From NCBI RefSeq assembly GCF_023015805.1, contig NZ_JALKBA010000004.1:186001-250000 (forward strand): DNA of 64,000 bases, given 5' to 3'. Each line of letters starts with the position of its first letter. The first letter of the stretch is position 1. The notes below the pieces were generated by a model that made no database searches, was not told where the DNA came from, and saw nothing but the letters and a program-made list of their open reading frames with translations. Origin of the DNA: Cellulophaga sp. F20128 (lineage in GTDB: Bacteria; Bacteroidota; Bacteroidia; Flavobacteriales; Flavobacteriaceae). Below, one piece after another: positions 1-64,000 of the stretch. Both the position numbers and the translations under genes were made by a program.

Positions 1-1178
1 TATTCATCAGGAAGTTTGCTCGGATATACACCCCTATAGTTGTTTTTTTAGCGATTGGCCTAACTTTGATTCCTTATTTTTTTGTAACAGAATATGTGTT
101 CCGAGATTGGTTGTATAGAGCTTTAATTTTCTTGGTGATATCATGTCCTTGTGCCTTGGTTATTTCCATTCCCTTGGGTTATTTTGGTGGTTTGGGGGCA
201 GCCTCTAAAAACGGAATTTTATTCAAAGGTGCTTCATTTTTGGAGGCGATGAACAAAATAAACACCTTAGTACTAGATAAGACGGGTACGGTGACTAAAG
301 GTGTGTTCAAAATCACAAAAATTAAAGCAATTTATGGGAATGAGAAAGAATTTATGAAGTATCTTATAGCTATAGAAGAACAGTCTACACACCCTATTGC
401 TAAAGCTATTTTGGAATATACAAGTGAAGGAATAGACTTTAAAGCTACCGAAGTATCGGAACTAGCCGGAAAAGGATTAAAAGGCACTGTAAATGGAAAA
501 CTAGTTTTAGCAGGCAATAAAGTCTTCATGACCTCCAATAATATAAAGATTTTAGAAGAAGTTGATAGTATTGTTGAATCTATGGTATTAGTAGCTATAG
601 ACAATGTTTTTGCTGGTTATGTTGTTCTGGCAGATGAATTAAAGGACGATGCAATAGCCACGATTAACGCTTTGCATAAAATTGGGGTTAAAAATATAGT
701 GATGCTTTCTGGTGATAAGGATTCCATTACTCAAAAAGTGGCATCCCAATTACATATTAAAAATGCCAAAGGTGGATTGTTACCTGAAGATAAACTAAGA
801 GAGGTTGAAATATTAAAACAAAACCCTGAAAACAAGGTTGCTTTTATGGGTGATGGTATCAATGATGCCCCAGTTTTGGCAGCGAGTAATGTAGGCATTG
901 CTATGGGGGGATTAGGCAGTGATGTTGCTATAGAAACCGCAGATGTTATCATTCAAACAGATCAACCTTTAAAAGTGGCTACGGCAATAAAAATAAGTAG
1001 ATCTACTCGAAAAATTGTATGGCAAAATATTGCCTTAGCTTTTGGAGTGAAAGCAATTGTTTTAATTTTAGGAGCTGTCGGATTGGCTACTATGTGGGAG
1101 GCTGTATTTGCCGATGTAGGGGTGGCTCTCCTAGCTATATTAAATGCGGTTAGATTACAACGAATGCAATGGAGCTAA
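1..1178 (+). CDS. Heavy-metal-translocating P1B-type ATPase, C-terminal part (5' end outside window)
   Basis: This is an ATP-driven inner-membrane exporter of soft metal ions, probably Zn/Cd/Co-type. The reading frame is already open at position 3 and the residues before the first possible start (a TTG at 66) match the family (KFARIYTPIVV), so the gene begins upstream; 391 residues of a protein usually 650-800 long are visible. Seen in order: the metal-site CPC in SCPCALVISIP, the phosphorylation site DKTGT, the HP motif in STHPIAKAI, the hinge GDGINDAP, and two C-terminal membrane helices. The N-terminal metal-binding part is not visible, so the exact metal is inferred. A Crp/Fnr-type regulator follows 60 bp downstream on the same strand. 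The gene ends in TAA. Confidence 0.95.
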   Translation, partial: FIRKFARIYTPIVVFLAIGLTLIPYFFVTEYVFRDWLYRALIFLVISCPCALVISIPLGYFGGLGAASKNGILFKGASFLEAMNKINTLVLDKTGTVTKGVFKITKIKAIYGNEKEFMKYLIAIEEQSTHPIAKAILEYTSEGIDFKATEVSELAGKGLKGTVNGKLVLAGNKVFMTSNNIKILEEVDSIVESMVLVAIDNVFAGYVVLADELKDDAIATINALHKIGVKNIVMLSGDKDSITQKVASQLHIKNAKGGLLPEDKLREVEILKQNPENKVAFMGDGINDAPVLAASNVGIAMGGLGSDVAIETADVIIQTDQPLKVATAIKISRSTRKIVWQNIALAFGVKAIVLILGAVGLATMWEAVFADVGVALLAILNAVRLQRMQWS

Positions 1179-1226
1179 CTACAATGGCTGTTTCGCTTTT
1201 AAGTGGGTTTGAAATAACTTTTATAG

Positions 1227-1234
1227 TATCTTTG
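1227..1234 (+). promoter_or_regulatory. -7 element (TATCTTTG) just before the Crp/Fnr gene
   Basis: TATCTTTG matches the Bacteroidota TAnnTTTG box. It lies only 4 bp before the ATG at 1239, so a transcript starting from it would be nearly leaderless. No TTTG -33 element sits at the usual 19-21 bp distance, which lowers confidence. Confidence 0.4.
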
Positions 1235-1238
1235 AGTT

Positions 1239-1832
1239 ATGCTGCAAAATTTCAAAACATATCTAATTGACAATATGGGGGTTGATGAGGCTGCTTATCA
1301 GCAAATACACCCATCTATTAAATCAATTTCTGTAAACAAAAATCAACAATTGTTGCAAGCAGGGGATATTTGTAAATATACATTTTTTGTTGAAAAAGGG
1401 ATATTGCGATTGTTTGGTTTGGATGAAGCCGGAAAAGAAAACATACTACAATTTGGAACGGAAAACTGGCTCGTAAGTGATCGTGATAGTGTTTATTTTA
1501 AAGAACCATCAAACTATTATATTGACGCTTTAGAAGATGCTGTGGTGGTTCTGTTGGATGAAGAATTTATTGAATCACTAGCTAGGGTAACACCGTCCTT
1601 TCGGAAAAAGAATGAAAAATTATTACACAATCATATTCGACATTTAAACAAAAGGATCCATTTGCTTTTAGGGGCTTCTGCAAAAAAACGGTATTTAGAG
1701 TTTATAAAAATGTATCCTGATGTGATGTTGCGTGTACCACAATGGATGATTGCTTCCTATCTTGGAATTACCCCAGAGAGCTTAAGCCGTATCCGAAAGG
1801 ATCTGGCCAAGGAAAATTTTGCGCCCTATTAA
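1239..1832 (+). CDS. Crp/Fnr family transcriptional regulator
   Basis: A 197-residue cytoplasmic regulator with an N-terminal cyclic-nucleotide-binding-type beta-barrel (about residues 25-120; LLQAGDICKYTFFVEKGILR is characteristic of flavobacterial Crp-like proteins) and a C-terminal winged helix with the recognition-helix segment SYLGITPESLSRIRKDL. It has no cysteine set for an FNR-type [4Fe-4S] cluster, so the effector is unknown. It follows the metal ATPase on the same strand and overlaps the stop of the convergent TMEM175-like gene by 4 bp. The length with the ATG at 1239 is normal for the group. The next in-frame ATG at 1275 would remove part of the first helix, but the promoter-like box 4 bp upstream keeps that alternative open. 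Confidence 0.9.
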   Translation: MLQNFKTYLIDNMGVDEAAYQQIHPSIKSISVNKNQQLLQAGDICKYTFFVEKGILRLFGLDEAGKENILQFGTENWLVSDRDSVYFKEPSNYYIDALEDAVVVLLDEEFIESLARVTPSFRKKNEKLLHNHIRHLNKRIHLLLGASAKKRYLEFIKMYPDVMLRVPQWMIASYLGITPESLSRIRKDLAKENFAPY

Positions 1833-2404
1833 TTAGTTATTGCAGATTCTATTTTTTTACTGGGAATCAACCATAAGATGGCAACAAGAGCAAAACAGCC
1901 AATTGCAATCCAAGTATTAACGTACGCAAGAGGCAAGGAGGCTAAATATATCAATATAGAGGCATATTCCTTCAGGCCATTTTTTGTTATTTTTCGCAAT
2001 GGAAAGTTTTCATCGTGGTTTTTGATAAGACAAACTTCTAAAATAGCATAGGCAATGGCGCTTCCTAAAAGGACAGTCCCATATAGCGCTACAGGTAAGG
2101 CTGACTCATAGTTTTCACCTACCCAGCTGGTTGCAAATGGCACCAATGACAACCAAAACAACAAATGTAAATTTGCCCATAAAATAGTCCCATTTACCTT
2201 TTGCGTAACCTGTAGTAAGTGGTGGTGATTGTTCCAGTAAATTCCAATATAAATAAAACTCAACAAATAACTTACAAACACAGGAGCAACAGATAATAAC
2301 CCTTCTAGGGTCGTTTCTTCGGGAGCTCCCATTTCTAAGACCATAATGGTAATTACAATGGCTAATACACCGTCACTAAAAGCTTCTAATCTTCCTGTTT
2401 TCAT
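1829..2404 (-). CDS. TMEM175/DUF1211 family membrane protein
   Basis: A 191-residue inner-membrane protein with about six helices. The N-terminal RLEAFSDGVLAIVITIMVLE carries the FSDG...A...T pattern that lines the pore in TMEM175-type potassium channels. Bacterial members are half-size and form tetramers, so a leak potassium channel is the best guess, though transport has been shown for only a few members. It begins 4 bp after the upstream pirin gene and is probably the last gene of the GNAT-pirin-pirin-pirin operon. Its stop overlaps the stop of the Crp gene. Confidence 0.85.
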   Translation of the reverse strand: MKTGRLEAFSDGVLAIVITIMVLEMGAPEETTLEGLLSVAPVFVSYLLSFIYIGIYWNNHHHLLQVTQKVNGTILWANLHLLFWLSLVPFATSWVGENYESALPVALYGTVLLGSAIAYAILEVCLIKNHDENFPLRKITKNGLKEYASILIYLASLPLAYVNTWIAIGCFALVAILWLIPSKKIESAITN

Positions 2405-2408
2405 ACTA

Positions 2409-3299
2409 TTAGTTTTTTTTTGTTGGTTTTACTTCTGGTAAAGGAACAAAATCTGTTTCTCCAGGTACTTTTGGAAATTTTTGATTTTTCCAATCTGTTT
2501 TTGCTTGTTCTATTTTTTCTTTGCTTGAGGAAACAAAGTTCCAATGGATAAAACGTTCTTCAGGAAAAGGATCGCCTCCAAAAATATATACGGTAGTGTT
2601 TTTATTCATTTCAAAGGCGCATAAATTGCTTTCCTTGGCAACCAAAATTTGTTTAGGTCCATAACTGTGTCCATCATTGGTAATACTTCCTTCTAAGATA
2701 TACAAAGCACTTTCTCCAAACAAATGTTGGCTTATATCCATAGATTGTTTGTGTGTACTTTTTAATTCTATAAAAAATAAATTACTGTGCACAGGTACGG
2801 GTGATTGTTTTCCAAAGGCTTCACCAGCAATTAGTTTAATAGATACGCCATGTTCCTTCCAATGTGGAAGGTTTTCCTTGTTGATATGAAAAAAACTGGG
2901 CGTTATAGCCTCTAGTTCTTTGGGTAATGCAATCCATATTTGAAGTCCGTGTATGGTTTTATTTTTATTCCTCAAATAAACAGGTGTGCGTTCAGAATGT
3001 ACCACCCCTTTGCCTGCGGTCATCCAATTTACAGCGCCAGGTTTTATTTCCATTTCAGTGCCCAAACTATCTCTATGCATTATGCTACCCTCAAATAAAA
3101 AGGTTAGGGTAGATAAGCCGATATGTGGATGGGGAGGAACATCTAAATTTTCAGTTTCGTTTAAAGTGGCTGGGCCCATATGATCAATAAAAACAAAAGG
3201 ACCTACAGCCCTTTTTTGCCGAAATGGCAATAGACGACCCACCATAAAGTTGCCAATACTAGCAGCCCGTTCTTCAATTATTAATAGGGTATTGGACAT
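2409..3299 (-). CDS. Pirin family protein (first of three)
   Basis: A 296-residue bicupin of the pirin family. The N-terminal cupin keeps the metal ligands: PHPHIGLSTLT supplies two His, GKGVVHSE supplies the third His and the Glu. Some pirins bind Fe and have quercetin 2,3-dioxygenase activity or act as redox-sensing partners; the substrate here cannot be read. It shares only the core motifs with the two pirins upstream in the same operon, so these are old paralogues rather than a recent triplication. 33 bp separate it from the next pirin upstream and 4 bp from the TMEM175-like gene downstream. Confidence 0.92.
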   Translation of the reverse strand: MSNTLLIIEERAASIGNFMVGRLLPFRQKRAVGPFVFIDHMGPATLNETENLDVPPHPHIGLSTLTFLFEGSIMHRDSLGTEMEIKPGAVNWMTAGKGVVHSERTPVYLRNKNKTIHGLQIWIALPKELEAITPSFFHINKENLPHWKEHGVSIKLIAGEAFGKQSPVPVHSNLFFIELKSTHKQSMDISQHLFGESALYILEGSITNDGHSYGPKQILVAKESNLCAFEMNKNTTVYIFGGDPFPEERFIHWNFVSSSKEKIEQAKTDWKNQKFPKVPGETDFVPLPEVKPTKKN

Positions 3300-3332
3300 T
3301 TGTTTAAAGTTTAAGTTATACCATCTAATTTA

Positions 3333-4046
3333 CTAAAATTCCATTGGAACTTCCATAAGTAAAATTTCACTGTCTGCACTTGCTTTTAAAGAAATGCTAT
3401 CTGTTTCCCAAATACCAAAACCATCGCGCTTATTTAATTTTTGACCTTCAATTTCAATAGAGCCCTCCAGAATGAAGGCATATATTCCATTCCCTTTTTT
3501 ATGTAGCGAATAGTTGGTTACAGTTTTACTTGTAAATTCTCCCAAATGAAACCAAGCATCTTGATAAATCCAAACGCCGACATCATTCTTGTTGGGTGAT
3601 AAAATTTGGTACAATTGGTTTTCTTTATACAATTCTACCATTGAAATTTGACCGTAGCGCGGTGTTACATTTTCTGTATTAGGAACTACCCAAATCTGTA
3701 AAAACTGTACTTCCTGATCCCTGTTTTTATTATATTCACTATGGGTTACTCCCGTACCAGCACTCATAACTTGTATATCACCTTCTTTAATAATAGTAGC
3801 GTTTCCCATATCATCTTGGTGCTGTAAATCGCCTTTTAGTGGAATAGAAATTATTTCCATATTGCGATGTGGGTGTGCGCCAAATCCTCTGCCTTCACTT
3901 ACGGTATCATCATTTAATACGCGTAATGCACCAAAATGCATACGCTCTGGATCATAATAATTAGCGAAGCTAAAAGAATGGAAAGAGTTTAACCAACCGT
4001 GATTTGCTTGTCCTCTTGTGTTTGCTTTATGTAGTATTGTTTTCAT
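3333..4046 (-). CDS. Pirin family protein (second of three, YhhW-like)
   Basis: A 237-residue pirin, the size of E. coli YhhW. The opening GWLNSFHSFSFANYYDPERMHFGALRV split across two lines of thought (GWLNSFHSFSF, then YYDPERMHFGALRV) is typical of the YhhW group, whose E. coli member has quercetin 2,3-dioxygenase activity. Metal ligands of the N-terminal cupin are present in AHPHRNMEI and AGTGVTHSEYN. It lies 11 bp after the third pirin in the operon and 33 bp before the first. The natural substrate is unknown. Confidence 0.92.
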   Translation of the reverse strand: MKTILHKANTRGQANHGWLNSFHSFSFANYYDPERMHFGALRVLNDDTVSEGRGFGAHPHRNMEIISIPLKGDLQHQDDMGNATIIKEGDIQVMSAGTGVTHSEYNKNRDQEVQFLQIWVVPNTENVTPRYGQISMVELYKENQLYQILSPNKNDVGVWIYQDAWFHLGEFTSKTVTNYSLHKKGNGIYAFILEGSIEIEGQKLNKRDGFGIWETDSISLKASADSEILLMEVPMEF

Positions 4047-4057
4047 AGTTCTATTTT

Positions 4058-4936
4058 TTAATCTTCTAAATAGCCAAATTTCCCCATATTAAAATCGTTT
4101 ATGGCTTGTACTAATTCCTCTCTTGTATTCATCACAAAAGGCCCTTGTGCCGCAATAGGTTCGTTTATTGGTTCTCCACTTAGCACTAAAACTGTGGAAT
4201 TTTCAATGGCTTTAATTGTAAATTCTTCGCCTTTATTTTCTAGTAAAACCAAATGATCTGTAGGTACTTTTTCATGGTCATTTACAAGGATGCTCCCTTC
4301 TATTACGAGAAGAGCCGTATTGTATTCAGCAGGAAACGAAAAATGGGCAGTTTTGTCCTTTCCAAGTTTTACATTGTACATGTGTAAGGGTGTAAATGTA
4401 CTCGCAGATCCAGCGGTACCTTTATAGTTTCCGGCTATAACTTCAACAACCCCTGCTTCATCATCTAGGGTGTGTTTGTTAATTTGTTCCTTAGAGAAAC
4501 CTTGGTATTTGGGGCTACTCATTTTGTCTTTGGCGGGTAGATTAACCCACAATTGTACCATTTGAAAATCTCCTCCTGCTTTACTAAATTCTTCTTCATG
4601 ATATTCTTTATGCAATACCCCAGATGCAGCTGTCATCCATTGAACACCGCCTTCACCAATTACCCCGCCACCGCCACTACTGTCGTGGTGAGCTACTTTG
4701 CCTTTGTAGGCAACTGTTACGGTTTCAAAACCTCTATGAGGGTGGACACCTACACCTTTGGGTTCTTCTGACGGAGGGAAATAAAATTTGGAATTATAGT
4801 CCAACATTATAAAAGGACTCATACGTTCCATATCTAACCGAAACCCACTGGGTATAAAATTGTGTACTCGAAATCCGTCTCCAACAAAATGTGGCGCTCT
4901 TGGTGCCGCTACCAATTCAACTTTTTTTGTACTCAT
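4058..4936 (-). CDS. Pirin family protein (third of three)
   Basis: A 292-residue pirin with both cupin halves. Metal ligands are in VHPHRGFETVT and AASGVLHKEYH, and a glycine-rich stretch (SSGGGGVIGEGG) lies between them. Its start codon overlaps the stop of the GNAT gene (TAATG, 1 bp shared), which points to translational coupling, so it is the first pirin of the operon. Three divergent pirins in a row suggest distinct substrates or hetero-assembly, but nothing in the sequence decides this. Confidence 0.92.
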   Translation of the reverse strand: MSTKKVELVAAPRAPHFVGDGFRVHNFIPSGFRLDMERMSPFIMLDYNSKFYFPPSEEPKGVGVHPHRGFETVTVAYKGKVAHHDSSGGGGVIGEGGVQWMTAASGVLHKEYHEEEFSKAGGDFQMVQLWVNLPAKDKMSSPKYQGFSKEQINKHTLDDEAGVVEVIAGNYKGTAGSASTFTPLHMYNVKLGKDKTAHFSFPAEYNTALLVIEGSILVNDHEKVPTDHLVLLENKGEEFTIKAIENSTVLVLSGEPINEPIAAQGPFVMNTREELVQAINDFNMGKFGYLED

Positions 4937-5232
4937 TACTTTAAATTTTTATTGTGAAAAATTGAGTTTTCCTGATATTGAGGATGTTTATCTATATAGG
5001 CCTTTATAAAAGGACAATAGGGTTTAACATTTAAGTGGTTGTCTAAGGCATAGTCCAATACAGCTTTGGCCATAAAAGAACCAATCCCTTTTCCGGAAAG
5101 TTCTTTGGGAACCTCTGTGTGCGTATAAGAAATAATGCTACCTGCAAGTTTATACTCAGCAAAAGCAATGAATCCATTGCTATGCACTTCAAACCTTTTT
5201 TTATCAGTGTTATTATAAATTTTATAATCCAT
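4936..5232 (-). CDS. Small GNAT-type N-acetyltransferase
   Basis: A 98-residue protein of the short GNAT group (YjdJ/Gtn-like). The acetyl-CoA loop is in VPKELSGKGIGSFMAKAVLDYA, followed by LNVKPYCPFIKAYIDKHPQY, where Cys and the KPYCPF...Y pattern are diagnostic of this subfamily. It is the first gene of the minus-strand pirin operon; a good -7 box lies 18 bp upstream. The acceptor of the acetyl group is not known for the subfamily. Confidence 0.88.
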   Translation of the reverse strand: MDYKIYNNTDKKRFEVHSNGFIAFAEYKLAGSIISYTHTEVPKELSGKGIGSFMAKAVLDYALDNHLNVKPYCPFIKAYIDKHPQYQENSIFHNKNLK

Positions 5233-5249
5233 AAGGCTTCTGTTTTTAA

Positions 5250-5257
5250 CAAAGATA
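5250..5257 (-). promoter_or_regulatory. -7 promoter element for the GNAT-pirin operon
   Basis: On the minus strand the sequence reads TATCTTTG, a full TAnnTTTG match, 18 bp before the GNAT start codon. This gives a short leader of roughly 10 nt. No clear -33 TTTG was seen. Confidence 0.6.
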
Positions 5258-5350
5258 AATTACAAAAATGCAGTGCGCATTGATGTATGATAAGAAAGCT
5301 AAAAATAGAAGCTCCTATAATTTATAGTTTCTATAACAGAAAGTTATCCG

Positions 5351-5358
5351 TATTTTTG
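5351..5358 (+). promoter_or_regulatory. -7 promoter element for the EamA transporter
   Basis: TATTTTTG fits TAnnTTTG. Transcription would begin near 5365, downstream of the more distal in-frame start at 5287, so it supports the ATG at 5386 as the real start. Confidence 0.55.
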
Positions 5359-5385
5359 CCCCAGTATAAAATTGGAAATAGTTTC

Positions 5386-6324
5386 ATGGGTAAATCTTCA
5401 AATACAACACTGGTTGTACTCGCTTTTTTTTCTATTTATGTAATATGGGGATCTACCTATTTATTAAATAAAATTGCGGTAGCAGAACTACCACCATTTA
5501 TGTTAGCTTCAATACGTTTTATTACCGCAGGGGTTTTAATATTTTGTATATGTAAGGTGATGAAACTAAGTATAGCAATTACTAAAAAACAGTTGATTAA
5601 TACTATAATAGCGGGTTTTCTATTCCTTGCTTTTGGCAATGGCGTAGTGGTATGGGCGTTAAAGTATGTGGATAGTGGTTTTGCAGCATTAGAGATATCA
5701 GCTCAACCTTTGGTTGTATTATTGTTAATGCTTATTCTCCAAGGAAAAAAAATACAACCCATGTCTATCGTAGGAGTTATCTTAGGAGTCATTGGAATTT
5801 ATTTGTTGGTGAGTCAAAAGGAAATTGTAAGTCAGGAAAATTCTATTCTAGGAATGGTTATGATATTTGTGTGTATGATTAGTTGGGGTTATGGCAGTTT
5901 ATTTGTCTCAAAGGCCGATTTACCATCCAACTATTTTGTGAATACGGGGTATCAAATGATTAGTGGGGGCCTTTTGCTTCTAATAGCTAGTATGCTCTTT
6001 GGAGAGTCGTGGTCTTCACCTGCTGTATGGAGTAGTGGGGTACAAATTTCAATGGTTTTATTAATTGTTTTTGGGAGTATTATTGCTTTTACTTCTTTTA
6101 ATTATTTATTAAAAATTGTGTCACCAGAAAAAGTTGCCACCTCTACCTATGTCAATCCTATTATAGCCTTGGTTTTAGGTTGGTACTTCTTAGAAGAGCA
6201 GATCACCTTACAGTCTGTAATTGCTGCCGGTATTCTTTTAACGGGTGTTTATTTTATAAATACCAAGAAAAAAATGGTGATTTTTTCTAGATTTTCAAGT
6301 AAAATTGGACAAAAGTCATCATAA
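5386..6324 (+). CDS. EamA/DMT superfamily transporter
   Basis: An inner-membrane carrier of 312 residues with ten predicted helices and two EamA repeats. The first repeat opens with FFSIYVIWGSTYLLNKIAV and SIRFITAG, the second with ISWGYGSLFVSKADLP; LGWYFLEEQI near the end is typical of the family. Members export amino acids or other metabolites; the substrate cannot be read. The frame is open back to 5287, but the extra 33 residues are not family-like and a promoter box sits between the two starts, so the ATG at 5386 is preferred. It is divergent from the GNAT operon. Confidence 0.9.
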   Translation: MGKSSNTTLVVLAFFSIYVIWGSTYLLNKIAVAELPPFMLASIRFITAGVLIFCICKVMKLSIAITKKQLINTIIAGFLFLAFGNGVVVWALKYVDSGFAALEISAQPLVVLLLMLILQGKKIQPMSIVGVILGVIGIYLLVSQKEIVSQENSILGMVMIFVCMISWGYGSLFVSKADLPSNYFVNTGYQMISGGLLLLIASMLFGESWSSPAVWSSGVQISMVLLIVFGSIIAFTSFNYLLKIVSPEKVATSTYVNPIIALVLGWYFLEEQITLQSVIAAGILLTGVYFINTKKKMVIFSRFSSKIGQKSS

Positions 6325-6399
6325 ATAAGATGAATGTTGAAATTTTAAAAATAATTACAGTTTTTTATTATTTATACGTTTAAAATCTAGTAAAGGCCT

Positions 6400-6407
6400 T
6401 ATTTTTG
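6400..6407 (+). promoter_or_regulatory. -7 promoter element for the SSL2-type helicase
   Basis: TATTTTTG fits TAnnTTTG and is followed by GCAGCC. It lies 14 bp before the ATG at 6421, giving a leader of only a few bases. Starts at 6430 or 6433 (two further in-frame ATGs) are therefore possible. Confidence 0.55.
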
Positions 6408-6420
6408 CAGCCTACAAGAA

Positions 6421-7983
6421 ATGGATATTATGATGAAGGTTGCTTTCGAATTACAAGAAAAAAAGACGGATAAAGAGCTTTATAGTTATCAAAAAGGGGC
6501 TTTAAATGAAATTTTCGAACGATTTGAAACTGCTCCAGACGACCATCACTTATTGTATCAATTACCAACCGGAGGTGGAAAAACTGTTATTTTTTCTGAG
6601 ATAGTAAGACAGTATCTTAAACACCATCAAAAAAAGGTGCTTATTATGACGCACCGAGTAGAACTTTGTAATCAGACGTCTAAAATGCTTACCAGCTTTG
6701 GAGTCATTAGCAAAGTTATCAATAGTACCGCTAATTTAGATGACCAGGAACGCTACAGTTGTTTTGTGGCTATGGTAGAAACCTTAAACAATCGTTTGAA
6801 TGACGATATGTTGGATATTTCGGATATTGGATTGGTTATTATTGATGAAGCACACTACAACTCCTTTACAAAACTTTTTAAATTCTTTGATAAATCCTTC
6901 GTATTAGGGGTTACAGCTACTCCCTTGAGTTCTAACAAGAACTTACCAATGAAAGATAATTACGACGAATTAATTGCTGGTGAAAGTATTGGTTCCCTTA
7001 TTGAAAACGAATTTTTAGCTCGTGCAGAAGTGTACCAATACAATATGGGATTAACATCCTTAGAAATTGGGTCTAATGGGGATTATACGGTAAAATCTTC
7101 CGAAGATTTATATTCTAGTTCTGCTATGCTAGATAAATTATTGGAAGCTTATAAAATGAATTCTTTACACAAAAAGACTTTAATTTTCAATAATGGTATT
7201 AATACCTCTATTCAGGTATATCATACGTTTAAGGATGCTGGTTTTTCAGTAATGCACTTGGATAATACAGCGACCAAGAAGCAACGAAAACAAATATTAA
7301 AATGGTTTAAAGAAACGCCAGACGCTATATTGACATCTGTTAGTATTTTAACTACTGGTTTTGATGAGCCAACCATAGACACTATTATATTAAACAGAGC
7401 AACAAAGTCCTTAACCTTGTATTATCAAATGATAGGGCGTGGGTCTCGTATTTTAAATAACAAATCTAAATTTACAGTAATAGATTTAGGGAATAACTAT
7501 CATAGGTTTGGACCTTGGGGAGCAGATTTAGATTGGCAAACCATCTTTAGTAACCCTAATTTCTATATGGATCGTTTACAGAACGACGAAGATATAGAAA
7601 GTACCTTTAGGCATGAGATGCCAGAAGAACTCCGTAAAGAGTTTGAAAAATCTGAAGAAGTTTATTTTGACATTAAAGCAACCTATACCGATGCAGTTTC
7701 TGGTGGAGAATCATCAAAGGTTGTTTTGGAACGCTCCATTGAGCAACATGCTAAAATATGTATCGAAAATAGTGAAGATGTTTATGATGCCTTAGCATTG
7801 GCTAAACTGTTAGATGATGATATTGATCACCGTATTCAAATGTATGCCAAGTGTATTAGCAGAAGTACCTTTAATTTTCTAAGTTGGTTAAAGGACGATT
7901 ATAAAAAGAGGCTGATGACGTATTTGCGTGAAAATTTTGACGAAGATTTTGAAAAAATCCACGGGTACCCACCAGAAGAGTAA
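6421..7983 (+). CDS. DEAD/DEAH-type superfamily 2 helicase (SSL2/RadD-like)
   Basis: A 520-residue superfamily 2 ATPase. Motif Q/I region: YQKGALNEIF and LPTGGGKTVIFSEI (Walker A). Motif II is IIDEAHYNSF (DEAH), motif III GVTATPL, and the second RecA domain ends with TTGFDEPTIDTIILNRATKS and YQMIGRGSRI (motif VI). The layout resembles SSL2/RadD-type DNA helicases used in repair, but the roughly 130 C-terminal residues show no domain I can name. It appears monocistronic, with its own promoter and a hairpin after the stop. Confidence 0.9.
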   Translation: MDIMMKVAFELQEKKTDKELYSYQKGALNEIFERFETAPDDHHLLYQLPTGGGKTVIFSEIVRQYLKHHQKKVLIMTHRVELCNQTSKMLTSFGVISKVINSTANLDDQERYSCFVAMVETLNNRLNDDMLDISDIGLVIIDEAHYNSFTKLFKFFDKSFVLGVTATPLSSNKNLPMKDNYDELIAGESIGSLIENEFLARAEVYQYNMGLTSLEIGSNGDYTVKSSEDLYSSSAMLDKLLEAYKMNSLHKKTLIFNNGINTSIQVYHTFKDAGFSVMHLDNTATKKQRKQILKWFKETPDAILTSVSILTTGFDEPTIDTIILNRATKSLTLYYQMIGRGSRILNNKSKFTVIDLGNNYHRFGPWGADLDWQTIFSNPNFYMDRLQNDEDIESTFRHEMPEELRKEFEKSEEVYFDIKATYTDAVSGGESSKVVLERSIEQHAKICIENSEDVYDALALAKLLDDDIDHRIQMYAKCISRSTFNFLSWLKDDYKKRLMTYLRENFDEDFEKIHGYPPEE

Positions 7984-8005
7984 AATAAATAGATTTACGT
8001 TATAT

Positions 8006-8047
8006 AAAAGTACTTAGAAGCACATAACTGTTTTTAGGTACTTTTTT
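8006..8047 (+). terminator. Terminator after the SSL2-type helicase
   Basis: Arms AAAAGTACTTA and TAGGTACTTTT pair with one G-T wobble around an 18-nt loop, followed by more T residues. It sits between the convergent helicase and rlmF genes and may serve both. Confidence 0.5.
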
Positions 8048-8067
8048 CTTTTCAGGGAATAGGTTGT

Positions 8068-8922
8068 TTAAAATTTCCAAACAAGAATTCTACTTTTTTT
8101 ATGGCCTTGTGCCATTGGGACTGTAAAATAGGTCGCTTTTAATTTTGTGAGTTGTTTTTCTAGTTTCGGAAGATGTTCACTCTTAGATACCAAACTCGTA
8201 AAATAGTGAACCCTATTTTTAAAGGATACGCTTTCCTTGATCATCCGTTTTAAAAACAAGGCTTCCCCTCCATTGCACCAAAGTTCATTAGCCATTCCTC
8301 CAAAATTAAGTTCCCTATTTATAGGAATACCTAAGTTTTTCAATTTACGTATTGTTCCTTTGTTCGCTTCTGCTTCGGATGCGTGAAAAGGAGGGTTGCA
8401 CATTGTAAAACTAAAATATTCATCAGTTCTGATAATCCCTTCAAAAATGTTTGCCTTATCTCCCTGCTGTCTAATATCAATTTCAGTTTTTAACTTAACA
8501 TTGTTGCTTACATTTTGTTTTGCTGAAGCTACAGCTTGGGTATCAATATCGCAACCTACCATTTTCCAATTGTAGATCTGACTGCCTAAAATTGGGTAAA
8601 TACAATTTGCACCTACGCCAATATCTAAGCCTTTTATGGGTTTCTCTAATTGGCCTTCCTTTAAAATATCAGCGATATGATGAATATAATCTGCGCGTCC
8701 AGGAATAGGCGGACAAAGATATCCCTTGGGGATACTCCATAAATCTACCTTGTAATACCACTTTAATAGCGCTCTATTTAGTTCTAATACCGCTTGTTGA
8801 TTGGAAAAATCTAGGGTAGAGGTATTGTGATTGTTTACAAATACAAAGTTCTTCAGTAGTGGGTTGGCACTACAGAGTTCCTTAAAAGGATATGGATTGT
8901 TATGTATGTTTCTAATATGCAA
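8068..8922 (-). CDS. rlmF: 23S rRNA (adenine(1618)-N(6))-methyltransferase RlmF
   Basis: It transfers a methyl group from S-adenosylmethionine to N6 of A1618 in 23S rRNA. The 284 residues open with HIRNIHNNPYPFKELC and contain PPIPGRADYIHHIADIL, both RlmF signatures. The SAM-binding motif is LDIGVGANCIYPILG, and the N6-adenine catalytic motif is CNPPFHASEAEA. Length is normal for the family. It lies divergent from the cold-shock gene at 9014, in a stretch rich in RNA-related functions. Confidence 0.96.
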   Translation of the reverse strand: MHIRNIHNNPYPFKELCSANPLLKNFVFVNNHNTSTLDFSNQQAVLELNRALLKWYYKVDLWSIPKGYLCPPIPGRADYIHHIADILKEGQLEKPIKGLDIGVGANCIYPILGSQIYNWKMVGCDIDTQAVASAKQNVSNNVKLKTEIDIRQQGDKANIFEGIIRTDEYFSFTMCNPPFHASEAEANKGTIRKLKNLGIPINRELNFGGMANELWCNGGEALFLKRMIKESVSFKNRVHYFTSLVSKSEHLPKLEKQLTKLKATYFTVPMAQGHKKSRILVWKF

Positions 8923-9013
8923 TACACTAATTTATTGCAAATGTAAGTGGATAAATAATTACTGGCATCATATTTGAATAGTATCTAATAATTAATAAAT
9001 TAAATAGATTACA

Positions 9014-9205
9014 ATGAGTAAAGGAACAGTTAAATTTTTCAATGATGCCAAAGGTTTTGGTTTTATCAAAGAAGAAGGTTCAAACAAGGACATTTTTGTA
9101 CACATTTCTGGATTAGTAGATGAAATTCGTGAAGACGATGAAGTTGAATTTAATCTTGAAGAAGGCAAAAAAGGTTTAAATGCAGTAAACGTAAAAGTTT
9201 TATAA
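9014..9205 (+). CDS. Cold-shock domain protein (CspA family), first copy
   Basis: A 63-residue single-strand RNA/DNA-binding OB-fold protein. RNP1 (KGFGFI) and RNP2 (DIFVHIS) are intact. It differs from the second copy at 14387 in about ten positions. A roughly 90-bp AT-rich leader separates it from rlmF; a weak box CATATTTG (8969-8976) could be its -7 element. A strong terminator follows directly. Confidence 0.97.
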   Translation: MSKGTVKFFNDAKGFGFIKEEGSNKDIFVHISGLVDEIREDDEVEFNLEEGKKGLNAVNVKVL

Positions 9206-9226
9206 CATATACGAGTACCAATTTGT

Positions 9227-9259
9227 AAAAAGGGGGATCTAAAAGATCCCCCTTTTTTT
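9227..9259 (+). terminator. Intrinsic terminator of the first cold-shock gene
   Basis: Perfect arms AAAAAGGGGGATCT / AGATCCCCCTTTTT around a 3-nt loop, followed by a T run. Confidence 0.9.
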
Positions 9260-9263
9260 ATGC

Positions 9264-9292
9264 TTTGTAGCAAAAAATAGTAACTATCTTTG
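9264..9292 (+). promoter_or_regulatory. Promoter of the DEAD-box helicase operon
   Basis: TTTG at 9264-9267 and TATCTTTG at 9285-9292, spaced 17 bp. Transcription would begin near 9299, just before the ATG at 9307. Confidence 0.6.
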
Positions 9293-9306
9293 CGCAAAAT
9301 TAAATT

Positions 9307-10644
9307 ATGTCAAAACATTTTTCTAAGCTAGGTGTTAGTTCTCAGCTACAAAAAAGCTTAGCCGATTTAGAAATTACGACGCCAACAGAAATTCAGGTAA
9401 AATCTATACCTGTTTTATTAGAATCTAATAAGGATTTTGTTGGGCTTGCCAAAACGGGAACAGGAAAAACTGCTGCTTTTGGTTTGCCGTTAATTCAACT
9501 TATAGATACTGATAATGATTCTATACAAGCGGTTATAGTGGTGCCTACAAGAGAATTAGGGCAACAGATTTATGCCAACTTAGTTTCCTTTTGTAAGTAT
9601 GTGCCGCAAGTTTCTATAGCGTCTGTCTGCGGAGGAACTCCTATAAAACCACAAATAGAACGCTTAACCGAAAAGACTCATATAGTAATTGCAACCCCTG
9701 GTCGTTTAATCGATTTGTTAAAACGAAACGCAATAAGCATCAAAAATGCAAAGTATTTGGTTTTAGATGAAGCCGATGAAATGGTGACTTCACTGAAAGA
9801 GGGATTGGATGTTATTGTGGCCGCCTTGCCTAAAGAAAAAAGAACCATTTTATTTACGGCAACCATGCCCGGTACCATAAAACAATTGGTGCAAAATTAC
9901 TTGTCTAAGCACGTAGTTCATGTTAGTGTAAATATGGAGGTGGTTGGTAATACCGCCATAGATCACCAATATGTGGTGGTAGAACCTATTGAAAAGTTAG
10001 AAGTGTTAATGCATTTCTTGAATTCAAAAGAAGGGCAGAGTGGTATTATTTTTTGCAAAACAAAGGCTGCCGTTAATAAATTAGCCAAAAATTTAGCGAT
10101 TCATAAATTCCCTTCAGGAGCTTTGCACGGTAGTTTAACGCAACCTATAAGAGACCGAATTATGGGTCAGTTTAGAGAAGGCCATATAAAAATATTGGTA
10201 GCTACAGATTTAGCAGCTCGTGGTTTAGATGTTAAAGAAATATCGTATGTTGTAAATTACCATTTGCCAGATGTTTATGAGACCTATGTTCATAGAAGTG
10301 GGCGTACTGCTAGAGCAGGGGCAAGCGGATTTTCGTTAACCGTATTGCAAAAAGAAGAAGAAAAAGATATTCCTGAATTTGAAAAGGAACTTGGTCTAAC
10401 TTTTACCAAGTTTAAAAAAGCAGATGCAGCGAGTATAGAAGAAAATAATAGTTTGCTTTGGGCTAAGAAAATTTTTAAAACAAAACCCAATCATACCATT
10501 CCCTCAGCATTCAGAGAAAAAATACACACTGTATTTCATCATTTAACCAAGGAAGAATTAATTGATAAATTACTAGCACATCATTTGGGACAAACTAAAA
10601 ATATAGGTTCTAATTCAACAGAAGATAATAAAATCACGCTTTAA
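9307..10644 (+). CDS. DEAD-box ATP-dependent RNA helicase (first of pair)
   Basis: A 445-residue RNA helicase. Q motif FSKLGVSSQLQKSL, Walker A AKTGTGKT, PTRELGQQ, TPGR, motif II LDEADEMV, motif III TATMPG, motif [12 protein letters not shown], motif VI HRSGRTARAG. The C-terminal 90 residues are charged and not assigned. It starts an operon with a second helicase 15 bp downstream and an SDR-like protein. Position right after a cold-shock gene fits a role in unwinding RNA structure or ribosome assembly at low temperature, which is inference. Confidence 0.96.
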   Translation: MSKHFSKLGVSSQLQKSLADLEITTPTEIQVKSIPVLLESNKDFVGLAKTGTGKTAAFGLPLIQLIDTDNDSIQAVIVVPTRELGQQIYANLVSFCKYVPQVSIASVCGGTPIKPQIERLTEKTHIVIATPGRLIDLLKRNAISIKNAKYLVLDEADEMVTSLKEGLDVIVAALPKEKRTILFTATMPGTIKQLVQNYLSKHVVHVSVNMEVVGNTAIDHQYVVVEPIEKLEVLMHFLNSKEGQSGIIFCKTKAAVNKLAKNLAIHKFPSGALHGSLTQPIRDRIMGQFREGHIKILVATDLAARGLDVKEISYVVNYHLPDVYETYVHRSGRTARAGASGFSLTVLQKEEEKDIPEFEKELGLTFTKFKKADAASIEENNSLLWAKKIFKTKPNHTIPSAFREKIHTVFHHLTKEELIDKLLAHHLGQTKNIGSNSTEDNKITL

Positions 10645-10659
10645 TAGCACAAAACGAGT

Positions 10660-11970
10660 ATGGCAAATACAATTAAGAATAGGGCAGATATTTTACAAAA
10701 GTTGAATATTCAGCAGTTAAATCCTATGCAAGAAGAAGCCTTGTCTGTTATAGAAAACACAACCAATACGGTATTGTTATCACCAACAGGAACTGGGAAA
10801 ACACTTGCATTTTTGTTGCCCTTAATAGATAGGTTAGATCCCGAACTTGAAGAAATCCAAGCTTTAATTTTGGTACCATCAAGAGAACTAGCTATACAAA
10901 TAGAACAAGTAATACGCTCTATGGGTTCTGGGTACAAAGTAAATGCGGTTTATGGTGGTAGAGCAATGTCTAAAGACAAAATTGAGTTAAAACATACGCC
11001 AGCTATACTTATAGGAACACCTGGCAGAATTGCAGATCATTTTGACAATGAACGATTTTCTACTGACTTTATTAAAACCCTTGTTTTAGATGAATTTGAT
11101 AAATCCTTAGAAACCGGTTTTGAGGAAGAGATGAAATATATTATTAGTTTATTACCTAGTTTAAATAAACGTATCTTAACCTCTGCAACTCAAGGGGTTT
11201 CTATTCCAAGTTTTGTGCGTTTAGATAAGGCGAAAACCATAAATTACCTCAAAGAAATATCGTACAAGTTAACCACTAAAATTGTGGTATCACCCTCTAA
11301 AGATAAGCTGGGAACACTTTTGCAGTTGTTAAATCAGATTGGAAATAACCCAGGCATTATTTTTTGTAATTTAAGAGATAGTATAAAAGGGGTTAGTACT
11401 TTTTTGGATAAAAATAATATTACACATGGTTGTTTTCATGGCGATATGGAGCAGAAAGATCGGGAACGGGCGTTGCTTAAGTTTAGAAACGGAACCTATG
11501 ATGTAATTGTAGCTACAGATTTAGCGGCTCGTGGTATAGATATTCCAGAAATGAAGTATATAATTCACTATGAACTTCCGTTTAAAAATGAAGAATTTAT
11601 ACATCGAAACGGAAGAACGGCCCGGGTAAACTCTAAAGGTACAGCGTACATACTAAAATGGGACAAAGAAAATTTACCTGATTTTATTAAAAATGTAGGG
11701 GTTCAAAAATTAACAAAAACCAATACAAGAAAGGCGCCGTATTGGACGACTTTGTTTATTTCGGGAGGTAGAAAAGATAAAATTTCAAAGGGAGATATTG
11801 CAGGTTTATTTTTTAAACAAGGAAAAATCAGCAAAGATCAATTGGGGGTTATAGAGTTAAAACAAGACTGTACTTTTGTATCTGTACCAATGGCAATAGC
11901 ACCAAAACTAGTTGAAGAATTAAATAATACAAGGTTAAAGAAAAAGAAGGTTAGAATTAGCATTATATAG
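10660..11970 (+). CDS. DEAD-box-like RNA helicase with DEFD motif II (second of pair)
   Basis: A 436-residue helicase. Walker A is [16 protein letters not shown] and TPGRIADH are present, motif II reads LDEFDKSLE (DEFD instead of DEAD), motif III TSATQG, motif [15 protein letters not shown], motif [14 protein letters not shown]-terminal domain rich in basic residues (about 355-436, ending [11 protein letters not shown]) resembles the RNA-binding DbpA/CsdA-type extension in position only. The gene lies 15 bp after the first helicase and 1 bp before the SDR gene, so the three are almost surely cotranscribed. Confidence 0.94.
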
Positions 11971-11971
11971 G

Positions 11972-13522
11972 ATGAGTGAAGAACAAAATAATGCGGTGCA
12001 AGCATTAAGTACAGAAGAGATTGAAAGGTGTATTTCTGTACTCGAATATTTGGTTGAAAATACGGATGAAATTTTTGAGATTCCTAAAGGCAAAAGAACG
12101 GCCTTAATAAAGGCAGCAGGTTTATTTTCTAGACCCAGTAGGGAGGAATTTTCACGTAGAAAAAAGGATGCTAAAAAAGCACAAAAACGGAAACAAGATG
12201 CACGAGATAGAAACGCCCGCAAAGTGACAGGTATTCGTAGTGCACGTGAAGCGGTAGTTTTTGTCGCCCCCAAATTATTACCACAAGCCGATCTGTCTAA
12301 TAGAGAAGAACAAGAGTTGCAATCCCCTAGAAACTGTTATGTTTGTAAGGAGATGTTTAGCAAACTACATCATTTTTATGATACCATGTGTAGCAGTTGT
12401 GGTGATTTTAATTACGCAAAACGATTTCAAACTACCGATTTAAAGGGGCAAACAGCAGTTATTACAGGATCCCGTTTAAAAATAGGCTATCATATTACTT
12501 TAATGTTGTTGCGAGCAGGGGCAACCGTAGTGGCCACCACAAGGTTCCCTATAGATTCTGCTTTGCGTTTTTCAAAGGAAGATGATTTTACGCAATGGGG
12601 TCACCGACTAAAAATTCACGGTCTAGATCTAAGGCACATACCCAGTGTGGAAATTTTCTGTAATTTTATAGAACAGAAGTACGAGAATTTAGATATTTTA
12701 ATAAATAATGCAGCACAAACTGTACGTAGGCCAGCAGGTTTTTATACGCATTTAATGGCTAATGAAGATCGGCCTATTGCTGATCTACCCAAGTATGCGG
12801 CAGATCTTTTGCAAGATCACGTGGGTTGTATGCAAGAGCTTAAAACATTGACAACTGGAGCATCGCCCAATAAAAATATGCCGGTAACCTGGCATGGACC
12901 AGAACCTGGAATAGGGATAAGAGCTTCTGCAAAATTGTCTCAAATTCCGTATAGCTTTGATAACTCATTAAAAGCAGCGGAAGTTTTCCCAGAAGGTGAA
13001 TTAGATGCAGATTTACAGCAAGTAGATTTACGTAAAACCAATAGCTGGCGCTTAAGGCTGGGTGAAATTGAAACTACCGAAATGATCGAAGTTCAATTGG
13101 TGAACTCTGTTGCCCCCTTTGTATTGTGCAATCGGCTTTCGGAAGTAATGAAGAAAGAAAATACAGGTAAAAAGCACATTATCAATGTATCTGCTATGGA
13201 AGGTAAATTCCATAGATTCTTTAAAGAAGATCGCCATCCACATACCAATATGGCGAAGGCCGCCTTAAATATGCTTACGCATACAGCTGCGGGTAGTTTA
13301 GCAAAAGATGGTATTTATATCAATGCCGTTGATACAGGATGGGTAACAGATGAAGACCCCGCAGAATTATCTAAAAAGAAAGTAGAGTTGCATGATTTTC
13401 AACCGCCTTTAGATATTGTAGACGGAGCGGCAAGGGTGATGGATCCTTTAATTGACGGGATAAATACAGGGAAACATTGGAGTGGTAAATTCTTAAAGGA
13501 TTACAGACCCATTGACTGGTAA
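11972..13522 (+). CDS. SDR-family-like protein with N-terminal zinc ribbon
   Basis: A 516-residue protein. Residues 1-115 are charged and helical ([19 protein letters not shown]). Then [11 protein letters not shown]...MCSSCGDF forms a CxxC...CxxC zinc-ribbon-like module, and a Rossmann SDR domain runs from about 155 ([14 protein letters not shown], with K in place of the middle Gly) to the end. NNAAQTV replaces NNAG. The catalytic YxxxK appears as T425-N-M-A-K429: the Lys is kept but Tyr is Thr, so ordinary dehydrogenase chemistry is doubtful. It lies 1 bp after two RNA helicase genes, suggesting an RNA-linked role, which is inference. Confidence 0.85.
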
Positions 13523-13670
13523 ATAGGTAAAAAAGGAGTATTCCTAAAGTGTGTTAAAGTTCTGTTAGGTTTAGTTAAACAGGGTGATACAGTGCTTGGT
13601 TTTCATTAAGTTTAAGTACAATTTGAAAATCAAATTGTTAATTCTATTAGTAATAAAACGATAGTTAATT

Positions 13671-14177
13671 ATGATAAAACCAAGAGAAAAAGCACCCGAT
13701 TTAAATATTCAATTAGTAAATGATACAAGTTGGAAATTAAGTGAGCAATCACCCAAAAATTTCACAATGATCCTTTTTTTTAGAGGTAAGCATTGCCCAG
13801 TTTGTAAAAAGCAATTAGAAGATCTACAGGCTACTATTACTAAATTTACAGAGCGTGGTGTTAATGTTATAGCAGTTAGTTCTGATACAGAAGAAGTCGC
13901 TAAAGAAACGTTTAAGGAATGGGCTATAAAAGATATTCCATTAGGTTATGGTTAACCAATAGACGAGGCTAGAAAATGGGGTTTATTTATTTCCAAAGGA
14001 ATAAAACAAGAACCAGAATATTTTACAGAGCCCGGATTATTCCTTTTAGCTGCAGATGCAACCGTATATTGGGAGTCAATTCAATCTATGCCTTTTGGCC
14101 GACCAGAATTTCCCGCTGTTTTAGGAGGAATAGATTATATTTTAAAAGCAGATTATCCTGCAAGGGGAGAGGCTTAG
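13671..14177 (+). pseudogene. Peroxiredoxin-like AhpC/TSA gene interrupted by one in-frame stop
   Basis: A thioredoxin-fold peroxiredoxin-like protein with CxxC active site (GKHCPVCKKQLEDL). The first 94 codons end at TAA (13953-13955), yet the same frame continues for 73 more codons that encode the expected second half (PIDEARKWGLFISKG...EPGLFLL...PFGRPEFPAVLGGI) to a TAG at 14175-14177. A single T-to-A change in a Leu codon (TTA to TAA) explains it, and Leu after GYG would fit the fold. The 167-residue restored length suits the family. It may be a true recent nonsense mutation, a readthrough case or a sequencing error. The promoter was not identified. Confidence 0.85.
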
Positions 14178-14199
14178 TTTATTTTGAAGCTACAATTAA

Positions 14200-14247
14200 A
14201 TTAGCCTTATACTTAATTGGTTCATTTGTAAAAGATTTAAGGCTAAT
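14200..14247. other. Long-loop inverted repeat after the broken peroxiredoxin gene
   Basis: ATTAGCCTTA (14200-14209) is repeated as its exact complement TAAGGCTAAT (14238-14247) around a 28-nt loop. No T run follows, so it is not a normal terminator. Function unknown. Confidence 0.35.
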
Positions 14248-14323
14248 AAATTTACAATGTAGAACATGAATATTGTTTCTATATTAACTTTAAGTTAACT
14301 GATTTTAAGTTATTTAAATTAAT

Positions 14324-14355
14324 TTTGGTACACTGGTGGTTTCGTTGTATATTTG
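14324..14355 (+). promoter_or_regulatory. Promoter of the second cold-shock gene
   Basis: TTTG at 14324-14327 and TATATTTG at 14348-14355, spaced 20 bp: a textbook Bacteroidota promoter. It gives a leader of about 26 nt before the ATG at 14387 and rules out an upstream in-frame start at 14336. Confidence 0.85.
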
Positions 14356-14386
14356 CAACTTATTAAATTATTTAAATTACATTACA

Positions 14387-14578
14387 ATGAGTAAAGGAAC
14401 AGTAAAATTCTTCAACGATTCTAAAGGATTTGGATTTATCACTGAAGAAGGTTCGGAAAAAGACCATTTTGTACACATTTCTGGATTAATTGACGAAGTT
14501 CGCGAAGGTGACGAAGTTGAATTTGATCTTACAGAAGGCAAAAAAGGTTTAAACGCAGTAAACGTAAAAGTTATATAA
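14387..14578 (+). CDS. Cold-shock domain protein (CspA family), second copy
   Basis: A 63-residue cold-shock protein with RNP1 KGFGFI and RNP2 HFVHIS. It is closely similar to the copy at 9014 (same start MSKGTVKFFND and same tail GKKGLNAVNVKV). The frame extends upstream, but the clear promoter just before 14387 and the family length fix the start. A strong terminator follows, so it is monocistronic. Confidence 0.97.
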   Translation: MSKGTVKFFNDSKGFGFITEEGSEKDHFVHISGLIDEVREGDEVEFDLTEGKKGLNAVNVKVI

Positions 14579-14601
14579 CATATACGCTAAAGCTTTGTAC
14601 C

Positions 14602-14635
14602 AAGAGCCTATCCAATTTGGATAGGCTCTTTTTTT
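14602..14635 (+). terminator. Intrinsic terminator of the second cold-shock gene
   Basis: Arms AAGAGCCTATCCAA / TTGGATAGGCTCTT are perfectly complementary and end in a T run. Confidence 0.9.
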
Positions 14636-14739
14636 ATGGCAAATTCGGAAGAATTCCATAACCAATATCTTAAAAATAGATTCCACTTTAAATGTACAAA
14701 AGTACATAGTTTCGTATCTTTACTTTACATTTTAAAGGT

Positions 14740-16017
14740 ATGGCAGATAGAAAAAAAATTGTGATTATTGGCGCTGGTTTTGGTGGAATATCCATTGCAA
14801 AATCTTTTAAAAACAAGGAGGTCGACGTTCTTCTTATCGATCAGAATAACTACCATAATTTTCAACCCTTAATGTATCAAATTGCCACTGGGGGTTTAGA
14901 GCCAGATAGTATAGCCTACCCAGTACGTCGTATTTTTAGAGGTTATAAAAATATAACTTTTAGAATGGCCAAGGTCACTTCTGTAGCCATGGAAGCAAAG
15001 GAAGTAATCACTTCTATTGGAAATATTCAATATGATTATTTGGTTATTGCCACAGGAAGTCAGACAAACTTCTTCAACTTTGAACCTGTAAAGGATAGCC
15101 TATTAACCTTAAAATCTATTCCTGATGCTTTAAACCTGCGTAGTTTTGTTTTTCAAAATTTAGAAAAGGCATTGGCAAGTAAAGAATCCAAACAATTGGA
15201 TGAAATTTTAAATATTGCCATTGTTGGCGGTGGGCCTGCTGGGATAGAATTGGCTGGGGCCATTGGAGAAATGAAAAAACATGTGATTCCCAAGGATTTT
15301 CCAGACCTAGATATTTCAATAATGAGTATTAATTTGTACGAAGCTTCCCCCAATTTATTAAATGCTATGTCAGCAGAAGCTTCTGCTAAAAGTTTAGAGT
15401 ATTTAAAAAATCTTGGGGTAAATGTAAATTTAAATGCTAGGGTTAGTTCGTATACAGACCGTAAGTTAGAACTCGCAGATGGTTCTACCTTTGATACGGA
15501 TACTGTTATTTGGACGGCAGGGGTAAAGGGAGCACCAATTAATGGTTTACCTAAGGATGCTATCATAGGAGGAAATAGGATTGCTGTAGATGCATACAAC
15601 CAAGTGATGCAAACAGAATCAATTTTTGCTATTGGAGATGTTGCTGCTTGTATATCCGAAGATAATCCGCATGGATTGCCCATGCTAGCTCCTGTAGCCC
15701 AACAGCAAGGAAAACAGTTGGCAAAGAATATTTTAAATAGAGTTTCTGGTAAAGCCTTGGTTCCTTTTATTTTTAAAAATAAGGGGGTAATGGCTACCAT
15801 TGGAAGAAAAAAGGCAGTAGTAGATTTGCCCAAATGGAAATTTCAGGGAACCTTTGCATGGTTGGTATGGATGTTTATACACATAATGTCGCTCGTGGGT
15901 TTTAGGAATAAACTATCGGCATTTATTGGGTGGATGACAAGTTACTTTACCTATGATAAACCCTTGGGGTTAATAATAAGACCGTTTGCTAAAAAAGAAA
16001 ACGAATTTAAAGCATAA
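14740..16017 (+). CDS. ndh: Type II NADH:quinone oxidoreductase (NDH-2)
   Basis: A non-pumping NADH dehydrogenase at the inner membrane passing electrons from NADH via FAD to menaquinone. 425 residues: FAD-binding IVIIGAGFGGISIAKSF at the start, NAD-binding IAIVGGGPAGIELAGAIGEM in the middle, the FAD motif IFAIGDVAAC, and the quinone-site segment APVAQQQGKQLAKNI. The C-terminal amphipathic/membrane segment (FAWLVWMFIHIMSLVGFRNK) anchors it to the membrane. A weak -7 box TATCTTTA lies at 14715-14722. The family also includes close relatives of uncertain acceptor, but all NDH-2 hallmarks are present. Confidence 0.93.
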   Translation: MADRKKIVIIGAGFGGISIAKSFKNKEVDVLLIDQNNYHNFQPLMYQIATGGLEPDSIAYPVRRIFRGYKNITFRMAKVTSVAMEAKEVITSIGNIQYDYLVIATGSQTNFFNFEPVKDSLLTLKSIPDALNLRSFVFQNLEKALASKESKQLDEILNIAIVGGGPAGIELAGAIGEMKKHVIPKDFPDLDISIMSINLYEASPNLLNAMSAEASAKSLEYLKNLGVNVNLNARVSSYTDRKLELADGSTFDTDTVIWTAGVKGAPINGLPKDAIIGGNRIAVDAYNQVMQTESIFAIGDVAACISEDNPHGLPMLAPVAQQQGKQLAKNILNRVSGKALVPFIFKNKGVMATIGRKKAVVDLPKWKFQGTFAWLVWMFIHIMSLVGFRNKLSAFIGWMTSYFTYDKPLGLIIRPFAKKENEFKA

Positions 16018-16083
16018 TCTATAATTAGTGTTTGTCAATTAAAAAAGGTGTACTTTCGCGGCTGGTTTAAAAAAAGCACCTTT

Positions 16084-16536
16084 ATGAAGCGTATTAATGA
16101 ATATAAAAAAATGTTCTCTGTTGAAAATGACATAGAATTAAAATCATTAAAATCTAGTTATAGAAATTTAGTAAAAGAATGGCACCCAGATAAATTTCAA
16201 GAAGGAGATGCCAAACGTGAAGAGGCAGAGATAAAGAGTAGGCAAATTATAGATGGCTATCATTTTCTAGTGAGTATTGCTCCTGAAACTAAAGCAACGA
16301 ATGCGGAGGAGTATAAAACACTTACTTCTGTTTCCGGTATTTTAGATTTTCAGCACAATGGTCTGCTTTTAGAAATAACTTTTTTGGATGGAACTACCTA
16401 CGAATATTTTGGAGTACCAAAAAAGGTGTATATAAAAATGATCAATTCAGACAAGATTTACCGTTTTGCAAAACGAAATATTTTTGGTACCTATATGTAT
16501 CGTAAATCGAAGAAAACAACTCAAGAAGTATCTTAA
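16084..16536 (+). CDS. J-domain protein with C-terminal KTSC domain
   Basis: A 150-residue protein joining two modules. Residues 1-60 form a J-domain-like helix-turn-helix with the HPD motif in VKEWHPDKFQEGD, so it probably stimulates an Hsp70 ATPase. Residues 80-145 form a KTSC domain (LLEITFLDGTTYEYFGVPKK, then the FAKRNIFGTYMYRK tail), a small fold otherwise seen at the end of some lysyl-tRNA synthetases. The frame is open from a GTG at 16048, but a promoter-like TACTTTCG at 16051-16058 lies inside that extension, so the ATG at 16084 is preferred. Its client is unknown. Confidence 0.85.
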   Translation: MKRINEYKKMFSVENDIELKSLKSSYRNLVKEWHPDKFQEGDAKREEAEIKSRQIIDGYHFLVSIAPETKATNAEEYKTLTSVSGILDFQHNGLLLEITFLDGTTYEYFGVPKKVYIKMINSDKIYRFAKRNIFGTYMYRKSKKTTQEVS

Positions 16537-16560
16537 TGTATTAGTTTATATTTATTTCAT

Positions 16561-16607
16561 AAAAAGCTATTATATAGAATATTAATATCTATATAATAGC
16601 TTTTTTT
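16561..16607 (+). terminator. Terminator after the J-domain/KTSC gene
   Basis: Two perfect 18-bp arms (16561-16578 and 16588-16605) around a 9-nt loop, ending in a T run; the A run at its left edge lets it work on both strands. Confidence 0.9.
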
Positions 16608-16624
16608 ATTGTTTTGTAAGAAAT

Positions 16625-16664
16625 AAAAAAAGCCTATAGACAAATGGTCTACAGGCTTTTTTTT
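16625..16664 (-). terminator. Terminator of the minus-strand electrophile operon
   Basis: AGCCTATAGAC pairs with GTCTACAGGCT with one mismatch, flanked by A and T runs on both sides. It lies 16 bp after the end of the DJ-1-like gene. Confidence 0.85.
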
Positions 16665-16679
16665 ATAAATTATAATGGT

Positions 16680-17489
16680 TTAATTGCTTAACGCAGCAAT
16701 TAATTTTTCAGCAACCAATTCAGATGATGCTGGGTTTTGCCCAGTAATTAAATTTCCATCTTGTATGGCATATGCAGACCAATCTGCTGCCTTAGAGTAG
16801 AGTCCGCCATTTGCTGTAAGCATATCTTCAACTAAAAATGGAACTATCGCTGTAAGTTGTACAGCATCTTCTTCAGTATTTGTAAATCCAGTTACTTTCT
16901 TCCCTTTTACTAATGGATTTCCATCAATTCCTTTAACCCCTTTTAAGGCAGCAGGAGCGTGACATACAAATGCTATTGGCTTCTTTTCTACATTAAATTT
17001 TTCGATTAATGCAATAGAATTCGCATCGTTTGCCAAATCCCACAATGGCCCATGTCCACCGGGATAAAATACGGCATCAAAATCTTCTGACTTCATATCC
17101 GCTAAAACCTCGGTGTTTGCAATTTTTTCTTTGGCAACTTCATCCTTGTTAAATCGCGCTGTTGCCTCCGTAGCTGCATCAGGGGCAGCACTACTTGGAT
17201 CTATTGGTGCTGCTCCTCCTTTTGGTGTTGCTATGGTAATTGTAACTCCTTTATCTAATAAACTGTAGTAAGGGCTTGCAAATTCTTCAACCCAGAACCC
17301 CGTTTTTTTAACCGTATTTCCTAATTTATCATGAGATGTTAATTCAAATAATACTTTCATTTTTTTATCTTTTTTAAGTGTTGTTTTTTCTACTGAAACT
17401 TTTTCAGAAGATTGTTTCTCTTTTTTATTATTGCAAGCTGTAACCGTTAGTATTAGGAGTGCAAGAACAGTTGTTTTAATAAAATTCAT
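16680..17489 (-). CDS. DJ-1/PfpI (Hsp31-type) protein with lipoprotein signal
   Basis: A class I glutamine-amidotransferase-like protein of the Hsp31/glyoxalase III group, 269 residues. The first 19 residues are a lipoprotein signal ending in TVTAC, followed by a charged linker; the catalytic part begins near Met43 (MKVLFELTSHDKLG). The nucleophile elbow is FVCHAPAALKG (Cys-His), and the acid Glu lies in WVEEFASPYY. Hsp31-type enzymes convert methylglyoxal to lactate without cofactor and can protect glycated protein. The usual protein is cytosolic, so a membrane-anchored periplasmic or surface version is notable. It is the last gene of a five-gene operon (9 bp after yqhD). Confidence 0.9.
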   Translation of the reverse strand: MNFIKTTVLALLILTVTACNNKKEKQSSEKVSVEKTTLKKDKKMKVLFELTSHDKLGNTVKKTGFWVEEFASPYYSLLDKGVTITIATPKGGAAPIDPSSAAPDAATEATARFNKDEVAKEKIANTEVLADMKSEDFDAVFYPGGHGPLWDLANDANSIALIEKFNVEKKPIAFVCHAPAALKGVKGIDGNPLVKGKKVTGFTNTEEDAVQLTAIVPFLVEDMLTANGGLYSKAADWSAYAIQDGNLITGQNPASSELVAEKLIAALSN

Positions 17490-17498
17490 TTCACTTAT

Positions 17499-18656
17499 TT
17501 AGTATGCCATTTTTACAATCTTCTCAGCATCTTCAGGCATTAAAGCTTGACGCTCTCCTAATTTCCAACCACGTTCTTTAAAACGTTTAGCAATTTCTTC
17601 GGCAGTACCTTTGTAATCTTTTGTATAGTCAGATAGTTTAGTATCTATACCTAATGCATGGAAAAAGTTTTCTGTTTTCTCTATTGCGGCATATGCTTTG
17701 TCTTCTTGGCTACCTTCGGTTACGTTCCAAACACGTTCTGCATACTGTGCTAACTTTTCTTTTTTAGCTTCAAAATTGTACTTGTAATGACTAGGAGTTA
17801 CTATAGCTAATGTTCTTGCATGGTCTATTCCAAACAAGGCCGTTAATTCATGCCCCATCATATGTATCGCCCAATCTCCAGGAACACCTTGTTGAATTAA
17901 ACCATTTAGTGCCATGGTACAACTCCACATAAAGTTAGATGCTGCCTCGTAGTTTGTAGGATCTTCTACTACTGTAGGTGCAACTTCTACCAAAGTTTGT
18001 AATATACTTTCTGCAAAACGGTCTTGTAGTAAGCCGCCAGCAGGGTAGGTCATGTATTGCTCTAAAACGTGTGTAAAGGCATCTGTGATCCCATTGGCCA
18101 ATTGACGTTGAGGAATAGATTGGATGACTTGTGGATCCAATATGGAGAAGGCAGGGAATAATGCCGGCCCTCCTATTGAAAGTTTTTCTTTGGTTTCTTT
18201 TCGAGATACCACCAAACCTGAATTCATTTCAGAACCTGTAGCAGGTAATGTTAATACCGTTCCAAAAGGCAATCCTTCACTTGGACGGATTTTGTTTTTG
18301 AACATATCCCATGGTTCTGCGCCTTCATACAAGGCAGCAGCTGCTAAAAATTTAGTGCCATCAATTACAGAACCACCACCAACGGCTAATAAATAAGTGA
18401 TCTTTTCTTCTTTTATGACCTTTAAGGCATCCATTAAAATGGAATACTCAGGGTTTGCCGGAATCCCTCCAAACTCTTTAAAATCTACGGTAGCTAATGC
18501 CTTTTTTACTTGATCGTAAATTCCGTTTTTCTTAATGCTACCACCACCATAAAGCATTAAAACTTTAGCATCTGCGGGTATTTCTGTAGTTAATTTTTCT
18601 ATTGTATTTTTCCCAAATATTATTTTAGTTGGGTTTTTATATTCAAAATTGTTCAT
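17499..18656 (-). CDS. yqhD: NADPH-dependent iron-containing alcohol dehydrogenase YqhD
   Basis: A 385-residue group III alcohol dehydrogenase that reduces short aldehydes, including lipid-peroxidation products and methylglyoxal, with NADPH. It opens with the YqhD-like NNFEYKNPTKIIFGKNTI; GGGS motifs (LMLYGGGSIKKNG, LAVGGGSVIDGTKF) bind the nucleotide, and metal ligands lie in NGITDAFTHVLEQY and the MMGHELTALFGIDHARTLA segment. Cytoplasmic. It sits between the CurA-like gene (37 bp) and the DJ-1-like gene (9 bp) in an operon headed by a TetR regulator. Confidence 0.94.
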   Translation of the reverse strand: MNNFEYKNPTKIIFGKNTIEKLTTEIPADAKVLMLYGGGSIKKNGIYDQVKKALATVDFKEFGGIPANPEYSILMDALKVIKEEKITYLLAVGGGSVIDGTKFLAAAALYEGAEPWDMFKNKIRPSEGLPFGTVLTLPATGSEMNSGLVVSRKETKEKLSIGGPALFPAFSILDPQVIQSIPQRQLANGITDAFTHVLEQYMTYPAGGLLQDRFAESILQTLVEVAPTVVEDPTNYEAASNFMWSCTMALNGLIQQGVPGDWAIHMMGHELTALFGIDHARTLAIVTPSHYKYNFEAKKEKLAQYAERVWNVTEGSQEDKAYAAIEKTENFFHALGIDTKLSDYTKDYKGTAEEIAKRFKERGWKLGERQALMPEDAEKIVKMAY

Positions 18657-18693
18657 TTCTTTTGTTTTTTAAGTTGATAAAAAATTATTCTTC

Positions 18694-19692
18694 TTAAATT
18701 TTAACAATCATTTTTCCTTTGTTTTTCCCATCGAATAAATCGATAAAAGCATTCGGAATGTTCTCAAAACCTTCTACTATTGTTTCCGTATAGGTTAGTT
18801 TTCCTTCTGTTAACCAGCTTGATAGTTGCTTTATTGCTTCTGGAAACTTATCTGCATAGTTAGATACAATAAACCCTTGCATTAAAGCACTGTTTTTAAC
18901 TAAAAAAGGCTGTACACTAACACTTTGTGGTAGTGTTGTATTGTTATACAGAGAAATTGCGCCACAAATAATCATCCGAGCAAACTTATTGATGTTAAAA
19001 AGTACGGCATCAGAGATGGGTCCGCCTACATTATCAAAATAAATATCAACACCATTTGGTGCAGCCTTTGCAATGTCTGCTCTTATATCTGTACTGCTAT
19101 TGTAGTTTATACCAGCGTCAAAGCCAAATTTAGAAGTTAACATGGCTATTTTTTCATCGGAACCTGCAATACCAATAACCCTAAGTCCAAGAAGCTTTCC
19201 TATTTGTCCAACTACACTACCAACGGCACCTGCCGCACCAGAAACAACAAGGGTTTCACCAGCTTTAGGCTTCCCTATTTGGGTTAAACCCAAGTAAGCT
19301 GTTAAACCTGTCATTCCTAAAACCCCTAAATATGCACTTAAAGGGGCTTTTGAAGCAGCCACTTTTAAAAGGCCTTCGCCTGTAGCAACTTGTTTTGTTT
19401 TCCAATCTAACATGCCAGAAACAAAATCTCCTGTTTCGAAATTTTCATTTTTAGAAGCAAGTACTTTAGCGATTATGCCTGAATGCACCGGTTTGTTTAA
19501 TTCAAAAGGAGGGACATATGATTTGGCGTCACTCATTCTTCCTCTTAGGTAGGGATCTACAGATACGTAGGTGGTTTCTAGAAGTAATTCGCCATCGCTA
19601 ATCGCTATTTCTGACTCATCAGTTACAAATTCAAAATCTGTTACTGAAGGCTTACCAATAGGTCTGTTTTTTAATAATATTGTCTGTGTCAT
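18694..19692 (-). CDS. NADPH-dependent enone/curcumin-type reductase (MDR family, CurA-like)
   Basis: A 332-residue zinc-free medium-chain reductase of the leukotriene B4 12-hydroxydehydrogenase/CurA group, which reduces the C=C bond of alpha,beta-unsaturated carbonyls. Seen: TTYVSVDPYLRGRMSD near the start, the glycine-rich VVSGAAGAVGSVVGQIGKLLG for NADPH, and IDIYFDNVGG-like VDIYFDNVGGPISDAVL. It starts 9 bp after the nitroreductase gene in the TetR operon. Confidence 0.93.
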   Translation of the reverse strand: MTQTILLKNRPIGKPSVTDFEFVTDESEIAISDGELLLETTYVSVDPYLRGRMSDAKSYVPPFELNKPVHSGIIAKVLASKNENFETGDFVSGMLDWKTKQVATGEGLLKVAASKAPLSAYLGVLGMTGLTAYLGLTQIGKPKAGETLVVSGAAGAVGSVVGQIGKLLGLRVIGIAGSDEKIAMLTSKFGFDAGINYNSSTDIRADIAKAAPNGVDIYFDNVGGPISDAVLFNINKFARMIICGAISLYNNTTLPQSVSVQPFLVKNSALMQGFIVSNYADKFPEAIKQLSSWLTEGKLTYTETIVEGFENIPNAFIDLFDGKNKGKMIVKI

Positions 19693-19701
19693 ATTTTTAA
19701 T

Positions 19702-20334
19702 TTATGCAATTACGGTTACCAAATCTTCAGTGCTCTTACGTACCTTAGTAAGGTTTACCAACCAATCTTCTTCTGTTTTTCTATAGCCTAAGGGCAATAA
19801 AACGGCACTGCGCAATCCTTTTTCACGTAAACCTAATATCTCGTCAACGGCCGAAGGATCAAAGCCTTCCAAGGGAGTTGCGTCTACACCCTCAAAAGCG
19901 GCTGCACTTATGGCTTGTGAAAAAGCAATATAGGCTTGTTTTGCAGCGTGATTAAAGTTTTCTTCTGCGTCTTTTTGAGGATAGGTATCCAACAACATTT
20001 GTCTGTAATTTTCCCAACCTTCGTTTTTAAAACCACGGATTTCGTTAGTTAAATCGAACATATAATTGATGCGTTCTGGAGTATAAGTATCCCAGGCAGC
20101 AAAAACCAATAAATGGGAACAGTCTGAAATAACAGATTGGTTCCAAGCAATGGGTTTAATTTTTTCCTTTACCTCTTGATTTTTTATTACAAAAATTTCA
20201 AAGGGTTGTAATCCACTGGAAGTAGGAGCCAAGCGGGCAGCTTCAATAATTCTGTCAATTTTTTCTTCAGCTACTTTTTCGCCATTCATAGCTTTGGCAG
20301 CATATCTCCAATTTAATTTATCTAATAATTCCAT
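19702..20334 (-). CDS. NAD(P)H-dependent nitroreductase (NfsB-like)
   Basis: A 210-residue FMN flavoprotein of the nitroreductase family. FMN-contact segments RYAAKAMNGEKVAEE, LAPTSSGLQPFEIFVI, and SAAAFEGVDATPLEGFDP are visible, with GLRSAVLLPLGYRKTEEDW at the end. Such enzymes reduce quinones and nitro compounds by two electrons. It is the first enzyme gene after the TetR regulator (31 bp gap). Confidence 0.92.
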   Translation of the reverse strand: MELLDKLNWRYAAKAMNGEKVAEEKIDRIIEAARLAPTSSGLQPFEIFVIKNQEVKEKIKPIAWNQSVISDCSHLLVFAAWDTYTPERINYMFDLTNEIRGFKNEGWENYRQMLLDTYPQKDAEENFNHAAKQAYIAFSQAISAAAFEGVDATPLEGFDPSAVDEILGLREKGLRSAVLLPLGYRKTEEDWLVNLTKVRKSTEDLVTVIA

Positions 20335-20365
20335 ATATTTTGCTTTGTGTTCTTTTTAATTTTAG

Positions 20366-20944
20366 TTATAATTTAATACTATTCCATGCGGCGTTATAGG
20401 CTTCTTCTACATGGTCCTTGGTGAGTTGTATGGCACCTCTTCTTTGAGAAATAATTAAAAACGATAAGGGTATAATTGTATAAGCATACAGTAAATAATT
20501 GGACATAGGCTTAATGATACCTTCTTCTTTACCGCGTTCCCATAATTCTAAAAGGGTTTGAAAATGTTGTATTCCTTTTTGTCTACTCGGTTCATCAACC
20601 ATGGGTGTATTATCGCATTGCGCTAAAAAAATTGCTTCTTCACAATTATTGAATTTAAAATCGGCTATGCTATTCCAAATCAATTTAAAACCTGCTGCTA
20701 CAGGCATATCTGCTTTATAGTGATTAAAAGCATGGGCTGTAAATTTTTCCTTTACCTCGATATAAGTTTTGTTTACTAAATCTTGCTTGTTTTCAAAATA
20801 CAAGTAAATAGTTGCAGGCGACACATTTGCCATTTTCGCTATTTTAGACATTGGTGTTGCATGAAACCCATTGTTATTTACAAGGGCTATTGTTGCTTTA
20901 ATAAGTGCGTTACGCTTGTCTATACTTTTCTGTAATTTGGCCAT
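20366..20944 (-). CDS. TetR/AcrR family transcriptional regulator
   Basis: A 192-residue repressor when started at the ATG at 20944. The N-terminal DNA-binding domain is clear: IKATIALVNNNGFHATPMSK then MANVSPATIYLYFENKQDL. The ligand domain (55-192) is variable; Cys in NNCEEAIFLAQCDNT could react with electrophiles as in NemR, but this is inference. An earlier in-frame start at 21004 is excluded because the promoter (20963-20970) lies between. It heads the operon with nitroreductase, enone reductase, YqhD and DJ-1-like genes, and an inverted repeat in its promoter suggests autoregulation. Confidence 0.92.
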   Translation of the reverse strand: MAKLQKSIDKRNALIKATIALVNNNGFHATPMSKIAKMANVSPATIYLYFENKQDLVNKTYIEVKEKFTAHAFNHYKADMPVAAGFKLIWNSIADFKFNNCEEAIFLAQCDNTPMVDEPSRQKGIQHFQTLLELWERGKEEGIIKPMSNYLLYAYTIIPLSFLIISQRRGAIQLTKDHVEEAYNAAWNSIKL

Positions 20945-20962
20945 AATTGTCTTAATTCTTGA

Positions 20963-20990
20963 CAAAGTTACATAAAAATGAATGTTCATT
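20963..20990 (-). promoter_or_regulatory. Promoter and TetR-type operator of the electrophile operon
   Basis: On the minus strand TAACTTTG (20970-20963) is a full -7 match. Six bp upstream, AATGAA-TG-TTCATT (20977-20990) has perfect 6-bp arms and a 2-bp centre, the size expected for a TetR dimer, and it lies in the -33 to -7 spacer where bound repressor would block polymerase. Confidence 0.75.
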
Positions 20991-21044
20991 CTTTTTTTTA
21001 ACACTATTTAATACGGAATTAACAATATTGCCCTAAAAGTATAA

Positions 21045-21620
21045 TTATAGCTGCATAGGCTTTACTTCCCCAACCCTTAGGTTGTCTAAAGTAATATCGG
21101 CAATACGTACGCGAACCAAACGTAATGTAGGGAATCCTACCGCAGCCGTCATTTTTCGAATTTGCCTAAATTTCCCTTCGGTGATGGTAATACTTATCCA
21201 AGAACTGGGTCTGTGTCGTGCAATTCTTATTGCAGGATCCGGAAATGGGAGGGTAGAAGGAGATTGACTGTTTTTTACTTCGCAAGGTTTGGTGGTGTAC
21301 TTCTTTCCATGAATGCCAATTTGTACACCAAGGGATAAAGCGTGTATAGCCTCATCGGTAATTAATCCATCCAACTGTACAAAATATTCTTTTTCTATAC
21401 CCTTTCTATTGATGGTATCGCTTAGCTTACCATCTGTAGTTAGTAATAGTAATCCTTCTGATTTTTCATCCAAACGTCCAATAGGCATTGTACCCTCTGG
21501 AAAATTATAGCATTCTGATAGAAATTTCTTTTTGAGTTGGTTGTGGTCATTCGTAGCTAACTGACTAAGAACCCCATAAGGCTTGTACATTTTGTAATGA
21601 AGGTGGTTCTTTTTTTGCAT
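21045..21620 (-). CDS. rluE: Ribosomal large subunit pseudouridine synthase (RluE/RsuA family)
   Basis: It isomerises a uridine in rRNA to pseudouridine. 191 residues: the YKMYKPYGVLSQ opening, the catalytic-Asp motif MPIGRLDEKSEGLLLLTTDG, and the C-terminal TEGKFRQIRKMTAAVGFPTL with RLVRVRI are all RsuA-family hallmarks. The lack of an N-terminal S4 domain and the size fit RluE (target U2457 in E. coli) rather than RsuA or RluB. Monocistronic by position. Confidence 0.9.
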   Translation of the reverse strand: MQKKNHLHYKMYKPYGVLSQLATNDHNQLKKKFLSECYNFPEGTMPIGRLDEKSEGLLLLTTDGKLSDTINRKGIEKEYFVQLDGLITDEAIHALSLGVQIGIHGKKYTTKPCEVKNSQSPSTLPFPDPAIRIARHRPSSWISITITEGKFRQIRKMTAAVGFPTLRLVRVRIADITLDNLRVGEVKPMQL

Positions 21621-21770
21621 ACTTAAAATAAAATGTAAAAATAATAAGAATATTAGACCTTCGTTGCAATTAGCGCTATCCTTTAGGTCAAACCAAATAT
21701 TAAGTAAATTTTAAGAGGGTAATTTTGGGAACAACGCTATCTTTATAACCCACTTTAAAATGGCACTGTA

Positions 21771-23888
21771 ATGAAAAAAATATACACAGTAGCACTCGTT
21801 ACTATTATGTTTGCCTCTTGTAAAGATGCTAAAACAGAAACGACAACTCCAAACACTATGAATAACTCAGAAAATCCTTTATTGGTAGAAAGCAAATTGC
21901 CGTATGGTGCACCAGACTTTCGATTAATTAAGAACAAACACTTTATGCCTGCCTTAGAACATGGTATCGCTACACAAAAGGAGATTGTCTCCAAAATAGC
22001 GAGCAATACAGAACCTGCAACCTTTGACAATACCATATTAGCCTTAGAAAAAAGTGGTACTCAATTAGAGAATGTACAGCAAGTGTTTTCTGGACTAACG
22101 GCTGCACATACCAATGATAGCTTACAAAATGTGCAAGAGGAGATGGCCCCGAAATTTTCTGAATTACAAGATGGTATTTATTTAAATGATGACTTATTTA
22201 AGCGTGTAAAAGAATTGTATGAAAAAAGAGATAATTTAGTTTTAGATCCTGAATCTTATAAACTATTGTTGACTTATTTTGAAAACTTTGAAAAATCGGG
22301 TGCAAATTTAAGTGCTGCCGATAAGGAAACATTAAAATCTTACAATACCAGAATAGCGACACTTATAAATTCGTTCAACAAAACCTTATTAGAAGCTAAT
22401 AATAATGGCGCTTTGGTATTTGAAAATAAAGTTGATTTAGCTGGTTTATCTGATGTCCAATTAAAATCTTTAGAAAATAAAGAGGGTAAAGGGTGGAAAG
22501 TTCCATTACTGAATACAACACAACAGCCGTTATTACAAAGTTTAGAAAACAGAGCTACACGAGAAAAAATATTTATGGCTGCTTGGATGAGAGCAGATGG
22601 ATCAAATCAAGATACCAAAGCAATAATTACCGAAATAGCTACCTTAAGAGCTAAAAAAGGAGCTTTATTGGGGTTTGATAGTTATGCAGCATGGAGCTTG
22701 CAAGGAACAATGGCAGAAAAACCAGCAAATGTTTTTAATATGTTTAACGGTTTAATACCTGCTGCTACGGCTAAGGCAAAGAATGAAGCTGAGGACATAC
22801 AAAATATGATTGCCAAAAATGGTCAAGATTTTACGTTAGAAGCTTGGGACTGGAATCGATATGCTGATATGGTAAAAAAAGAAAAATACGATTTAGATGA
22901 GAATGAAATTAAACCTTATTTTGAGTTAAAAACGGTATTAGAGAAAGGTGTTTTTTACGCTGCAGAGAAACTATACGGTATTACTTTTAAAGAACGTAAA
23001 GACATACCAACTTACCATAAAGATGTAGTGGTATATGAGTTGTTTGAAGAAAATGGGGAGCAGCTAGGCTTATTTTATGGCGATTATTTTGCTAGACCAA
23101 GTAAACGTGGTGGCGCATGGATGAGTAATTTTGTAACCCAGTCTCATTTGTATGATAAAAAACCCGTGATCTATAATGTATGTAACTATCCTAAACCTGC
23201 CGAGGGAGATGCAGCTTTATTGACCTATGATGAAGTTAGTACCCTATTTCATGAATTTGGACACGCCTTACATGGTTTTTTTGCTAATCAGGAATATCCT
23301 TCTTTATCCGGAACTGCGGTAGCTCGGGATTTTGTAGAATTTCCTTCTCAGTTTAACGAAAACTGGGCTTTATACCCAGAGATCTTAAAGAATTATGCCT
23401 TACACCATAAAACAGGAGAACAAATACCACAGGCTTTATTAGATAAAATTAAAAAAGCAGCTACGTTTAACCAAGGGTATAGCTTAACGGAAAACCTAGC
23501 AGCTTCTAATTTGGATATGCAGTGGCATACTATAGCTTCCAATGCAACTATTATAGATGCTAATAAGTTTGAAAAAGAGGCATTACACAAAACAAAATTA
23601 GATGTTGTAAGTGCCGTACCACCACGTTATAGATCTACCTATTTTGCACATATTTTTGGTAGTGGATACGCTGCTGGGTATTACTCTTATTTATGGACAG
23701 AAATGCTACATCATGATGCCTACAATTGGTTTGAAAACAATGGGGGTTTAACACGTGAAAATGGGCAACGATTTAGAGATATGATATTGTCTAGAGGTAA
23801 TACGGTAGATTTAGAACAAATGTATAAGGATTGGAGCGGGAGCGATCCTAAAATAGAACCTATGTTAAAGGCAAGGGGCCTACAATAA
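21771..23888 (+). CDS. dcp: M3 family peptidyl-dipeptidase (Dcp-like) lipoprotein
   Basis: A 705-residue thimet-type zinc metallopeptidase. The HExxH motif is in LFHEFGHALHGFFA, with downstream Glu in the SGTAVARDFVEFPSQF segment. The N-terminus MKKIYTVALVTIMFASCKDA is a lipoprotein signal (Cys17), so it is exported, and IFGSGYAAGYYSYLW near the end is typical of Dcp. It removes dipeptides from peptide C-termini. A weak -7 box (TATCTTTA, 21738-21745) and a good terminator bracket it as a single-gene unit. Confidence 0.94.
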   Translation: MKKIYTVALVTIMFASCKDAKTETTTPNTMNNSENPLLVESKLPYGAPDFRLIKNKHFMPALEHGIATQKEIVSKIASNTEPATFDNTILALEKSGTQLENVQQVFSGLTAAHTNDSLQNVQEEMAPKFSELQDGIYLNDDLFKRVKELYEKRDNLVLDPESYKLLLTYFENFEKSGANLSAADKETLKSYNTRIATLINSFNKTLLEANNNGALVFENKVDLAGLSDVQLKSLENKEGKGWKVPLLNTTQQPLLQSLENRATREKIFMAAWMRADGSNQDTKAIITEIATLRAKKGALLGFDSYAAWSLQGTMAEKPANVFNMFNGLIPAATAKAKNEAEDIQNMIAKNGQDFTLEAWDWNRYADMVKKEKYDLDENEIKPYFELKTVLEKGVFYAAEKLYGITFKERKDIPTYHKDVVVYELFEENGEQLGLFYGDYFARPSKRGGAWMSNFVTQSHLYDKKPVIYNVCNYPKPAEGDAALLTYDEVSTLFHEFGHALHGFFANQEYPSLSGTAVARDFVEFPSQFNENWALYPEILKNYALHHKTGEQIPQALLDKIKKAATFNQGYSLTENLAASNLDMQWHTIASNATIIDANKFEKEALHKTKLDVVSAVPPRYRSTYFAHIFGSGYAAGYYSYLWTEMLHHDAYNWFENNGGLTRENGQRFRDMILSRGNTVDLEQMYKDWSGSDPKIEPMLKARGLQ

Positions 23889-23908
23889 ACCTTTTTACCT
23901 ATACCTAT

Positions 23909-23937
23909 AAAGGAGCCCGTTAAAGGCTCCTTTTTTT
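23909..23937 (+). terminator. Terminator after the M3 peptidase gene
   Basis: AAAGGAGCC / GGCTCCTTT arms around a 7-nt loop, then a T run. It lies between convergent dcp and norB. Confidence 0.85.
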
Positions 23938-23958
23938 ATGTGTTGGAAGTTTGTAATT

Positions 23959-26175
23959 CTATTTTTTTTTAAAGCAATATAGGGTCTCTTTTACGGTAAA
24001 CCAACAGAAGTAAAAAATACCGACAGAGAATATGGTATCACCCACCATACGAAGCCATTTTAAAGTTTGTATTGTTGGGGAATACAACAAATCAGAATCT
24101 CTAGCAAACGAATATCCTTGTGTGATGGACGTGTATGCCTGTATAATTCCTATAGGCAACATGCTTAGTAAAACCATAGCAACCAATCCAATGTTTAAAA
24201 ACCAAAAGGCTCTTTTTAGTTTGGTGCTGTTCCACTTTCTGTCCGAGTAAAAACGCAAACAAATAATAATGAACCCCATGCCTAACATACCATAAACACC
24301 AAATAAGGCTGTATGGGCATGCACGGCAGTAGTATTTAGACCTTGTATGTAATACAATGCAATAGGAGGGTTAATTAAGAAACCAAAAACTCCTGCGCCA
24401 ACAAAGTTCCAAAATGCTACAGCAATAAAGAAAAATATAGGCCATTTGTATTTCTGTATCCAATCTTTACTTTTTAATAAATTCCAATGTTCTCTAATTT
24501 CAAATCCCATTAATGTTAGTGGTACCACCTCTAGTGCACTAAAAGTAGCTCCTAAAGCGATTGCTTGTACTGGTGTCCCAGAATAATATAAGTGGTGTAA
24601 GGTGCCTATAATACCTCCTGCTAAGAATATCGTGGCAGAGGCAATAGATACTCTTCCCGCTGTTTTTGTAGAAATAATTTTCATTCTAGCGAATATAAAT
24701 GCAATAACTACAGTAGCAAAAACCTCAAAAAAACCTTCAACCCATAGGTGAACTAGCCACCATCTCCAATAATTAATAACAGGCAAACTACTATTTTCAC
24801 CATACATTAATCCAGAAAAGAAGAACATACCAATTGCAATTACAGACAAAAGTAATATGATCAATAAGTGCTTAGATTCATCATTCTTCTTAATGGCAAA
24901 CAGAATATGTCTACTGACCATAACTACCCAGAGCACAAGTCCAATTCCTAAGAAAATCTGCCAAAACCGACCTAAATCCATATACTCGTATCCTTGGTGG
25001 CCAAAGAAAAAATTGGTTGTTAGATCTAAAAACTGATGAACACCAAGCCATTCTCCTAACATAGAACCTAGAACAATAACCAATAAGGCAACAAACAAGA
25101 AGTTTGTACCAAATACTTGGTATTTCATCTCTTTTCCTGAAATCATAGGAGCCAAAAATAATCCCGTGGCTAGCCAGGTTGCAGCAATCCAAAATACAGC
25201 CAATTGTGTATGCCAGGTTCTGGTAATTGAATAGGGTAAAAAGCTAGATAAATCATATCCAAAAAAAGCTTGACCTTCCACCGTATAATGTACCGTTATG
25301 ATTCCTAAAATAACTTGCAATGCAATTAAGAAACAAATTATTAAATAGTATTTTAAAACGGCTTTTTGTGATTTAGACATTATTAATCCCGTCAACGGAT
25401 CACTATCGGGTTTGGTAACCGATTCTCCTTTTTCGTGATTTCTTAAGTAATAATAGGTAAGAATCCCAATAAATAGGAGCAACAATACAATAGATAAACC
25501 CGACCAAATAAGCGAGTCGTCCGTAATTTCATTATCTATTAATGGCTCATGAGGCCAGTTAGAGGTATAGGTATAGTCTTTACCAGGCCTGTTGGTACTA
25601 GCGGCCCATGAGGTCCAAAAGAAAAAAGCATTCAACTGCTTTAGCTTAGCTTCGTCGGTTAAGGCGCCTACAGGAATGGCATACCGCTCATTACCATTGG
25701 CAAAAATGCCACTGTAGTGTATTATATTTTGTTGAATTGCCGCAACACGAGCCTTAGAAATGGTAATGGTCCTTGTTTCTGGGTTGTAGGAGTCGGTTTT
25801 TATATCTTTAATTAAACGTGCTTTTAAGGCTGCCTTTTTTTCTACATCCAAACTGGCATAATTGGTATTAAAGTCTTCTTGAGCCCAATGTTCTAGCAAG
25901 TACACAGCTTCTTTGTGTATCCAATCGGCTGTCCAGTCTGGCGCTACGTAACTTCCATGTCCCCAAATGGAGCCAACTTCCATACCGCCAATAGATTCCC
26001 AAACATTTTGTCCTATTTGTATATCTGCTTTGCTGTAAAACACTTCTCCTGTTTCTTTTACAACTACCTGATCGGGTAGTGGGGGTTGCGTCTGATAAAT
26101 CTCTGTTCCAATCCATATGAGGACTATAAAAGACAGTGTAACCACACTTGTAAAGGCGATCCAAATTTTTCTCAT
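23959..26175 (-). CDS. norB: Quinol-dependent nitric oxide reductase (qNOR)
   Basis: It reduces two NO to N2O using quinol in the inner membrane. 738 residues: an N-terminal helix, a roughly 200-residue periplasmic cytochrome-c-like domain without heme motif (GQNVWESIGGMEVGSIWGHGSYVAPDW), then twelve helices. Active-site features: HTQLAVFWIAATWL, VHLWVEGFFEVFATV (FeB-site Glu residues typical of NORs), LHHLYYSGTP, and the two heme ligands in the VHAHTALFGVYG segment. It follows a cupin gene by 31 bp; upstream lies an Rrf2 regulator on the same strand. The absence of norC fits the quinol type. Confidence 0.96.
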   Translation of the reverse strand: MRKIWIAFTSVVTLSFIVLIWIGTEIYQTQPPLPDQVVVKETGEVFYSKADIQIGQNVWESIGGMEVGSIWGHGSYVAPDWTADWIHKEAVYLLEHWAQEDFNTNYASLDVEKKAALKARLIKDIKTDSYNPETRTITISKARVAAIQQNIIHYSGIFANGNERYAIPVGALTDEAKLKQLNAFFFWTSWAASTNRPGKDYTYTSNWPHEPLIDNEITDDSLIWSGLSIVLLLLFIGILTYYYLRNHEKGESVTKPDSDPLTGLIMSKSQKAVLKYYLIICFLIALQVILGIITVHYTVEGQAFFGYDLSSFLPYSITRTWHTQLAVFWIAATWLATGLFLAPMISGKEMKYQVFGTNFLFVALLVIVLGSMLGEWLGVHQFLDLTTNFFFGHQGYEYMDLGRFWQIFLGIGLVLWVVMVSRHILFAIKKNDESKHLLIILLLSVIAIGMFFFSGLMYGENSSLPVINYWRWWLVHLWVEGFFEVFATVVIAFIFARMKIISTKTAGRVSIASATIFLAGGIIGTLHHLYYSGTPVQAIALGATFSALEVVPLTLMGFEIREHWNLLKSKDWIQKYKWPIFFFIAVAFWNFVGAGVFGFLINPPIALYYIQGLNTTAVHAHTALFGVYGMLGMGFIIICLRFYSDRKWNSTKLKRAFWFLNIGLVAMVLLSMLPIGIIQAYTSITQGYSFARDSDLLYSPTIQTLKWLRMVGDTIFSVGIFYFCWFTVKETLYCFKKK

Positions 26176-26206
26176 TGTATAACTGTTTAGTTGACTTTAA
26201 TTAACT

Positions 26207-26548
26207 TTAATTGTTTACTACTTTTTGTACTCTATCTATAGAATCGGTCTTAGAAATAGACAGTCTAATTATGGCATCTGCTTTGCATACTAGATCATGG
26301 GGTACATTACTGCCTAGACTTATTAAATCGCCTTTTGTTAAATGTAGAATGGCACCGTTAACCCCAAACTCTATTTCGCCTTCAAACAATTCAACCACAA
26401 TAGGGTGGGGTGCTTTGTGCTCTTTCATAACTTGATCTTTGCGCATCAATATTCGAATCTCTTTGCTTACTTCTGTTTCCATAAGGAGTTGTAAGGAAGG
26501 TTTGTCTTCTTTGTAAATTTTGTCATTTGTTAAGGAAGCTGTTTTCAT
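26207..26548 (-). CDS. Small cupin-domain protein next to norB
   Basis: A 113-residue single cupin. HKAPHPIVVELFEGEIEF provides the first cupin motif and LGSNVPHDLVCKADAIIRL the second; one His and one Glu could bind a metal, so the site would be incomplete compared with enzymes. It is probably cotranscribed with norB. A perfect GGATAA-N10-TTATCC palindrome lies about 36 bp upstream of its start. Function in NO metabolism is inferred only from position. Confidence 0.85.
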   Translation of the reverse strand: MKTASLTNDKIYKEDKPSLQLLMETEVSKEIRILMRKDQVMKEHKAPHPIVVELFEGEIEFGVNGAILHLTKGDLISLGSNVPHDLVCKADAIIRLSISKTDSIDRVQKVVNN

Positions 26549-26583
26549 AATTTTAATTTTTATAGGGTTTAATTGTATTTAAG

Positions 26584-26605
26584 GGATAAGAATACCTTTT
26601 TATCC
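26584..26605 (-). promoter_or_regulatory. 22-bp palindrome upstream of the cupin-norB unit
   Basis: GGATAA-N10-TTATCC with perfect arms, between the stop of the Rrf2 gene and the cupin start. On the minus strand it begins GGATAAAAAG, the same ten bases found 27 bp before the oxidase-like gene at 47309. Likely a regulator site; which protein binds is not known. Confidence 0.5.
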
Positions 26606-26623
26606 GGTATTAGTATAAAAGTA

Positions 26624-27058
26624 TTATAATTTAAGATGAAATAAATCAGAATCCATATCCTTAACAACAATAGCAAGGGTGTTGGTTTCTAACATCTGTT
26701 TTAGATCGTCTCTGATTTTAATGAATTTAAAATGAAGAGGGCAGGGTTCTTTTTCGTTACATTGTTGCAAGCCCAAGCCACAGCCAGTATAGATGGCATC
26801 ACCATCTAGGACAGCGACAATATCACTTAATTTTATAGTAGACAAGGCCTCTATTTCTATAAAAAACCCACCATATGGTCCTTTAGAAGACTGCACCAGA
26901 CCACTTTTTGTCAATTGTTGTAAAATCTTAGCCGTAAATGCTTGGGGTGAATCAATTGAATCAGCAATTGTCGTTAAACTAACCTTAGTATTAACTGTAG
27001 ATTGTTGCGCAATAAAGAGTACTGCCCTAAGTCCGTATTCGCAAGATTTTGAAAACAT
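26624..27058 (-). CDS. Rrf2 family regulator with Fe-S cysteines (NsrR-like), first copy
   Basis: A 144-residue winged-helix regulator. DNA-binding part: MFSKSCEYGLRAVLFIAQQ and DSPQAFTAKILQQLTKSGLV...SKGPYGGF. The cluster-binding loop is TGCGLGLQQCNEKEPCPLH, a CX6CX5C arrangement that suits an NO-sensitive Fe-S cluster as in NsrR. It lies just before the cupin and qNOR genes, so NO sensing is the natural reading. It is roughly half identical to the regulator at 46825. Its promoter carries a pseudo-palindrome shared with that paralogue. Confidence 0.93.
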   Translation of the reverse strand: MFSKSCEYGLRAVLFIAQQSTVNTKVSLTTIADSIDSPQAFTAKILQQLTKSGLVQSSKGPYGGFFIEIEALSTIKLSDIVAVLDGDAIYTGCGLGLQQCNEKEPCPLHFKFIKIRDDLKQMLETNTLAIVVKDMDSDLFHLKL

Positions 27059-27076
27059 ACACTATATTTATACAGG

Positions 27077-27115
27077 CAAAATTAAAACATATTTTAATAA
27101 CGGACAAGTTTATCC
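27077..27115 (-). promoter_or_regulatory. Promoter of the first Rrf2 gene with overlapping operator
   Basis: Minus strand: -7 TAATTTTG (27084-27077) and a -33 TTG (27107-27105) 20 bp upstream. The -33 lies inside GGATAAACTTGTCCG (27115-27101), nearly the same sequence and same placement as at 46765-46780. Consensus of the two: CGGAYAANNTTRTCCG. Confidence 0.75.
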
Positions 27116-27130
27116 TTTATTAATTGTAAC

Positions 27131-27162
27131 AAAAAAATAGCCCCGTAATATAAGGGGCTATT
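27131..27162 (-). terminator. Terminator of the M14 peptidase operon
   Basis: Minus strand: AATAGCCCC / GGGGCTATT around a 9-nt loop, ending in a seven-T run. It lies 23 bp past the end of the minus-strand M14 gene. Confidence 0.85.
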
Positions 27163-27184
27163 GTGTGGTTGTATGAGAACCTAT

Positions 27185-28924
27185 TTAACTTTGTTTTTTA
27201 GAAACTAACCCTCCTTTTGCACTGTCTACGGTAATTGTAACTTTACCACCGCCTTTTACAATCCACCTCACTTTAATAACATCATTCCCGGGAATGTTCG
27301 ACACTTTAAGTATACTGGGATTATTTTTTTGCTCTGTAGTTATATTAAAGTCATCACTGTCTACAATCATTCCTGCCAAAACATCTGCGCCAGAGAGAGA
27401 GATATTATCTGGGCGTTCTATTTTATACTTTAGATCTTGACTAGCGTGAGTAGGCATAAGTCGTTCATTTTTTATAATGGCTGTAATTTCTTTTAACCCG
27501 TTTCCTAATGATTTCTCCGTAATACTGTTTACAGACAATAAGGGCATATGGTGTGCGTGATAAAACGTAAAGACCATATTCCGATGTGCTTCTTCTTCCA
27601 ACATAAAACCAGGAGTAGCCCTGCCCACATTCTTTTTAAAACCGCCAATTTCTATTTCGCCAAATGTTGGGTGGTTGTAAGTACTCCAGTTGGTAAAACC
27701 ATCTCCTAATAGCAGGTCTTTCTCCGCTTTATAGGCTTGATCTCGGTCGCCATCTTTATTCTTGTAATACGCAAATCCGGTAAAGATTTCATTGGTAAAT
27801 GTATAAACCCCTCTTGCTCCATAAAACCAATCTAACTCGCCACCAAAAACTGAATATAAATCCTTGTAAACGGTCATGTATCGATATCCTGGCAGTAATT
27901 CAGCACCTTTATTTCCTATGGCATCATAGATTCTTACATCTGCCCGGTTGTAGGTAGCCACATCTTCTTCCGCACCGGGCCCTCTTAAAATCATTCCACC
28001 AGAATTGTGAAAGCTCTGTGCCCCTGCAATATTTGGCCTGCTGAGTACAAAATCTGCAACAGCTCTATTCTCTGGAACAGAAAAGGGGTATTTATAAGCA
28101 CCGCGCTGCACATAATCTGGCTGCCATTTCCAAGCCCAATCCCTATTTGGATCATAATATCCAGGCACATCTTCATTAATACGACCATCACCATCATTAT
28201 CTAAACCCTCACCTCCTAAGTATTCATAGCGCTGGGTAGTAACGATATCATCAGGTCCTATTTGAATCATTTTTCTGGGATCTAAAGGGTCTACGATCAT
28301 ATTTCCATTTGGATTTTTTCTACGCATCATGGTGATAGAACCATCGCCATCGAGATCATCATACCCATCTTCATCAAACAACCCATCACTATCATCATCC
28401 AAGGCAATCATACCCGCTCTTGGACTGTGCGCTGTATTTCCTTCTTTCATATAATTGTTTCGAGCATCAGGATTTATCGTTGGTACAATGTAAAAGATCC
28501 GATCTTTGAGCATTTCTTTAATATAGGAAACATCCGCAAAACTTTCAGTTAAATACCATGCTGTATAGGTGCATATTTCACCCCCTTGTATTTCATTGGA
28601 ATGAATGTTTCCATCTACATAAAACCCTGGTTTTCGGTTGGCATCACCAACAGAATAATCAGTAATTGCAAGCATCCAAATATCTCTACCTTGGGTAGAT
28701 TTCCCGATTGATTTCCTTTTCACTAAATTGGGATGTGCATCTGCTATTTGTTTGCTAATGGCAGCCAAACCCTCTGACGTATAATATTTGTTAAAGGCAA
28801 TTTTTACTTTTGGGTTATGAGGCGAGCCAGCAGCCCTGAAAAAATCGTTGACGTTTTGAGCCTCTACAGTAGCGGACGTTAACCCAGAAACTACGAGTGC
28901 CATTAAATAGATATATGATTTCAT
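27185..28924 (-). CDS. M14 family zinc carboxypeptidase (active-type paralogue)
   Basis: A 579-residue secreted metallocarboxypeptidase. A signal peptide (about residues 1-22, cut after VEA) leads to the peptidase domain with zinc ligands H108 and E111 (GNIHSNEIQGGE) and H306 (SFHNSGG), plus a candidate catalytic Glu at 379 (YTFTNEIF). Two aspartate-rich calcium-type loops (DDDSDGLFDEDGYDD at about 176-190 and LDNDGDGRINED at 241-252) are inserted in the domain. The C-terminal 120 residues look like a beta-sandwich. It lies 10 bp after the second M14-like gene, so the two are cotranscribed. Confidence 0.92.
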   Translation of the reverse strand: MKSYIYLMALVVSGLTSATVEAQNVNDFFRAAGSPHNPKVKIAFNKYYTSEGLAAISKQIADAHPNLVKRKSIGKSTQGRDIWMLAITDYSVGDANRKPGFYVDGNIHSNEIQGGEICTYTAWYLTESFADVSYIKEMLKDRIFYIVPTINPDARNNYMKEGNTAHSPRAGMIALDDDSDGLFDEDGYDDLDGDGSITMMRRKNPNGNMIVDPLDPRKMIQIGPDDIVTTQRYEYLGGEGLDNDGDGRINEDVPGYYDPNRDWAWKWQPDYVQRGAYKYPFSVPENRAVADFVLSRPNIAGAQSFHNSGGMILRGPGAEEDVATYNRADVRIYDAIGNKGAELLPGYRYMTVYKDLYSVFGGELDWFYGARGVYTFTNEIFTGFAYYKNKDGDRDQAYKAEKDLLLGDGFTNWSTYNHPTFGEIEIGGFKKNVGRATPGFMLEEEAHRNMVFTFYHAHHMPLLSVNSITEKSLGNGLKEITAIIKNERLMPTHASQDLKYKIERPDNISLSGADVLAGMIVDSDDFNITTEQKNNPSILKVSNIPGNDVIKVRWIVKGGGKVTITVDSAKGGLVSKKQS

Positions 28925-28934
28925 TATAAGTATT

Positions 28935-30554
28935 TTATAGGTTTATGGTTATTTCATTGGTTCCTGTTTGCGGCGCTCCTGCTTTTACACTCAGTTTTCC
29001 TCTGCCTTTAATTAACCAGCTGAGATGGATACTACTATCTTCATTAATTTTTGAAATCACTTGGCGTTTTTTACCAGATATAATTTCTTGACCCTTGGCT
29101 AATTCTAAAGAGACATTTATTTTACGCACCCATCTAGATTTAGCTCCCATTTCTGTATGTGAAGGTAGCATCCCATGGTTATGTAAGTCTACTGAAATAC
29201 GGGTAAGTCCAGATCCTAACTGTTCTTCCTTTAGGTTAGTAAATAATAAACTGGGCTGCATTTTAACCACCTCTAAAATAAACGCAGTGTGCTTCGTGGC
29301 AATGCTGTCTACCATAGCGTAAGGTGGGTTTTTTTGAATAAATGGTGAAATACCACCAACTTCAACCTTCTTATTTGGGAAATCAGGATGAGAAATCGAT
29401 TTCCAAGCAACAAAGGCATTGGAAATATTTTCTTGTTCTGCCCATTTTAAAAAGTTTGCATCCTTATTTTTTGGGGCTTTATTAATAGAGTCTCCTTCAA
29501 ATTTAGGAGCCCACCAGCCAGGGGTTCCCATTGCTAATCTTCCAAAATGGAAGTAAGACCATTCAAAAAATCCACCTCCTTGTGTGCCTGAAGCTGGTGC
29601 ATTTTTAGCTTTTATGATTTTGGTATATTTCTCTGAAAGCTGTTTGTTTAGTTTGGCATCATTTTCCAAAATACTAGAAACCACTCTTTTTTTGGCGCTA
29701 GCAGCGTTGTATTTTAAGGGTTCTGATAAGTTATTGGTAGGGCCAAAAGTAAAAATACTGTACAAATTCCACCGTTCATACAAAAAGTCTAAGAGGGCTC
29801 TATTTTCCAATTCGGAAACAGGGTGTTCTCCAGCACCGCTCTTAAAATACGGAGGATCATAGGTAAAGTTTTTGTTGAAATAAACGCCCCCTACACCATC
29901 TTCGTTAAATGCACCGTCCTTGTCATTATCTATCCCTTCTGAAAATACTTTATAACTTCCTTTTTCTCCTTTATTAGCATCTGCTTTTACCATAATTCGA
30001 GGATCTTCTTCCAAGGGTATATATGCTCCAGTGGGGTCTTCAATTCGGATCATTGTAATTAACCCATCCTTGTTTAGATCTTCAAATCCATCTTCATTTA
30101 TAGCACCATCTCTATCATCATCCGTTTTTTTTGCATTGGCTTGTCGCTCATACTTTAGAGCGCTAAAATATTGTTCAGAGGCGTCTGGACTCATGTTTGG
30201 AAAAATGTAAAATGTAGTTGTTTCAAGGACCTCTTTATGGTGAAGAAGTACGTTTTCAGCAAATTTAGCAGCTAACTCAACGCCTAAAAGATGGGAGCCA
30301 TCTACACCTCCAACAACCGCCATTGCCGGGTTACTATCTGGTTTTCCATTAGATAATGTAAGTAACCAAATATCTTTGCCTCCAATGGTTTTTGTTAAAG
30401 ACACCATAGTTGCATTCGCTGCATTTTGGGCCACTAACGTTTTTAAATTGGCAGTAACTGTTTGGTGGGTTCGATAGTTGTCTTGAGAAAATAGGGTTAT
30501 GGAACTTGCCATAGATAAATACCCGAATACGAGGCATAATAACTTATATTTCAT
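28935..30554 (-). CDS. M14-like protein that has lost its zinc ligands
   Basis: A 539-residue paralogue of the downstream peptidase with the same architecture: signal peptide, M14 fold, two calcium-type aspartate loops (DDDRDGAINEDGFED and IDNDKDGAFNEDG), and a beta-sandwich tail. Aligned position by position, the zinc ligands are changed: H108 is D85 (GGVDGSHLLGVE), E111 is H88, and H306 is G271 (FTFGPTNN). Peptidase activity by the usual mechanism is therefore unlikely; binding of peptide or partner is possible. It is the first gene of the two-gene operon. Confidence 0.88.
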   Translation of the reverse strand: MKYKLLCLVFGYLSMASSITLFSQDNYRTHQTVTANLKTLVAQNAANATMVSLTKTIGGKDIWLLTLSNGKPDSNPAMAVVGGVDGSHLLGVELAAKFAENVLLHHKEVLETTTFYIFPNMSPDASEQYFSALKYERQANAKKTDDDRDGAINEDGFEDLNKDGLITMIRIEDPTGAYIPLEEDPRIMVKADANKGEKGSYKVFSEGIDNDKDGAFNEDGVGGVYFNKNFTYDPPYFKSGAGEHPVSELENRALLDFLYERWNLYSIFTFGPTNNLSEPLKYNAASAKKRVVSSILENDAKLNKQLSEKYTKIIKAKNAPASGTQGGGFFEWSYFHFGRLAMGTPGWWAPKFEGDSINKAPKNKDANFLKWAEQENISNAFVAWKSISHPDFPNKKVEVGGISPFIQKNPPYAMVDSIATKHTAFILEVVKMQPSLLFTNLKEEQLGSGLTRISVDLHNHGMLPSHTEMGAKSRWVRKINVSLELAKGQEIISGKKRQVISKINEDSSIHLSWLIKGRGKLSVKAGAPQTGTNEITINL

Positions 30555-30759
30555 GGGTTCAATTATTGGTTTTATGCAATGAAAATACTACTTCTTATAG
30601 GAATTTTTACTTTTTTTTATGAAGAATATAATGTCTACCATTGATTTATAAGCAATTGGGGGATAAAAAAATATCACAACTTAAATCATAAATGATAATC
30701 AGCGCTATTTCATCTCATAATTGTCTAGATTTACTTACCATACTTTAATGCAATAAAAA

Positions 30760-31569
30760 TTGATTAATACAATAAGTACATATAATAAAATTACTTCACA
30801 GATTGATGTTAAAATAGAAGTCTTCGATATTAGAAAGCGGTATACTAAACCGCATAGACACAATAAATATTTAGAAATAGTTTATTTTGTACAAGGAACC
30901 GGTTTTCATCATATAGACTTTAAAAGTTTTGAAATAAAACCCCCTGTCGTATTTTTAATTAAAAAAGATGAAGTACATAACTGGGAAATAGATATAGTGC
31001 CCAAAGGTTTTGTTATTATAATAAAGGAATCCTTTCTTGAAAAAACATTAGATAAGTTTATAAATTCCCAATTGATGAAATTGCAAAATGTACAAAAGAT
31101 TAATATTGCACCAAAGGATAAGTCCTTAGGTAATTTATTTAAAGCATTGTGTTGGGAAATAAAGCAGGAATCTATTAATAAAGAAGTTGTAGAAGGTGGT
31201 ATAAAAGCTATTTTAGCGAAACTTGTTAACTATGCTTCAGTTTCTTCAATTGAAACTACGGATAATGCAACCCTATTTCTAGAATTGTTATCAAAAAAGT
31301 TAAAAAATAATGTAGCTTTTTATGCTAATGAGTTACATACAACATCACAAAATTTAAATGCTTTATGTAATCGTGTTTTTAATAAAACGGCATCCGATGT
31401 TATTGCCGAGCATATTATTAAAGAAGTAAAAAGGCAACTATTGTACACTAGTAGACCTATTAGTGACATTGCTTACGACCTAGATTTTAAAGATACTTCT
31501 CATTTTTCTAAATATTTCAAACGTTTTGTAAAACAAACACCCTTGCAGTATAAAAAATCTCAAGGTTAG
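30760..31569 (+). CDS. AraC family transcriptional regulator
   Basis: A 269-residue regulator with an N-terminal cupin sensor (RYTKPHRHNKYLEIVYFVQG) and two C-terminal helix-turn-helix units (ELHTTSQNLNALCNRVFNKT and ISDIAYDLDFKDTSHFSKYFKR). The only suitable start is TTG; no ATG is available upstream in frame before a stop. It lies 85 bp before a TonB-type outer-membrane receptor on the same strand, which may be its target. It is divergent from the M14 operon. Confidence 0.88.
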   Translation: MINTISTYNKITSQIDVKIEVFDIRKRYTKPHRHNKYLEIVYFVQGTGFHHIDFKSFEIKPPVVFLIKKDEVHNWEIDIVPKGFVIIIKESFLEKTLDKFINSQLMKLQNVQKINIAPKDKSLGNLFKALCWEIKQESINKEVVEGGIKAILAKLVNYASVSSIETTDNATLFLELLSKKLKNNVAFYANELHTTSQNLNALCNRVFNKTASDVIAEHIIKEVKRQLLYTSRPISDIAYDLDFKDTSHFSKYFKRFVKQTPLQYKKSQG

Positions 31570-31654
31570 GGATTAAACCAATTTATTTTCAAATAAACCA
31601 TTTCATTATATATAGGCGTATTATATTAGCCAAAAATTATAAATATACTTTTTG

Positions 31655-34165
31655 ATGCAATTAAAAAATTTTCTATTCTTTATCGTATTCTGTTTTATCG
31701 TACAACTAACTTCAGCCCAGATTAGTGGGAAAATTACAGACGCCAATAACGGTGAACCGCTAGAATATGCAACTGCTGCCTTGTATAAAACACAGGACGG
31801 AACATTGGTAACAGGTGTTATAACAGAATTAGATGGAACATTTTCTATTCCTAATATAAAAGCTGGAACCTATTTTTTGGAAGCTTCATTTATGGGGTAT
31901 GATACCAAAAAAATAGAAGCAATTCGTATTGCTAATAAAGGAGCGGCTAAAGATTTAGGAACTATACAATTAAACTTAGGGAATCAGTTAGATGAAGTGG
32001 TAGTACAAGGAGATCGTTTAACTGTGGTGCATAAAATTGACAGGCAAGTTTTTGATACCAAAAAATATCAAAATAGTGAAGGTGGTACTGCCGTAGATGT
32101 GATTAAAAATTTACCATCTGTTACCGTAGACGGCCAAGGGGAAATAAGTGTTCGAGGCAGTCAAGGTTTTGCGGTTTTAGTCAACGGAAAACCTACCCAA
32201 GGAGATGCTACAGCAATTTTAGCGCAATTACCGGCAAATGCATTAGAATCAGTAGAGTTAATTACCGCACCATCTGCAAAATACGATCCTGAAGGTAAAG
32301 GGGGAATCTTAAATATTATCACAAAAAAAGGAGCAACCAATGGTGTATTTACACAAATAAATGTTCGGGGAGGTTTACCCTCCATTGAACCGTATGATAC
32401 TAAGGTTGCTGCCCAAAGATACGGAATAGATGCTACCTTAAATAAGCGAACCGATATCTGGAATATATCATTAGGTGCTAGTTATCAACGGAATGATAAA
32501 ACCGGTAGAAGGGAAGGAGATATGTTCATAATCAATGAAGCCGAAAACAAAACAACTTTTTTACCGTCAGATGGGGAGCGTAGTTTTGATGAAATAAGTT
32601 ATAATGGAAGGTTTAATGTTGATTATACTCCTAATAAGGCCGACACCTATTCCATAGGCTTTTTTGCAGGCAAACACACTAAGGATAGACTTGCCGATAT
32701 TGTGTATTATGACAATCACGCTGTTTCTCCTATAAATAGTGATACTAGGTTATATACCTTTGATTACTACAATCACAATTTGAGAATTAGAAAGGGTGAT
32801 TTTGCCTTGGGTAGTTTTGATTACGCTCATCAATTTTCTAATGCGTCTAAATTATCGACCTCCTTTTTATACGAATATACATTTTTAGGCGGACCAACGG
32901 TAAATGATAATTTAGGCCATCCAGACCATAGTATCGTATACCAACAAGAGTACAATACCAACGATAATCCACTATATGGTACCCGTATTAACTTGGACTA
33001 CCAATGGAAACCATTTTCAATTGGTTTACTAGAAACAGGGTATCAATACCGTGATTTAGACCATACTGGGGAGTTTGTATACGAGCGTGATGCTGTTTTG
33101 GTTCCTGAGTTTTCAAGTGATGTATCTTTAAAAAGAATTTTACATTCTGGATATGCACAATTAACGGGTGCAAAAAATAAGTGGAATTATGCTGCTGGTG
33201 CACGATTGGAAGCTATGGATCGTGAATATACAGAGTCCTTACGAAGTGAATCAACACCCAATGTTTATAACTACGATTTTGTGAAATTGTTTCCTTCTGC
33301 ATCTGTACAGTATTCGGTTAGTGAAAAAACCAATTGGAAGGCTGCGTATAGTAAAAGGGTAGAGCGAACCACAACATTTAAAATGAATAGTTTTGCAGAA
33401 CGGGAACATTCTGAAGTTTTTGAGCAGGGTGATAATACTTTAGAACCAGAATTTATAGATTTAGTTGAAGTAGGAGTAACCAAGAAGCTAGAAAAAGGAA
33501 ATTCTATTTTTGCAACTGCGTATTACCGACATGTAGAAAATGTAATTAATCGTGTAAATACCTTGGCCTATGAATCAGACGGAGCAGTTCTAGATAGTAT
33601 TATTAATAGAGTATACTCAAACGTAGGTAAGAGTAATTCTCTTGGCTTAGAGATCGGTGCAACCTTAAAACCAACAGAAAACTGGACCAATTTTATTGGG
33701 GCTAATATATACACTTATGATATTTCGGGTTCCTTAGATTTTAGACACAGAGATGGAGTAGAAAGATCGTATGCAATTGACACTAAGGCAACTATTTATT
33801 CTATAAACTTAAATTCTACCTATTCGTTTTGGCAAAATGCCGCTGTACAATTTTCTTTTAATTATTTATCTGATAGAAATACAGCAATGGGCGAAGACTC
33901 TAGGTTTTATTCGCCAAACCTAACATTTAGAAAATCGTTTTTAAATGATAAATTGTCAGCTACTTTGCAGTGGCAGAATATAGATATGGGGCTTTTAAAT
34001 ACCAATGAACAACGTATTACTACATCGAGACCCGGACAATTTTACACCACTACCAATTATCGATATGAGGTAGATATGGTTTCTTTAAACCTCTCCTACA
34101 CCTTTAACGCAGCTAAGAACAAATCGAAGTTTATTGATAGTGAATTTGGTAAGCGAGAGTTTTAA
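31655..34165 (+). CDS. TonB-dependent-receptor-like outer-membrane beta-barrel protein
   Basis: An 836-residue outer-membrane protein. Signal peptide about 1-20 (ending TSAQ), then a carboxypeptidase-regulatory-like domain (GKITDANNGEPLEYATAALY to about residue 95), a plug domain (DVIKNLPSVTVDGQGEISVRG, ELITAPSAKYDPEGKGGILNII), and a large beta-barrel to the terminal aromatic residue. This order is typical of the OMP beta-barrel group close to SusC but without a SusD partner nearby. The ligand is not readable. The ATG at 31655 is chosen over the TTG directly before it. Confidence 0.93.
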   Translation: MQLKNFLFFIVFCFIVQLTSAQISGKITDANNGEPLEYATAALYKTQDGTLVTGVITELDGTFSIPNIKAGTYFLEASFMGYDTKKIEAIRIANKGAAKDLGTIQLNLGNQLDEVVVQGDRLTVVHKIDRQVFDTKKYQNSEGGTAVDVIKNLPSVTVDGQGEISVRGSQGFAVLVNGKPTQGDATAILAQLPANALESVELITAPSAKYDPEGKGGILNIITKKGATNGVFTQINVRGGLPSIEPYDTKVAAQRYGIDATLNKRTDIWNISLGASYQRNDKTGRREGDMFIINEAENKTTFLPSDGERSFDEISYNGRFNVDYTPNKADTYSIGFFAGKHTKDRLADIVYYDNHAVSPINSDTRLYTFDYYNHNLRIRKGDFALGSFDYAHQFSNASKLSTSFLYEYTFLGGPTVNDNLGHPDHSIVYQQEYNTNDNPLYGTRINLDYQWKPFSIGLLETGYQYRDLDHTGEFVYERDAVLVPEFSSDVSLKRILHSGYAQLTGAKNKWNYAAGARLEAMDREYTESLRSESTPNVYNYDFVKLFPSASVQYSVSEKTNWKAAYSKRVERTTTFKMNSFAEREHSEVFEQGDNTLEPEFIDLVEVGVTKKLEKGNSIFATAYYRHVENVINRVNTLAYESDGAVLDSIINRVYSNVGKSNSLGLEIGATLKPTENWTNFIGANIYTYDISGSLDFRHRDGVERSYAIDTKATIYSINLNSTYSFWQNAAVQFSFNYLSDRNTAMGEDSRFYSPNLTFRKSFLNDKLSATLQWQNIDMGLLNTNEQRITTSRPGQFYTTTNYRYEVDMVSLNLSYTFNAAKNKSKFIDSEFGKREF

Positions 34166-34266
34166 TACCTCATTGAGGGTTTAATTGGCCGAGGCTTGCC
34201 TCGGAAATATAAAATGTTTTTTTAGAATCATACATCATTCCCTTGCGTAGTGGTTGTTGATTACGC

Positions 34267-35091
34267 TTAACAATCCCACCAGACTACAAACATTTTTTTG
34301 GAACTACCGTTAGGGAATTTTATCCAACAGAGTGGAGACCTTTGATGAAGCACACTATCCTCCATTTTAATGTAAAATTCAGGATAGTGCATCCAATTTA
34401 CTTGGGTTTGTACGTCTAACAGCCAATTTATTTTTTCCGGAATGTAAAATTTACAGCTATTCAATTGAAAAAGCTCGGAAAAGTGAATATAAAAACCGGT
34501 TAAACAGTCTTTGTTAACTAAACTAAATTCAATGTCTTCTTTTGTTTTATAGGGAATAAATAATTGCGCTTTAAAAATAACACTTTGTTGTATTTCGGAA
34601 GCAGCAATTCCTATGCCTTTTAAAACGGAAGCTGTATGGGTATTATACAATAAAGGCAATTGCTTTTCTTTTAATTTATTTAATTTTTTAAGCAGCGTAT
34701 CATTTCTATTTGGTCCAATCCAATGTCCAATTTCGGTAGTTCCCACATTTTTATCATACAAGTAAAATTTGAATATAACTTCAATATGAAAAACAATAGG
34801 ACCCTTTTTTAAAAGGCAGTCAATTTCTCCAATAGTAAGCTTATTGTCCTGTATTTGTACATTCTCTGCGAGGATTGTAATTTCTTTATCATTCGTTAAT
34901 TCTGCACTTACAAAGCGTTCTACGCGTTTTCCAAGACGTAAACTATCAGCTAAGGCCTCATTAAAAAGCATCGTTTTTTTACGATTCCATTCAAACTGTG
35001 AGAGCCCACAAACAACATCCTCCACCCATAGCGCGGGTGTATTTGTATACCCTTGAAATTGTAGTTGTATATATTTTGAGACGAGATCCAT
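34267..35091 (-). CDS. DUF1853 family protein
   Basis: A 274-residue cytoplasmic protein of the DUF1853 family. The characteristic segments are the opening DLVSKYIQLQF, TIGEIDCLLKKGPIVFHIEVIFKFYLY and HWIGPNRNDTLLKKLNKL. The E-I-D...E-V-x-F-K layout resembles a PD-(D/E)XK nuclease core, which has been suggested for the family, but no activity is established. It is a single gene between a receptor and a glutamate-synthase-like gene. Confidence 0.88.
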   Translation of the reverse strand: MDLVSKYIQLQFQGYTNTPALWVEDVVCGLSQFEWNRKKTMLFNEALADSLRLGKRVERFVSAELTNDKEITILAENVQIQDNKLTIGEIDCLLKKGPIVFHIEVIFKFYLYDKNVGTTEIGHWIGPNRNDTLLKKLNKLKEKQLPLLYNTHTASVLKGIGIAASEIQQSVIFKAQLFIPYKTKEDIEFSLVNKDCLTGFYIHFSELFQLNSCKFYIPEKINWLLDVQTQVNWMHYPEFYIKMEDSVLHQRSPLCWIKFPNGSSKKMFVVWWDC

Positions 35092-35395
35092 AAACCTCTA
35101 AAGTACATTAATTCTAAATCACAATTGCTGGTAAAAAACAAAAAATAAAGTACTTTTTAACTAATTCATTAGCATAGAAACAAAAAGTGGTTTGCCATTA
35201 TTTTATGAAAATTAAAAAAAGGAAGAGAATACTGCCGTTTTTTTCCTGCAAATCGAGAAAGAAATTAGTAATTCTGGCAAACGATTAAATAATTAGGAAT
35301 AAGGCTTATAGGGAAGCGGAAGCCCTATTTTCAAGTATTTATTTTCCTTTATTTCGCTACCTTTGCAATCTATTTTTCATTTAAAAAATATTTGT
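35092..35395 (+). other. Intergenic region before the glutamate-synthase-like gene
   Basis: 304 bp of AT-rich sequence between divergent genes. It holds one promoter (separate entry) and overlapping hairpins around 35303-35328 (ATAGGG/CCCTAT and GGCTT/AAGCC) without a T run. A 27-codon frame starting at 35206 has no support as a gene. Confidence 0.5.
35358..35365 (+). promoter_or_regulatory. -7 promoter element for the glutamate-synthase-like gene
   Basis: TACCTTTG is a full TAnnTTTG match. It overlaps an upstream in-frame TTG at 35363, which rules out that start. Confidence 0.6.
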
Positions 35396-36988
35396 ATGAG
35401 AAGAGAATTTATTATTTATTCGACTGTAATAATTTTGGTGATATTTGGCATTACCATCTTTTGGCCCCCTATTTTATGGAGTTTCTTGCTAATAGGCCCT
35501 TTACTTATTATAGGGATAAAAGATCTTTATCAAAAAAAACATACAATCCGTAGAAACTTCCCACTAATTGGAAATTTTAGATACATCTTGGAGAGCATTA
35601 GACCTGAGATTAGCCAATATTTTATTGAAACAAATTTCAGTGGGGTACCCTTTACAAGACAATCGCGCTCCATAGTATATCAACGGGCAAAGAAAGAGCT
35701 TTCTACCTTGCCTTTTGGAACTCAGTTAAACGTTTATGAGGTTGGATATGAATGGGTCAACCATTCCCTGAGTTCTGTTAGCGTAGCCCCTAAAAGTTTG
35801 CGTGTAACCATAGGAGGTCCAGACTGTAAGCAACCTTATGATTCTAGTATTTTAAATATTGCAGCCATGAGTTATGGATCTTTGAGTAAAAATGCAGTAA
35901 TGGCCTTAAACAAAGGCGCAAAAATGGGAGGCTTTGCTCATAATACAGGGGAAGGCGGATTAACAAAATACCATTTGGAATACGAAGGAGACATTATTTG
36001 GCAGATAGGTACAGGATATTTTGGTGCCCGTACCCTTGAAGGTAATTTTGACGAGGTTTTGTTTTCGCAAAAGGCGAAGCATACGAATGTAAAAATGATT
36101 GAAATTAAACTTTCTCAAGGAGCCAAACCTGGTCATGGAGGAATATTACCAGGACAGAAAGTAACGGCAGAAATTGCTGAAATTAGGAACGTTCCAATAG
36201 GTAAGACAGTAGCTTCCCCTCCTGGACACTCTGCTTTTCAAACTCCCTTGGAAATGATGCATTACATAAAAAAATTGCGCGATTTATCAGGAGGTAAACC
36301 CATTGGAATAAAGTTGTGTATAGGAAAACGTAGAGAATTTATTTCAATTTGTAAGGCAATGGTTGAAACCAATATTATGCCAGATTATATCGCTATTGAT
36401 GGTACAGAAGGTGGTACTGGTGCGGCTCCTATAGAGTATTCAGACAGTGTTGGTACTCCCTTGGTAGAAGCTCTTATTTTTGCTCATAATGCTTTGGTTG
36501 GATACGATTTACGCGATAAGATAAAAATAATTTGTAGCGGTAAAATTATTACAGCTTTTGATGTTATTAAGAATATATCTATAGGTGCAGACCTGTGTTA
36601 TTCTGCAAGAGGAATGATGTTGGCCATTGGGTGTATACAAGCCCTACGTTGTAATTCAAACGACTGTCCAACAGGTGTTGCTACTCAAGATCCTAAATTA
36701 GTAAAAGGCCTAGATGTTGATCATAAGGCAAAAAGAACAGCCTCTTACCATGAGGAAACGATGTATAGTGTAGCGGAAATGATTGGGTCTATGGGCTTAC
36801 ATTCTACACGACAATTAAGACCTTGGCATAGAATGCGTAGAACAGATTTTACTGTCATAAAGCATTACGGAGAAATTTATCCAGCACTTAAACCAGGGGA
36901 CCTTCTTAGAGAAAAATTACCAAAGAACTGGGAACGAGCTGTAGTTGCCGCTTCTTCCAAAACATTTGAGCATGTATTAACCAAATAG
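35396..36988 (+). CDS. FMN-binding glutamate-synthase-family protein, membrane-anchored
   Basis: A 530-residue protein with two N-terminal helices (about 5-40) and a glutamate-synthase-type TIM barrel. Family motifs: AMSYGSLSKNAVMALNKGAKMGG, NTGEGGLTKYH, QGAKPGHGGILPG, IDGTEGGTGAAP (FMN phosphate site) and the cysteine motif CNSNDCPTGVATQ typical of the 3Fe-4S region. It lacks the amidotransferase domain of true GOGAT, so ammonia-dependent glutamate synthesis is not assured; membrane-bound members have unknown substrates. Single gene. Confidence 0.9.
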   Translation: MRREFIIYSTVIILVIFGITIFWPPILWSFLLIGPLLIIGIKDLYQKKHTIRRNFPLIGNFRYILESIRPEISQYFIETNFSGVPFTRQSRSIVYQRAKKELSTLPFGTQLNVYEVGYEWVNHSLSSVSVAPKSLRVTIGGPDCKQPYDSSILNIAAMSYGSLSKNAVMALNKGAKMGGFAHNTGEGGLTKYHLEYEGDIIWQIGTGYFGARTLEGNFDEVLFSQKAKHTNVKMIEIKLSQGAKPGHGGILPGQKVTAEIAEIRNVPIGKTVASPPGHSAFQTPLEMMHYIKKLRDLSGGKPIGIKLCIGKRREFISICKAMVETNIMPDYIAIDGTEGGTGAAPIEYSDSVGTPLVEALIFAHNALVGYDLRDKIKIICSGKIITAFDVIKNISIGADLCYSARGMMLAIGCIQALRCNSNDCPTGVATQDPKLVKGLDVDHKAKRTASYHEETMYSVAEMIGSMGLHSTRQLRPWHRMRRTDFTVIKHYGEIYPALKPGDLLREKLPKNWERAVVAASSKTFEHVLTK

Positions 36989-37025
36989 TTGAGTCCTTAA
37001 ACAAGGGAATTTTTTTAAGATAGTT

Positions 37026-37712
37026 TTAGCTTTCAAACAATTCTCGTTTAACCAAATCATAATAACTATCGCTTACAGGTATGGTAATAGTTGTAAGTAT
37101 CAAGTCTCTTCCTTTTAGACCAGTGACTTTAGCCTTATTTACAATAAAAGACCTATGAACACGCATAAATTGTGAAGAATCTAAAGATTTTTCGAGAGAC
37201 TTTAATGTTTGATGACTCATTATTTTTTTATCGGTAGTATGGAATAGTACATATTCACTATCACTTTCAATATGTGTAATATCTTCCAAGAGTAATTTGT
37301 GTAAATCATAACCCGATTTAACCGTTATAGTCCCTTCCTTGGAAGGGGAAACTACCGTACCGCTATGTGCCTTTACTTTAGCTACTGCTTGCAAAAAACG
37401 TTCAAAAGTTATTGGTTTTACCAAATAATCTAATGCGTTAAGCTCGTAGCCTTGCAAGGCATATTCAGAATAAGCTGTTGTAAATATTATTTTAGTTGCA
37501 GCTGGAATTATTTTTGCAAATTCAGTACCCTTTAAATCGGGCATTTGAATGTCTAAAAAAACCACGTCAATAGGCTCAGATTCCAGTGTAGAAATAGCAT
37601 CCAACGGATTGTCAAATGACGCGACCAATTCTAAATAATCTAATTTATCCACATAGGTTTTAAGCAATACCCTTGCCAACTCTTCGTCGTCTATAATAAT
37701 ACATTTAGCCAT
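37026..37712 (-). CDS. LytTR-type response regulator
   Basis: A 228-residue two-component regulator. Receiver domain (1-115) with IIDDEE, phospho-acceptor in VDVVFLDIQMPDLKG, TTAYS and YLVKPI; LytTR DNA-binding domain (125-228) with MRVHRSFIVNKAKV. It overlaps the kinase gene by 8 bp. LytTR proteins bind pairs of direct repeats about 21 bp apart, and such pairs occur ahead of the EF-hand/YHYH and CotH units nearby. Confidence 0.95.
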   Translation of the reverse strand: MAKCIIIDDEELARVLLKTYVDKLDYLELVASFDNPLDAISTLESEPIDVVFLDIQMPDLKGTEFAKIIPAATKIIFTTAYSEYALQGYELNALDYLVKPITFERFLQAVAKVKAHSGTVVSPSKEGTITVKSGYDLHKLLLEDITHIESDSEYVLFHTTDKKIMSHQTLKSLEKSLDSSQFMRVHRSFIVNKAKVTGLKGRDLILTTITIPVSDSYYDLVKRELFES

Positions 37713-38781
37713 TTATATTCAGTTTTAAATCGATTTTAAAAACAGTAGCTTCCGCTTCAACTGCCAATGAATGCGAATGAGGATAAATAATCTGCAATCT
37801 CTTTTTTACGTTTTCTAAACCAATACCGCCAACGCTATCTTTTGACACTGCAGTTGCTGCAATACTGTTTGTTAGACTAAAGGTAATTAAACCTTCAGTT
37901 TCTGTCAATTCCAAGTTGATAAAAGTATCCTTTATTCGTTCAATATTGCTATGTTTCAAGGCATTTTCTACAAATGGGATAAGGATCATGGGAGCTATTT
38001 TAGCTTGTGGATTTGTAACCTTATATATGGTATTTATGGGATATGCAGTACTGCTTTTTAATGAAAATAATTTGATGTAGTTCTCAATATAATCTATTTC
38101 TTTTTGTAATGGGACAAAAGGCAATTCGCACTCATACAAGACATAGCGTAACATGTTAGATAAATTACTAATACTTTCCTGTGTCTTGTTAGAATCTATC
38201 ACAGATAAGGCATAAATATTATTTAAAGAGTTAAAAAGGAAATGTGGATTAATCTGTGATTTTAGGAGCTTAAGTTCTGTTTGTAAATTTTCATTTTTAC
38301 TAAGGATAACCTCTTCTTCTTTTTTTCGGGCAAACAATAATATTTCAATTACAATGGCCAAGCTATAGGAAGTAACCAATAATAAAACCATTGTGAATTC
38401 ATGAGAAGGTGGCTTTCTGGTTTGTTTTTGTTCAAGGCTATTACGATTAGCATCCATTCTTGGGGGTGTCATAGAAGAGGGAGGCATCCTGTTCTGTGGG
38501 AAATCATTTAATGGAATTGGATGCTGGGGTGACTTAATCGCTAAAAAAGAAAATGCTATTACTATAAGTATGGAAAAGGATACAAAGATTGTGTACTTCT
38601 TTGAAAACAAAAATTTAGGAACAGCATAAAAAATTAAGGAGCCTACCAGTAGAATTTGCGCAATAAATACAAATACATTGTTGCTTATAAAATTACTATC
38701 CCATTGCTGTTGAGACCAAAGAATTAACCATATAACCAGCCAAAATAGAATCTGTAAAATAAAACGTTTTGTTGCTTTCAT
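37705..38781 (-). CDS. LytS/YehU-type sensor histidine kinase
   Basis: A 358-residue membrane kinase. Four helices: three in the first 85 residues, then a loop of about 40 residues rich in Pro, Met and Arg (NRMPPSSMTPPRMDANRNS), then the fourth. The kinase domain has KSQINPHFLFNSLNNIYAL (phospho-His) and the ATP-binding VENALKHSN and GGIGLENVKKRL. It is first in the two-gene operon with the LytTR regulator and divergent from the EF-hand/YHYH operon. The signal is unknown; the Met-rich outer loop could bind a soft metal. Confidence 0.93.
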   Translation of the reverse strand: MKATKRFILQILFWLVIWLILWSQQQWDSNFISNNVFVFIAQILLVGSLIFYAVPKFLFSKKYTIFVSFSILIVIAFSFLAIKSPQHPIPLNDFPQNRMPPSSMTPPRMDANRNSLEQKQTRKPPSHEFTMVLLLVTSYSLAIVIEILLFARKKEEEVILSKNENLQTELKLLKSQINPHFLFNSLNNIYALSVIDSNKTQESISNLSNMLRYVLYECELPFVPLQKEIDYIENYIKLFSLKSSTAYPINTIYKVTNPQAKIAPMILIPFVENALKHSNIERIKDTFINLELTETEGLITFSLTNSIAATAVSKDSVGGIGLENVKKRLQIIYPHSHSLAVEAEATVFKIDLKLNING

Positions 38782-38872
38782 ACTACAAATAAAGCGAAAT
38801 AAAAATCAATTAAATTGTAAAACCAATGGTATTTAATTAGGCTAAAGAACTGTCCAACCGCTTACAAACTGC

Positions 38873-38939
38873 ATTCACTGAAAAGTTGCTGGCACTCACA
38901 GAAAACGCAATTACTGTATTCATCTAAACTGCATCTTTG
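38873..38939 (+). promoter_or_regulatory. LytTR-type direct repeats and promoter of the EF-hand/YHYH operon
   Basis: TTCACTGAAA (38874-38883) and CTCACAGAAA (38895-38904) are direct repeats exactly 21 bp apart; the -7-like CATCTTTG is at 38932-38939, 37 bp from the start of the second repeat. The CotH promoter has the same parts with the same spacings. There is no good -33 element, as expected for an activator-dependent promoter. Confidence 0.7.
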
Positions 38940-38967
38940 ACCTGTATAATCTTTAAAAAATATAAAA

Positions 38968-39249
38968 ATGAAAAATGCAATAGTTAGAAAAGGAGTATTG
39001 GTAGCCGTTATGGTAACATTTGAAGTTATGGGAGTTAATGCCCAAGAAAAACCTAAGCAACGACCTACAATTGATGAATTATTTAAACAGATGGATACCA
39101 ATGAAGATGGAAAGCTCTCCAAAAAAGAAATTAAAGGTCCAATAAAAGATGATTTTTCCAAAATAGACACGGATAAAGACGGGTTTATTACAAAAAAAGA
39201 AATGGAAAAAGCACCCAAGCCCGATGGAAAAAGACCTCCAAAAAAATAA
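38968..39249 (+). CDS. Small secreted EF-hand protein, first copy
   Basis: A 93-residue exported protein. A signal peptide (MKNAIVRKGVLVAVMVTFEVM..., cut about residue 26 after VNA) precedes two calcium-binding EF-hand loops: DTNEDGKLSKKE and DTDKDGFITKKE. The C-terminus is Lys/Pro-rich. It is the first gene of the operon under the proposed LytTR promoter; a related gene at 41374 closes the operon. The partner or target is unknown. Confidence 0.9.
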   Translation: MKNAIVRKGVLVAVMVTFEVMGVNAQEKPKQRPTIDELFKQMDTNEDGKLSKKEIKGPIKDDFSKIDTDKDGFITKKEMEKAPKPDGKRPPKK

Positions 39250-39279
39250 TGAATAACATACAATTACTGAATTCACAAC

Positions 39280-40038
39280 ATGATGAAAACAAATAAATAT
39301 AGAATAGGAATAGTGAGCACGATAGTTTTTAGCATCGTTGCTTTTGCTGCCTGTAGTAGTGATGCCAATGATGATGTAGACGAATTGACAACCGGAGAAC
39401 TGCATGCAGCATTTGCAGCATTTGATACCGATGAAACTTCAATTTACCTAAGTGGCAGTAATGTTGTCATTGAAGCTACTGGTAATCCAAACCATACCTC
39501 TGTATATTGGGGTGAAGGGCATAGTTTGTATATAGAAGAACCCGAAGTGGCCTTAACACCGAGTATTATTCCTAATTATCAGGGAATAGCGACTTTAACA
39601 GTTTCTCAAAATCCTCAATTGGCAAGTTCCTCAACAGCAACGCAATTGGGAGCTATTGGAATTGCAGTAAGTGGAGCGGCAATTTTTAACGATCAAGAAG
39701 GTAATGGGGCATTAGATCAGGCAGCGGCTAGTTTAGATTATACTGGGGGGCACATTGGTCCACATGAATACCACTACCATTTGGAGCCAAAGGCTTGGAC
39801 AAATGATGATGAAAAGCTGGTTGGAATTTTAGCCGATGGATTTTTCATTTATGGCAGAAAATGCAATGCAACAGCAACGTATCCAACAGATTTGGATGCC
39901 TCTGGAGGTCATACAAGTACAACACAACATACAACGGAAGCAGAATATCATTACCATATAGAAAATGAATTATATCTCAATCAATACTATATTATTTTTC
40001 CAGGGAATTACCAGGGTACGCCAAGTTCTATTAACTAA
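39280..40038 (+). CDS. YHYH domain lipoprotein
   Basis: A 252-residue exported lipoprotein (signal ending AFAACSSD, Cys26) with the YHYH domain: GGHIGPHEYHYHLEP and AEYHYHIENE, two His-rich motifs spaced around GILADGFFIYGRKC. The family is of unknown function; the clustered His residues suggest metal binding. It follows the EF-hand gene by 30 bp, and its 3' end overlaps the next gene by 74 bp. Context with a SCO copper-chaperone-like gene makes copper a reasonable guess, which is inference. Confidence 0.9.
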   Translation: MMKTNKYRIGIVSTIVFSIVAFAACSSDANDDVDELTTGELHAAFAAFDTDETSIYLSGSNVVIEATGNPNHTSVYWGEGHSLYIEEPEVALTPSIIPNYQGIATLTVSQNPQLASSSTATQLGAIGIAVSGAAIFNDQEGNGALDQAAASLDYTGGHIGPHEYHYHLEPKAWTNDDEKLVGILADGFFIYGRKCNATATYPTDLDASGGHTSTTQHTTEAEYHYHIENELYLNQYYIIFPGNYQGTPSSIN

Positions 40039-40609
40039 ATTTATTTTAGGTGTTGGCGTAATGGTATTAACTGGCTGTACTACTAAAGTTGCTAATTCTA
40101 AAGAGATTAGCAACTTAAAAGTAGCAGCTACGGAATTACGCTTACAACCTCTTGAAGGGAAGTGGTACTATAAGCAAACTCCATTTAATGGATATGCAGT
40201 CAGTTATCATCCAAATGGAACCCTAGCAAAACAAATTGGGTATTACAACGGAAAAAAGCAAGGCACTACCAAATATTGGTATGAAGATGGTACGCTTTTA
40301 AGGACTTCTAAATATGTAGAAAATCAGTTAGACGGCACCCTTACGAGCTGGTGGCCCAACGGCACTAAAAGTGAAACATCGTTCTATAAAAAAGGTGTGC
40401 GTCAAGGGGAGCAACAAAAATGGTATGCCAGTGGACAACTTGCTCGTAAAACACAATTTGCGAATGGGAAAGAAAATGGGCTACAACAAGCATGGTTAGA
40501 AAACGGAAGCTTGTATGTGAATTACGAAGCTAAAAATGGTCGTTTTTTTGGATTGAAAAGATCAAATTTATGTTATAAATTAAAAGATGAAAAAGTACAG
40601 TACAATTAA
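39965..40609 (+). CDS. YwqK/MORN-repeat lipoprotein
   Basis: A 214-residue protein with five or so MORN-like repeats (GYYNGKKQGTTKYWYEDGTL, QLDGTLTSWWPNGT, KGVRQGEQQKWYASGQ, GKENGLQQAWLENG), the fold of YwqK-type proteins sometimes labelled antitoxins. A helix ending VMVLTGC (Cys38) gives a lipoprotein site, so an exported role is likelier than a toxin-antitoxin one. The start at 39965 lies 74 bp inside the YHYH gene; no better start exists nearer the signal helix. It overlaps the SCO gene by 23 bp, indicating tight coupling. Confidence 0.82.
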   Translation: MNYISINTILFFQGITRVRQVLLTKFILGVGVMVLTGCTTKVANSKEISNLKVAATELRLQPLEGKWYYKQTPFNGYAVSYHPNGTLAKQIGYYNGKKQGTTKYWYEDGTLLRTSKYVENQLDGTLTSWWPNGTKSETSFYKKGVRQGEQQKWYASGQLARKTQFANGKENGLQQAWLENGSLYVNYEAKNGRFFGLKRSNLCYKLKDEKVQYN

Positions 40610-41255
40610 AATAGTAGCAATTTTTTTTCTAGTTATCCTCGCAATGGGATGCAAAAAAAATGCAGAAAAAACAAGTAGAGTAGACGCCCTTCCGTATTAT
40701 AAGGACGCCAGTTTTACTCCAGAATGGTTCACAGCTGATGATCAAGCATTAGCTAATTTTCATAAAATACCTGGTTTTAAACTTTTGAGTCAGAATGGCG
40801 CAATCATATCAGATAAAACTTTTGAAGATAAAATTTATGTGACCGATTTCTTCTTTACAACCTGTCCAGGAATCTGTCCTAAAATGACCTCAAATATGGC
40901 TGTGTTACAAGAAGCCTTTAAAGCAGATGATACCGTGCTACTATTGTCGCATTCCGTAACACCTGAAATAGATTCAGTAGCTGTATTAAAAAAGTATGCT
41001 GAAGAAAAAGGGGTTGATGCCAGCAAATGGTATTTAGCGACCGGAGATAGAAGTGAAATTTACAGTTTAGGTCGCGAATCTTATTTTGTGGAAGAGGATT
41101 TAGGGGAAATAAAAACAGAAGATGATTTTCTCCATACCGAAAATTTTGTGCTCATCGATAAAAACAAACATATCCGAGGTATTTACAACGGGCTAAATAA
41201 AGCGGCTATACAACAACTTATAACGGATATTAAAACTTTACAAAAAGAAGGATAA
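40587..41255 (+). CDS. SCO1/SenC-family thioredoxin-fold lipoprotein
   Basis: A 222-residue exported protein. Lipoprotein signal ending VILAMGC (Cys19), then a thioredoxin fold with the copper/redox motif TTCPGICPKMTSNMAVLQ (CxxxC) and a His in DDFLHTENFVLIDK as the third copper ligand. SCO proteins deliver copper to the CuA site of cytochrome oxidase or act in thiol redox control. No oxidase subunit II gene is adjacent here. It lies in the EF-hand/YHYH operon, 23 bp overlapping the MORN-like gene. Confidence 0.93.
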   Translation: MKKYSTIKIVAIFFLVILAMGCKKNAEKTSRVDALPYYKDASFTPEWFTADDQALANFHKIPGFKLLSQNGAIISDKTFEDKIYVTDFFFTTCPGICPKMTSNMAVLQEAFKADDTVLLLSHSVTPEIDSVAVLKKYAEEKGVDASKWYLATGDRSEIYSLGRESYFVEEDLGEIKTEDDFLHTENFVLIDKNKHIRGIYNGLNKAAIQQLITDIKTLQKEG

Positions 41256-41373
41256 TTTTTTAGCATTGGGATTAAACTATTTTAAACTTTTGAAGTCTTA
41301 TAAATGTAGAATATTTTAACAGGATCTTTAAGTTATTCTCAAACGGTAATTATTAAACAAATAAAATAAAATT

Positions 41374-41685
41374 ATGAAAGCACAAAAAATTAAAGGATTA
41401 GCATTGGCTGTAGTTTGTTTGTTAGCAGTAGGAAGCGTTACTGCGCAAGAGGAACAAAAAAAAGAACGTCCAACCTTAGAAGAAATGGTTGCAAAGCTTG
41501 ATAAAAATGAAGATAAAAAATTAAGCAAAGAAGAACTAAAAGGATCTCGAATGGAAAAAAGATTCACAGAAAATTGGGCTGCAATAGATACGGATAAAGA
41601 TGCAAATTTAAGTCTTGAAGAAATTAAGGCCTACCAAAAGAAAAATAGAGGCAAAGGTAAAGGCGGTAAGAAAGAAAAGAAATAA
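41374..41685 (+). CDS. Small secreted EF-hand protein, second copy
   Basis: A 103-residue exported protein: signal peptide cut near residue 24 (SVTAQ), then two EF-hand loops, DKNEDKKLSKEE and DTDKDANLSLEE, and a tail of Lys and Gly. It shares layout with the protein at 38968. It lies 118 bp after the SCO gene and before a terminator, so it probably ends the operon; a weak box GATCTTTA upstream could give extra transcription. Confidence 0.88.
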   Translation: MKAQKIKGLALAVVCLLAVGSVTAQEEQKKERPTLEEMVAKLDKNEDKKLSKEELKGSRMEKRFTENWAAIDTDKDANLSLEEIKAYQKKNRGKGKGGKKEKK

Positions 41686-41706
41686 GGCAACTTATTTTAG
41701 GAATAC

Positions 41707-41735
41707 AAAAGAGGCTAGCAATAGCCTCTTTTTTT
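41707..41735 (+). terminator. Terminator of the EF-hand/YHYH/SCO operon
   Basis: AAAAGAGGCTA / TAGCCTCTTTT arms around GCAA, then a T run. Confidence 0.88.
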
Positions 41736-41923
41736 GTTTTAGAAATTAGCCCTTATTTTTTAGTTTAAGAGGGTAAAACTACTTTTATTACTATACAAAA
41801 TAGTAAACCATAGGCTTAAATTTATGTTATTCCTCCATTTTTAAGCATTGTTACATCTTGGCCAAAGTCTTTAGGTTAAAAATATATTAATAGCTCCTTT
41901 TTTTATGTTGAATAGATCTATGA

Positions 41924-41990
41924 CTTCGCTGAAAGCAGCACCCAATTCACTGATTTTTTAAATTTGGCAATGTTCTTATGTGCATCTTTG
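41924..41990 (+). promoter_or_regulatory. LytTR-type direct repeats and promoter of the CotH gene
   Basis: TTCGCTGAAA (41925-41934) and TTCACTGATT (41946-41955) are 21 bp apart; CATCTTTG is at 41983-41990, 37 bp from the start of the second repeat. Every spacing equals that of the EF-hand promoter at 38873-38939, while the bases between the elements differ. Confidence 0.7.
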
Positions 41991-42024
41991 GATTATAATT
42001 TTAACCCTAAATAATAGATTAAAA

Positions 42025-43494
42025 ATGAAAAATATCAGAATACTAGTTGCACTTGCAATACCCGTATTATTTTTATTTTCTTGTTCAAAAGATGAAGCGA
42101 ATGCAACCGATGAAATCGTAGCAACAGAAGAGCAAGAGGTGTATGAAGAAACTTATGCCGATGCAGATTTTGAGGCAACAGATTGGACGGTATCTAGCCA
42201 TAGCAAAGATGGAGATCCCAATTTTGATGAAGTATTTGAAGATGCTGCCGTAAAGCGTTTAGATATTGTAATTACAGCCGCACGTTGGCAAAGTATGCTA
42301 GACGATATGACCGAAACATATGGTCAATTTGGTGGAAATACTGGAGGAAATGCTGGTGGAGGCCCACCTCCTGGAGGTAATGGTGGTGGAGCCGGTTTAA
42401 TTGAGTTCGAGGAAAACCCAATATTTGTTCCTGCACAAGTCTTTTATGAAGGAAATGAATGGTATAAGGTAGGTGTGCGCTTTAAAGGAAACTCAAGCTT
42501 GCAATCTAGTTGGTCTGGTGGTATTTTAAAACTCTCAATGAAACTGGATTTTGATGAATTTGAAGACTATTATCCTCAAATAAAAAACCAACGTTTTTAC
42601 GGCTTTAAAAAGTTGAGTCTTAAAAATAACTATTTAGACAAGTCTATGTTGCGAGAGAAAGTAGCAGCGGATGTTTTTAGAAATGCCGGTTTAGCAAGTT
42701 CACATACTGCTTTTTATACCGTATACGTAGATCATGGAGAAGGTCCTATATATTTTGGTGTATATACTTTGGTAGAAGAAGTTGATGATACGGTTATAGA
42801 TACGCAATTCTCTAGTGACAATGGTAATTTATATAAACCAGATGGTACTGGTGCTAGTTTTGCAGTAGGCACATTTTCTGAGGATGTTTTTGTAAAGAAA
42901 ACAAATGAAGATGAAGCCGATTTTACAGATATTCAAAGCTTGTTTGAGGTATTACATGCAGAAAATAGAACTTCAGACCCTGAAGCTTGGAGATCTAATC
43001 TAGAAGCAATTTTTGATACGGATACCTTTTTAAATTATTTGGCTGTAAACACAGTCATACAGAATTGGGATACCTATGGCAGAATGACCCATAATTATTT
43101 CTTGTATAACAGCCCTGATACGGAACAACTGACTTGGATTCCATGGGACAATAATGAAGCTTTGCAAGATGGTAATATGGAGGGTTCCCTTGCTTTAGAT
43201 TTCACTGATTTAAACACAACAGAATGGCCATTAATTGGATATTTATATCAGGACGCGACATATAAGGCGACCTATGATGCCTATGTGCAAAATACCATTG
43301 AAACTTCTTTTGAATCGAATAGCACACAAACTACCTATGCAACATACGCTAGCTTGTTAGAGCCTTATGCTACCACTGAAGTTTCTGGCTATACATTCTT
43401 GAATTCTAGTTCAGATTTTCAAGCAGCAGTAAGCGAATTAAACAATCACGCAACGGCACGAGCTGCGGCAGCAACAAATTATTTGCAAGATTAA
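42025..43494 (+). CDS. CotH kinase family lipoprotein
   Basis: A 489-residue exported protein. Lipoprotein signal ending FLFSCSKD (Cys18), an acidic linker, then the CotH domain: RLDIVITAARWQSMLDDM, GVRFKGNSSLQSSW, KFSLK-like FKKLSLKNNYLDKSMLREKVAADVF, FGVYTLVEEVDD and WIPWDNNEAL. A Gly/Pro-rich insert (GGNTGGNAGGGPPPGG) lies near residue 105. CotH proteins are atypical protein kinases that phosphorylate spore coat proteins in Bacillus; here the target is unknown, with the nearby exported EF-hand and YHYH proteins as candidates. The promoter fixes the start at 42025. Confidence 0.92.
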   Translation: MKNIRILVALAIPVLFLFSCSKDEANATDEIVATEEQEVYEETYADADFEATDWTVSSHSKDGDPNFDEVFEDAAVKRLDIVITAARWQSMLDDMTETYGQFGGNTGGNAGGGPPPGGNGGGAGLIEFEENPIFVPAQVFYEGNEWYKVGVRFKGNSSLQSSWSGGILKLSMKLDFDEFEDYYPQIKNQRFYGFKKLSLKNNYLDKSMLREKVAADVFRNAGLASSHTAFYTVYVDHGEGPIYFGVYTLVEEVDDTVIDTQFSSDNGNLYKPDGTGASFAVGTFSEDVFVKKTNEDEADFTDIQSLFEVLHAENRTSDPEAWRSNLEAIFDTDTFLNYLAVNTVIQNWDTYGRMTHNYFLYNSPDTEQLTWIPWDNNEALQDGNMEGSLALDFTDLNTTEWPLIGYLYQDATYKATYDAYVQNTIETSFESNSTQTTYATYASLLEPYATTEVSGYTFLNSSSDFQAAVSELNNHATARAAAATNYLQD

Positions 43495-43551
43495 ATGAAT
43501 GGGATTTAGGTCCACTTTATAAAGCGAACTACGGTAGTTTTACACACAAGT

Positions 43552-43585
43552 ACCCGGTTATTTTATCAAATAGCCGGGTTTTTTG
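43552..43585 (+). terminator. Terminator after the CotH gene
   Basis: ACCCGGTTAT pairs with ATAGCCGGGT (one G-T wobble) around an 8-nt loop, followed by a T run. Confidence 0.85.
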
Positions 43586-43773
43586 TTCTCCATTTTTAAA
43601 AATAGGGTAGGAATATTTCTTACATAAAATGGTCTGTGCTGCAATGGAGTAAATTAAAATTTGAAGCTTTAGCCTTAGTTACCTTTAATATCAATTTTAT
43701 AAGAAGCTTAGTATTACATTTTAAAAAATGTCTCATACCTTTATAGGCTTCTAATTCTAAAATTTATTACAAC

Positions 43774-44073
43774 ATGAAAAACACACCTTTAACTATTGTC
43801 GCTAAGATATTCGCAAAGGAAGAAAAAAGAGAACTTGTAAAATCGGAATTGCTAAAACTAATAGCAGCTACTAAGGTAGAAAAGGGCTGCATTGACTATG
43901 ATTTGCATCAGGACAATGAAGATCCAAATGTATTCTTGTTTTTTGAGAATTGGGAAAGCAGGGCCCTGTGGCAAGAACATATGAAAAACAGTCATATCGC
44001 TGCATTTCAAAAAGCAACCGAAGGAGCAGTAGCATCGGTAACCTTAAATGAAATGACTAAAATAGTGGATTAA
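43774..44073 (+). CDS. Antibiotic biosynthesis monooxygenase (ABM/YgiN-like) protein
   Basis: A 99-residue ferredoxin-fold protein: TIVAKIFAKEEKRELVKSELLK, GCIDYDLHQDNEDPNVFLFFENW and LWQEHMKNSHIAAF are ABM-domain hallmarks. YgiN-type members act on quinols; others degrade heme or have no known role. A box TACCTTTA (43736-43743) lies upstream. Single gene. Confidence 0.9.
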   Translation: MKNTPLTIVAKIFAKEEKRELVKSELLKLIAATKVEKGCIDYDLHQDNEDPNVFLFFENWESRALWQEHMKNSHIAAFQKATEGAVASVTLNEMTKIVD

Positions 44074-44155
44074 TAAAGGGTTTAATGTGCTTTGTTCTTA
44101 AGAAAGGATTCTTAAAACAATGTACTAAAATCCGAATTTCAATCCATTTCTATCT

Positions 44156-45058
44156 CTAATTGGAGTATAAAATTAAACCTACCCCCAATAAAATACCTAT
44201 TAGGGGAACTAACTTTTTGCGTTTATTTTGTTCCTTAAAAATGAGACCACCAACCACAACGGCAATTAATATTTGACTCCTTTTAATTGCCGATAATAAC
44301 ATTATTAAAGCATCGGGATCTTGTAGCGCCTTAAAATAGAAATAATCAGCAGCTTGTAATAAAATACCAACGGCCGGAATAGACCATCGCCATATAAAAG
44401 CCCTTCTTTTTTCAGCATAAGGAAACCATACTATGGATAAAATTACCAGTAAAATAATAATAACATAAAAGCAAAACCAAAAAATTAATGTTTGTGGATT
44501 TAAATGTAAAGTCTGAATGAGAAATTTATCATACAAACCACTAGATGCTCCTAAAAATGTAGCCGCAATGATGGCGTAGATCCATTTGTTACTTTTAAAA
44601 TGAATACCTTCTTTTTTTCCTATTTTTGAATACAATAGGACCGAAAAAATAATTAGAAAAAAACCAATCCATTGTAAAAAGTTAGGCTTTTCTTGGTAAA
44701 TCAGAATGGCTCCTATAAAGGTGAAAAAAGGGCCAGCAGAACGGATGGGAGTTACTATTGTTATTGGTAAATGTTTTAAGGCTTGATACGCTAAAACCCA
44801 AGAACCCGCCATTAGCAAGGATTTAATAAAAATAAAACCGTGCAATTGCCATGAAATAGTAGTGATGTAAAAACCAAAATCCTTGGCGTATTCTGGAAAA
44901 TAAACAGAGCCTATAAAAAAGGGTAAGAGAAAAAGAAATCCAGAACCTATGGTACCCAAAAGTACCGGAAACACCTCATTGCCTTGTACAGCATGTTTTT
45001 TACATAGGTTGTGTAAACCCAAAAATAAAGCAGCCATTAATCCCAAATACATCCACAT
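44156..45058 (-). CDS. EamA/DMT-like transporter, second copy
   Basis: A 300-residue inner-membrane protein with ten helices in two repeats. ALKHLPITIVTPIRSAGPFFTF and YQEKPNFLQWIGFFLI mark the first repeat; LQDPDALIMLLSAIKRSQIL and FKEQNKRKKLVPLIGILLG mark the second. Substrate not readable. It is not closely similar to the transporter at 5386. Confidence 0.88.
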   Translation of the reverse strand: MWMYLGLMAALFLGLHNLCKKHAVQGNEVFPVLLGTIGSGFLFLLPFFIGSVYFPEYAKDFGFYITTISWQLHGFIFIKSLLMAGSWVLAYQALKHLPITIVTPIRSAGPFFTFIGAILIYQEKPNFLQWIGFFLIIFSVLLYSKIGKKEGIHFKSNKWIYAIIAATFLGASSGLYDKFLIQTLHLNPQTLIFWFCFYVIIILLVILSIVWFPYAEKRRAFIWRWSIPAVGILLQAADYFYFKALQDPDALIMLLSAIKRSQILIAVVVGGLIFKEQNKRKKLVPLIGILLGVGLILYSN

Positions 45059-45206
45059 GGCGCGAAGATAAGTTTTATGGTTATTTTTCTACCTGTACTC
45101 ACTGCCTTTCTTCTAAAATACAAGGAAATCACAAAACTATTATTTGCAATTTTATAGGCTTAACCTTCACTCTTGCCACCCCCTAATTATTTTATTTTTA
45201 ATGTTT

Positions 45207-45235
45207 TTTGGTACACAAAAATTTTAATATCTTTA
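45207..45235 (+). promoter_or_regulatory. Promoter of the dienelactone-hydrolase-like gene
   Basis: TTTG (45207-45210) and TATCTTTA (45228-45235), spaced 17 bp; one mismatch in the -7 box. Confidence 0.5.
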
Positions 45236-45257
45236 AAAGAACTTAAAACTCCCTGTC

Positions 45258-46139
45258 ATGCAGCAACTTAAGAAAGAAGATATAAAACAAGAGGTGTTCG
45301 ATCTATATGATGATTATGTACACAATAAATTACAACGACGCGATTTTATAGAACGCTTATCGCTCTTTGCCATTGGCAGTGTTACCGTTCCGGCACTTAT
45401 GAGTTTTTTAATGCCCAACTATAAGGATACTTTATTGGTCGCTGCCAACGACCCTAGATTGGATTCCTCCTATATTACCTATGATTCCCCCAAAGGTGGA
45501 GGTCCTATAAAAGGATTATTGTCTAAACCCAAAGGAACAAAGAAAAATTTAGGCGGAATTATTGTAGTCCATGAAAATAGAGGCCTTAACCCCTATATTG
45601 AAGATACTGGACGAATGGCAGCTTTAGAAGGGTTTATTTCTTTGGCCCCAGATGCCTTATCGCCTCTTGGTGGGTACCCAGGTAATGATGATGAAGGAAG
45701 AACACTACAACAAAAGCGCGATAGAATGGAAATGCTAGAAGATTTTATTGCAGCCTATAACTACTTAAAAGCACATCCTAATTGCAATGGAAAAATTGGA
45801 GTTGTCGGCTTTTGTTTTGGCGGATGGATCTCTAATATGATGGCCGTACGCCTACCAGAATTAGCCGCGGCAGTACCTTTTTATGGCGGTCAGCCTACCG
45901 AAGATATTGATAAAATTAAGGCGCCTTTATTGCTTCAATATGCCGGTTTAGATACACGTGTTAACGCAGGATGGCCAGCCTATGAAAAAGCCCTTAAGGC
46001 AGAAAAAATAGACTACCAAGCCTTTGTCTACCCAGATGTAAACCATGGCTTTCACAATACGTCTACAACGAGGTATGACAAAGAAGCAGCAACCCTTGCA
46101 TGGAAAAGAACAATGGACTTTTTTAAGAAGCATTTGTAA
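45258..46139 (+). CDS. Dienelactone-hydrolase-family alpha/beta hydrolase with a Tat-like N-terminus
   Basis: A 293-residue hydrolase. The nucleophile is Cys in GVVGFCFGGWISNMMAV, with Asp in YAGLDTRVNAGW and His in YPDVNHGFHN forming the triad. The N-terminus has a twin-arginine pair followed by a hydrophobic stretch (QRRDFIERLSLFAIGSVTVP), placed about 35 residues in, so export by Tat or membrane anchoring is likely. The layout matches YghX-type proteins. Substrate unknown. Single gene. Confidence 0.92.
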   Translation: MQQLKKEDIKQEVFDLYDDYVHNKLQRRDFIERLSLFAIGSVTVPALMSFLMPNYKDTLLVAANDPRLDSSYITYDSPKGGGPIKGLLSKPKGTKKNLGGIIVVHENRGLNPYIEDTGRMAALEGFISLAPDALSPLGGYPGNDDEGRTLQQKRDRMEMLEDFIAAYNYLKAHPNCNGKIGVVGFCFGGWISNMMAVRLPELAAAVPFYGGQPTEDIDKIKAPLLLQYAGLDTRVNAGWPAYEKALKAEKIDYQAFVYPDVNHGFHNTSTTRYDKEAATLAWKRTMDFFKKHL

Positions 46140-46267
46140 AATTCGGAATGTAATAAACAAAAAGGCTGTTTTAATATTCGAAAGTAAGGGAGTAACAAAA
46201 AGGTGATCAGTTGAACCCTAAATAATCAAGTGAACTTCACCCAACTCTTCAATACCGTATATTAATC

Positions 46268-46667
46268 TCATGGAGAACTCATAAACATAAAATTAATAGG
46301 TACGTTCCATCGTTTTGATAATTCTTTAATTTTTTCTGGACTAAATTCACCTTTCGCTGCAATAAATTCGATGGTTATTTTAGGATAAGCCTTATCTATA
46401 GTATTCTATAAAAATGATAAAATCGTCAGGATTAAGTATCAAATTTCCTGTTAGAGCTATAACAACTCCTACAATAGCAACGATAAGAGTCCGCCAACCT
46501 GCTACTTCAGGACGTGGTAATTTTTCCCTTTTAATTTTTAGGAGGATATTTCCAAATCCAAACAATATCATAACTCCTAAAAACGCAATGGTATCTCCTC
46601 CTGCAAGTGACTCTAAATTACCCTTGGCCAAAGTGTAAAAACAGTGTTTTGATATTGATTTGTACAA
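46268..46667 (-). pseudogene. Frameshifted small membrane protein gene
   Basis: Codons from 46667 encode about 80 residues with two helices (AFLGVMILFGFGNILL and TLIVAIVGVVIALTGNLIL) joined by a basic loop, then hit a stop at 46392-46394. One base away the reading continues sensibly for some 45 residues (TIDKAYPKITIEFIAAKGEF, SPEKIKELSKRWNVPINFMF) to a TGA at 46268-46270. Removing one T near 46398 joins the two into a protein of about 130 residues. No family recognised. The 46140-46267 and 46668-46760 flanks hold nothing else I can support. Confidence 0.55.
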
Positions 46668-46764
46668 GGGTGTCTTCTGAGAATGTCTTTGTATAGCAAA
46701 TACAAAAAATAGTAGCGGAGACTAGGAGGGAGGCTAGATGAATAATACCCCCTAAAAATATAAT

Positions 46765-46804
46765 CGGATAATTTTGTCCGAATAAATATTATAACCTACT
46801 TTTG
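46765..46804 (+). promoter_or_regulatory. Promoter of the second Rrf2 gene with overlapping operator
   Basis: Operator-like CGGATAATTTTGTCCG (46765-46780) contains the -33 TTTTG; the -7 TACTTTTG is at 46797-46804, 20 bp away. Same sequence logic and same spacing as the promoter at 27077-27115. Confidence 0.8.
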
Positions 46805-46824
46805 TCTCAAATAGAAGGATCATT

Positions 46825-47259
46825 ATGTTTTCAAAAAGTTGTGAATACGGAATAAAAGCCACACTCTTCATTGCTCAAAAATCGCAACAAGGCGAAAGGG
46901 TACCCTTGAAGGAAATTGCGGCTGCCATTGATTCTCCTATAGCATTTACAGCAAAAATTTTACAAATCCTGGCCAAGGCTAATATTGTAGATTCTACCAA
47001 GGGACCTAATGGAGGTTTTGAAATTGAAGAAGTACGGCTACCTAATATAACTTTAAAGCAGATTGTACAGGCTATTGACGGGGATGGAGTATTTGAAGGT
47101 TGCGCCTTAGGGTTAAGTATATGTAATGCCAATGAACCTTGTCCAATGCACAATCAATTTGTAATCATACGGAACCAATTGAACGAGACCTTATCCTCTT
47201 CAAATCTGTTAAATGTTGCTATGGACTTGAATTTAGGACTCACTGTTCTTAAACGATAG
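46825..47259 (+). CDS. Rrf2 family regulator with Fe-S cysteines (NsrR-like), second copy
   Basis: A 144-residue paralogue of the regulator at 26624: same MFSKSCEYG start, DSPIAFTAKILQIL, KGPNGGFEIEE, and the cluster loop GCALGLSICNANEPCPMH (CX6CX5C). It stands directly before an operon for a cbb3-like oxidase subunit, a truncated hemoglobin and Fe-S repair proteins, so sensing of NO or nitrosative damage is the natural reading. It is separated from the oxidase gene by 49 bp. Confidence 0.93.
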   Translation: MFSKSCEYGIKATLFIAQKSQQGERVPLKEIAAAIDSPIAFTAKILQILAKANIVDSTKGPNGGFEIEEVRLPNITLKQIVQAIDGDGVFEGCALGLSICNANEPCPMHNQFVIIRNQLNETLSSSNLLNVAMDLNLGLTVLKR

Positions 47260-47281
47260 AAAAAAAAATTAATTAATTAAA

Positions 47282-47303
47282 GGATAAAAAGATCTTAATA
47301 TCT
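47282..47303 (+). promoter_or_regulatory. Imperfect GGATAA palindrome before the oxidase-like gene
   Basis: GGATAAAAAG at 47282-47291 repeats the first ten bases of the minus-strand palindrome at 26605-26584; the right arm, ATATCT at the same N10 spacing, is degenerate. Possible second operator within the operon. Confidence 0.35.
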
Positions 47304-47308
47304 ACAGT

Positions 47309-49090
47309 ATGAATGTTTATCACTTACTTAGTTTTCAAATCAAAGTCTTAAATTCAGAAAATTGGCTTTCTAGCCCTGGTGTAATTGGGACCTTTATTCT
47401 TGCTTTTATAGTATTGTTTTTAGGGATATTTATTCTTATAAAACGACTCAATGGCTATGTAGACCTATTGAAAAAAAATACTAAAAATTTAGCGGAAGAA
47501 GAGTTTCAAAGGCGACTTATAAATCTTGATGAAAAACAAGTTGATGCCATTCTAAACCAACGAAAACAAGGTTTTAAAGGAGAAGAAAAGCAGACAGCTC
47601 TTTTAACTAAAACGGTTAAGAACAGTGGCTTTATAAAAAAAATTATAGATCCTAAGAATCCCCTTTTTGATGAAAAGACAAAGTCCACCATTACAATAAA
47701 AATCTCGAATGAATTAAAGGAAATAATTGTCTGGTATCTGGGAGCAGCAGTATTTTGGTTGGTTTTTGGCACCCTCGTAGGACAATATATCGGCATGAAG
47801 TTTATATGGCCCGAAATGGACAGTATTAGTTGGTTATCCTTTGGAAGGTTACGTCCTGTCCATACCAATACCGTATTTTGGGGGTGGGCTTCGCTAGCTA
47901 TGATAGGCTTGGGACATTATGTGGTAGCAAGAACATCAAATCGGGAAATTTTCAGTTACAAACGATCAAAGATTGCCTTTTGGCTACTTAACCTAAGTGT
48001 TGTTTTGGGCAACCTTTTTTTAATGGCTGGAGTCAATAATGGGGGCGGGGAGTATCGAGAATATATTTGGCCAATTATGTTCTTATTTGCTATTGGCCTG
48101 CTAATAACATTTTTCAATTTCTACAAAACGGTTGCAACCCGAAAAATTTCAGAAATTTATATCTCTAATTGGTTTATCCTAGCATCTCTTATTTGGACCA
48201 TTGTACTCACCGTAATTGGTTACTTCCCAGATTATCAGAATGGCTTGGGAGAAACCGTAATCCAAGGGTATTACATGCACCAAGGCGTAGGCATGTGGTT
48301 TATGACCTTTACCTTAGGGCTTGTTTATTATTTTCTACCTTCAACCCTTAACAAACCTATTTATTCCTATTCCTTGGGCGTACTTGCATTCTGGACGCAA
48401 ATGCTATTTTATACACTTATAGGAACGCACCATTTTGTGTTTAGTCCGTTGCCTTGGTGGTTACAAACTGTTGCCATTGTTTTTAGTGCAGGAATGTTTA
48501 TTCCAGTATTTGCCGGTAGCACCAATTTTTTGATGACCATGCGTGGCAGCTGGAACCACATTTCAAAAAGCTATGTGCTTCCTTTCTTTTTAGTGGGGGT
48601 TGTTTTTTACTTTGTTGGTTCTGTACAAGGAAGTTTTCAGGCGTTTAGGTACACCAATTACCTATGGCATTTTACGGATTTTAATGTGGCACATTCACAC
48701 ATGACCATGTATGGCATTATCACCTTTTTAATGTGGGGATGTATGTATGCCATCCTTCCAAAAATAACAGGCAATGAGCCATCGCAAAATCTAGTAGGGA
48801 GCCATTTTTGGCTTGCCTTCATTGGACTAATAGCATATATGGTTTCGTTGATGGCTGGCGGTACTTTAAAAGGATTAAGTTGGATAGAAGGAAACCCCTT
48901 TATAGAATCTGTTATTCTGATGAAAAACTATTGGGTATGGCGTGCCGTTGGAGGGTCGCTTATGTTTATATCACATCTCATTTTTGGATATAATTTCTAC
49001 CTGATGGTACGTAAGAAAAATGAAATGCTACTCCCGCTTTCTGATGATTCCGTTTTAGAAAAGCAAAACTTACATACACAATCAAATTAA
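47309..49090 (+). CDS. cbb3-like heme-copper oxidase catalytic subunit (CcoN-like), NO-locus type
   Basis: A 593-residue membrane protein. An N-terminal extension of about 130 residues (one helix plus a charged segment) precedes the twelve-helix core. Ligands: low-spin heme His185 (RLRPVHTNTVFWG), CuB-type His324 (YYMHQGVGMW), His374-His375 (GTHHFVFSPLPWW), and His462/His464 (VAHSHMTMYG). Tyr368 sits exactly 44 residues after His324, where the cbb3 cross-linked Tyr is found, so oxygen reduction is plausible; NO reduction cannot be excluded given the setting. Bacteroidota usually carry a CcoN-CcoO fusion, so this is a separate type. Confidence 0.85.
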   Translation: MNVYHLLSFQIKVLNSENWLSSPGVIGTFILAFIVLFLGIFILIKRLNGYVDLLKKNTKNLAEEEFQRRLINLDEKQVDAILNQRKQGFKGEEKQTALLTKTVKNSGFIKKIIDPKNPLFDEKTKSTITIKISNELKEIIVWYLGAAVFWLVFGTLVGQYIGMKFIWPEMDSISWLSFGRLRPVHTNTVFWGWASLAMIGLGHYVVARTSNREIFSYKRSKIAFWLLNLSVVLGNLFLMAGVNNGGGEYREYIWPIMFLFAIGLLITFFNFYKTVATRKISEIYISNWFILASLIWTIVLTVIGYFPDYQNGLGETVIQGYYMHQGVGMWFMTFTLGLVYYFLPSTLNKPIYSYSLGVLAFWTQMLFYTLIGTHHFVFSPLPWWLQTVAIVFSAGMFIPVFAGSTNFLMTMRGSWNHISKSYVLPFFLVGVVFYFVGSVQGSFQAFRYTNYLWHFTDFNVAHSHMTMYGIITFLMWGCMYAILPKITGNEPSQNLVGSHFWLAFIGLIAYMVSLMAGGTLKGLSWIEGNPFIESVILMKNYWVWRAVGGSLMFISHLIFGYNFYLMVRKKNEMLLPLSDDSVLEKQNLHTQSN

Positions 49091-49100
49091 TTGTTCGCAA

Positions 49101-50105
49101 ATGTTAAACTTACATAAAGACCATAAAAACCTCGTGCTTCTTGCTTTTAGTGTTTTCGTTGTACTAAGCATTGGAGTGGCAATTTTACCTGCATATCAAA
49201 TGCAAGAATACCAACCCATACCTGGACAAAAAGATTTAACAGTTTCCGAAAGAAAAGGATTGGAAATCTATATTTCGGAAGGTTGCGTTGCCTGTCATAC
49301 CCAACAAGTCCGAAATATAGAAATGGATAAAACTTGGGGCGAGAGACCATCGTTAGCGTCGGATTATTACTATAGCAAACAGCGTATGGATGTGTGGAGG
49401 CAATCGCCCTCCCTATTAGGAAGTGAACGGACAGGACCCGACTTAACTAATATTGGGAATAGACAACCCAGTGACCAGTGGCATTTGTTACACCTCTACA
49501 ATCCACGGTTGGTTGTAGAAGCTTCCATAATGCCACAATACTCTTGGTTATTCGAAAAAATAGATACTTTATACCTTGCTGATGATGCGGTAACCTTAGC
49601 CCGAGGTATAACAAAAATGGAGGGTAGAGAAGTCCTAGTAGCAACTCAAGATGCCTTGCACCTGGTAGCCTATTTAAAAAGTTTACAGCAATTTTCTTTT
49701 GAAAATGCAACTCCATCAGATTTTATCCCTGCCTTGCCCAAAGAACAAGGAGACAATGCAAGTGTAATACCAGCAAATAAAACGAAGGGAGCTAGTCTGT
49801 ATCAAAATAACTGTGCAGCTTGTCACCAAAGTAATGGTCGTGGTGTAAAAGGTGCATTTCCACCACTTGCAGGAAGCCTTATTGTAAACGCTAAAAACCC
49901 AGAAACACTTATAAAAATTGTATTGATGGGCTATGATGCACGGGCAGAATATGGAGTTATGCCAGAATTTGCCGACAAACTAACCGACGAGGAAATTAAA
50001 GCCATTCTAGACCACGAACGAACGAACTGGGGCAACCGCGCACCAGAAGTACCCGTAGCAACTATTACACACTTAAGAGATTCAATATCAAAATTAAGCC
50101 AATGA
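49101..50105 (+). CDS. Fused CcoO-type and class I cytochrome c protein
   Basis: A 334-residue membrane-anchored diheme cytochrome. One N-terminal helix (about 10-30), a CcoO-like domain with heme motif C62-H66 (EGCVACHTQQVR), family landmarks GPDLTNIGNR, and Met ligand in ASIMPQYSWLF; then a second cytochrome c domain with C238-H242 (NCAACHQSNG), PPLAGS and Met in YGVMPEF. Ordinary CcoO has about 200 residues and one heme, with CcoP separate; here both roles seem joined. It lies 10 bp after the CcoN-like gene and overlaps the next by 4 bp. Confidence 0.88.
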   Translation: MLNLHKDHKNLVLLAFSVFVVLSIGVAILPAYQMQEYQPIPGQKDLTVSERKGLEIYISEGCVACHTQQVRNIEMDKTWGERPSLASDYYYSKQRMDVWRQSPSLLGSERTGPDLTNIGNRQPSDQWHLLHLYNPRLVVEASIMPQYSWLFEKIDTLYLADDAVTLARGITKMEGREVLVATQDALHLVAYLKSLQQFSFENATPSDFIPALPKEQGDNASVIPANKTKGASLYQNNCAACHQSNGRGVKGAFPPLAGSLIVNAKNPETLIKIVLMGYDARAEYGVMPEFADKLTDEEIKAILDHERTNWGNRAPEVPVATITHLRDSISKLSQ

Positions 50106-50341
50106 TAACAATAGACTATTTAGACAGCTTATTCTGTAAAACACCTGCAGAAGGTAGAATGCTCGCATTTACAATGGCTAGAAAAACAATTGCAGCAATT
50201 CAATCCGATCCTGAAGTTCGTAAAGAATTACGGCCTCACTATGCCAAAGACACAGCACAATTAATTGCTTCGTCTCAAGTCGTGGCAATAGAGTTTCAAA
50301 CCATTGCTATGGCAAATAATTATTGGAGAGATGAAAAATAA
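50102..50341 (+). CDS. Small conserved-looking protein in the oxidase operon
   Basis: 79 residues, soluble and helical, no signal peptide or helix for the membrane. Not recognised. Its ATG overlaps the previous stop (ATGA) and it overlaps the following gene by 11 bp, so it is a translated member of the operon. An assembly factor is possible but nothing in the sequence shows it. Confidence 0.7.
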   Translation: MITIDYLDSLFCKTPAEGRMLAFTMARKTIAAIQSDPEVRKELRPHYAKDTAQLIASSQVVAIEFQTIAMANNYWRDEK

Positions 50342-50603
50342 AATTGCAACACTCCTCATCTTTTTAATAAGCGCGCTTGGTATGGCTTGTCCGTTGTGCG
50401 AAGCAAAACAGCCCAAAGGATTTGCGAATATTACTCATGGCGAAGGGCCTAATGGAGATATCGATTATATCATTATGTATTCAGCAATTGTCATTGTAGG
50501 ATATACCCTTATTATGAGTATAAAATATTTGGCCAGGCCAAAAGAAAAGGAAAAAAATCATATTAAAAATTTAGTTCTAGAAGAACATAATTGCATTGAC
50601 TAA
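50331..50603 (+). CDS. Small CxxC membrane protein in the oxidase operon
   Basis: 90 residues from the ATG at 50331. A signal-like helix ends in GMACPLCEAKQP, then a short outer segment with HGEGPNGD and a second helix (YIIMYSAIVIVGYTLIMSIKYL), finally a basic tail inside. The CxxC could hold a metal or form a disulphide but lacks the His of a heme site. Not recognised as a named family. Its stop shares a base with the next start (TAATG). Confidence 0.72.
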   Translation: MKNKIATLLIFLISALGMACPLCEAKQPKGFANITHGEGPNGDIDYIIMYSAIVIVGYTLIMSIKYLARPKEKEKNHIKNLVLEEHNCID

Positions 50604-51025
50604 TGGAAAATAAAAGAAAGGTAACTGTGTTTTTGGACGATGAAAAAGTCCCTTTTGGTGTTTTTGAGCCCCCTGCAAAATTAATCTTAGATACCACCAA
50701 AATTTCTGATGGAAAGCATACGCTTAAAATAAAAGCAGTTTCATCCAAAGGTATAGAAGGAGTGCGAGTAATTCCTTTTGAAGTACGAAACGGTCCAGAA
50801 ATAGCAGTAATAGGCTTAAAAGACAATGAAATTATAGAATCTAATACAGCCATTACAATTAATGCTTATGGTAGTGAGAGTTCTGAGTCATTTATAATTC
50901 GCGGTTCAGAAACACCAAAAGCCATTCCGTCATGGGTTTGGGCGTGTATTATAGCCTTTGTTGGTTTTGCTATATTCTACCTTATAACGCACTGGACAAT
51001 GAACACTTATAAATCTTTTTTTTAA
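50603..51025 (+). CDS. Beta-sandwich protein with C-terminal membrane helix
   Basis: 140 residues: an Ig-like domain of beta strands (FEPPAKLILDTTKISDGKHTL, IKAVSSKGIEGVRVIPFEVRNG), a Ser-rich linker, and one helix near the end (PSWVWACIIAFVGFAIFYLI). No heme motif. Not recognised; position recalls the small accessory subunits (FixH/CcoQ-like roles) of cbb3 operons, but the sequence is unlike them. Overlaps the preceding gene by 1 bp and precedes the hemoglobin by 1 bp. Confidence 0.72.
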   Translation: MENKRKVTVFLDDEKVPFGVFEPPAKLILDTTKISDGKHTLKIKAVSSKGIEGVRVIPFEVRNGPEIAVIGLKDNEIIESNTAITINAYGSESSESFIIRGSETPKAIPSWVWACIIAFVGFAIFYLITHWTMNTYKSFF

Positions 51026-51026
51026 T

Positions 51027-51386
51027 ATGAATGATATAACAAATAGAAAAGACATTGAATTAATGGTAGACACCTTTTATGGGGCAATACGCCAAGACGA
51101 ACTTTTAGGGCCTATATTTAACAACGTCATTCAGGACAATTGGCCAAAGCACCTTGACACCATGTACCGCTTTTGGCAAACCGTTCTTTTCCATGAATTT
51201 GCATATAAAGGTTCTCCTTTTATTCCGCACATGAATTTACCCATACAAGCTCATCATTTTGACCGGTGGGTATATCATTTTAATACCGCAATAGACAAAA
51301 ACTTTAGCGGTAAAATAACGGAAGAAGCCAAATGGAGGGCTCAAAAAATAGCAGAAATGTTCATGCACAAATTAAATATTTCATAG
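51027..51386 (+). CDS. Group III truncated hemoglobin
   Basis: A 119-residue 2-on-2 globin. Landmarks: IELMVDTFYGAIRQDELLGPIF, FWQTVLFHEFAYKG, and proximal His in AHHFDRWVYHF. Group III members are linked to NO and peroxide handling in bacteria. Cytoplasmic. It lies 1 bp after the beta-sandwich gene in the Rrf2-led operon, which supports NO detoxification. Confidence 0.94.
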   Translation: MNDITNRKDIELMVDTFYGAIRQDELLGPIFNNVIQDNWPKHLDTMYRFWQTVLFHEFAYKGSPFIPHMNLPIQAHHFDRWVYHFNTAIDKNFSGKITEEAKWRAQKIAEMFMHKLNIS

Positions 51387-51454
51387 TGTATATCCATAAA
51401 AGTAGCAATCCTGATTATACCCATAAAAGTGAAAACAATTAAAACCTAAAGCCT

Positions 51455-51904
51455 ATGTCATTTACACAACGTATCAATATCACCATTCCCGTTTTATGGC
51501 TGGGTTTTGTGCTTTCCATTTCATTTATGGAAGCATGGCTAAAATTTCAAGCAGAAGGTGTTACCCAAATTATTGGCTTAAATATAGGCCAACTTGTCTT
51601 TGGTTCTTTAAACAAGGTAGAATTGTTTTTTATGACAATCTTACTCGTTTCAAACCTTAAAACAAAGTGGTTTAAAAGACACAGGTCCCTTAGAATTCTA
51701 GGAATCGCATTGCTTGTTATCTTACTAGCACAGACCTTCTATTTTCTTCCAGTACTTGACCAACGAGCAACACTAATTATTAACGGAAAGGTTCCTTCTG
51801 CATCCTATTTTCATTACTACTATGTTTTTTTAGAATTTTTAAAAGTTATCCTCCTCCTTGTTTTTTCACACCAAAGCATCACAACCTATATAAGACAACC
51901 TTAA
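51455..51904 (+). CDS. Four-helix membrane protein in the NO-type operon
   Basis: 149 residues with four predicted helices (about 10-30, 50-68, 80-100, 118-140) and short loops; FHYYYVFLEFLKVILLLVF is the last. Not recognised. It is 68 bp after the hemoglobin and 13 bp before the DUF59 gene on the same strand, so it belongs to the operon. Confidence 0.75.
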   Translation: MSFTQRINITIPVLWLGFVLSISFMEAWLKFQAEGVTQIIGLNIGQLVFGSLNKVELFFMTILLVSNLKTKWFKRHRSLRILGIALLVILLAQTFYFLPVLDQRATLIINGKVPSASYFHYYYVFLEFLKVILLLVFSHQSITTYIRQP

Positions 51905-51917
51905 TCCAAAGTACGCC

Positions 51918-52229
51918 ATGGAAAACTCAGAAAAAGAAAACCAAATTATTGAACAGATAAAAATGGTATATGATCCTGAAATCCCAGTCAATGTTTACGA
52001 TTTGGGACTCATTTATGAATGTAAAATTCTTCCCGAGAATTGTGTTGAAATTTTAATGACCTTAACCTCACCGTCTTGTGCTATGGCAGGAATGATAGTA
52101 GATGAAGTACGTGAACGTATATCAGAACTCCATTTTGTAAAAGAAACAAAAGTAGAATTAACTTGGGACCCACCATGGGACAAACTATTAATGAGTGACG
52201 AAGCATTGCTAGAACTTGGATTTATGTAA
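51918..52229 (+). CDS. DUF59/MIP18-type Fe-S assembly factor
   Basis: A 103-residue protein of the SufT/PaaD/MIP18 family: YDPEIPVNVYDLGLIYECKI, LTSPSCAMAGMIVDEVRERI and LTWDPPWDKLLMSDEA. These proteins help mature Fe-S proteins; the conserved Cys lies in SPSCAM. It stands 16 bp before ric, pairing cluster assembly with cluster repair after nitrosative damage. Confidence 0.92.
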   Translation: MENSEKENQIIEQIKMVYDPEIPVNVYDLGLIYECKILPENCVEILMTLTSPSCAMAGMIVDEVRERISELHFVKETKVELTWDPPWDKLLMSDEALLELGFM

Positions 52230-52245
52230 CCTAAAAAATAAAATT

Positions 52246-52998
52246 ATGAATATCACATCTAAAAGTATCATTGGTAATATTGTTGGTCTCAATTATAAAA
52301 CAGCTGAAATATTTAAAAAATATGCCTTAGACTTTTGTTGCGGCGGTCAACAGTCTATTGAAGAGGCCTGTACTTCAAATGGACTTTCTATGGCTACCAT
52401 TGAAGCTATAGTACAAGAACTAATTAATTGCCTTGAAGAAAACAAAGAAAAGCAGAATAGAACTTATGGCAGCTGGCCCTTAGACAAACTTACAGATCAT
52501 ATAGAGGTAATACATCACTCTTATGTAGAAGCAAAGATTCCCATTATAAAGGCACATTTAAACAAAATAGAAGAGGTTCACGGTAATGATCATCCAGAAC
52601 TTGTAGAAATTAATTCTATTTTTACAGATGCAGCAGGGCAATTAGCTATGCATATGAAAAAGGAAGAGCTTATTTTGTTTCCCTATATTCGGAAGCTTGC
52701 TAAAGCTAAAAGGGAATTTAGCAAATTAGTAAAACCTCATTTTGGTACCATAAAAAATCCCATACAACAAATGGAAGAAGAACATAACTTTGAAGGGGAA
52801 GCTTTTAAAAAAATAGGATTGCTATCTCATAATTATGTAGTTCCAAAAGATGGTTGTACTACTTATAGCGTTACTTTTGGTCTCCTAAAAGAATTTGAAG
52901 AGGACCTTAACTTACATATCCACAAAGAGAATAATATATTATTTCCAAGAGCCATTGCCTTGGAAGAAGAAATACAAACTACAAACCACACCTCTTAA
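52246..52998 (+). CDS. ric: Iron-sulfur cluster repair di-iron protein (RIC/ScdA/YtfE)
   Basis: A 250-residue hemerythrin-like protein that repairs Fe-S clusters damaged by NO or peroxide. N-terminal ScdA domain with IVGLNYKTAEIFKKYALDFC and CCGG; di-iron ligands in HIEVIHHSYVEAKIP, AMHMKKEELILFPYIR, MEEEHNFEGEAF and HIHKENNILFPRAI. The start at 52246 is preferred to one 30 bp upstream that overlaps the DUF59 gene. It closes the operon that begins at the Rrf2 gene. Confidence 0.95.
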   Translation: MNITSKSIIGNIVGLNYKTAEIFKKYALDFCCGGQQSIEEACTSNGLSMATIEAIVQELINCLEENKEKQNRTYGSWPLDKLTDHIEVIHHSYVEAKIPIIKAHLNKIEEVHGNDHPELVEINSIFTDAAGQLAMHMKKEELILFPYIRKLAKAKREFSKLVKPHFGTIKNPIQQMEEEHNFEGEAFKKIGLLSHNYVVPKDGCTTYSVTFGLLKEFEEDLNLHIHKENNILFPRAIALEEEIQTTNHTS

Positions 52999-53317
52999 AC
53001 ATTAGTAATTCCATAGGTAGTTTACTATACCTAAAGCTAAGCCGATACCCTAAATTAAACCCGCTGGTTTTCCGAGCCAAACACCAAAGTTGAGTATATA
53101 GAACCTTTTGTGTAATGTAGTAATTGGCAGAAATAGGTTTCCTACAGCTCCATACAAATAAATTAGCTTTGCTGTATGTATTGGTACTTATTAATACCTC
53201 TGGTTAAATTATTTTTAACTATTTTTAAAAAGTAAAATAGTGCTTCACATCATATTTAACCACAACCCGTTAATAGTGTTGCTTTTACATTCCCCCCAAT
53301 TTAACAAAATACAATGT
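52999..53317 (+). other. Intergenic region before the multi-PAS kinase
   Basis: 319 bp. I see no gene, clear terminator or full TAnnTTTG promoter here. The kinase promoter was not identified. Confidence 0.5.
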
Positions 53318-55966
53318 ATGGATGTATTGGAGAAAGAACTTAAAGATCTGGTCAAGAAAGATAATAAAATATTCAATTTTATTGAAAATCATGTATTGGA
53401 CGGTATTTGGTATTGGAATATAGAAAATTGCAATCATTTAAGTGGTTGGTTAAACGATACTTTTTGGAAAACCTTAGGATATTCCCTTAAAGAAATAAAG
53501 GAGCAAAACATAACCTTGGTAGATGTGTGTAATGCAGAAGATATGGTTCGAGGAGAACAAAATCTGCACCTCCATATCAGTAACCCAAAAAAATATCCTT
53601 TTGATGAAAATATAAGGTATACGCATAAAGAAGGCCATACCATTTGGTTAAATGTGAAAGGCACCATTGTTTATACAAAGGAGAATAAGCCCTTTCGGAT
53701 GTTAGGAACACATACGTCAATTACAAAACTAAAGGAAGCTAAATCCAAGCTTCAAGACAAAGTGCAGTATTACGAAAATGTAATTAGTGGTGTAGGCATT
53801 GGATCTTGGGAATACAATATAAAAACAGGTCATATTAAATTTAACGATTGCTGGGCGGAATTATTTGGATACACACCAGAAGAACAGGGATTTATTACAG
53901 CTACGAAATGGAAAAAGTACTTGCATCCAGATGATATTCAAATAATAAATGATGCGTATGAAAAACATTTAGTAGGTGGCCCCTATTCTGAAAGTGAGTT
54001 TAGGCTAAAGCACAAAGACGGACATTGGGTTTGGATCGTATCTCGGGCTAGAATTATACTATATGATACGGATGGAAATCCAGAAATAATTGCTGGCTTG
54101 AATTCTGATATTACCGAGCGTAAAGTCAATGAACAATTACAAATTAAAAATTCCGATTTAATGCAGCGGATTAATGATGCTGCACGAATTGGTATTTGGG
54201 AAGTAAATTTAGAAACCAACATTATTTATTGGAACGATACCATTAAAGAAATGCTGGGTGTTCCTAAAGATTACCAACCAACCCTAGATGACGCATACCT
54301 CTTTTTTCAAGAAGGAGAACACCGTAAACATATTATTTCGGCGATTGTTAAGGGGATTAGTACTGGAGAAAATTTCGACTTTGAGGCATTAATTGCACCT
54401 TTAGATAATGCTGTTTTTTGGGGACGTGTAATTGGAATTTCCGAGTTTAAAAATGGTCAATGCAAACGTCTTTATGGTTTTTTTCAAGACATAAACGAAC
54501 AAACAAAAACAACCAAGGAGCTATTAAATTATAAAACACTTTTAGAACGCTCTAACGAAGTTGCAAAAATTGGTTCTTGGGAGGTAGATCCAGAAACTCA
54601 AGAAGTATATTATGGAGACAGCCTTACAACACTTTTAGTTGCAGAACGTAACCAATATAACTTAGAAGACTCAATTCTAAAAAATATTAAAGGAAACGAT
54701 CAAGAATGGGTGAAGGCAATTATGAACAAAGCTTTAACTCAGGGTGATGACTTTGATATAGAGCTGCAATTACAAGGGCATAACAGACATTTTTGGGCGC
54801 GCATTATTGGTATTTCCGATTTTGAGGACGGGAAATGTAAAAAACTCTACGGTTTAATACAAGATATTGATGCTTCCAAAAAATTAGAATTAGAATTATC
54901 ATTAAGGGAGGAGCAGTTTAGACAAACCTTTTGGTATGCCAATGTGGGAATGACCTTGTTTAATTTAGAAGGCAAAATAACTAGTGCTAACCCAAGTGTT
55001 TGTAGAACTTTTGGATTCAGTGAAGAAGAATTACTTAAAATTCCAATTGCAGAATTATCACACCCAGATGATTTAGCGACTTCCCAAGAATTAATGCGCG
55101 AACTTATAGCCGGCGAACGCGATAATTTTCAAATTGAGAAACGCTACTTTCATAAAAATGGCAAGGCAATTTGGGTTTTTCTTTCAACTTCTAGTGTAAA
55201 AAATGATCAAGGAAAGGTATCTCACTTTGTCTCCCAAATACAGGATATTACCGAAAACAAAAAATTAACTGAAAGCCTTCAAGAACACAACAACCGTCTT
55301 TTGAATTTTGCACATATTGTTTCCCATAATCTTCGCTCCCATACGGGTAACATGGCTATGCTTCTCGATATTAATAAGGTTAAAAATGGGAATACAATGG
55401 ATCATGAAATTTTTCAGCATATAAAATCGGCTTCAGATAATATGAGTGATACTGTAAATCACTTAACCGAAATTGTTGAAATAAACTCTCAGGTAAAGGA
55501 AAGTTTAGTGCCTAAAAATTTAAGCAACTATGTAGCTAGAGCCTTACAAAACATAAAACATTCTATAGAGGAACATCAAATTGAAATACAGCTTGATGTT
55601 GACCCACAACTCACTGTTCGTGTGGTGCCAGCCTATTTAGAAAGCATCCTACTAAACCTCCTTACAAATGCCATAAAATACCGAGCCTTAGATAGGCCTT
55701 GTACTATTAAAATTACGACTGAAGTTTCTGAAAAATTTATATCTTTGGCGATTATCGATAACGGACTGGGCATAGATTTAGAAAAGAACGGAGACAGGCT
55801 TTTTGGAATGTATAAAACATTCCATGAACACAAAGAAGCGCGTGGCATAGGGCTTTTTATTAGTAAAAACCAAATTGAAGCTATGGGTGGAAAAATAGAA
55901 GTTAGCAGTAGAGTCGATAAAGGCTCAACATTTAAAATACAATTTAAATATGAATACAATGATTAA
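53318..55966 (+). CDS. Multi-PAS sensor histidine kinase
   Basis: An 882-residue soluble kinase from the ATG at 53318. Five PAS domains follow in row (about 10-130, 130-265, 265-390, 390-510, 515-635; several share the GIWEVN/GSWEVD signature, e.g. AARIGIWEVNLETN and VAKIGSWEVDPETQ). The phospho-acceptor region is NFAHIVSHNLRSHTGNMAML, and the ATPase domain has LLNLLTNAIKYR, DNGLGID and ARGIGLFISKNQIEAMGG. No membrane helix in this form; 26 more residues at 53240 would be weakly hydrophobic. It overlaps the receiver gene by 17 bp. Confidence 0.92.
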   Translation: MDVLEKELKDLVKKDNKIFNFIENHVLDGIWYWNIENCNHLSGWLNDTFWKTLGYSLKEIKEQNITLVDVCNAEDMVRGEQNLHLHISNPKKYPFDENIRYTHKEGHTIWLNVKGTIVYTKENKPFRMLGTHTSITKLKEAKSKLQDKVQYYENVISGVGIGSWEYNIKTGHIKFNDCWAELFGYTPEEQGFITATKWKKYLHPDDIQIINDAYEKHLVGGPYSESEFRLKHKDGHWVWIVSRARIILYDTDGNPEIIAGLNSDITERKVNEQLQIKNSDLMQRINDAARIGIWEVNLETNIIYWNDTIKEMLGVPKDYQPTLDDAYLFFQEGEHRKHIISAIVKGISTGENFDFEALIAPLDNAVFWGRVIGISEFKNGQCKRLYGFFQDINEQTKTTKELLNYKTLLERSNEVAKIGSWEVDPETQEVYYGDSLTTLLVAERNQYNLEDSILKNIKGNDQEWVKAIMNKALTQGDDFDIELQLQGHNRHFWARIIGISDFEDGKCKKLYGLIQDIDASKKLELELSLREEQFRQTFWYANVGMTLFNLEGKITSANPSVCRTFGFSEEELLKIPIAELSHPDDLATSQELMRELIAGERDNFQIEKRYFHKNGKAIWVFLSTSSVKNDQGKVSHFVSQIQDITENKKLTESLQEHNNRLLNFAHIVSHNLRSHTGNMAMLLDINKVKNGNTMDHEIFQHIKSASDNMSDTVNHLTEIVEINSQVKESLVPKNLSNYVARALQNIKHSIEEHQIEIQLDVDPQLTVRVVPAYLESILLNLLTNAIKYRALDRPCTIKITTEVSEKFISLAIIDNGLGIDLEKNGDRLFGMYKTFHEHKEARGIGLFISKNQIEAMGGKIEVSSRVDKGSTFKIQFKYEYND

Positions 55967-56351
55967 TACGGCATGCATCATTGACGATGACCCAATTTAT
56001 ATTTTTGGCACCAAAAAAATAATGGAAGCCACTAATTTTTGCAATGATTTCTTAATTTATAAAAATGGTAAAGATGCCGTAGATGATTTAATCCCTAAAA
56101 TTTCAGCAGGAGAATCACTACCAGATGTTATTCTATTGGATTTAAATATGCCCATTATGGATGGATGGCAAGTACTTGATGAGCTTGTAAAAATTCCAAC
56201 CGACCATAAAATTAAAATCTATATCGTAAGTTCCTCCGTAAATTCTGCTGATGTGGAACGTGCCAAATCGTATAGTTTGGTAAGTAATTACCTCATTAAA
56301 CCTTTTTCGGTAGATAAAATCCATGATTTAATGAAGGATTTAGAGAATTAG
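55950..56351 (+). CDS. Single-domain response regulator
   Basis: A 133-residue receiver without output domain: acidic pair IIDDDP, phospho-acceptor in VILLDLNMPIMDGWQ, SSS, and Lys in YLIKPF. It is coupled to the PAS kinase by a 17-bp overlap, so it is that kinase's partner, perhaps in a phosphorelay. A second ATG at 55959 is also possible. Confidence 0.93.
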   Translation: MNTMINTACIIDDDPIYIFGTKKIMEATNFCNDFLIYKNGKDAVDDLIPKISAGESLPDVILLDLNMPIMDGWQVLDELVKIPTDHKIKIYIVSSSVNSADVERAKSYSLVSNYLIKPFSVDKIHDLMKDLEN

Positions 56352-56711
56352 ATTTGACAAACTTCCTTGATAAAGGCCAAGCACTTAAATACAACTTATA
56401 TTAGATTCAACAAAAGCCTGTGCCAAATAATAAATGGTACAGGCTTATTTATGTGGTGAGGTTCACCAACCATAGTGATCCTAAAAAAACTAATCAATCG
56501 GCCCATATGGACATCCCAATATAGGATAAAATTATTGCCAATTTTAAAAACTTAAAGGCATTTTGCCAAGACAATTCCTGCGATTTCTTATTCCAAATTA
56601 AGGCTATGTATGGTCTTCATTAAAATCCTCACAAAATAATTGAAAGTAGTGAAATACAGCCCTTTGCTATTCCGTGTTTTTTGAGTAGTTTCATCACATA
56701 ATTAATTAATC
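56352..56711. other. Intergenic region with hairpin and a possible gene remnant
   Basis: 360 bp. AAGCCTGTGCCA (56414-56425) pairs with TGGTACAGGCTT (56435-56446) with one wobble, a weak terminator. On the minus strand, 56616-56494 encodes 40 residues ending in a helix (NAFKFLKLAIILSYIGMSIW) but has no start codon, so it may be the tail of a lost membrane protein. No function assigned. Confidence 0.35.
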
Positions 56712-59624
56712 ATGAAATTACCAAGCCTAAACCAGCTTTCAATTGCCATCCTTTTTGTTCTTATTTTTAATGCCTGTAGTACGCCTATAACCTATGATAG
56801 ACCCATAGATTCATGGGTTTTTAGATCGGTTTTAGACAAACAACCAAGAATGCTTACTGTTGCCTTGCATAAAGATTTATACGTTTCCTACAACCTACAA
56901 TTGGGAAACTTGTACAAAGTATGGAAAGGGGGCGTAAATTATGAAGGTGCTGTGTATACAACAGCCCATGGAATACAACCCACAAGTTTTGGATATACCT
57001 ACGCACAAGACAGTACGACGGCAACCCAATGGAGTTTGAAAACCACAGCAGGGTTAGAAGTGCCTCAAATTAATTATTTGGGATACTCCCTTATTGATAA
57101 TCAAGTTGGAATTGATTTTGAATTGATAGCAAAATCAGGTGCGTCGGTTCAAATTCGTGAAATTCCTGAATTTGAAGTCCTTGATAATTATAGCGGATTA
57201 CAACGTTCATTTAAAGTAATGAAAAGGACATCACAGGATCTTGTTCCGGTTCTAAAATACACCATTAAGGACCAATTTGTTCATAAGGAAATTATCAATG
57301 GATTAGAGCAAGAAATCCATACCAATGAAGTTTCACTTTCCAAAAAAACACAAATTAAAACCTACTTCAATCCCATTCCGGACGATTGGCGTGGGCCGGT
57401 ATTGGACCTGTCTGGTAAAATTGCCAAGGGGCTTAATTTAACGACACAGAACGATTGTTCTGCCTGCCATTTAAAACATGAAAATTTAGTGGGACCAGCC
57501 TATGATTCCATAGCCTCGCGGTATCCTTTTAATTGGCCAACGATTGAATTATTAAAAAGTAAAGTAATCTTGGGAGGTACCGGCAATTGGGGTACCGTTC
57601 CTATGACCTCACATCCGGATATTTCAGAGGAAGAAGCATCCAATATGGCGTATTACATCCTATCATTAGATGGTGAACCAGAACCCGAAGCCATTGCAGT
57701 AGATTTGTTTGTAGACACCCCAGCAATTCCCATAGAATTAGATGCAATCAATAGAACCACTGAGAATGTCTCTACAAAAGAACAAGGTGTAGCGGTAAAC
57801 TTTTACCTGACCAATGATAGTGGTGATTTATACGATAAATTGACTGGCAGTACAGCTCCAATTTTCAATGGTGTTGCCCCCGCAATTCATCAGCCAAACG
57901 CTGCTAATGTAAGTGAGGTACGAGAGAATTTTTACATGGAATTTATAGGTTATATCAAATCTGATGAGGCTGTGGAAAAACACTTTAGATTGGTCAGCGA
58001 TGATGGATCCATTTTACTGCTAAATAGCAAAAAGATAATTGATAATACGGGTAGCCACGCACCAATGCCCGTTGTTGGGGTAGGGCAGTTACAGAAAGGC
58101 TGGAATTCCTTTAAGGTTCAATTTCATCAAGGAGGAGGTGGCGCATCCATTTCCTTACAATGGTCTGGAGACGGCAAGGAATTTACAGTAGTACCAGAAA
58201 CGGTGTTTTATCACGATAACAAACCTTTTACCGACTTATTGCCCTACGAATCTAAGGTGGCCAATGGTACACCAGGGGATAAAATGCCATTAGATGCTGT
58301 ACACCCTTCTTTTGATATGTACCAAGCGAAACCAGCAGATTTTAATCCGCGAATTGGAGGTATAGATTTTATAGATTCTGAGAAAATGATTATCTGTACG
58401 TGGGATGCTACCGGCGCAGTTTATATTATTAAGAATTACAACACCACAGACCCATCTACCATAGAAGTGAAACAAATTGCCCAAGGTCTTGCAGAACCTT
58501 TGGGTATTAAAATTGTAGATGGCGATATTTATGTGTTGCAAAAGCAAGAGTTAACACGCTTGGTAGATACCGATGGTGATGAGATCATTGATGAATATCA
58601 GAAAGTGTGTGATGCTTGGCATGTAACGTCTCACTATCATGAATTTGCGTTCGGACTAGTTTATAAAGACAATAGTTTTTATGCAACTTTAGCAACAGAT
58701 CTAGGGTCTGAATTTAAAAATGTACCTGATCGTGGCAAGGTTGTTCGTATTAGTAAAGATGGTAGCGAGGTTGAAGTTATAGCTGAGGGCTTTAGAACTC
58801 CTAACGGTATTGGAGAAGGACCAGATGGAGCACTTTATGTTTCTGACAACCAAGGTAATTGGATTCCAACAAGCAAAGTAGTACGTGTAGAAAAAGGAAA
58901 GTGGTACGGCTTTCGCCATGCCGATTGGGACCGTGTAAAGGACTATGAAGAACAACCGCCATTGGTGTGGTTACCACATGTAGAAATCAGCAATTCTCCC
59001 AGTCAGCCTACCACCTTAAATTTAGGACCGTATAAGGATCAATTAATTTTTGGAGATGTAACCCATGGTGGTATAAAACGAGTATTTATAGACGAAGTCG
59101 ACGGTGTAAAACAAGGCGCTGCATTTCGTTTTATTCAAGGCTTAGATGCAGGTATAAATAGAACGGTATGGGGACCAGACGGCAATTTGTATGCAGGAGG
59201 TATAGGTTCCGGAGGAAATTGGAGACACGAAGGCAAAGAGTGGTACGCCTTACATCGTTTTGATTATAATGAGAAATCTACCTTTGAAATGCTTGCCGTT
59301 AGAGCCAAAAGCAACGGGATGGAAATAGAATTTACAGAACCCATTGATACTTCTACTACAATTAATAGTGACAATTTTACTATAGAACAGTACTACTATG
59401 AAGCAACCGAAAATTATGGCGGACCTAAAAAAGGCGTAGAAACGTTGACTATAGATGCCGTGGAGCTGTCCGACGACCGCAAAAAGATAATACTTACCTC
59501 CAATGGGCTAAAAGAAGGTAAAGTGGTGTATATACATATTAGAAAACCCTTTGTAAGTGCTAGTAAACAGAAATTATGGTCAACAGAAGTTTGGTATACC
59601 ATGACCAAAAAACCGAAAAGGTAA
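56712..59624 (+). CDS. Large lipoprotein with heme c, PA14-like and beta-propeller domains
   Basis: 970 residues. Lipoprotein signal ending FNACSTP (Cys22); an unassigned domain to about 230; a c-type heme domain with C249-H253 (NDCSACHLKHENLVGPAY); a PA14-like beta domain about 330-500 (HFRLVSDDGSILLLNSKKI); a sorbosone-dehydrogenase-type beta-propeller about 530-860 (FGLVYKDNSFYATLATDLG, TPNGIGEGPDGALYVSDNQG); and a C-terminal beta-sandwich. Such proteins oxidise sugars or similar substrates and pass electrons to heme c; the actual substrate and cofactor are unknown. Single gene, near the membrane surface. Confidence 0.88.
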   Translation: MKLPSLNQLSIAILFVLIFNACSTPITYDRPIDSWVFRSVLDKQPRMLTVALHKDLYVSYNLQLGNLYKVWKGGVNYEGAVYTTAHGIQPTSFGYTYAQDSTTATQWSLKTTAGLEVPQINYLGYSLIDNQVGIDFELIAKSGASVQIREIPEFEVLDNYSGLQRSFKVMKRTSQDLVPVLKYTIKDQFVHKEIINGLEQEIHTNEVSLSKKTQIKTYFNPIPDDWRGPVLDLSGKIAKGLNLTTQNDCSACHLKHENLVGPAYDSIASRYPFNWPTIELLKSKVILGGTGNWGTVPMTSHPDISEEEASNMAYYILSLDGEPEPEAIAVDLFVDTPAIPIELDAINRTTENVSTKEQGVAVNFYLTNDSGDLYDKLTGSTAPIFNGVAPAIHQPNAANVSEVRENFYMEFIGYIKSDEAVEKHFRLVSDDGSILLLNSKKIIDNTGSHAPMPVVGVGQLQKGWNSFKVQFHQGGGGASISLQWSGDGKEFTVVPETVFYHDNKPFTDLLPYESKVANGTPGDKMPLDAVHPSFDMYQAKPADFNPRIGGIDFIDSEKMIICTWDATGAVYIIKNYNTTDPSTIEVKQIAQGLAEPLGIKIVDGDIYVLQKQELTRLVDTDGDEIIDEYQKVCDAWHVTSHYHEFAFGLVYKDNSFYATLATDLGSEFKNVPDRGKVVRISKDGSEVEVIAEGFRTPNGIGEGPDGALYVSDNQGNWIPTSKVVRVEKGKWYGFRHADWDRVKDYEEQPPLVWLPHVEISNSPSQPTTLNLGPYKDQLIFGDVTHGGIKRVFIDEVDGVKQGAAFRFIQGLDAGINRTVWGPDGNLYAGGIGSGGNWRHEGKEWYALHRFDYNEKSTFEMLAVRAKSNGMEIEFTEPIDTSTTINSDNFTIEQYYYEATENYGGPKKGVETLTIDAVELSDDRKKIILTSNGLKEGKVVYIHIRKPFVSASKQKLWSTEVWYTMTKKPKR

Positions 59625-59985
59625 CTAGCTTTTTAAACTTTTAGGCAAAAGAATGCTAAGTTCTCAATACTAATTGTAGAAATAAGGAATCCAAAATCTG
59701 CTTTTTGGGTGTTTATTTTTACAGGAAGGTATGTTGGCTTGGACCTATTATTTTAAAAAAAACCTACAATCCTAAATTAAAAGCCGGGGAGTTATTCAAA
59801 AAATACTTCAATATAAACCACCTAAAACTGGTGAAAGAAATATTTTTTTCTGAAATTGCACAGTTAACTTAGAAAATAGTAAAAGGACCGATGTAGTACC
59901 GCTCTTTAACCAATTCAGTGGTTAAAATCTAAATAGAGACTCTAGGAATTGCAAAGGTATCTGCCCTAAACTTAAAATTTATTAA
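59625..59985 (+). other. Intergenic region before nhaA
   Basis: 361 bp. An open stretch of 70 codons (59660-59872, plus strand) without any start codon includes ELFKKYFNINHLKLVKEIFF and might be a remnant. Otherwise no promoter or terminator that I can support. Confidence 0.35.
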
Positions 59986-61290
59986 ATGCTAAAAAGAATA
60001 CTATTAACACCATTTCAAAAGTTTGTAAAAATAGAAAGTTTAGCGGGGATGTTGCTTTTTGGAGCAACAATTATAGCATTGCTATGGGCCAATTCCCCGT
60101 TTGGAGCTATCTATGAAAGTTTATGGCAATATGAAATTGGAATTTCCTTTCATACGTTCGAATTAAAAAAACCATTAATACTATGGATCAATGATGGTTT
60201 AATGGCTATTTTCTTTTTTTTAATTGGTCTCGAGTTAAAAAGGGAATTGTTAATTGGAGAAATTAATACCTTAAAAAAGGCTGCCTTTCCCTTTATAGCA
60301 GCTCTTGGGGGTGTTTTAATTCCTATTGCACTCTATTTGTTCTTAAATCAAAACCCAGATACTGTAAAAGGCTGGGGAATACCAATGGCAACAGATATTG
60401 CCTTTGCCTTGGCAATTCTAAGTACCTTAGGAAAAAGAGTACCTTTAAGTTTAAAAATATTTCTAACCGCATTTGCAATTATAGATGATATTGCGGCAGT
60501 ACTCGTCATTGCAGCTTTTTATAGTGTGGATATCAATTGGCTATTTCTTTTGTACGGCACCTTGCTCATAGGTCTGTTGAGTTTCTTATACTATAAACGC
60601 AAGTATTCCTTGGAAATAGGGTTGATTTTTGCCGTTGTTATTTGGTTTTTGTTTCTTAAATCAGGAATACACCCAACCATTGCTGGGGTACTTCTAGCCT
60701 TTACCATACCCATAAAAAGAAAAATTGGCATCCAATCATTTTCAGAAAAAGTGGGTTCAATTTCAACCAATATCAATAAGGTGTCTGACGATGATGATAA
60801 ACATTTACTGACCAAAGACGAAGTGAAATATGTTGAGAATTTGGACGACTTAACTTTTGATGTGCGCTCACCATTACAAAATCTTGAGCATAAATTACAC
60901 AGTTGGATTGCCTATTTTATACTACCCGTATTTGCTTTTGCCAACGCAGGTGTTGTTATAAGCACCAGTTATGAATTTGATTTTTCTTTAATGTCTACCA
61001 TAATTTTTAGTCTATTTATTGGTAAATTTTTAGGGGTTGCCTTGTTTTCCTATTTGGGGATTAAATTGAAATTAACAGAATTGCCGTCCGGTGTAAAATT
61101 TAAGCAAATATTGGGAATCGCGGCCATTTCAGGAGTTGGATTTACCATGTCTATTTTTATTGGAACCCTAGCGTTTGCGGGCGATTTAACGAGTATTAAT
61201 TCCGCCAAGGTTGGAATTATTATTGGATCCATTATTTCAGGACTTTTAGGATATCTTATCTTGCGATTGACCAGCAAAAAAGTCAAGTAA
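59986..61290 (+). CDS. nhaA: Na+/H+ antiporter NhaA
   Basis: An inner-membrane antiporter that expels Na+ in exchange for protons, important for salt and alkaline tolerance. 434 residues, twelve helices. The ion-binding Asp pair lies in AFAIIDDIAAVLVIAAFY; other hallmarks are WINDGLMAIFFFLIGLELKREL, GWGIPMATDIAFALAIL and GISGVGFTMSIFIGTLAF-like AISGVGFTMSIFIGTLAF. A charged loop of about 50 residues (250-300) before LHSWIAYFILPVFAFANAGV is longer than in E. coli. A sodium antiporter fits a marine host. Confidence 0.96.
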   Translation: MLKRILLTPFQKFVKIESLAGMLLFGATIIALLWANSPFGAIYESLWQYEIGISFHTFELKKPLILWINDGLMAIFFFLIGLELKRELLIGEINTLKKAAFPFIAALGGVLIPIALYLFLNQNPDTVKGWGIPMATDIAFALAILSTLGKRVPLSLKIFLTAFAIIDDIAAVLVIAAFYSVDINWLFLLYGTLLIGLLSFLYYKRKYSLEIGLIFAVVIWFLFLKSGIHPTIAGVLLAFTIPIKRKIGIQSFSEKVGSISTNINKVSDDDDKHLLTKDEVKYVENLDDLTFDVRSPLQNLEHKLHSWIAYFILPVFAFANAGVVISTSYEFDFSLMSTIIFSLFIGKFLGVALFSYLGIKLKLTELPSGVKFKQILGIAAISGVGFTMSIFIGTLAFAGDLTSINSAKVGIIIGSIISGLLGYLILRLTSKKVK

Positions 61291-61414
61291 GAGTGAATCC
61301 CTAGATCTTGAGGGAATTTCTAAAAAACAGCGATCATATTTTTGTCGTATTGATTCTGTTCCTTACCCTAATGTCGTTTATGGAATTGTAGCTTTTCATT
61401 ACGCGAAACAGAAT

Positions 61415-61452
61415 AAAAAGCCCAAACAGATACTATTGTTTGGGCTTTTTTT
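61415..61452. terminator. Bidirectional terminator between nhaA and the Nudix gene
   Basis: AAAAAGCCCAAACA / TGTTTGGGCTTTTT around an 8-nt loop, with A and T runs on both sides; it lies between two convergent genes. Confidence 0.9.
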
Positions 61453-61513
61453 AGAATAAATATGCTACAATATAATAGTAAATTAAACCTTATTACATAG
61501 ATTTTAAAACAGC

Positions 61514-62251
61514 TTAAATGCTAATTAAATAATTCTTTTGAAACATCTTTTTATAAATATCCTTGCTAAACATATACAACTGTGATGGTTTTTTTGAAAC
61601 ACCTACTTGTTTTTCATCAATGGCAATAATATATTTTTTGTTGATTACTTTTCTCCTAAAATTACGGTTGTCAAACTCAATACCTAAAATGGATTGGTAT
61701 AAATCTTGGACTTCATTAATAGTGAATTTATCAGGTAGTAATTCAAAAATAACGGGTTCGGCCAGACACTTTATTTTTAAATCCTCATAAGCTTCCAAGA
61801 TAATTTGTTTGTGATCAAAACCTAATTCTGGCAAATCCTTTACTGGAAACCATTTTTTTTGAATGGAATTATTTTTTAAGTCTACATCTTCCGTTTTTAA
61901 CAAAAAGTAATACGCAATGGTAATTGTCCTGGCATCAAATCCTTCCTTTTTAATCCAAGGCAAATCTTTAGCACCGGTTAATCTATCAGGATCTCCAAAG
62001 GCTTTAAATTGTTTTTTATATTGATTGGTAAGACCGGTCAATTCTTTCAATACTCTTGTAGCCGAAGCATCTAAGGTTTCCTTTTCATATACATGATACC
62101 CTGTTAATACATAGTCATCTACGAGTACTTCACCTCCAGTATCAGATTCTAAATACCGTTTCATTACTAAAACATTGAGGGATTTTGTGGTGGTGTCATA
62201 TCCAAAAACAACACAGTCGACCGATAAATTTGGGATTTTTTCAACTTTCAT
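61514..62251 (-). CDS. Nudix-domain transcriptional regulator (NrtR/AraR-type)
   Basis: A 245-residue regulator. The Nudix fold (about 8-150) has a degenerate catalytic box: where REUxEExGU is expected it reads RVLKELTGL, so hydrolysis is unlikely and the domain probably binds an effector. A C-terminal winged helix (NEVQDLYQSILGIEFDNRNF, RRKVINKKYIIAIDEKQVG) completes the NrtR architecture. In Bacteroides a relative controls arabinose genes. It is divergent from an outer-membrane protein and a sugar-binding lipoprotein, which are probably its targets. A sugar or phosphorylated sugar as ligand is inference. Confidence 0.9.
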   Translation of the reverse strand: MKVEKIPNLSVDCVVFGYDTTTKSLNVLVMKRYLESDTGGEVLVDDYVLTGYHVYEKETLDASATRVLKELTGLTNQYKKQFKAFGDPDRLTGAKDLPWIKKEGFDARTITIAYYFLLKTEDVDLKNNSIQKKWFPVKDLPELGFDHKQIILEAYEDLKIKCLAEPVIFELLPDKFTINEVQDLYQSILGIEFDNRNFRRKVINKKYIIAIDEKQVGVSKKPSQLYMFSKDIYKKMFQKNYLISI

Positions 62252-62275
62252 AAAACAATTTTAGGTGTAAAAATT

Positions 62276-62309
62276 AGTATTAATACTGTAAAAGTAAGGA
62301 ATAAATGTA
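62276..62309 (-). promoter_or_regulatory. Promoter and 12-bp palindrome ahead of the Nudix regulator
   Basis: Minus strand: TACATTTA (62309-62302) is a one-mismatch -7 box. AGTATTAATACT (62276-62287) is a perfect 12-bp palindrome in the presumed leader, a possible autoregulatory site. Confidence 0.4.
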
Positions 62310-62437
62310 TAAAATACGTTAATAAATTAATATTTTAATTTGCAGTTGATACTAGTAAAATGGCATTTATAAGGATGTTATTGTGTTAAATTCATAATAT
62401 TTTCACTTTTTTTTAACAATGTATTAGTATTTTTTAT

Positions 62438-62470
62438 ACATTTGAAAAACAAACGTAAATATGACGTTTA
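62438..62470 (+). promoter_or_regulatory. Promoter and operator of the sugar-uptake-like operon
   Basis: TACATTTG (62438-62445) is a full -7 match. AAACGT-N7-ACGTTT (62452-62470) has perfect 6-bp arms and begins about at the transcription start, where a bound repressor would block it. The Nudix regulator next door is the likely binder. Confidence 0.6.
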
Positions 62471-62499
62471 AAAATATGCTAACATTAAAATAATATAAT

Positions 62500-63396
62500 A
62501 TGAAACGCACAACTCTAGAATCTCAGGAAAACAGCCAATCTGTTTATCACTTATTAAGTAAGACAAAGGCCCAAAAAACTGCAGGGCAATCCATAGCCAC
62601 TACTTTTATTTGTATGTTATTGTTTTTTGGATTAAATTTAGTATCCGCTCAATCTGAGTCTATGAAAGATGACTATAAGGCATTTAACGCCAGTGGTCAT
62701 TTAAAGAATATGCATACCTGGCATGGCTTTGTTGTGCACCCAGGAGCAGTATTTGCTACCAGCCTAGAGTACAACACACGAGATTCAAAATTTACCTTTG
62801 GGGTTTGGGGTGGTGCCAGTTTTACAAGTACTGATGTTGTAAACCAAGACACTGGCGCAAATGTTAGTGCCAACTATAAAGAATTTTCAATTTATACGGT
62901 ATACCGGTTTTCTGATTCCTTTTTTTTAGAAGCTGTCTCGCATAACAATTATACAGGAGTAGAAGAAAGAGGTGATCAACTTCACTACTGGAGTTATGAT
63001 AAAACACAAGGTTATAATTTTGTTGACGTAAACTTAGGATATAACATAAGCCCCAATACCTTATTGTATTTGGCTACCATTGTAGGTGGTGGCTCTGGAG
63101 ATTATGAAGTACAAACAGATGGATCCTTAAAAAATTCTTGGACCCATTATTTTGAAGTTAAAAGTAAAGTTTGGGAAAAAGAAGATGCTAAACTTTCACT
63201 TTTTGCCGGTGGTGCCTGGTCTTTTACTACAGATAAAACCTTTTACACCGAAGGGGCAGGAAACCTTATAAATGTTGGCGCTGTTTTTGGCAAGAATATT
63301 AATCTTGGTAACTATAAAATGCCAATAGAAGTAACCGCAATGTGGAATCCTGAAAAGGAAATAACAGTATTACAATTAGACATCACCTTATTTTAA
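62500..63396 (+). CDS. Outer-membrane beta-barrel-like protein
   Basis: 298 residues. A long basic N-region leads to a signal helix (TFICMLLFFGLNLVSAQ, cut about residue 51), followed by alternating beta strands with aromatic ends (YKEFSIYTVYRFSDSFFLEA, YNFVDVNLGYNISPNTLLYL) and a final strand ending in Phe, as in outer-membrane barrels. Not matched to a named family. It is 29 bp before a sugar-binding lipoprotein gene, so it may be the outer-membrane part of the uptake system. Confidence 0.75.
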   Translation: MKRTTLESQENSQSVYHLLSKTKAQKTAGQSIATTFICMLLFFGLNLVSAQSESMKDDYKAFNASGHLKNMHTWHGFVVHPGAVFATSLEYNTRDSKFTFGVWGGASFTSTDVVNQDTGANVSANYKEFSIYTVYRFSDSFFLEAVSHNNYTGVEERGDQLHYWSYDKTQGYNFVDVNLGYNISPNTLLYLATIVGGGSGDYEVQTDGSLKNSWTHYFEVKSKVWEKEDAKLSLFAGGAWSFTTDKTFYTEGAGNLINVGAVFGKNINLGNYKMPIEVTAMWNPEKEITVLQLDITLF

Positions 63397-63425
63397 TAAC
63401 ACAAATTTAGCTAATACATTCAATT

Positions 63426-64000
63426 ATGGAAACAAGAAAAACAAAAATCGCGTTAAAAAATGTACTTAAGCCTTTGCTGCTATGTACATTAGTACTTAAT
63501 TTATTCAGTTGTGTAGAACAAAACAATGCAGCAAAAAACAACGCAAATAGTGCAACAGATACCAGTGAAAAGGTAGAAAGCGCTATTGATCTTACCGGAA
63601 AGAAAATAGGATATTGTACCCCATCACTAAACGCCCCATATTATCAGGCCTTATTACAAAGTATAAAAACCAATACCGAAAAAAATGGAATGGTCTTTTT
63701 ATCTGCAGACGGACAAGATGATATTAACAAGCAAGTGGCTGCAGTAGAAGATTTAATTACCAAAGGTGTTGATGCCTTATTGTTAAACCCTAAAGATCCC
63801 GATGCTCTTGTAGGGGTTACCAAAGCTGCCAAAGCTGCCGGGATTCCCGTGTTTATTATTGATAGCTCTATAGATCCTTCTGCTGAATATGTTACTACAA
63901 TTCAGTCTAATAATTTGGCCAACGGAGAATTGGCAGGAGAATGGGTTGCTAAAAAATTTGGAAACAACAAAATGAATATAGCCTTATTGAGTGGTAATGC
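63426..64000 (+). CDS. Periplasmic sugar-binding-type lipoprotein (partial, runs off the window)
   Basis: The first 191 codons of a ribose-binding-type protein (periplasmic binding fold I). Lipoprotein signal ending LFSCVEQ (Cys30); the mature part has IGYCTPSLNAPYYQALLQSI, DDINKQVAAVEDLITKGVDA, LLLNPKDPDALVGVTKAAKA and GIPVFIIDSSID. The frame is open to the last base. Such proteins serve ABC importers of ribose, xylose and related sugars; transporter genes would be expected beyond the window. It belongs to the unit controlled from 62438-62470. Confidence 0.92.
   Translation, partial: METRKTKIALKNVLKPLLLCTLVLNLFSCVEQNNAAKNNANSATDTSEKVESAIDLTGKKIGYCTPSLNAPYYQALLQSIKTNTEKNGMVFLSADGQDDINKQVAAVEDLITKGVDALLLNPKDPDALVGVTKAAKAAGIPVFIIDSSIDPSAEYVTTIQSNNLANGELAGEWVAKKFGNNKMNIALLSGN

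Follow-up and report, generated by a model that had tools for sequence, protein, structure and literature searches.

The window analysed here, a 64-kb stretch of DNA, carries at 46825-52998 a row of ten genes, all in one direction, from an Rrf2-family regulator through to RIC, as delineated by open reading frames and profile searches (Table 1). Its product is possibly a Bacteroidota nitric oxide reductase that has so far escaped notice.

Table 1 Features of the operon and of the qNOR region in the window
Feature	Position	Strand	Basis
Candidate Rrf2 operator ATCGGATAATTTTGTCCGAA, 20-bp dyad	46763..46782	+	Dyad enumeration; 60 bp before the Rrf2 gene
Rrf2-family regulator, 144 aa	46825..47259	+	PF02082 E 5.1e-21; Cys triad CX6CX5C
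CcoN-like catalytic subunit, 593 aa	47309..49090	+	COX1 PF00115 E 6.7e-85; six His, cbb3 Tyr
CcoO (FixO) fused to a second cytochrome c domain	49101..50105	+	PF02433, PF00034/PF13442; two CxxCH
HTHP	50102..50341	+	PF11534 E 2.9e-32; PDB 2oyy
u99, small membrane protein with CxxC	50331..50603	+	Alignment; 90/92 loci
u140, Ig-like domain and one TM	50603..51025	+	CcoP comparison, model; 87/92 loci
Group III truncated hemoglobin	51027..51386	+	Globin PF01152; PDB 2ig3 E 6.3e-14
u149, four-helix membrane protein	51455..51904	+	Model pLDDT 91
DUF59/SufT-like Fe-S assembly protein	51918..52229	+	PF01883 E 1.3e-13
RIC, di-iron Fe-S cluster repair protein	52216..52998	+	TIGR03652 211.9 bits, cut-off 204.7
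qNOR, outside the operon under study	23959..26175	-	PF00115
Rrf2 paralog, qNOR operon	26624..27058	-	PF02082 E 2.5e-24
Second candidate operator, before the qNOR-linked Rrf2	27101..27116	-	1 mismatch

Gene content of the operon and its conservation

The monoheme cytochrome c subunit CcoO is present (PF02433, E 5.7e-33) and, in an alignment of 13 sequences, fused to a further cytochrome c. The sequence-only reading had placed this fusion in one gene row with a group III truncated hemoglobin, DUF59 and RIC, and had seen a qNOR in the same window; the profile and structure matches in Table 1 bear this out. For the globin, 2ig3 was the only PDB match at E 0.01. Four small proteins had been called unknown. 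One of them is HTHP, which scores 111.3 bits with PF11534 against a cut-off of 25, and u140 resembles a CcoP remnant. A fold search with u140 and u149 against the PDB gave no match at E 0.001.

The operon contains none of the genes for CcoP, CcoG, CcoH, CcoI and CcoS, all of which are found in a second, canonical cbb3 cluster of the genome that adjoins NirK. The earlier statement that CcoP, CcoG, CcoI and CcoS are missing is thus right for the operon as such and needs amending for CcoP, since u140 looks like a reduced CcoP, i.e., a CcoP-like subunit without the heme domain. Instead of the diheme arrangement of CcoP, u140 of the window's group has no heme motif, and its deep members have one CxxCH (cytochrome c). 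By alignment, u99 is a candidate core subunit: its N terminus resembles a signal sequence and is followed by a CxxC, and it has one TM and a conserved P-x-E-x4-HIK tail.

The loose tblastn limit yielded 392 relatives, not all of which are necessarily clade members; at least 80 named loci belong to the clade of the catalytic subunit described below, at 58-84% identity. Neighbourhoods were counted in 92 loci on 89 distinct contigs, three of which enter the count twice. Clade CcoN is accompanied by the CcoO-cytochrome c fusion in 91 of them, by u99 in 90 and by u140 in 87. Rrf2 (65/92), truncated hemoglobin (58/92) and RIC (42/92) are found less regularly, followed by u149 (34/92), HTHP (33/92) and SufT (7/92). 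The core of the operon is therefore made up of CcoN, the CcoO-cytochrome c fusion, the small membrane protein u99 and the Ig-like/TM protein u140. Because the same genes recur over the 92 loci, their grouping is not due to chance.

A separate branch of C-family catalytic subunits

The six His ligands and the cbb3-type Tyr that had been noticed in subunit I proved invariant in all 90 clade sequences aligned. Compared with ordinary CcoN, the alignment shows the changes Trp203 to Gly, Gly206 to Met, Ser240 to Gly and Leu247 to Gln. The first of these concerns the Trp near CuB, four residues before the CuB His, which is Gly in 90/90 clade sequences; of the 92 other heme-copper sequences readable here, oxidases among them, 89 keep the Trp. 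A search of the open-licence literature on the near-CuB tryptophan of the Paracoccus oxidase returned nothing useful. A change of Glu323 to Gln was rejected as a clade signature, as Gln also occurs in 8 of 20 ordinary CcoN. Neither of the FeB glutamates (211 and 215, CcoN numbering) is found in the 90 clade sequences: position 211 is Gly throughout, and position 215 is Met in 85 and Thr in five. All five cNOR/qNOR rows have Glu at these positions and lack the Tyr of the His-Tyr pair. This Tyr is also absent from the B-type sequences encountered in this analysis, which carry W..GH..QQ.N at the CuB helix and are presumably eNOR-like.

The phylogeny against cbb3 and NOR families that the sequence-only reading had called for was run twice, and neither tree nests the subunit in ordinary CcoN, the outcome that this reading had named as its refutation in sequence. 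Instead, the 593-aa protein forms its own C-family branch (SH-aLRT 100), outside ordinary CcoN and outside cNOR. The clade is placed among the oxygen reductases, and the NOR rows (cNOR/qNOR) form a separate side of the tree (SH-aLRT 100) that does not include it. Both trees come from fast IQ-TREE searches, and SH-aLRT is their only measure of support. The first was built on 37 clade rows, namely the window, 27 of the 80 named loci and nine further rows, and the second with five further rows left out and qNOR absent. One of the alignments (A4) was made without L039, L040, L041 and L047. The closest PDB structures are CcoN chains, e.g., 9g6b and 3mk7; with the NCBIfam ccoN equivalog, the subunit reaches 257.5 bits and stays below the cut-off of 583.15. 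Judged by alignment and trees, the subunit belongs to a distinct clade of the C-family (cbb3-type) heme-copper enzymes, which we propose as a new subfamily.

Links to NO and denitrification genes

The regulator had been described as NsrR-like. Its likely role agrees with this, as does the triad CX6CX5C, i.e., three Cys for an Fe-S cluster, which is found in 65 of 66 Rrf2 proteins of the relatives. The identification as NsrR itself was rejected: the protein scores 17.9 bits with the NCBIfam NsrR model (cut-off 182), and the dyad differs from the NsrR palindrome. The candidate operator contains a TAnnTTTG box, which we take to be similar to the -7 element of Bacteroidota promoters. With up to two mismatches it matches 18 places in the whole genome, and only two of these are intergenic, one before this operon and the other before the qNOR operon. 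Overall, the genome holds no excess of operator matches at this limit (20 rows against 27 in the reversed control), and the seed of the operator search came from the very regions that were afterwards counted. A second Fisher test was set aside because its result was built into it. A set of 53 operator places was analysed except for five of them. In relatives, the operator is located before nirK-linked Rrf2-RIC pairs of two Bizionia, before a nos operon, before a qNOR-linked Rrf2 (Algoriphagus antarcticus), before RIC and before clade CcoN itself. The qNOR and this operon are thus likely members of the same regulon, and the operon seems, from these sequence matches, to be controlled together with NO and denitrification genes.

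Co-occurrence was studied in 61 of the 63 carrier handles (L079 and L102 were left out; G324 and G457 are one genome). The genomes searched included drafts, from which genes may be missing. NOR was searched for with the window's qNOR at E 1e-20, supplemented by PF00115 in 17 carriers and 10 non-carriers, so that the counts refer to qNOR/cNOR among the NO reductases and to NirK, not NirS. NirK was under the cut-off in 31 of the 61 carrier handles, about half. The idea that NirK-positive carriers are more often without NOR (qNOR/cNOR) had to be dropped, with 17 of 29 carriers against 24 of 46 non-carriers (p 0.64). Among these NirK-positive, NOR-negative genomes, NosZ is present in 16 of 17 carriers versus 10 of 24 non-carriers (p 0.00075). 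In 14 of the 17 carriers, the PF00115 places score only as aa3, canonical CcoNO or this clade. Either nirK or nosZ lies within 31 kb of the clade operon in four of 17 genomes. Islands uniting the clade operon with nirK and/or nosZ occur in Aequorivita, Marixanthomonas, Arenibacter certesii and Cerina, and in one Aequorivita the operon is located between nirK and nosZ. Cultured carriers with NirK and NosZ but no NOR in this search include Aequorivita sp. CIP111184, Marixanthomonas spongiae, Bizionia myxarmorum and Arenibacter certesii. The window's own genome gave no match to NosZ and has a qNOR.

Possible function and comparison with known systems

The sequence-only reading left two options, an NO-tolerant terminal oxidase and a new kind of NO reductase. 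The link to NO is now supported because the operator is common to the qNOR operon and the gene neighbourhoods are NO-related. At the level of sequence, the kept Tyr and the tree position favour oxygen chemistry, and the gene context and the lost Trp favour NO chemistry. We see an even chance that the product of the operon is cbb3-derived, responds to NO and reduces it. The more specific proposal, for which the chances are somewhat below even, is a new NO reductase family that arose from within the C-family, independently of cNOR/qNOR and the B-family NORs, and kept the His-Tyr site. It would provide the missing step from NO to N2O in many Bacteroidota with NirK and NosZ whose annotation shows no nor gene, under a new Rrf2 operator common to qNOR, nirK-linked and nos genes.

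The cofactors, electron path, repressor action, NO induction and NO reduction that we infer would work as follows. The CcoO-cytochrome c fusion, with its two hemes c, would take up the electrons and hand them via a low-spin heme b to the heme/CuB centre, where the His-Tyr pair is kept and the CuB helix is reshaped (Trp to Gly, Gly to Met). This centre would reduce NO to N2O, perhaps with some use of oxygen, and u140 and u99 would take the places of CcoP and CcoQ. The Rrf2 protein, as an Fe-S repressor, would cover the promoter by binding the operator. An attack of NO on its cluster would release it, and the clade enzyme, RIC, the truncated hemoglobin and, where present, qNOR would be switched on together. 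In NirK- and NosZ-containing Bacteroidota without a known NOR, the clade enzyme would be the step from NO to N2O.

Several observations argue against an NO reductase: the invariant Tyr, the absent NOR glutamates, the place among oxygen reductases, NOR loss that is not commoner in NirK-positive carriers, the carriers without NirK, a window genome with qNOR and without NosZ, and the lack of an overall operator excess. The close rival, at less than an even chance, is a terminal oxidase tolerant of NO, to which the regulator would switch respiration under NO stress, while truncated hemoglobin, RIC and qNOR remove NO and repair clusters. The Tyr and six His, the C-family place outside the NORs, the CcoO and CcoP-like partners, the qNOR of the window's genome and the frequency of carriers with NirK under the cut-off all agree with such an oxidase. 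However, it would leave the NO step empty in the NosZ-containing 16 of 17 carriers and in the nirK-clade-nosZ islands without another NOR candidate, and the lost Trp is one that nearly all other readable heme-copper sequences, oxidases included, keep. It is improbable that the hemoglobin and HTHP are the catalysts of an assembly detoxifying NO or peroxide, with the membrane subunits as mere suppliers of electrons: both proteins do recur, but they are missing from many loci where the four-gene core stays, and the membrane subunit retains its catalytic ligands in 90/90 sequences. Hardly credible, and already disfavoured, is an ordinary extra cbb3 oxidase merely travelling with NO genes, for despite clear CcoN and CcoO homology the subunit falls outside ordinary CcoN in two trees and below the ccoN cut-off, with clade-fixed CuB-helix changes, a core gene set of its own and an operator common to qNOR.

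According to a 2025 survey (PMC12569097), nir and nosZ occur without nor in 9% of the Bacteroidota genomes that have denitrification genes; the survey, whose reference set comprises 67 Nor and 865 other heme-copper sequences, gives no answer for the NO step. The clade is a concrete candidate for this step that would go unnoticed under a cbb3 oxidase annotation. Should it reduce NO, both the N2O accounting and the count of NO reductase origins would have to be revised; an NO-tolerant oxidase would be a natural design for respiring under NO. Moreover, the Trp to Gly change beside CuB offers a natural enzyme in which to test what a nearly constant residue does, and from the operator an NO regulon of Bacteroidota can readily be predicted. 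No earlier description of this operon was found in the open-licence literature.

With cbb3 oxidases (CcoNOQP, C-family), the operon shares the CcoN fold with six His and Tyr, CcoO and a CcoP-like partner. It differs in the fusion of CcoO to cytochrome c, the absence of a diheme CcoP and of the G, H, I and S genes, the Rrf2 control and the separate clade. The proposed reaction is that of cNOR and qNOR, and the regulon is likely the same as that of qNOR. Unlike these enzymes, the clade lies outside the NOR branch, has no Glu at 211 and 215 and keeps the Tyr, and no NorQ or NorD genes were seen in the operon. Like the B-family NORs, of which PMC11388526 names eNOR, sNOR, gNOR, nNOR and bNOR, it would be a NOR with its origin in an oxygen reductase, but by the tree it is C-family, and Tyr is present. 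As in the NsrR regulon, an Rrf2 protein with a Cys triad stands ahead of NO reductase, RIC and nirK-linked genes; in contrast, it is far below the NsrR family cut-off, and its operator is unlike the motif gATGyAT-N5-ATrCATc given in PMC1274295.

The operon and its subunit family

Ten genes transcribed in one direction form one operon in the window (Table). The sequence-only reading had described an Rrf2-led operon with a cbb3-like subunit, CcoO-cytochrome c, group III truncated hemoglobin (trHb), DUF59 and the di-iron Fe-S repair protein RIC, as well as a qNOR in the window, and all of these were found.

Table. Location of the features (window positions, or positions in a locus, L; small proteins u99, u140 and u149 are named by length in aa)
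Feature	Location	Description
Operon	46825-52998	In order: Rrf2 regulator, CcoN-like, CcoO-cytochrome c fusion, HTHP, u99 (small membrane protein with CxxC), u140 (Ig-like/TM protein), group III trHb, u149 (four-helix membrane protein), DUF59/SufT-like, RIC
qNOR	23959-26175	PF00115
Cupin-like protein	26207-26548	113 aa, between qNOR and its Rrf2
Rrf2 tandem pair	L261:2842-3807	Aequorivita (genome G449), ahead of clade operon
Odd CcoN-like protein	L146:3920-5359	Sinorhizobium meliloti pSymA (CP140958.1)
HAHSH membrane protein	L257:7255-8466	~400 aa
HAHSH membrane protein	L260:14700-15917	~400 aa
HAHSH membrane protein	L298:10645-11868	~400 aa
HAHSH membrane protein	L299:9366-10568	~400 aa
COX1-like protein	L048:3856-5121	421 aa, PF00115 at E 1.2e-10; grouped with HAHSH proteins
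Tryptophan-dioxygenase-like	L139:16461-17363	PF03301
Tryptophan-dioxygenase-like	L259:9184-10086	
Tryptophan-dioxygenase-like	L298:6232-7164	
Tryptophan-dioxygenase-like	L300:9945-10856	

A 73-row tree sets the 37 rows of the clade containing the 593-aa CcoN-like subunit off, by a branch with SH-aLRT 100, from ordinary CcoN (own CcoNO, Rhizobium FixN, Variovorax CcoN) and from cNOR/qNOR. The split was kept in a tree without NORs and the longest branches (35 clade rows, SH-aLRT 100). The phylogenetic check proposed earlier places the subunit outside ordinary CcoN in both trees and outside cNOR/qNOR in the first and, judged by phylogeny, it is a member of a distinct family. Matches of at least 50% identity occur in 9/296 sampled genomes of the phylum, the window's own included, and the next best drops to 36%. 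At E 1e-120, 6 of 149 relatives match, and none of the 17 other same-genus genomes does. Among named genomes, at least 392 stretches encode some relative under a loose tblastn limit; the best 80 of these were kept (58-84% identity), and their titles, as we read them, name Bacteroidota groups or no group below that. A second, well-supported C-family group of nine rows was also seen (loci L014, L015, L017, L019-L023 and L141); at L141, from Azoarcus sp. KH32C pAZKH, genes for CcoN, CcoO, cytochrome c and SCO are present, and none is annotated as CcoP.

Across 92 loci, in which three contigs occur twice, CcoN (92), CcoO-c (91), u99 (90) and u140 (87) make up the core, and Rrf2 (65), trHb (58), RIC (42), u149 (34), HTHP (33) and SufT (7) are accessories. 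The reported lack of CcoP, CcoG, CcoI and CcoS holds for the operon but not for the genome (4.17 Mb in 114 contigs), which has four PF00115 places: aa3, canonical CcoNO, the clade's CcoN-like gene and qNOR. Next to NirK, SUMF1 and another RIC, on a separate contig, lies a canonical cbb3 cluster (I, S, NO, P, G, H and a small gene at Q's place); the genome therefore encodes the assembly factors that the operon lacks. In our reading, u140 is a CcoP-like subunit that carries an additional Ig-like domain and, in the lineage of the window, would have lost its heme domain. Five early-branching members (L045-L049) have a u140 of 274-333 aa with a C-terminal cytochrome c domain (Pfam on two). Its TM region matched FixP_N weakly in one such member (E 0.018, below cut-off), and profile comparison with CcoP gave 97% over TM and cytochrome c, much of it owed to the cytochrome. 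The predicted structure of u140 is a beta sandwich with one long helix (pLDDT 71), for which a fold search gave no significant match. In the alignment, u99 conserves P-x-E-x4-HIK C-terminal to its TM, which might, at a guess, be a proton entry point in CcoP's stead.

Active-site residues

The six His ligands and cbb3-type Tyr previously pointed out (Tyr251; P. stutzeri CcoN numbering) are unchanged in 90/90 clade sequences. The NOR glutamate positions 211 and 215 are occupied by Gly (90/90) and by Met (85/90) or Thr (5/90). Compared with 20 ordinary CcoN, Trp203 is replaced by Gly (90/90; Trp in 20/20), Gly206 by Met (90/90; Gly in 18/20), Ser240 by Gly (90/90; Ser in 20/20) and Leu247 by Gln (89/90; Leu in 20/20). 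A role in oxygen chemistry is ascribed to the Trp that lies four residues ahead of the CuB His. This Trp is kept in 89 of 92 readable non-clade heme-copper sequences (94 examined); of the three exceptions, one S. meliloti plasmid protein has Gly there and two proteins of 480 aa have Tyr. The former, on pSymA, has a very long branch outside the clade; the latter (L295, L296; genomes G446, G482) lack Tyr at the usual B-type place. The invariant Tyr and the clade's place in the tree favour oxygen chemistry; the reshaped CuB helix favours NO.

Candidate operator and its regulator

The Rrf2 genes of clade operons are preceded, at a distance of about 60 bp, by a 20-bp dyad (TTCGGATAAATTTGTCCGAA). 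At least 14/20 positions matched in 47/83 upstream regions, from which the seed itself was drawn, against 31/1660 shuffled ones. The regulator had been called NsrR-like; neither its family model nor the motif is that of NsrR. When two mismatches were allowed, the core pattern gave 20 rows (18 places) in the genome of the window against 27 rows for a reversed control, hence no overall excess. Sixteen places are within reading frames; the two intergenic ones precede the operon's Rrf2 (0 mismatches, 60 bp) and the qNOR-linked Rrf2 (1 mismatch, 43 bp). In 22 carriers, i.e., genomes with clade CcoN, the pattern with up to one mismatch gave 55 rows, compared with 35 for the control. Of 53 places, 48 were examined: 12 are 9-62 bp upstream of an Rrf2 gene, including the qNOR-linked Rrf2 of Algoriphagus antarcticus and nirK-linked Rrf2-RIC pairs of two Bizionia. 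Single places lie before clade CcoN itself (Bizionia myxarmorum), RIC (Fulvivirga) and the nos operon (Gramella sp. AN32); 26 are within other reading frames, and the last 7 lie in intergenic DNA ahead of other genes. The cupin-like family of the window occurs near clade operons at 27/89 loci.

Denitrification genes and the role of the enzyme

NirK exceeded the cut-off in 30/61 carrier handles (29/60 distinct genomes) and in 46/287 non-carriers of the phylum sample (p 3.6e-7), a contrast partly due to ecology, since the non-carriers are taxonomically wider. A qNOR or cNOR was found in 17/61 carrier handles. Among NirK+ genomes, NOR is lacking equally in carriers (17/29) and non-carriers (24/46; p 0.64), which counts against simple replacement of NOR. 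NosZ, however, was over the cut-off in 16/17 NirK+NOR- carriers, the seventeenth having a partial match, compared to 10/24 such non-carriers (p 0.00075); counted by hand per genus, the figures are 12/13 and 5/15 (p 0.002). By genome, NOR+ carriers have NosZ in 8/12 and NOR+ non-carriers in 7/22 (p 0.075). A Tyr-less B-type heme-copper enzyme is present in six of the ten NirK+NosZ+NOR- non-carriers (G008, G050, G058, G085, G155, G242), and none was seen in the other four. Exactly three PF00115 places, which score as aa3, canonical CcoNO (one partial) and clade, are present in 14/17 NirK+NOR- carriers; the other three (G274, G446 and G482) encode an additional enzyme that lacks Tyr at the B-type position.

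Several carriers hold these genes in islands. In Aequorivita sp. CIP111184 (L260, L261, L302), a series of genes within 30 kb runs from nirK-SUMF1 through canonical cbb3, RIC, a hemerythrin-like gene and the clade operon, which has two Rrf2 genes, to nosZ. In Marixanthomonas spongiae (L262, L263), nirK, cbb3 and clade genes lie inside 26 kb and nosZ 29 kb beyond; 18 kb span clade operon and nosZ in Arenibacter certesii (L298). Cerina litoralis (L259), which has a qNOR, carries nirK 8.5 kb off the operon. Of the 17 NirK+NOR- carriers, 4 have nirK or nosZ no more than 31 kb from the clade genes (rough chance estimate ~3% per genome, p 0.0013). HAHSH membrane proteins, perhaps NnrS-like, recur next to nirK, RIC, nos and clade genes, and tryptophan-dioxygenase-like proteins adjoin the clade operon or cbb3 cluster (10/89 loci).

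The link of the clade operon to NO is strong. Of the two roles suggested by the sequence-only reading, NO-tolerant oxidase or new NO reductase, the evidence is near balance. NosZ co-occurrence and islands without another NO sink favour NO. NO reduction would have roughly an even chance of being the main role, and an NO-tolerant oxidase is a somewhat less than even prospect. The step between the roles is short because known cbb3 oxidases reduce NO, at rates far below those of NORs (PMC8780969). Of Bacteroidota genomes with denitrification genes, 9% have nir and nosZ without nor, as reported in PMC12569097. If the enzyme is an NO reductase, it would belong to the C-family and stand independently of cNOR/qNOR. 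The further NOR families that PMC11388526 names belong to the B-family.
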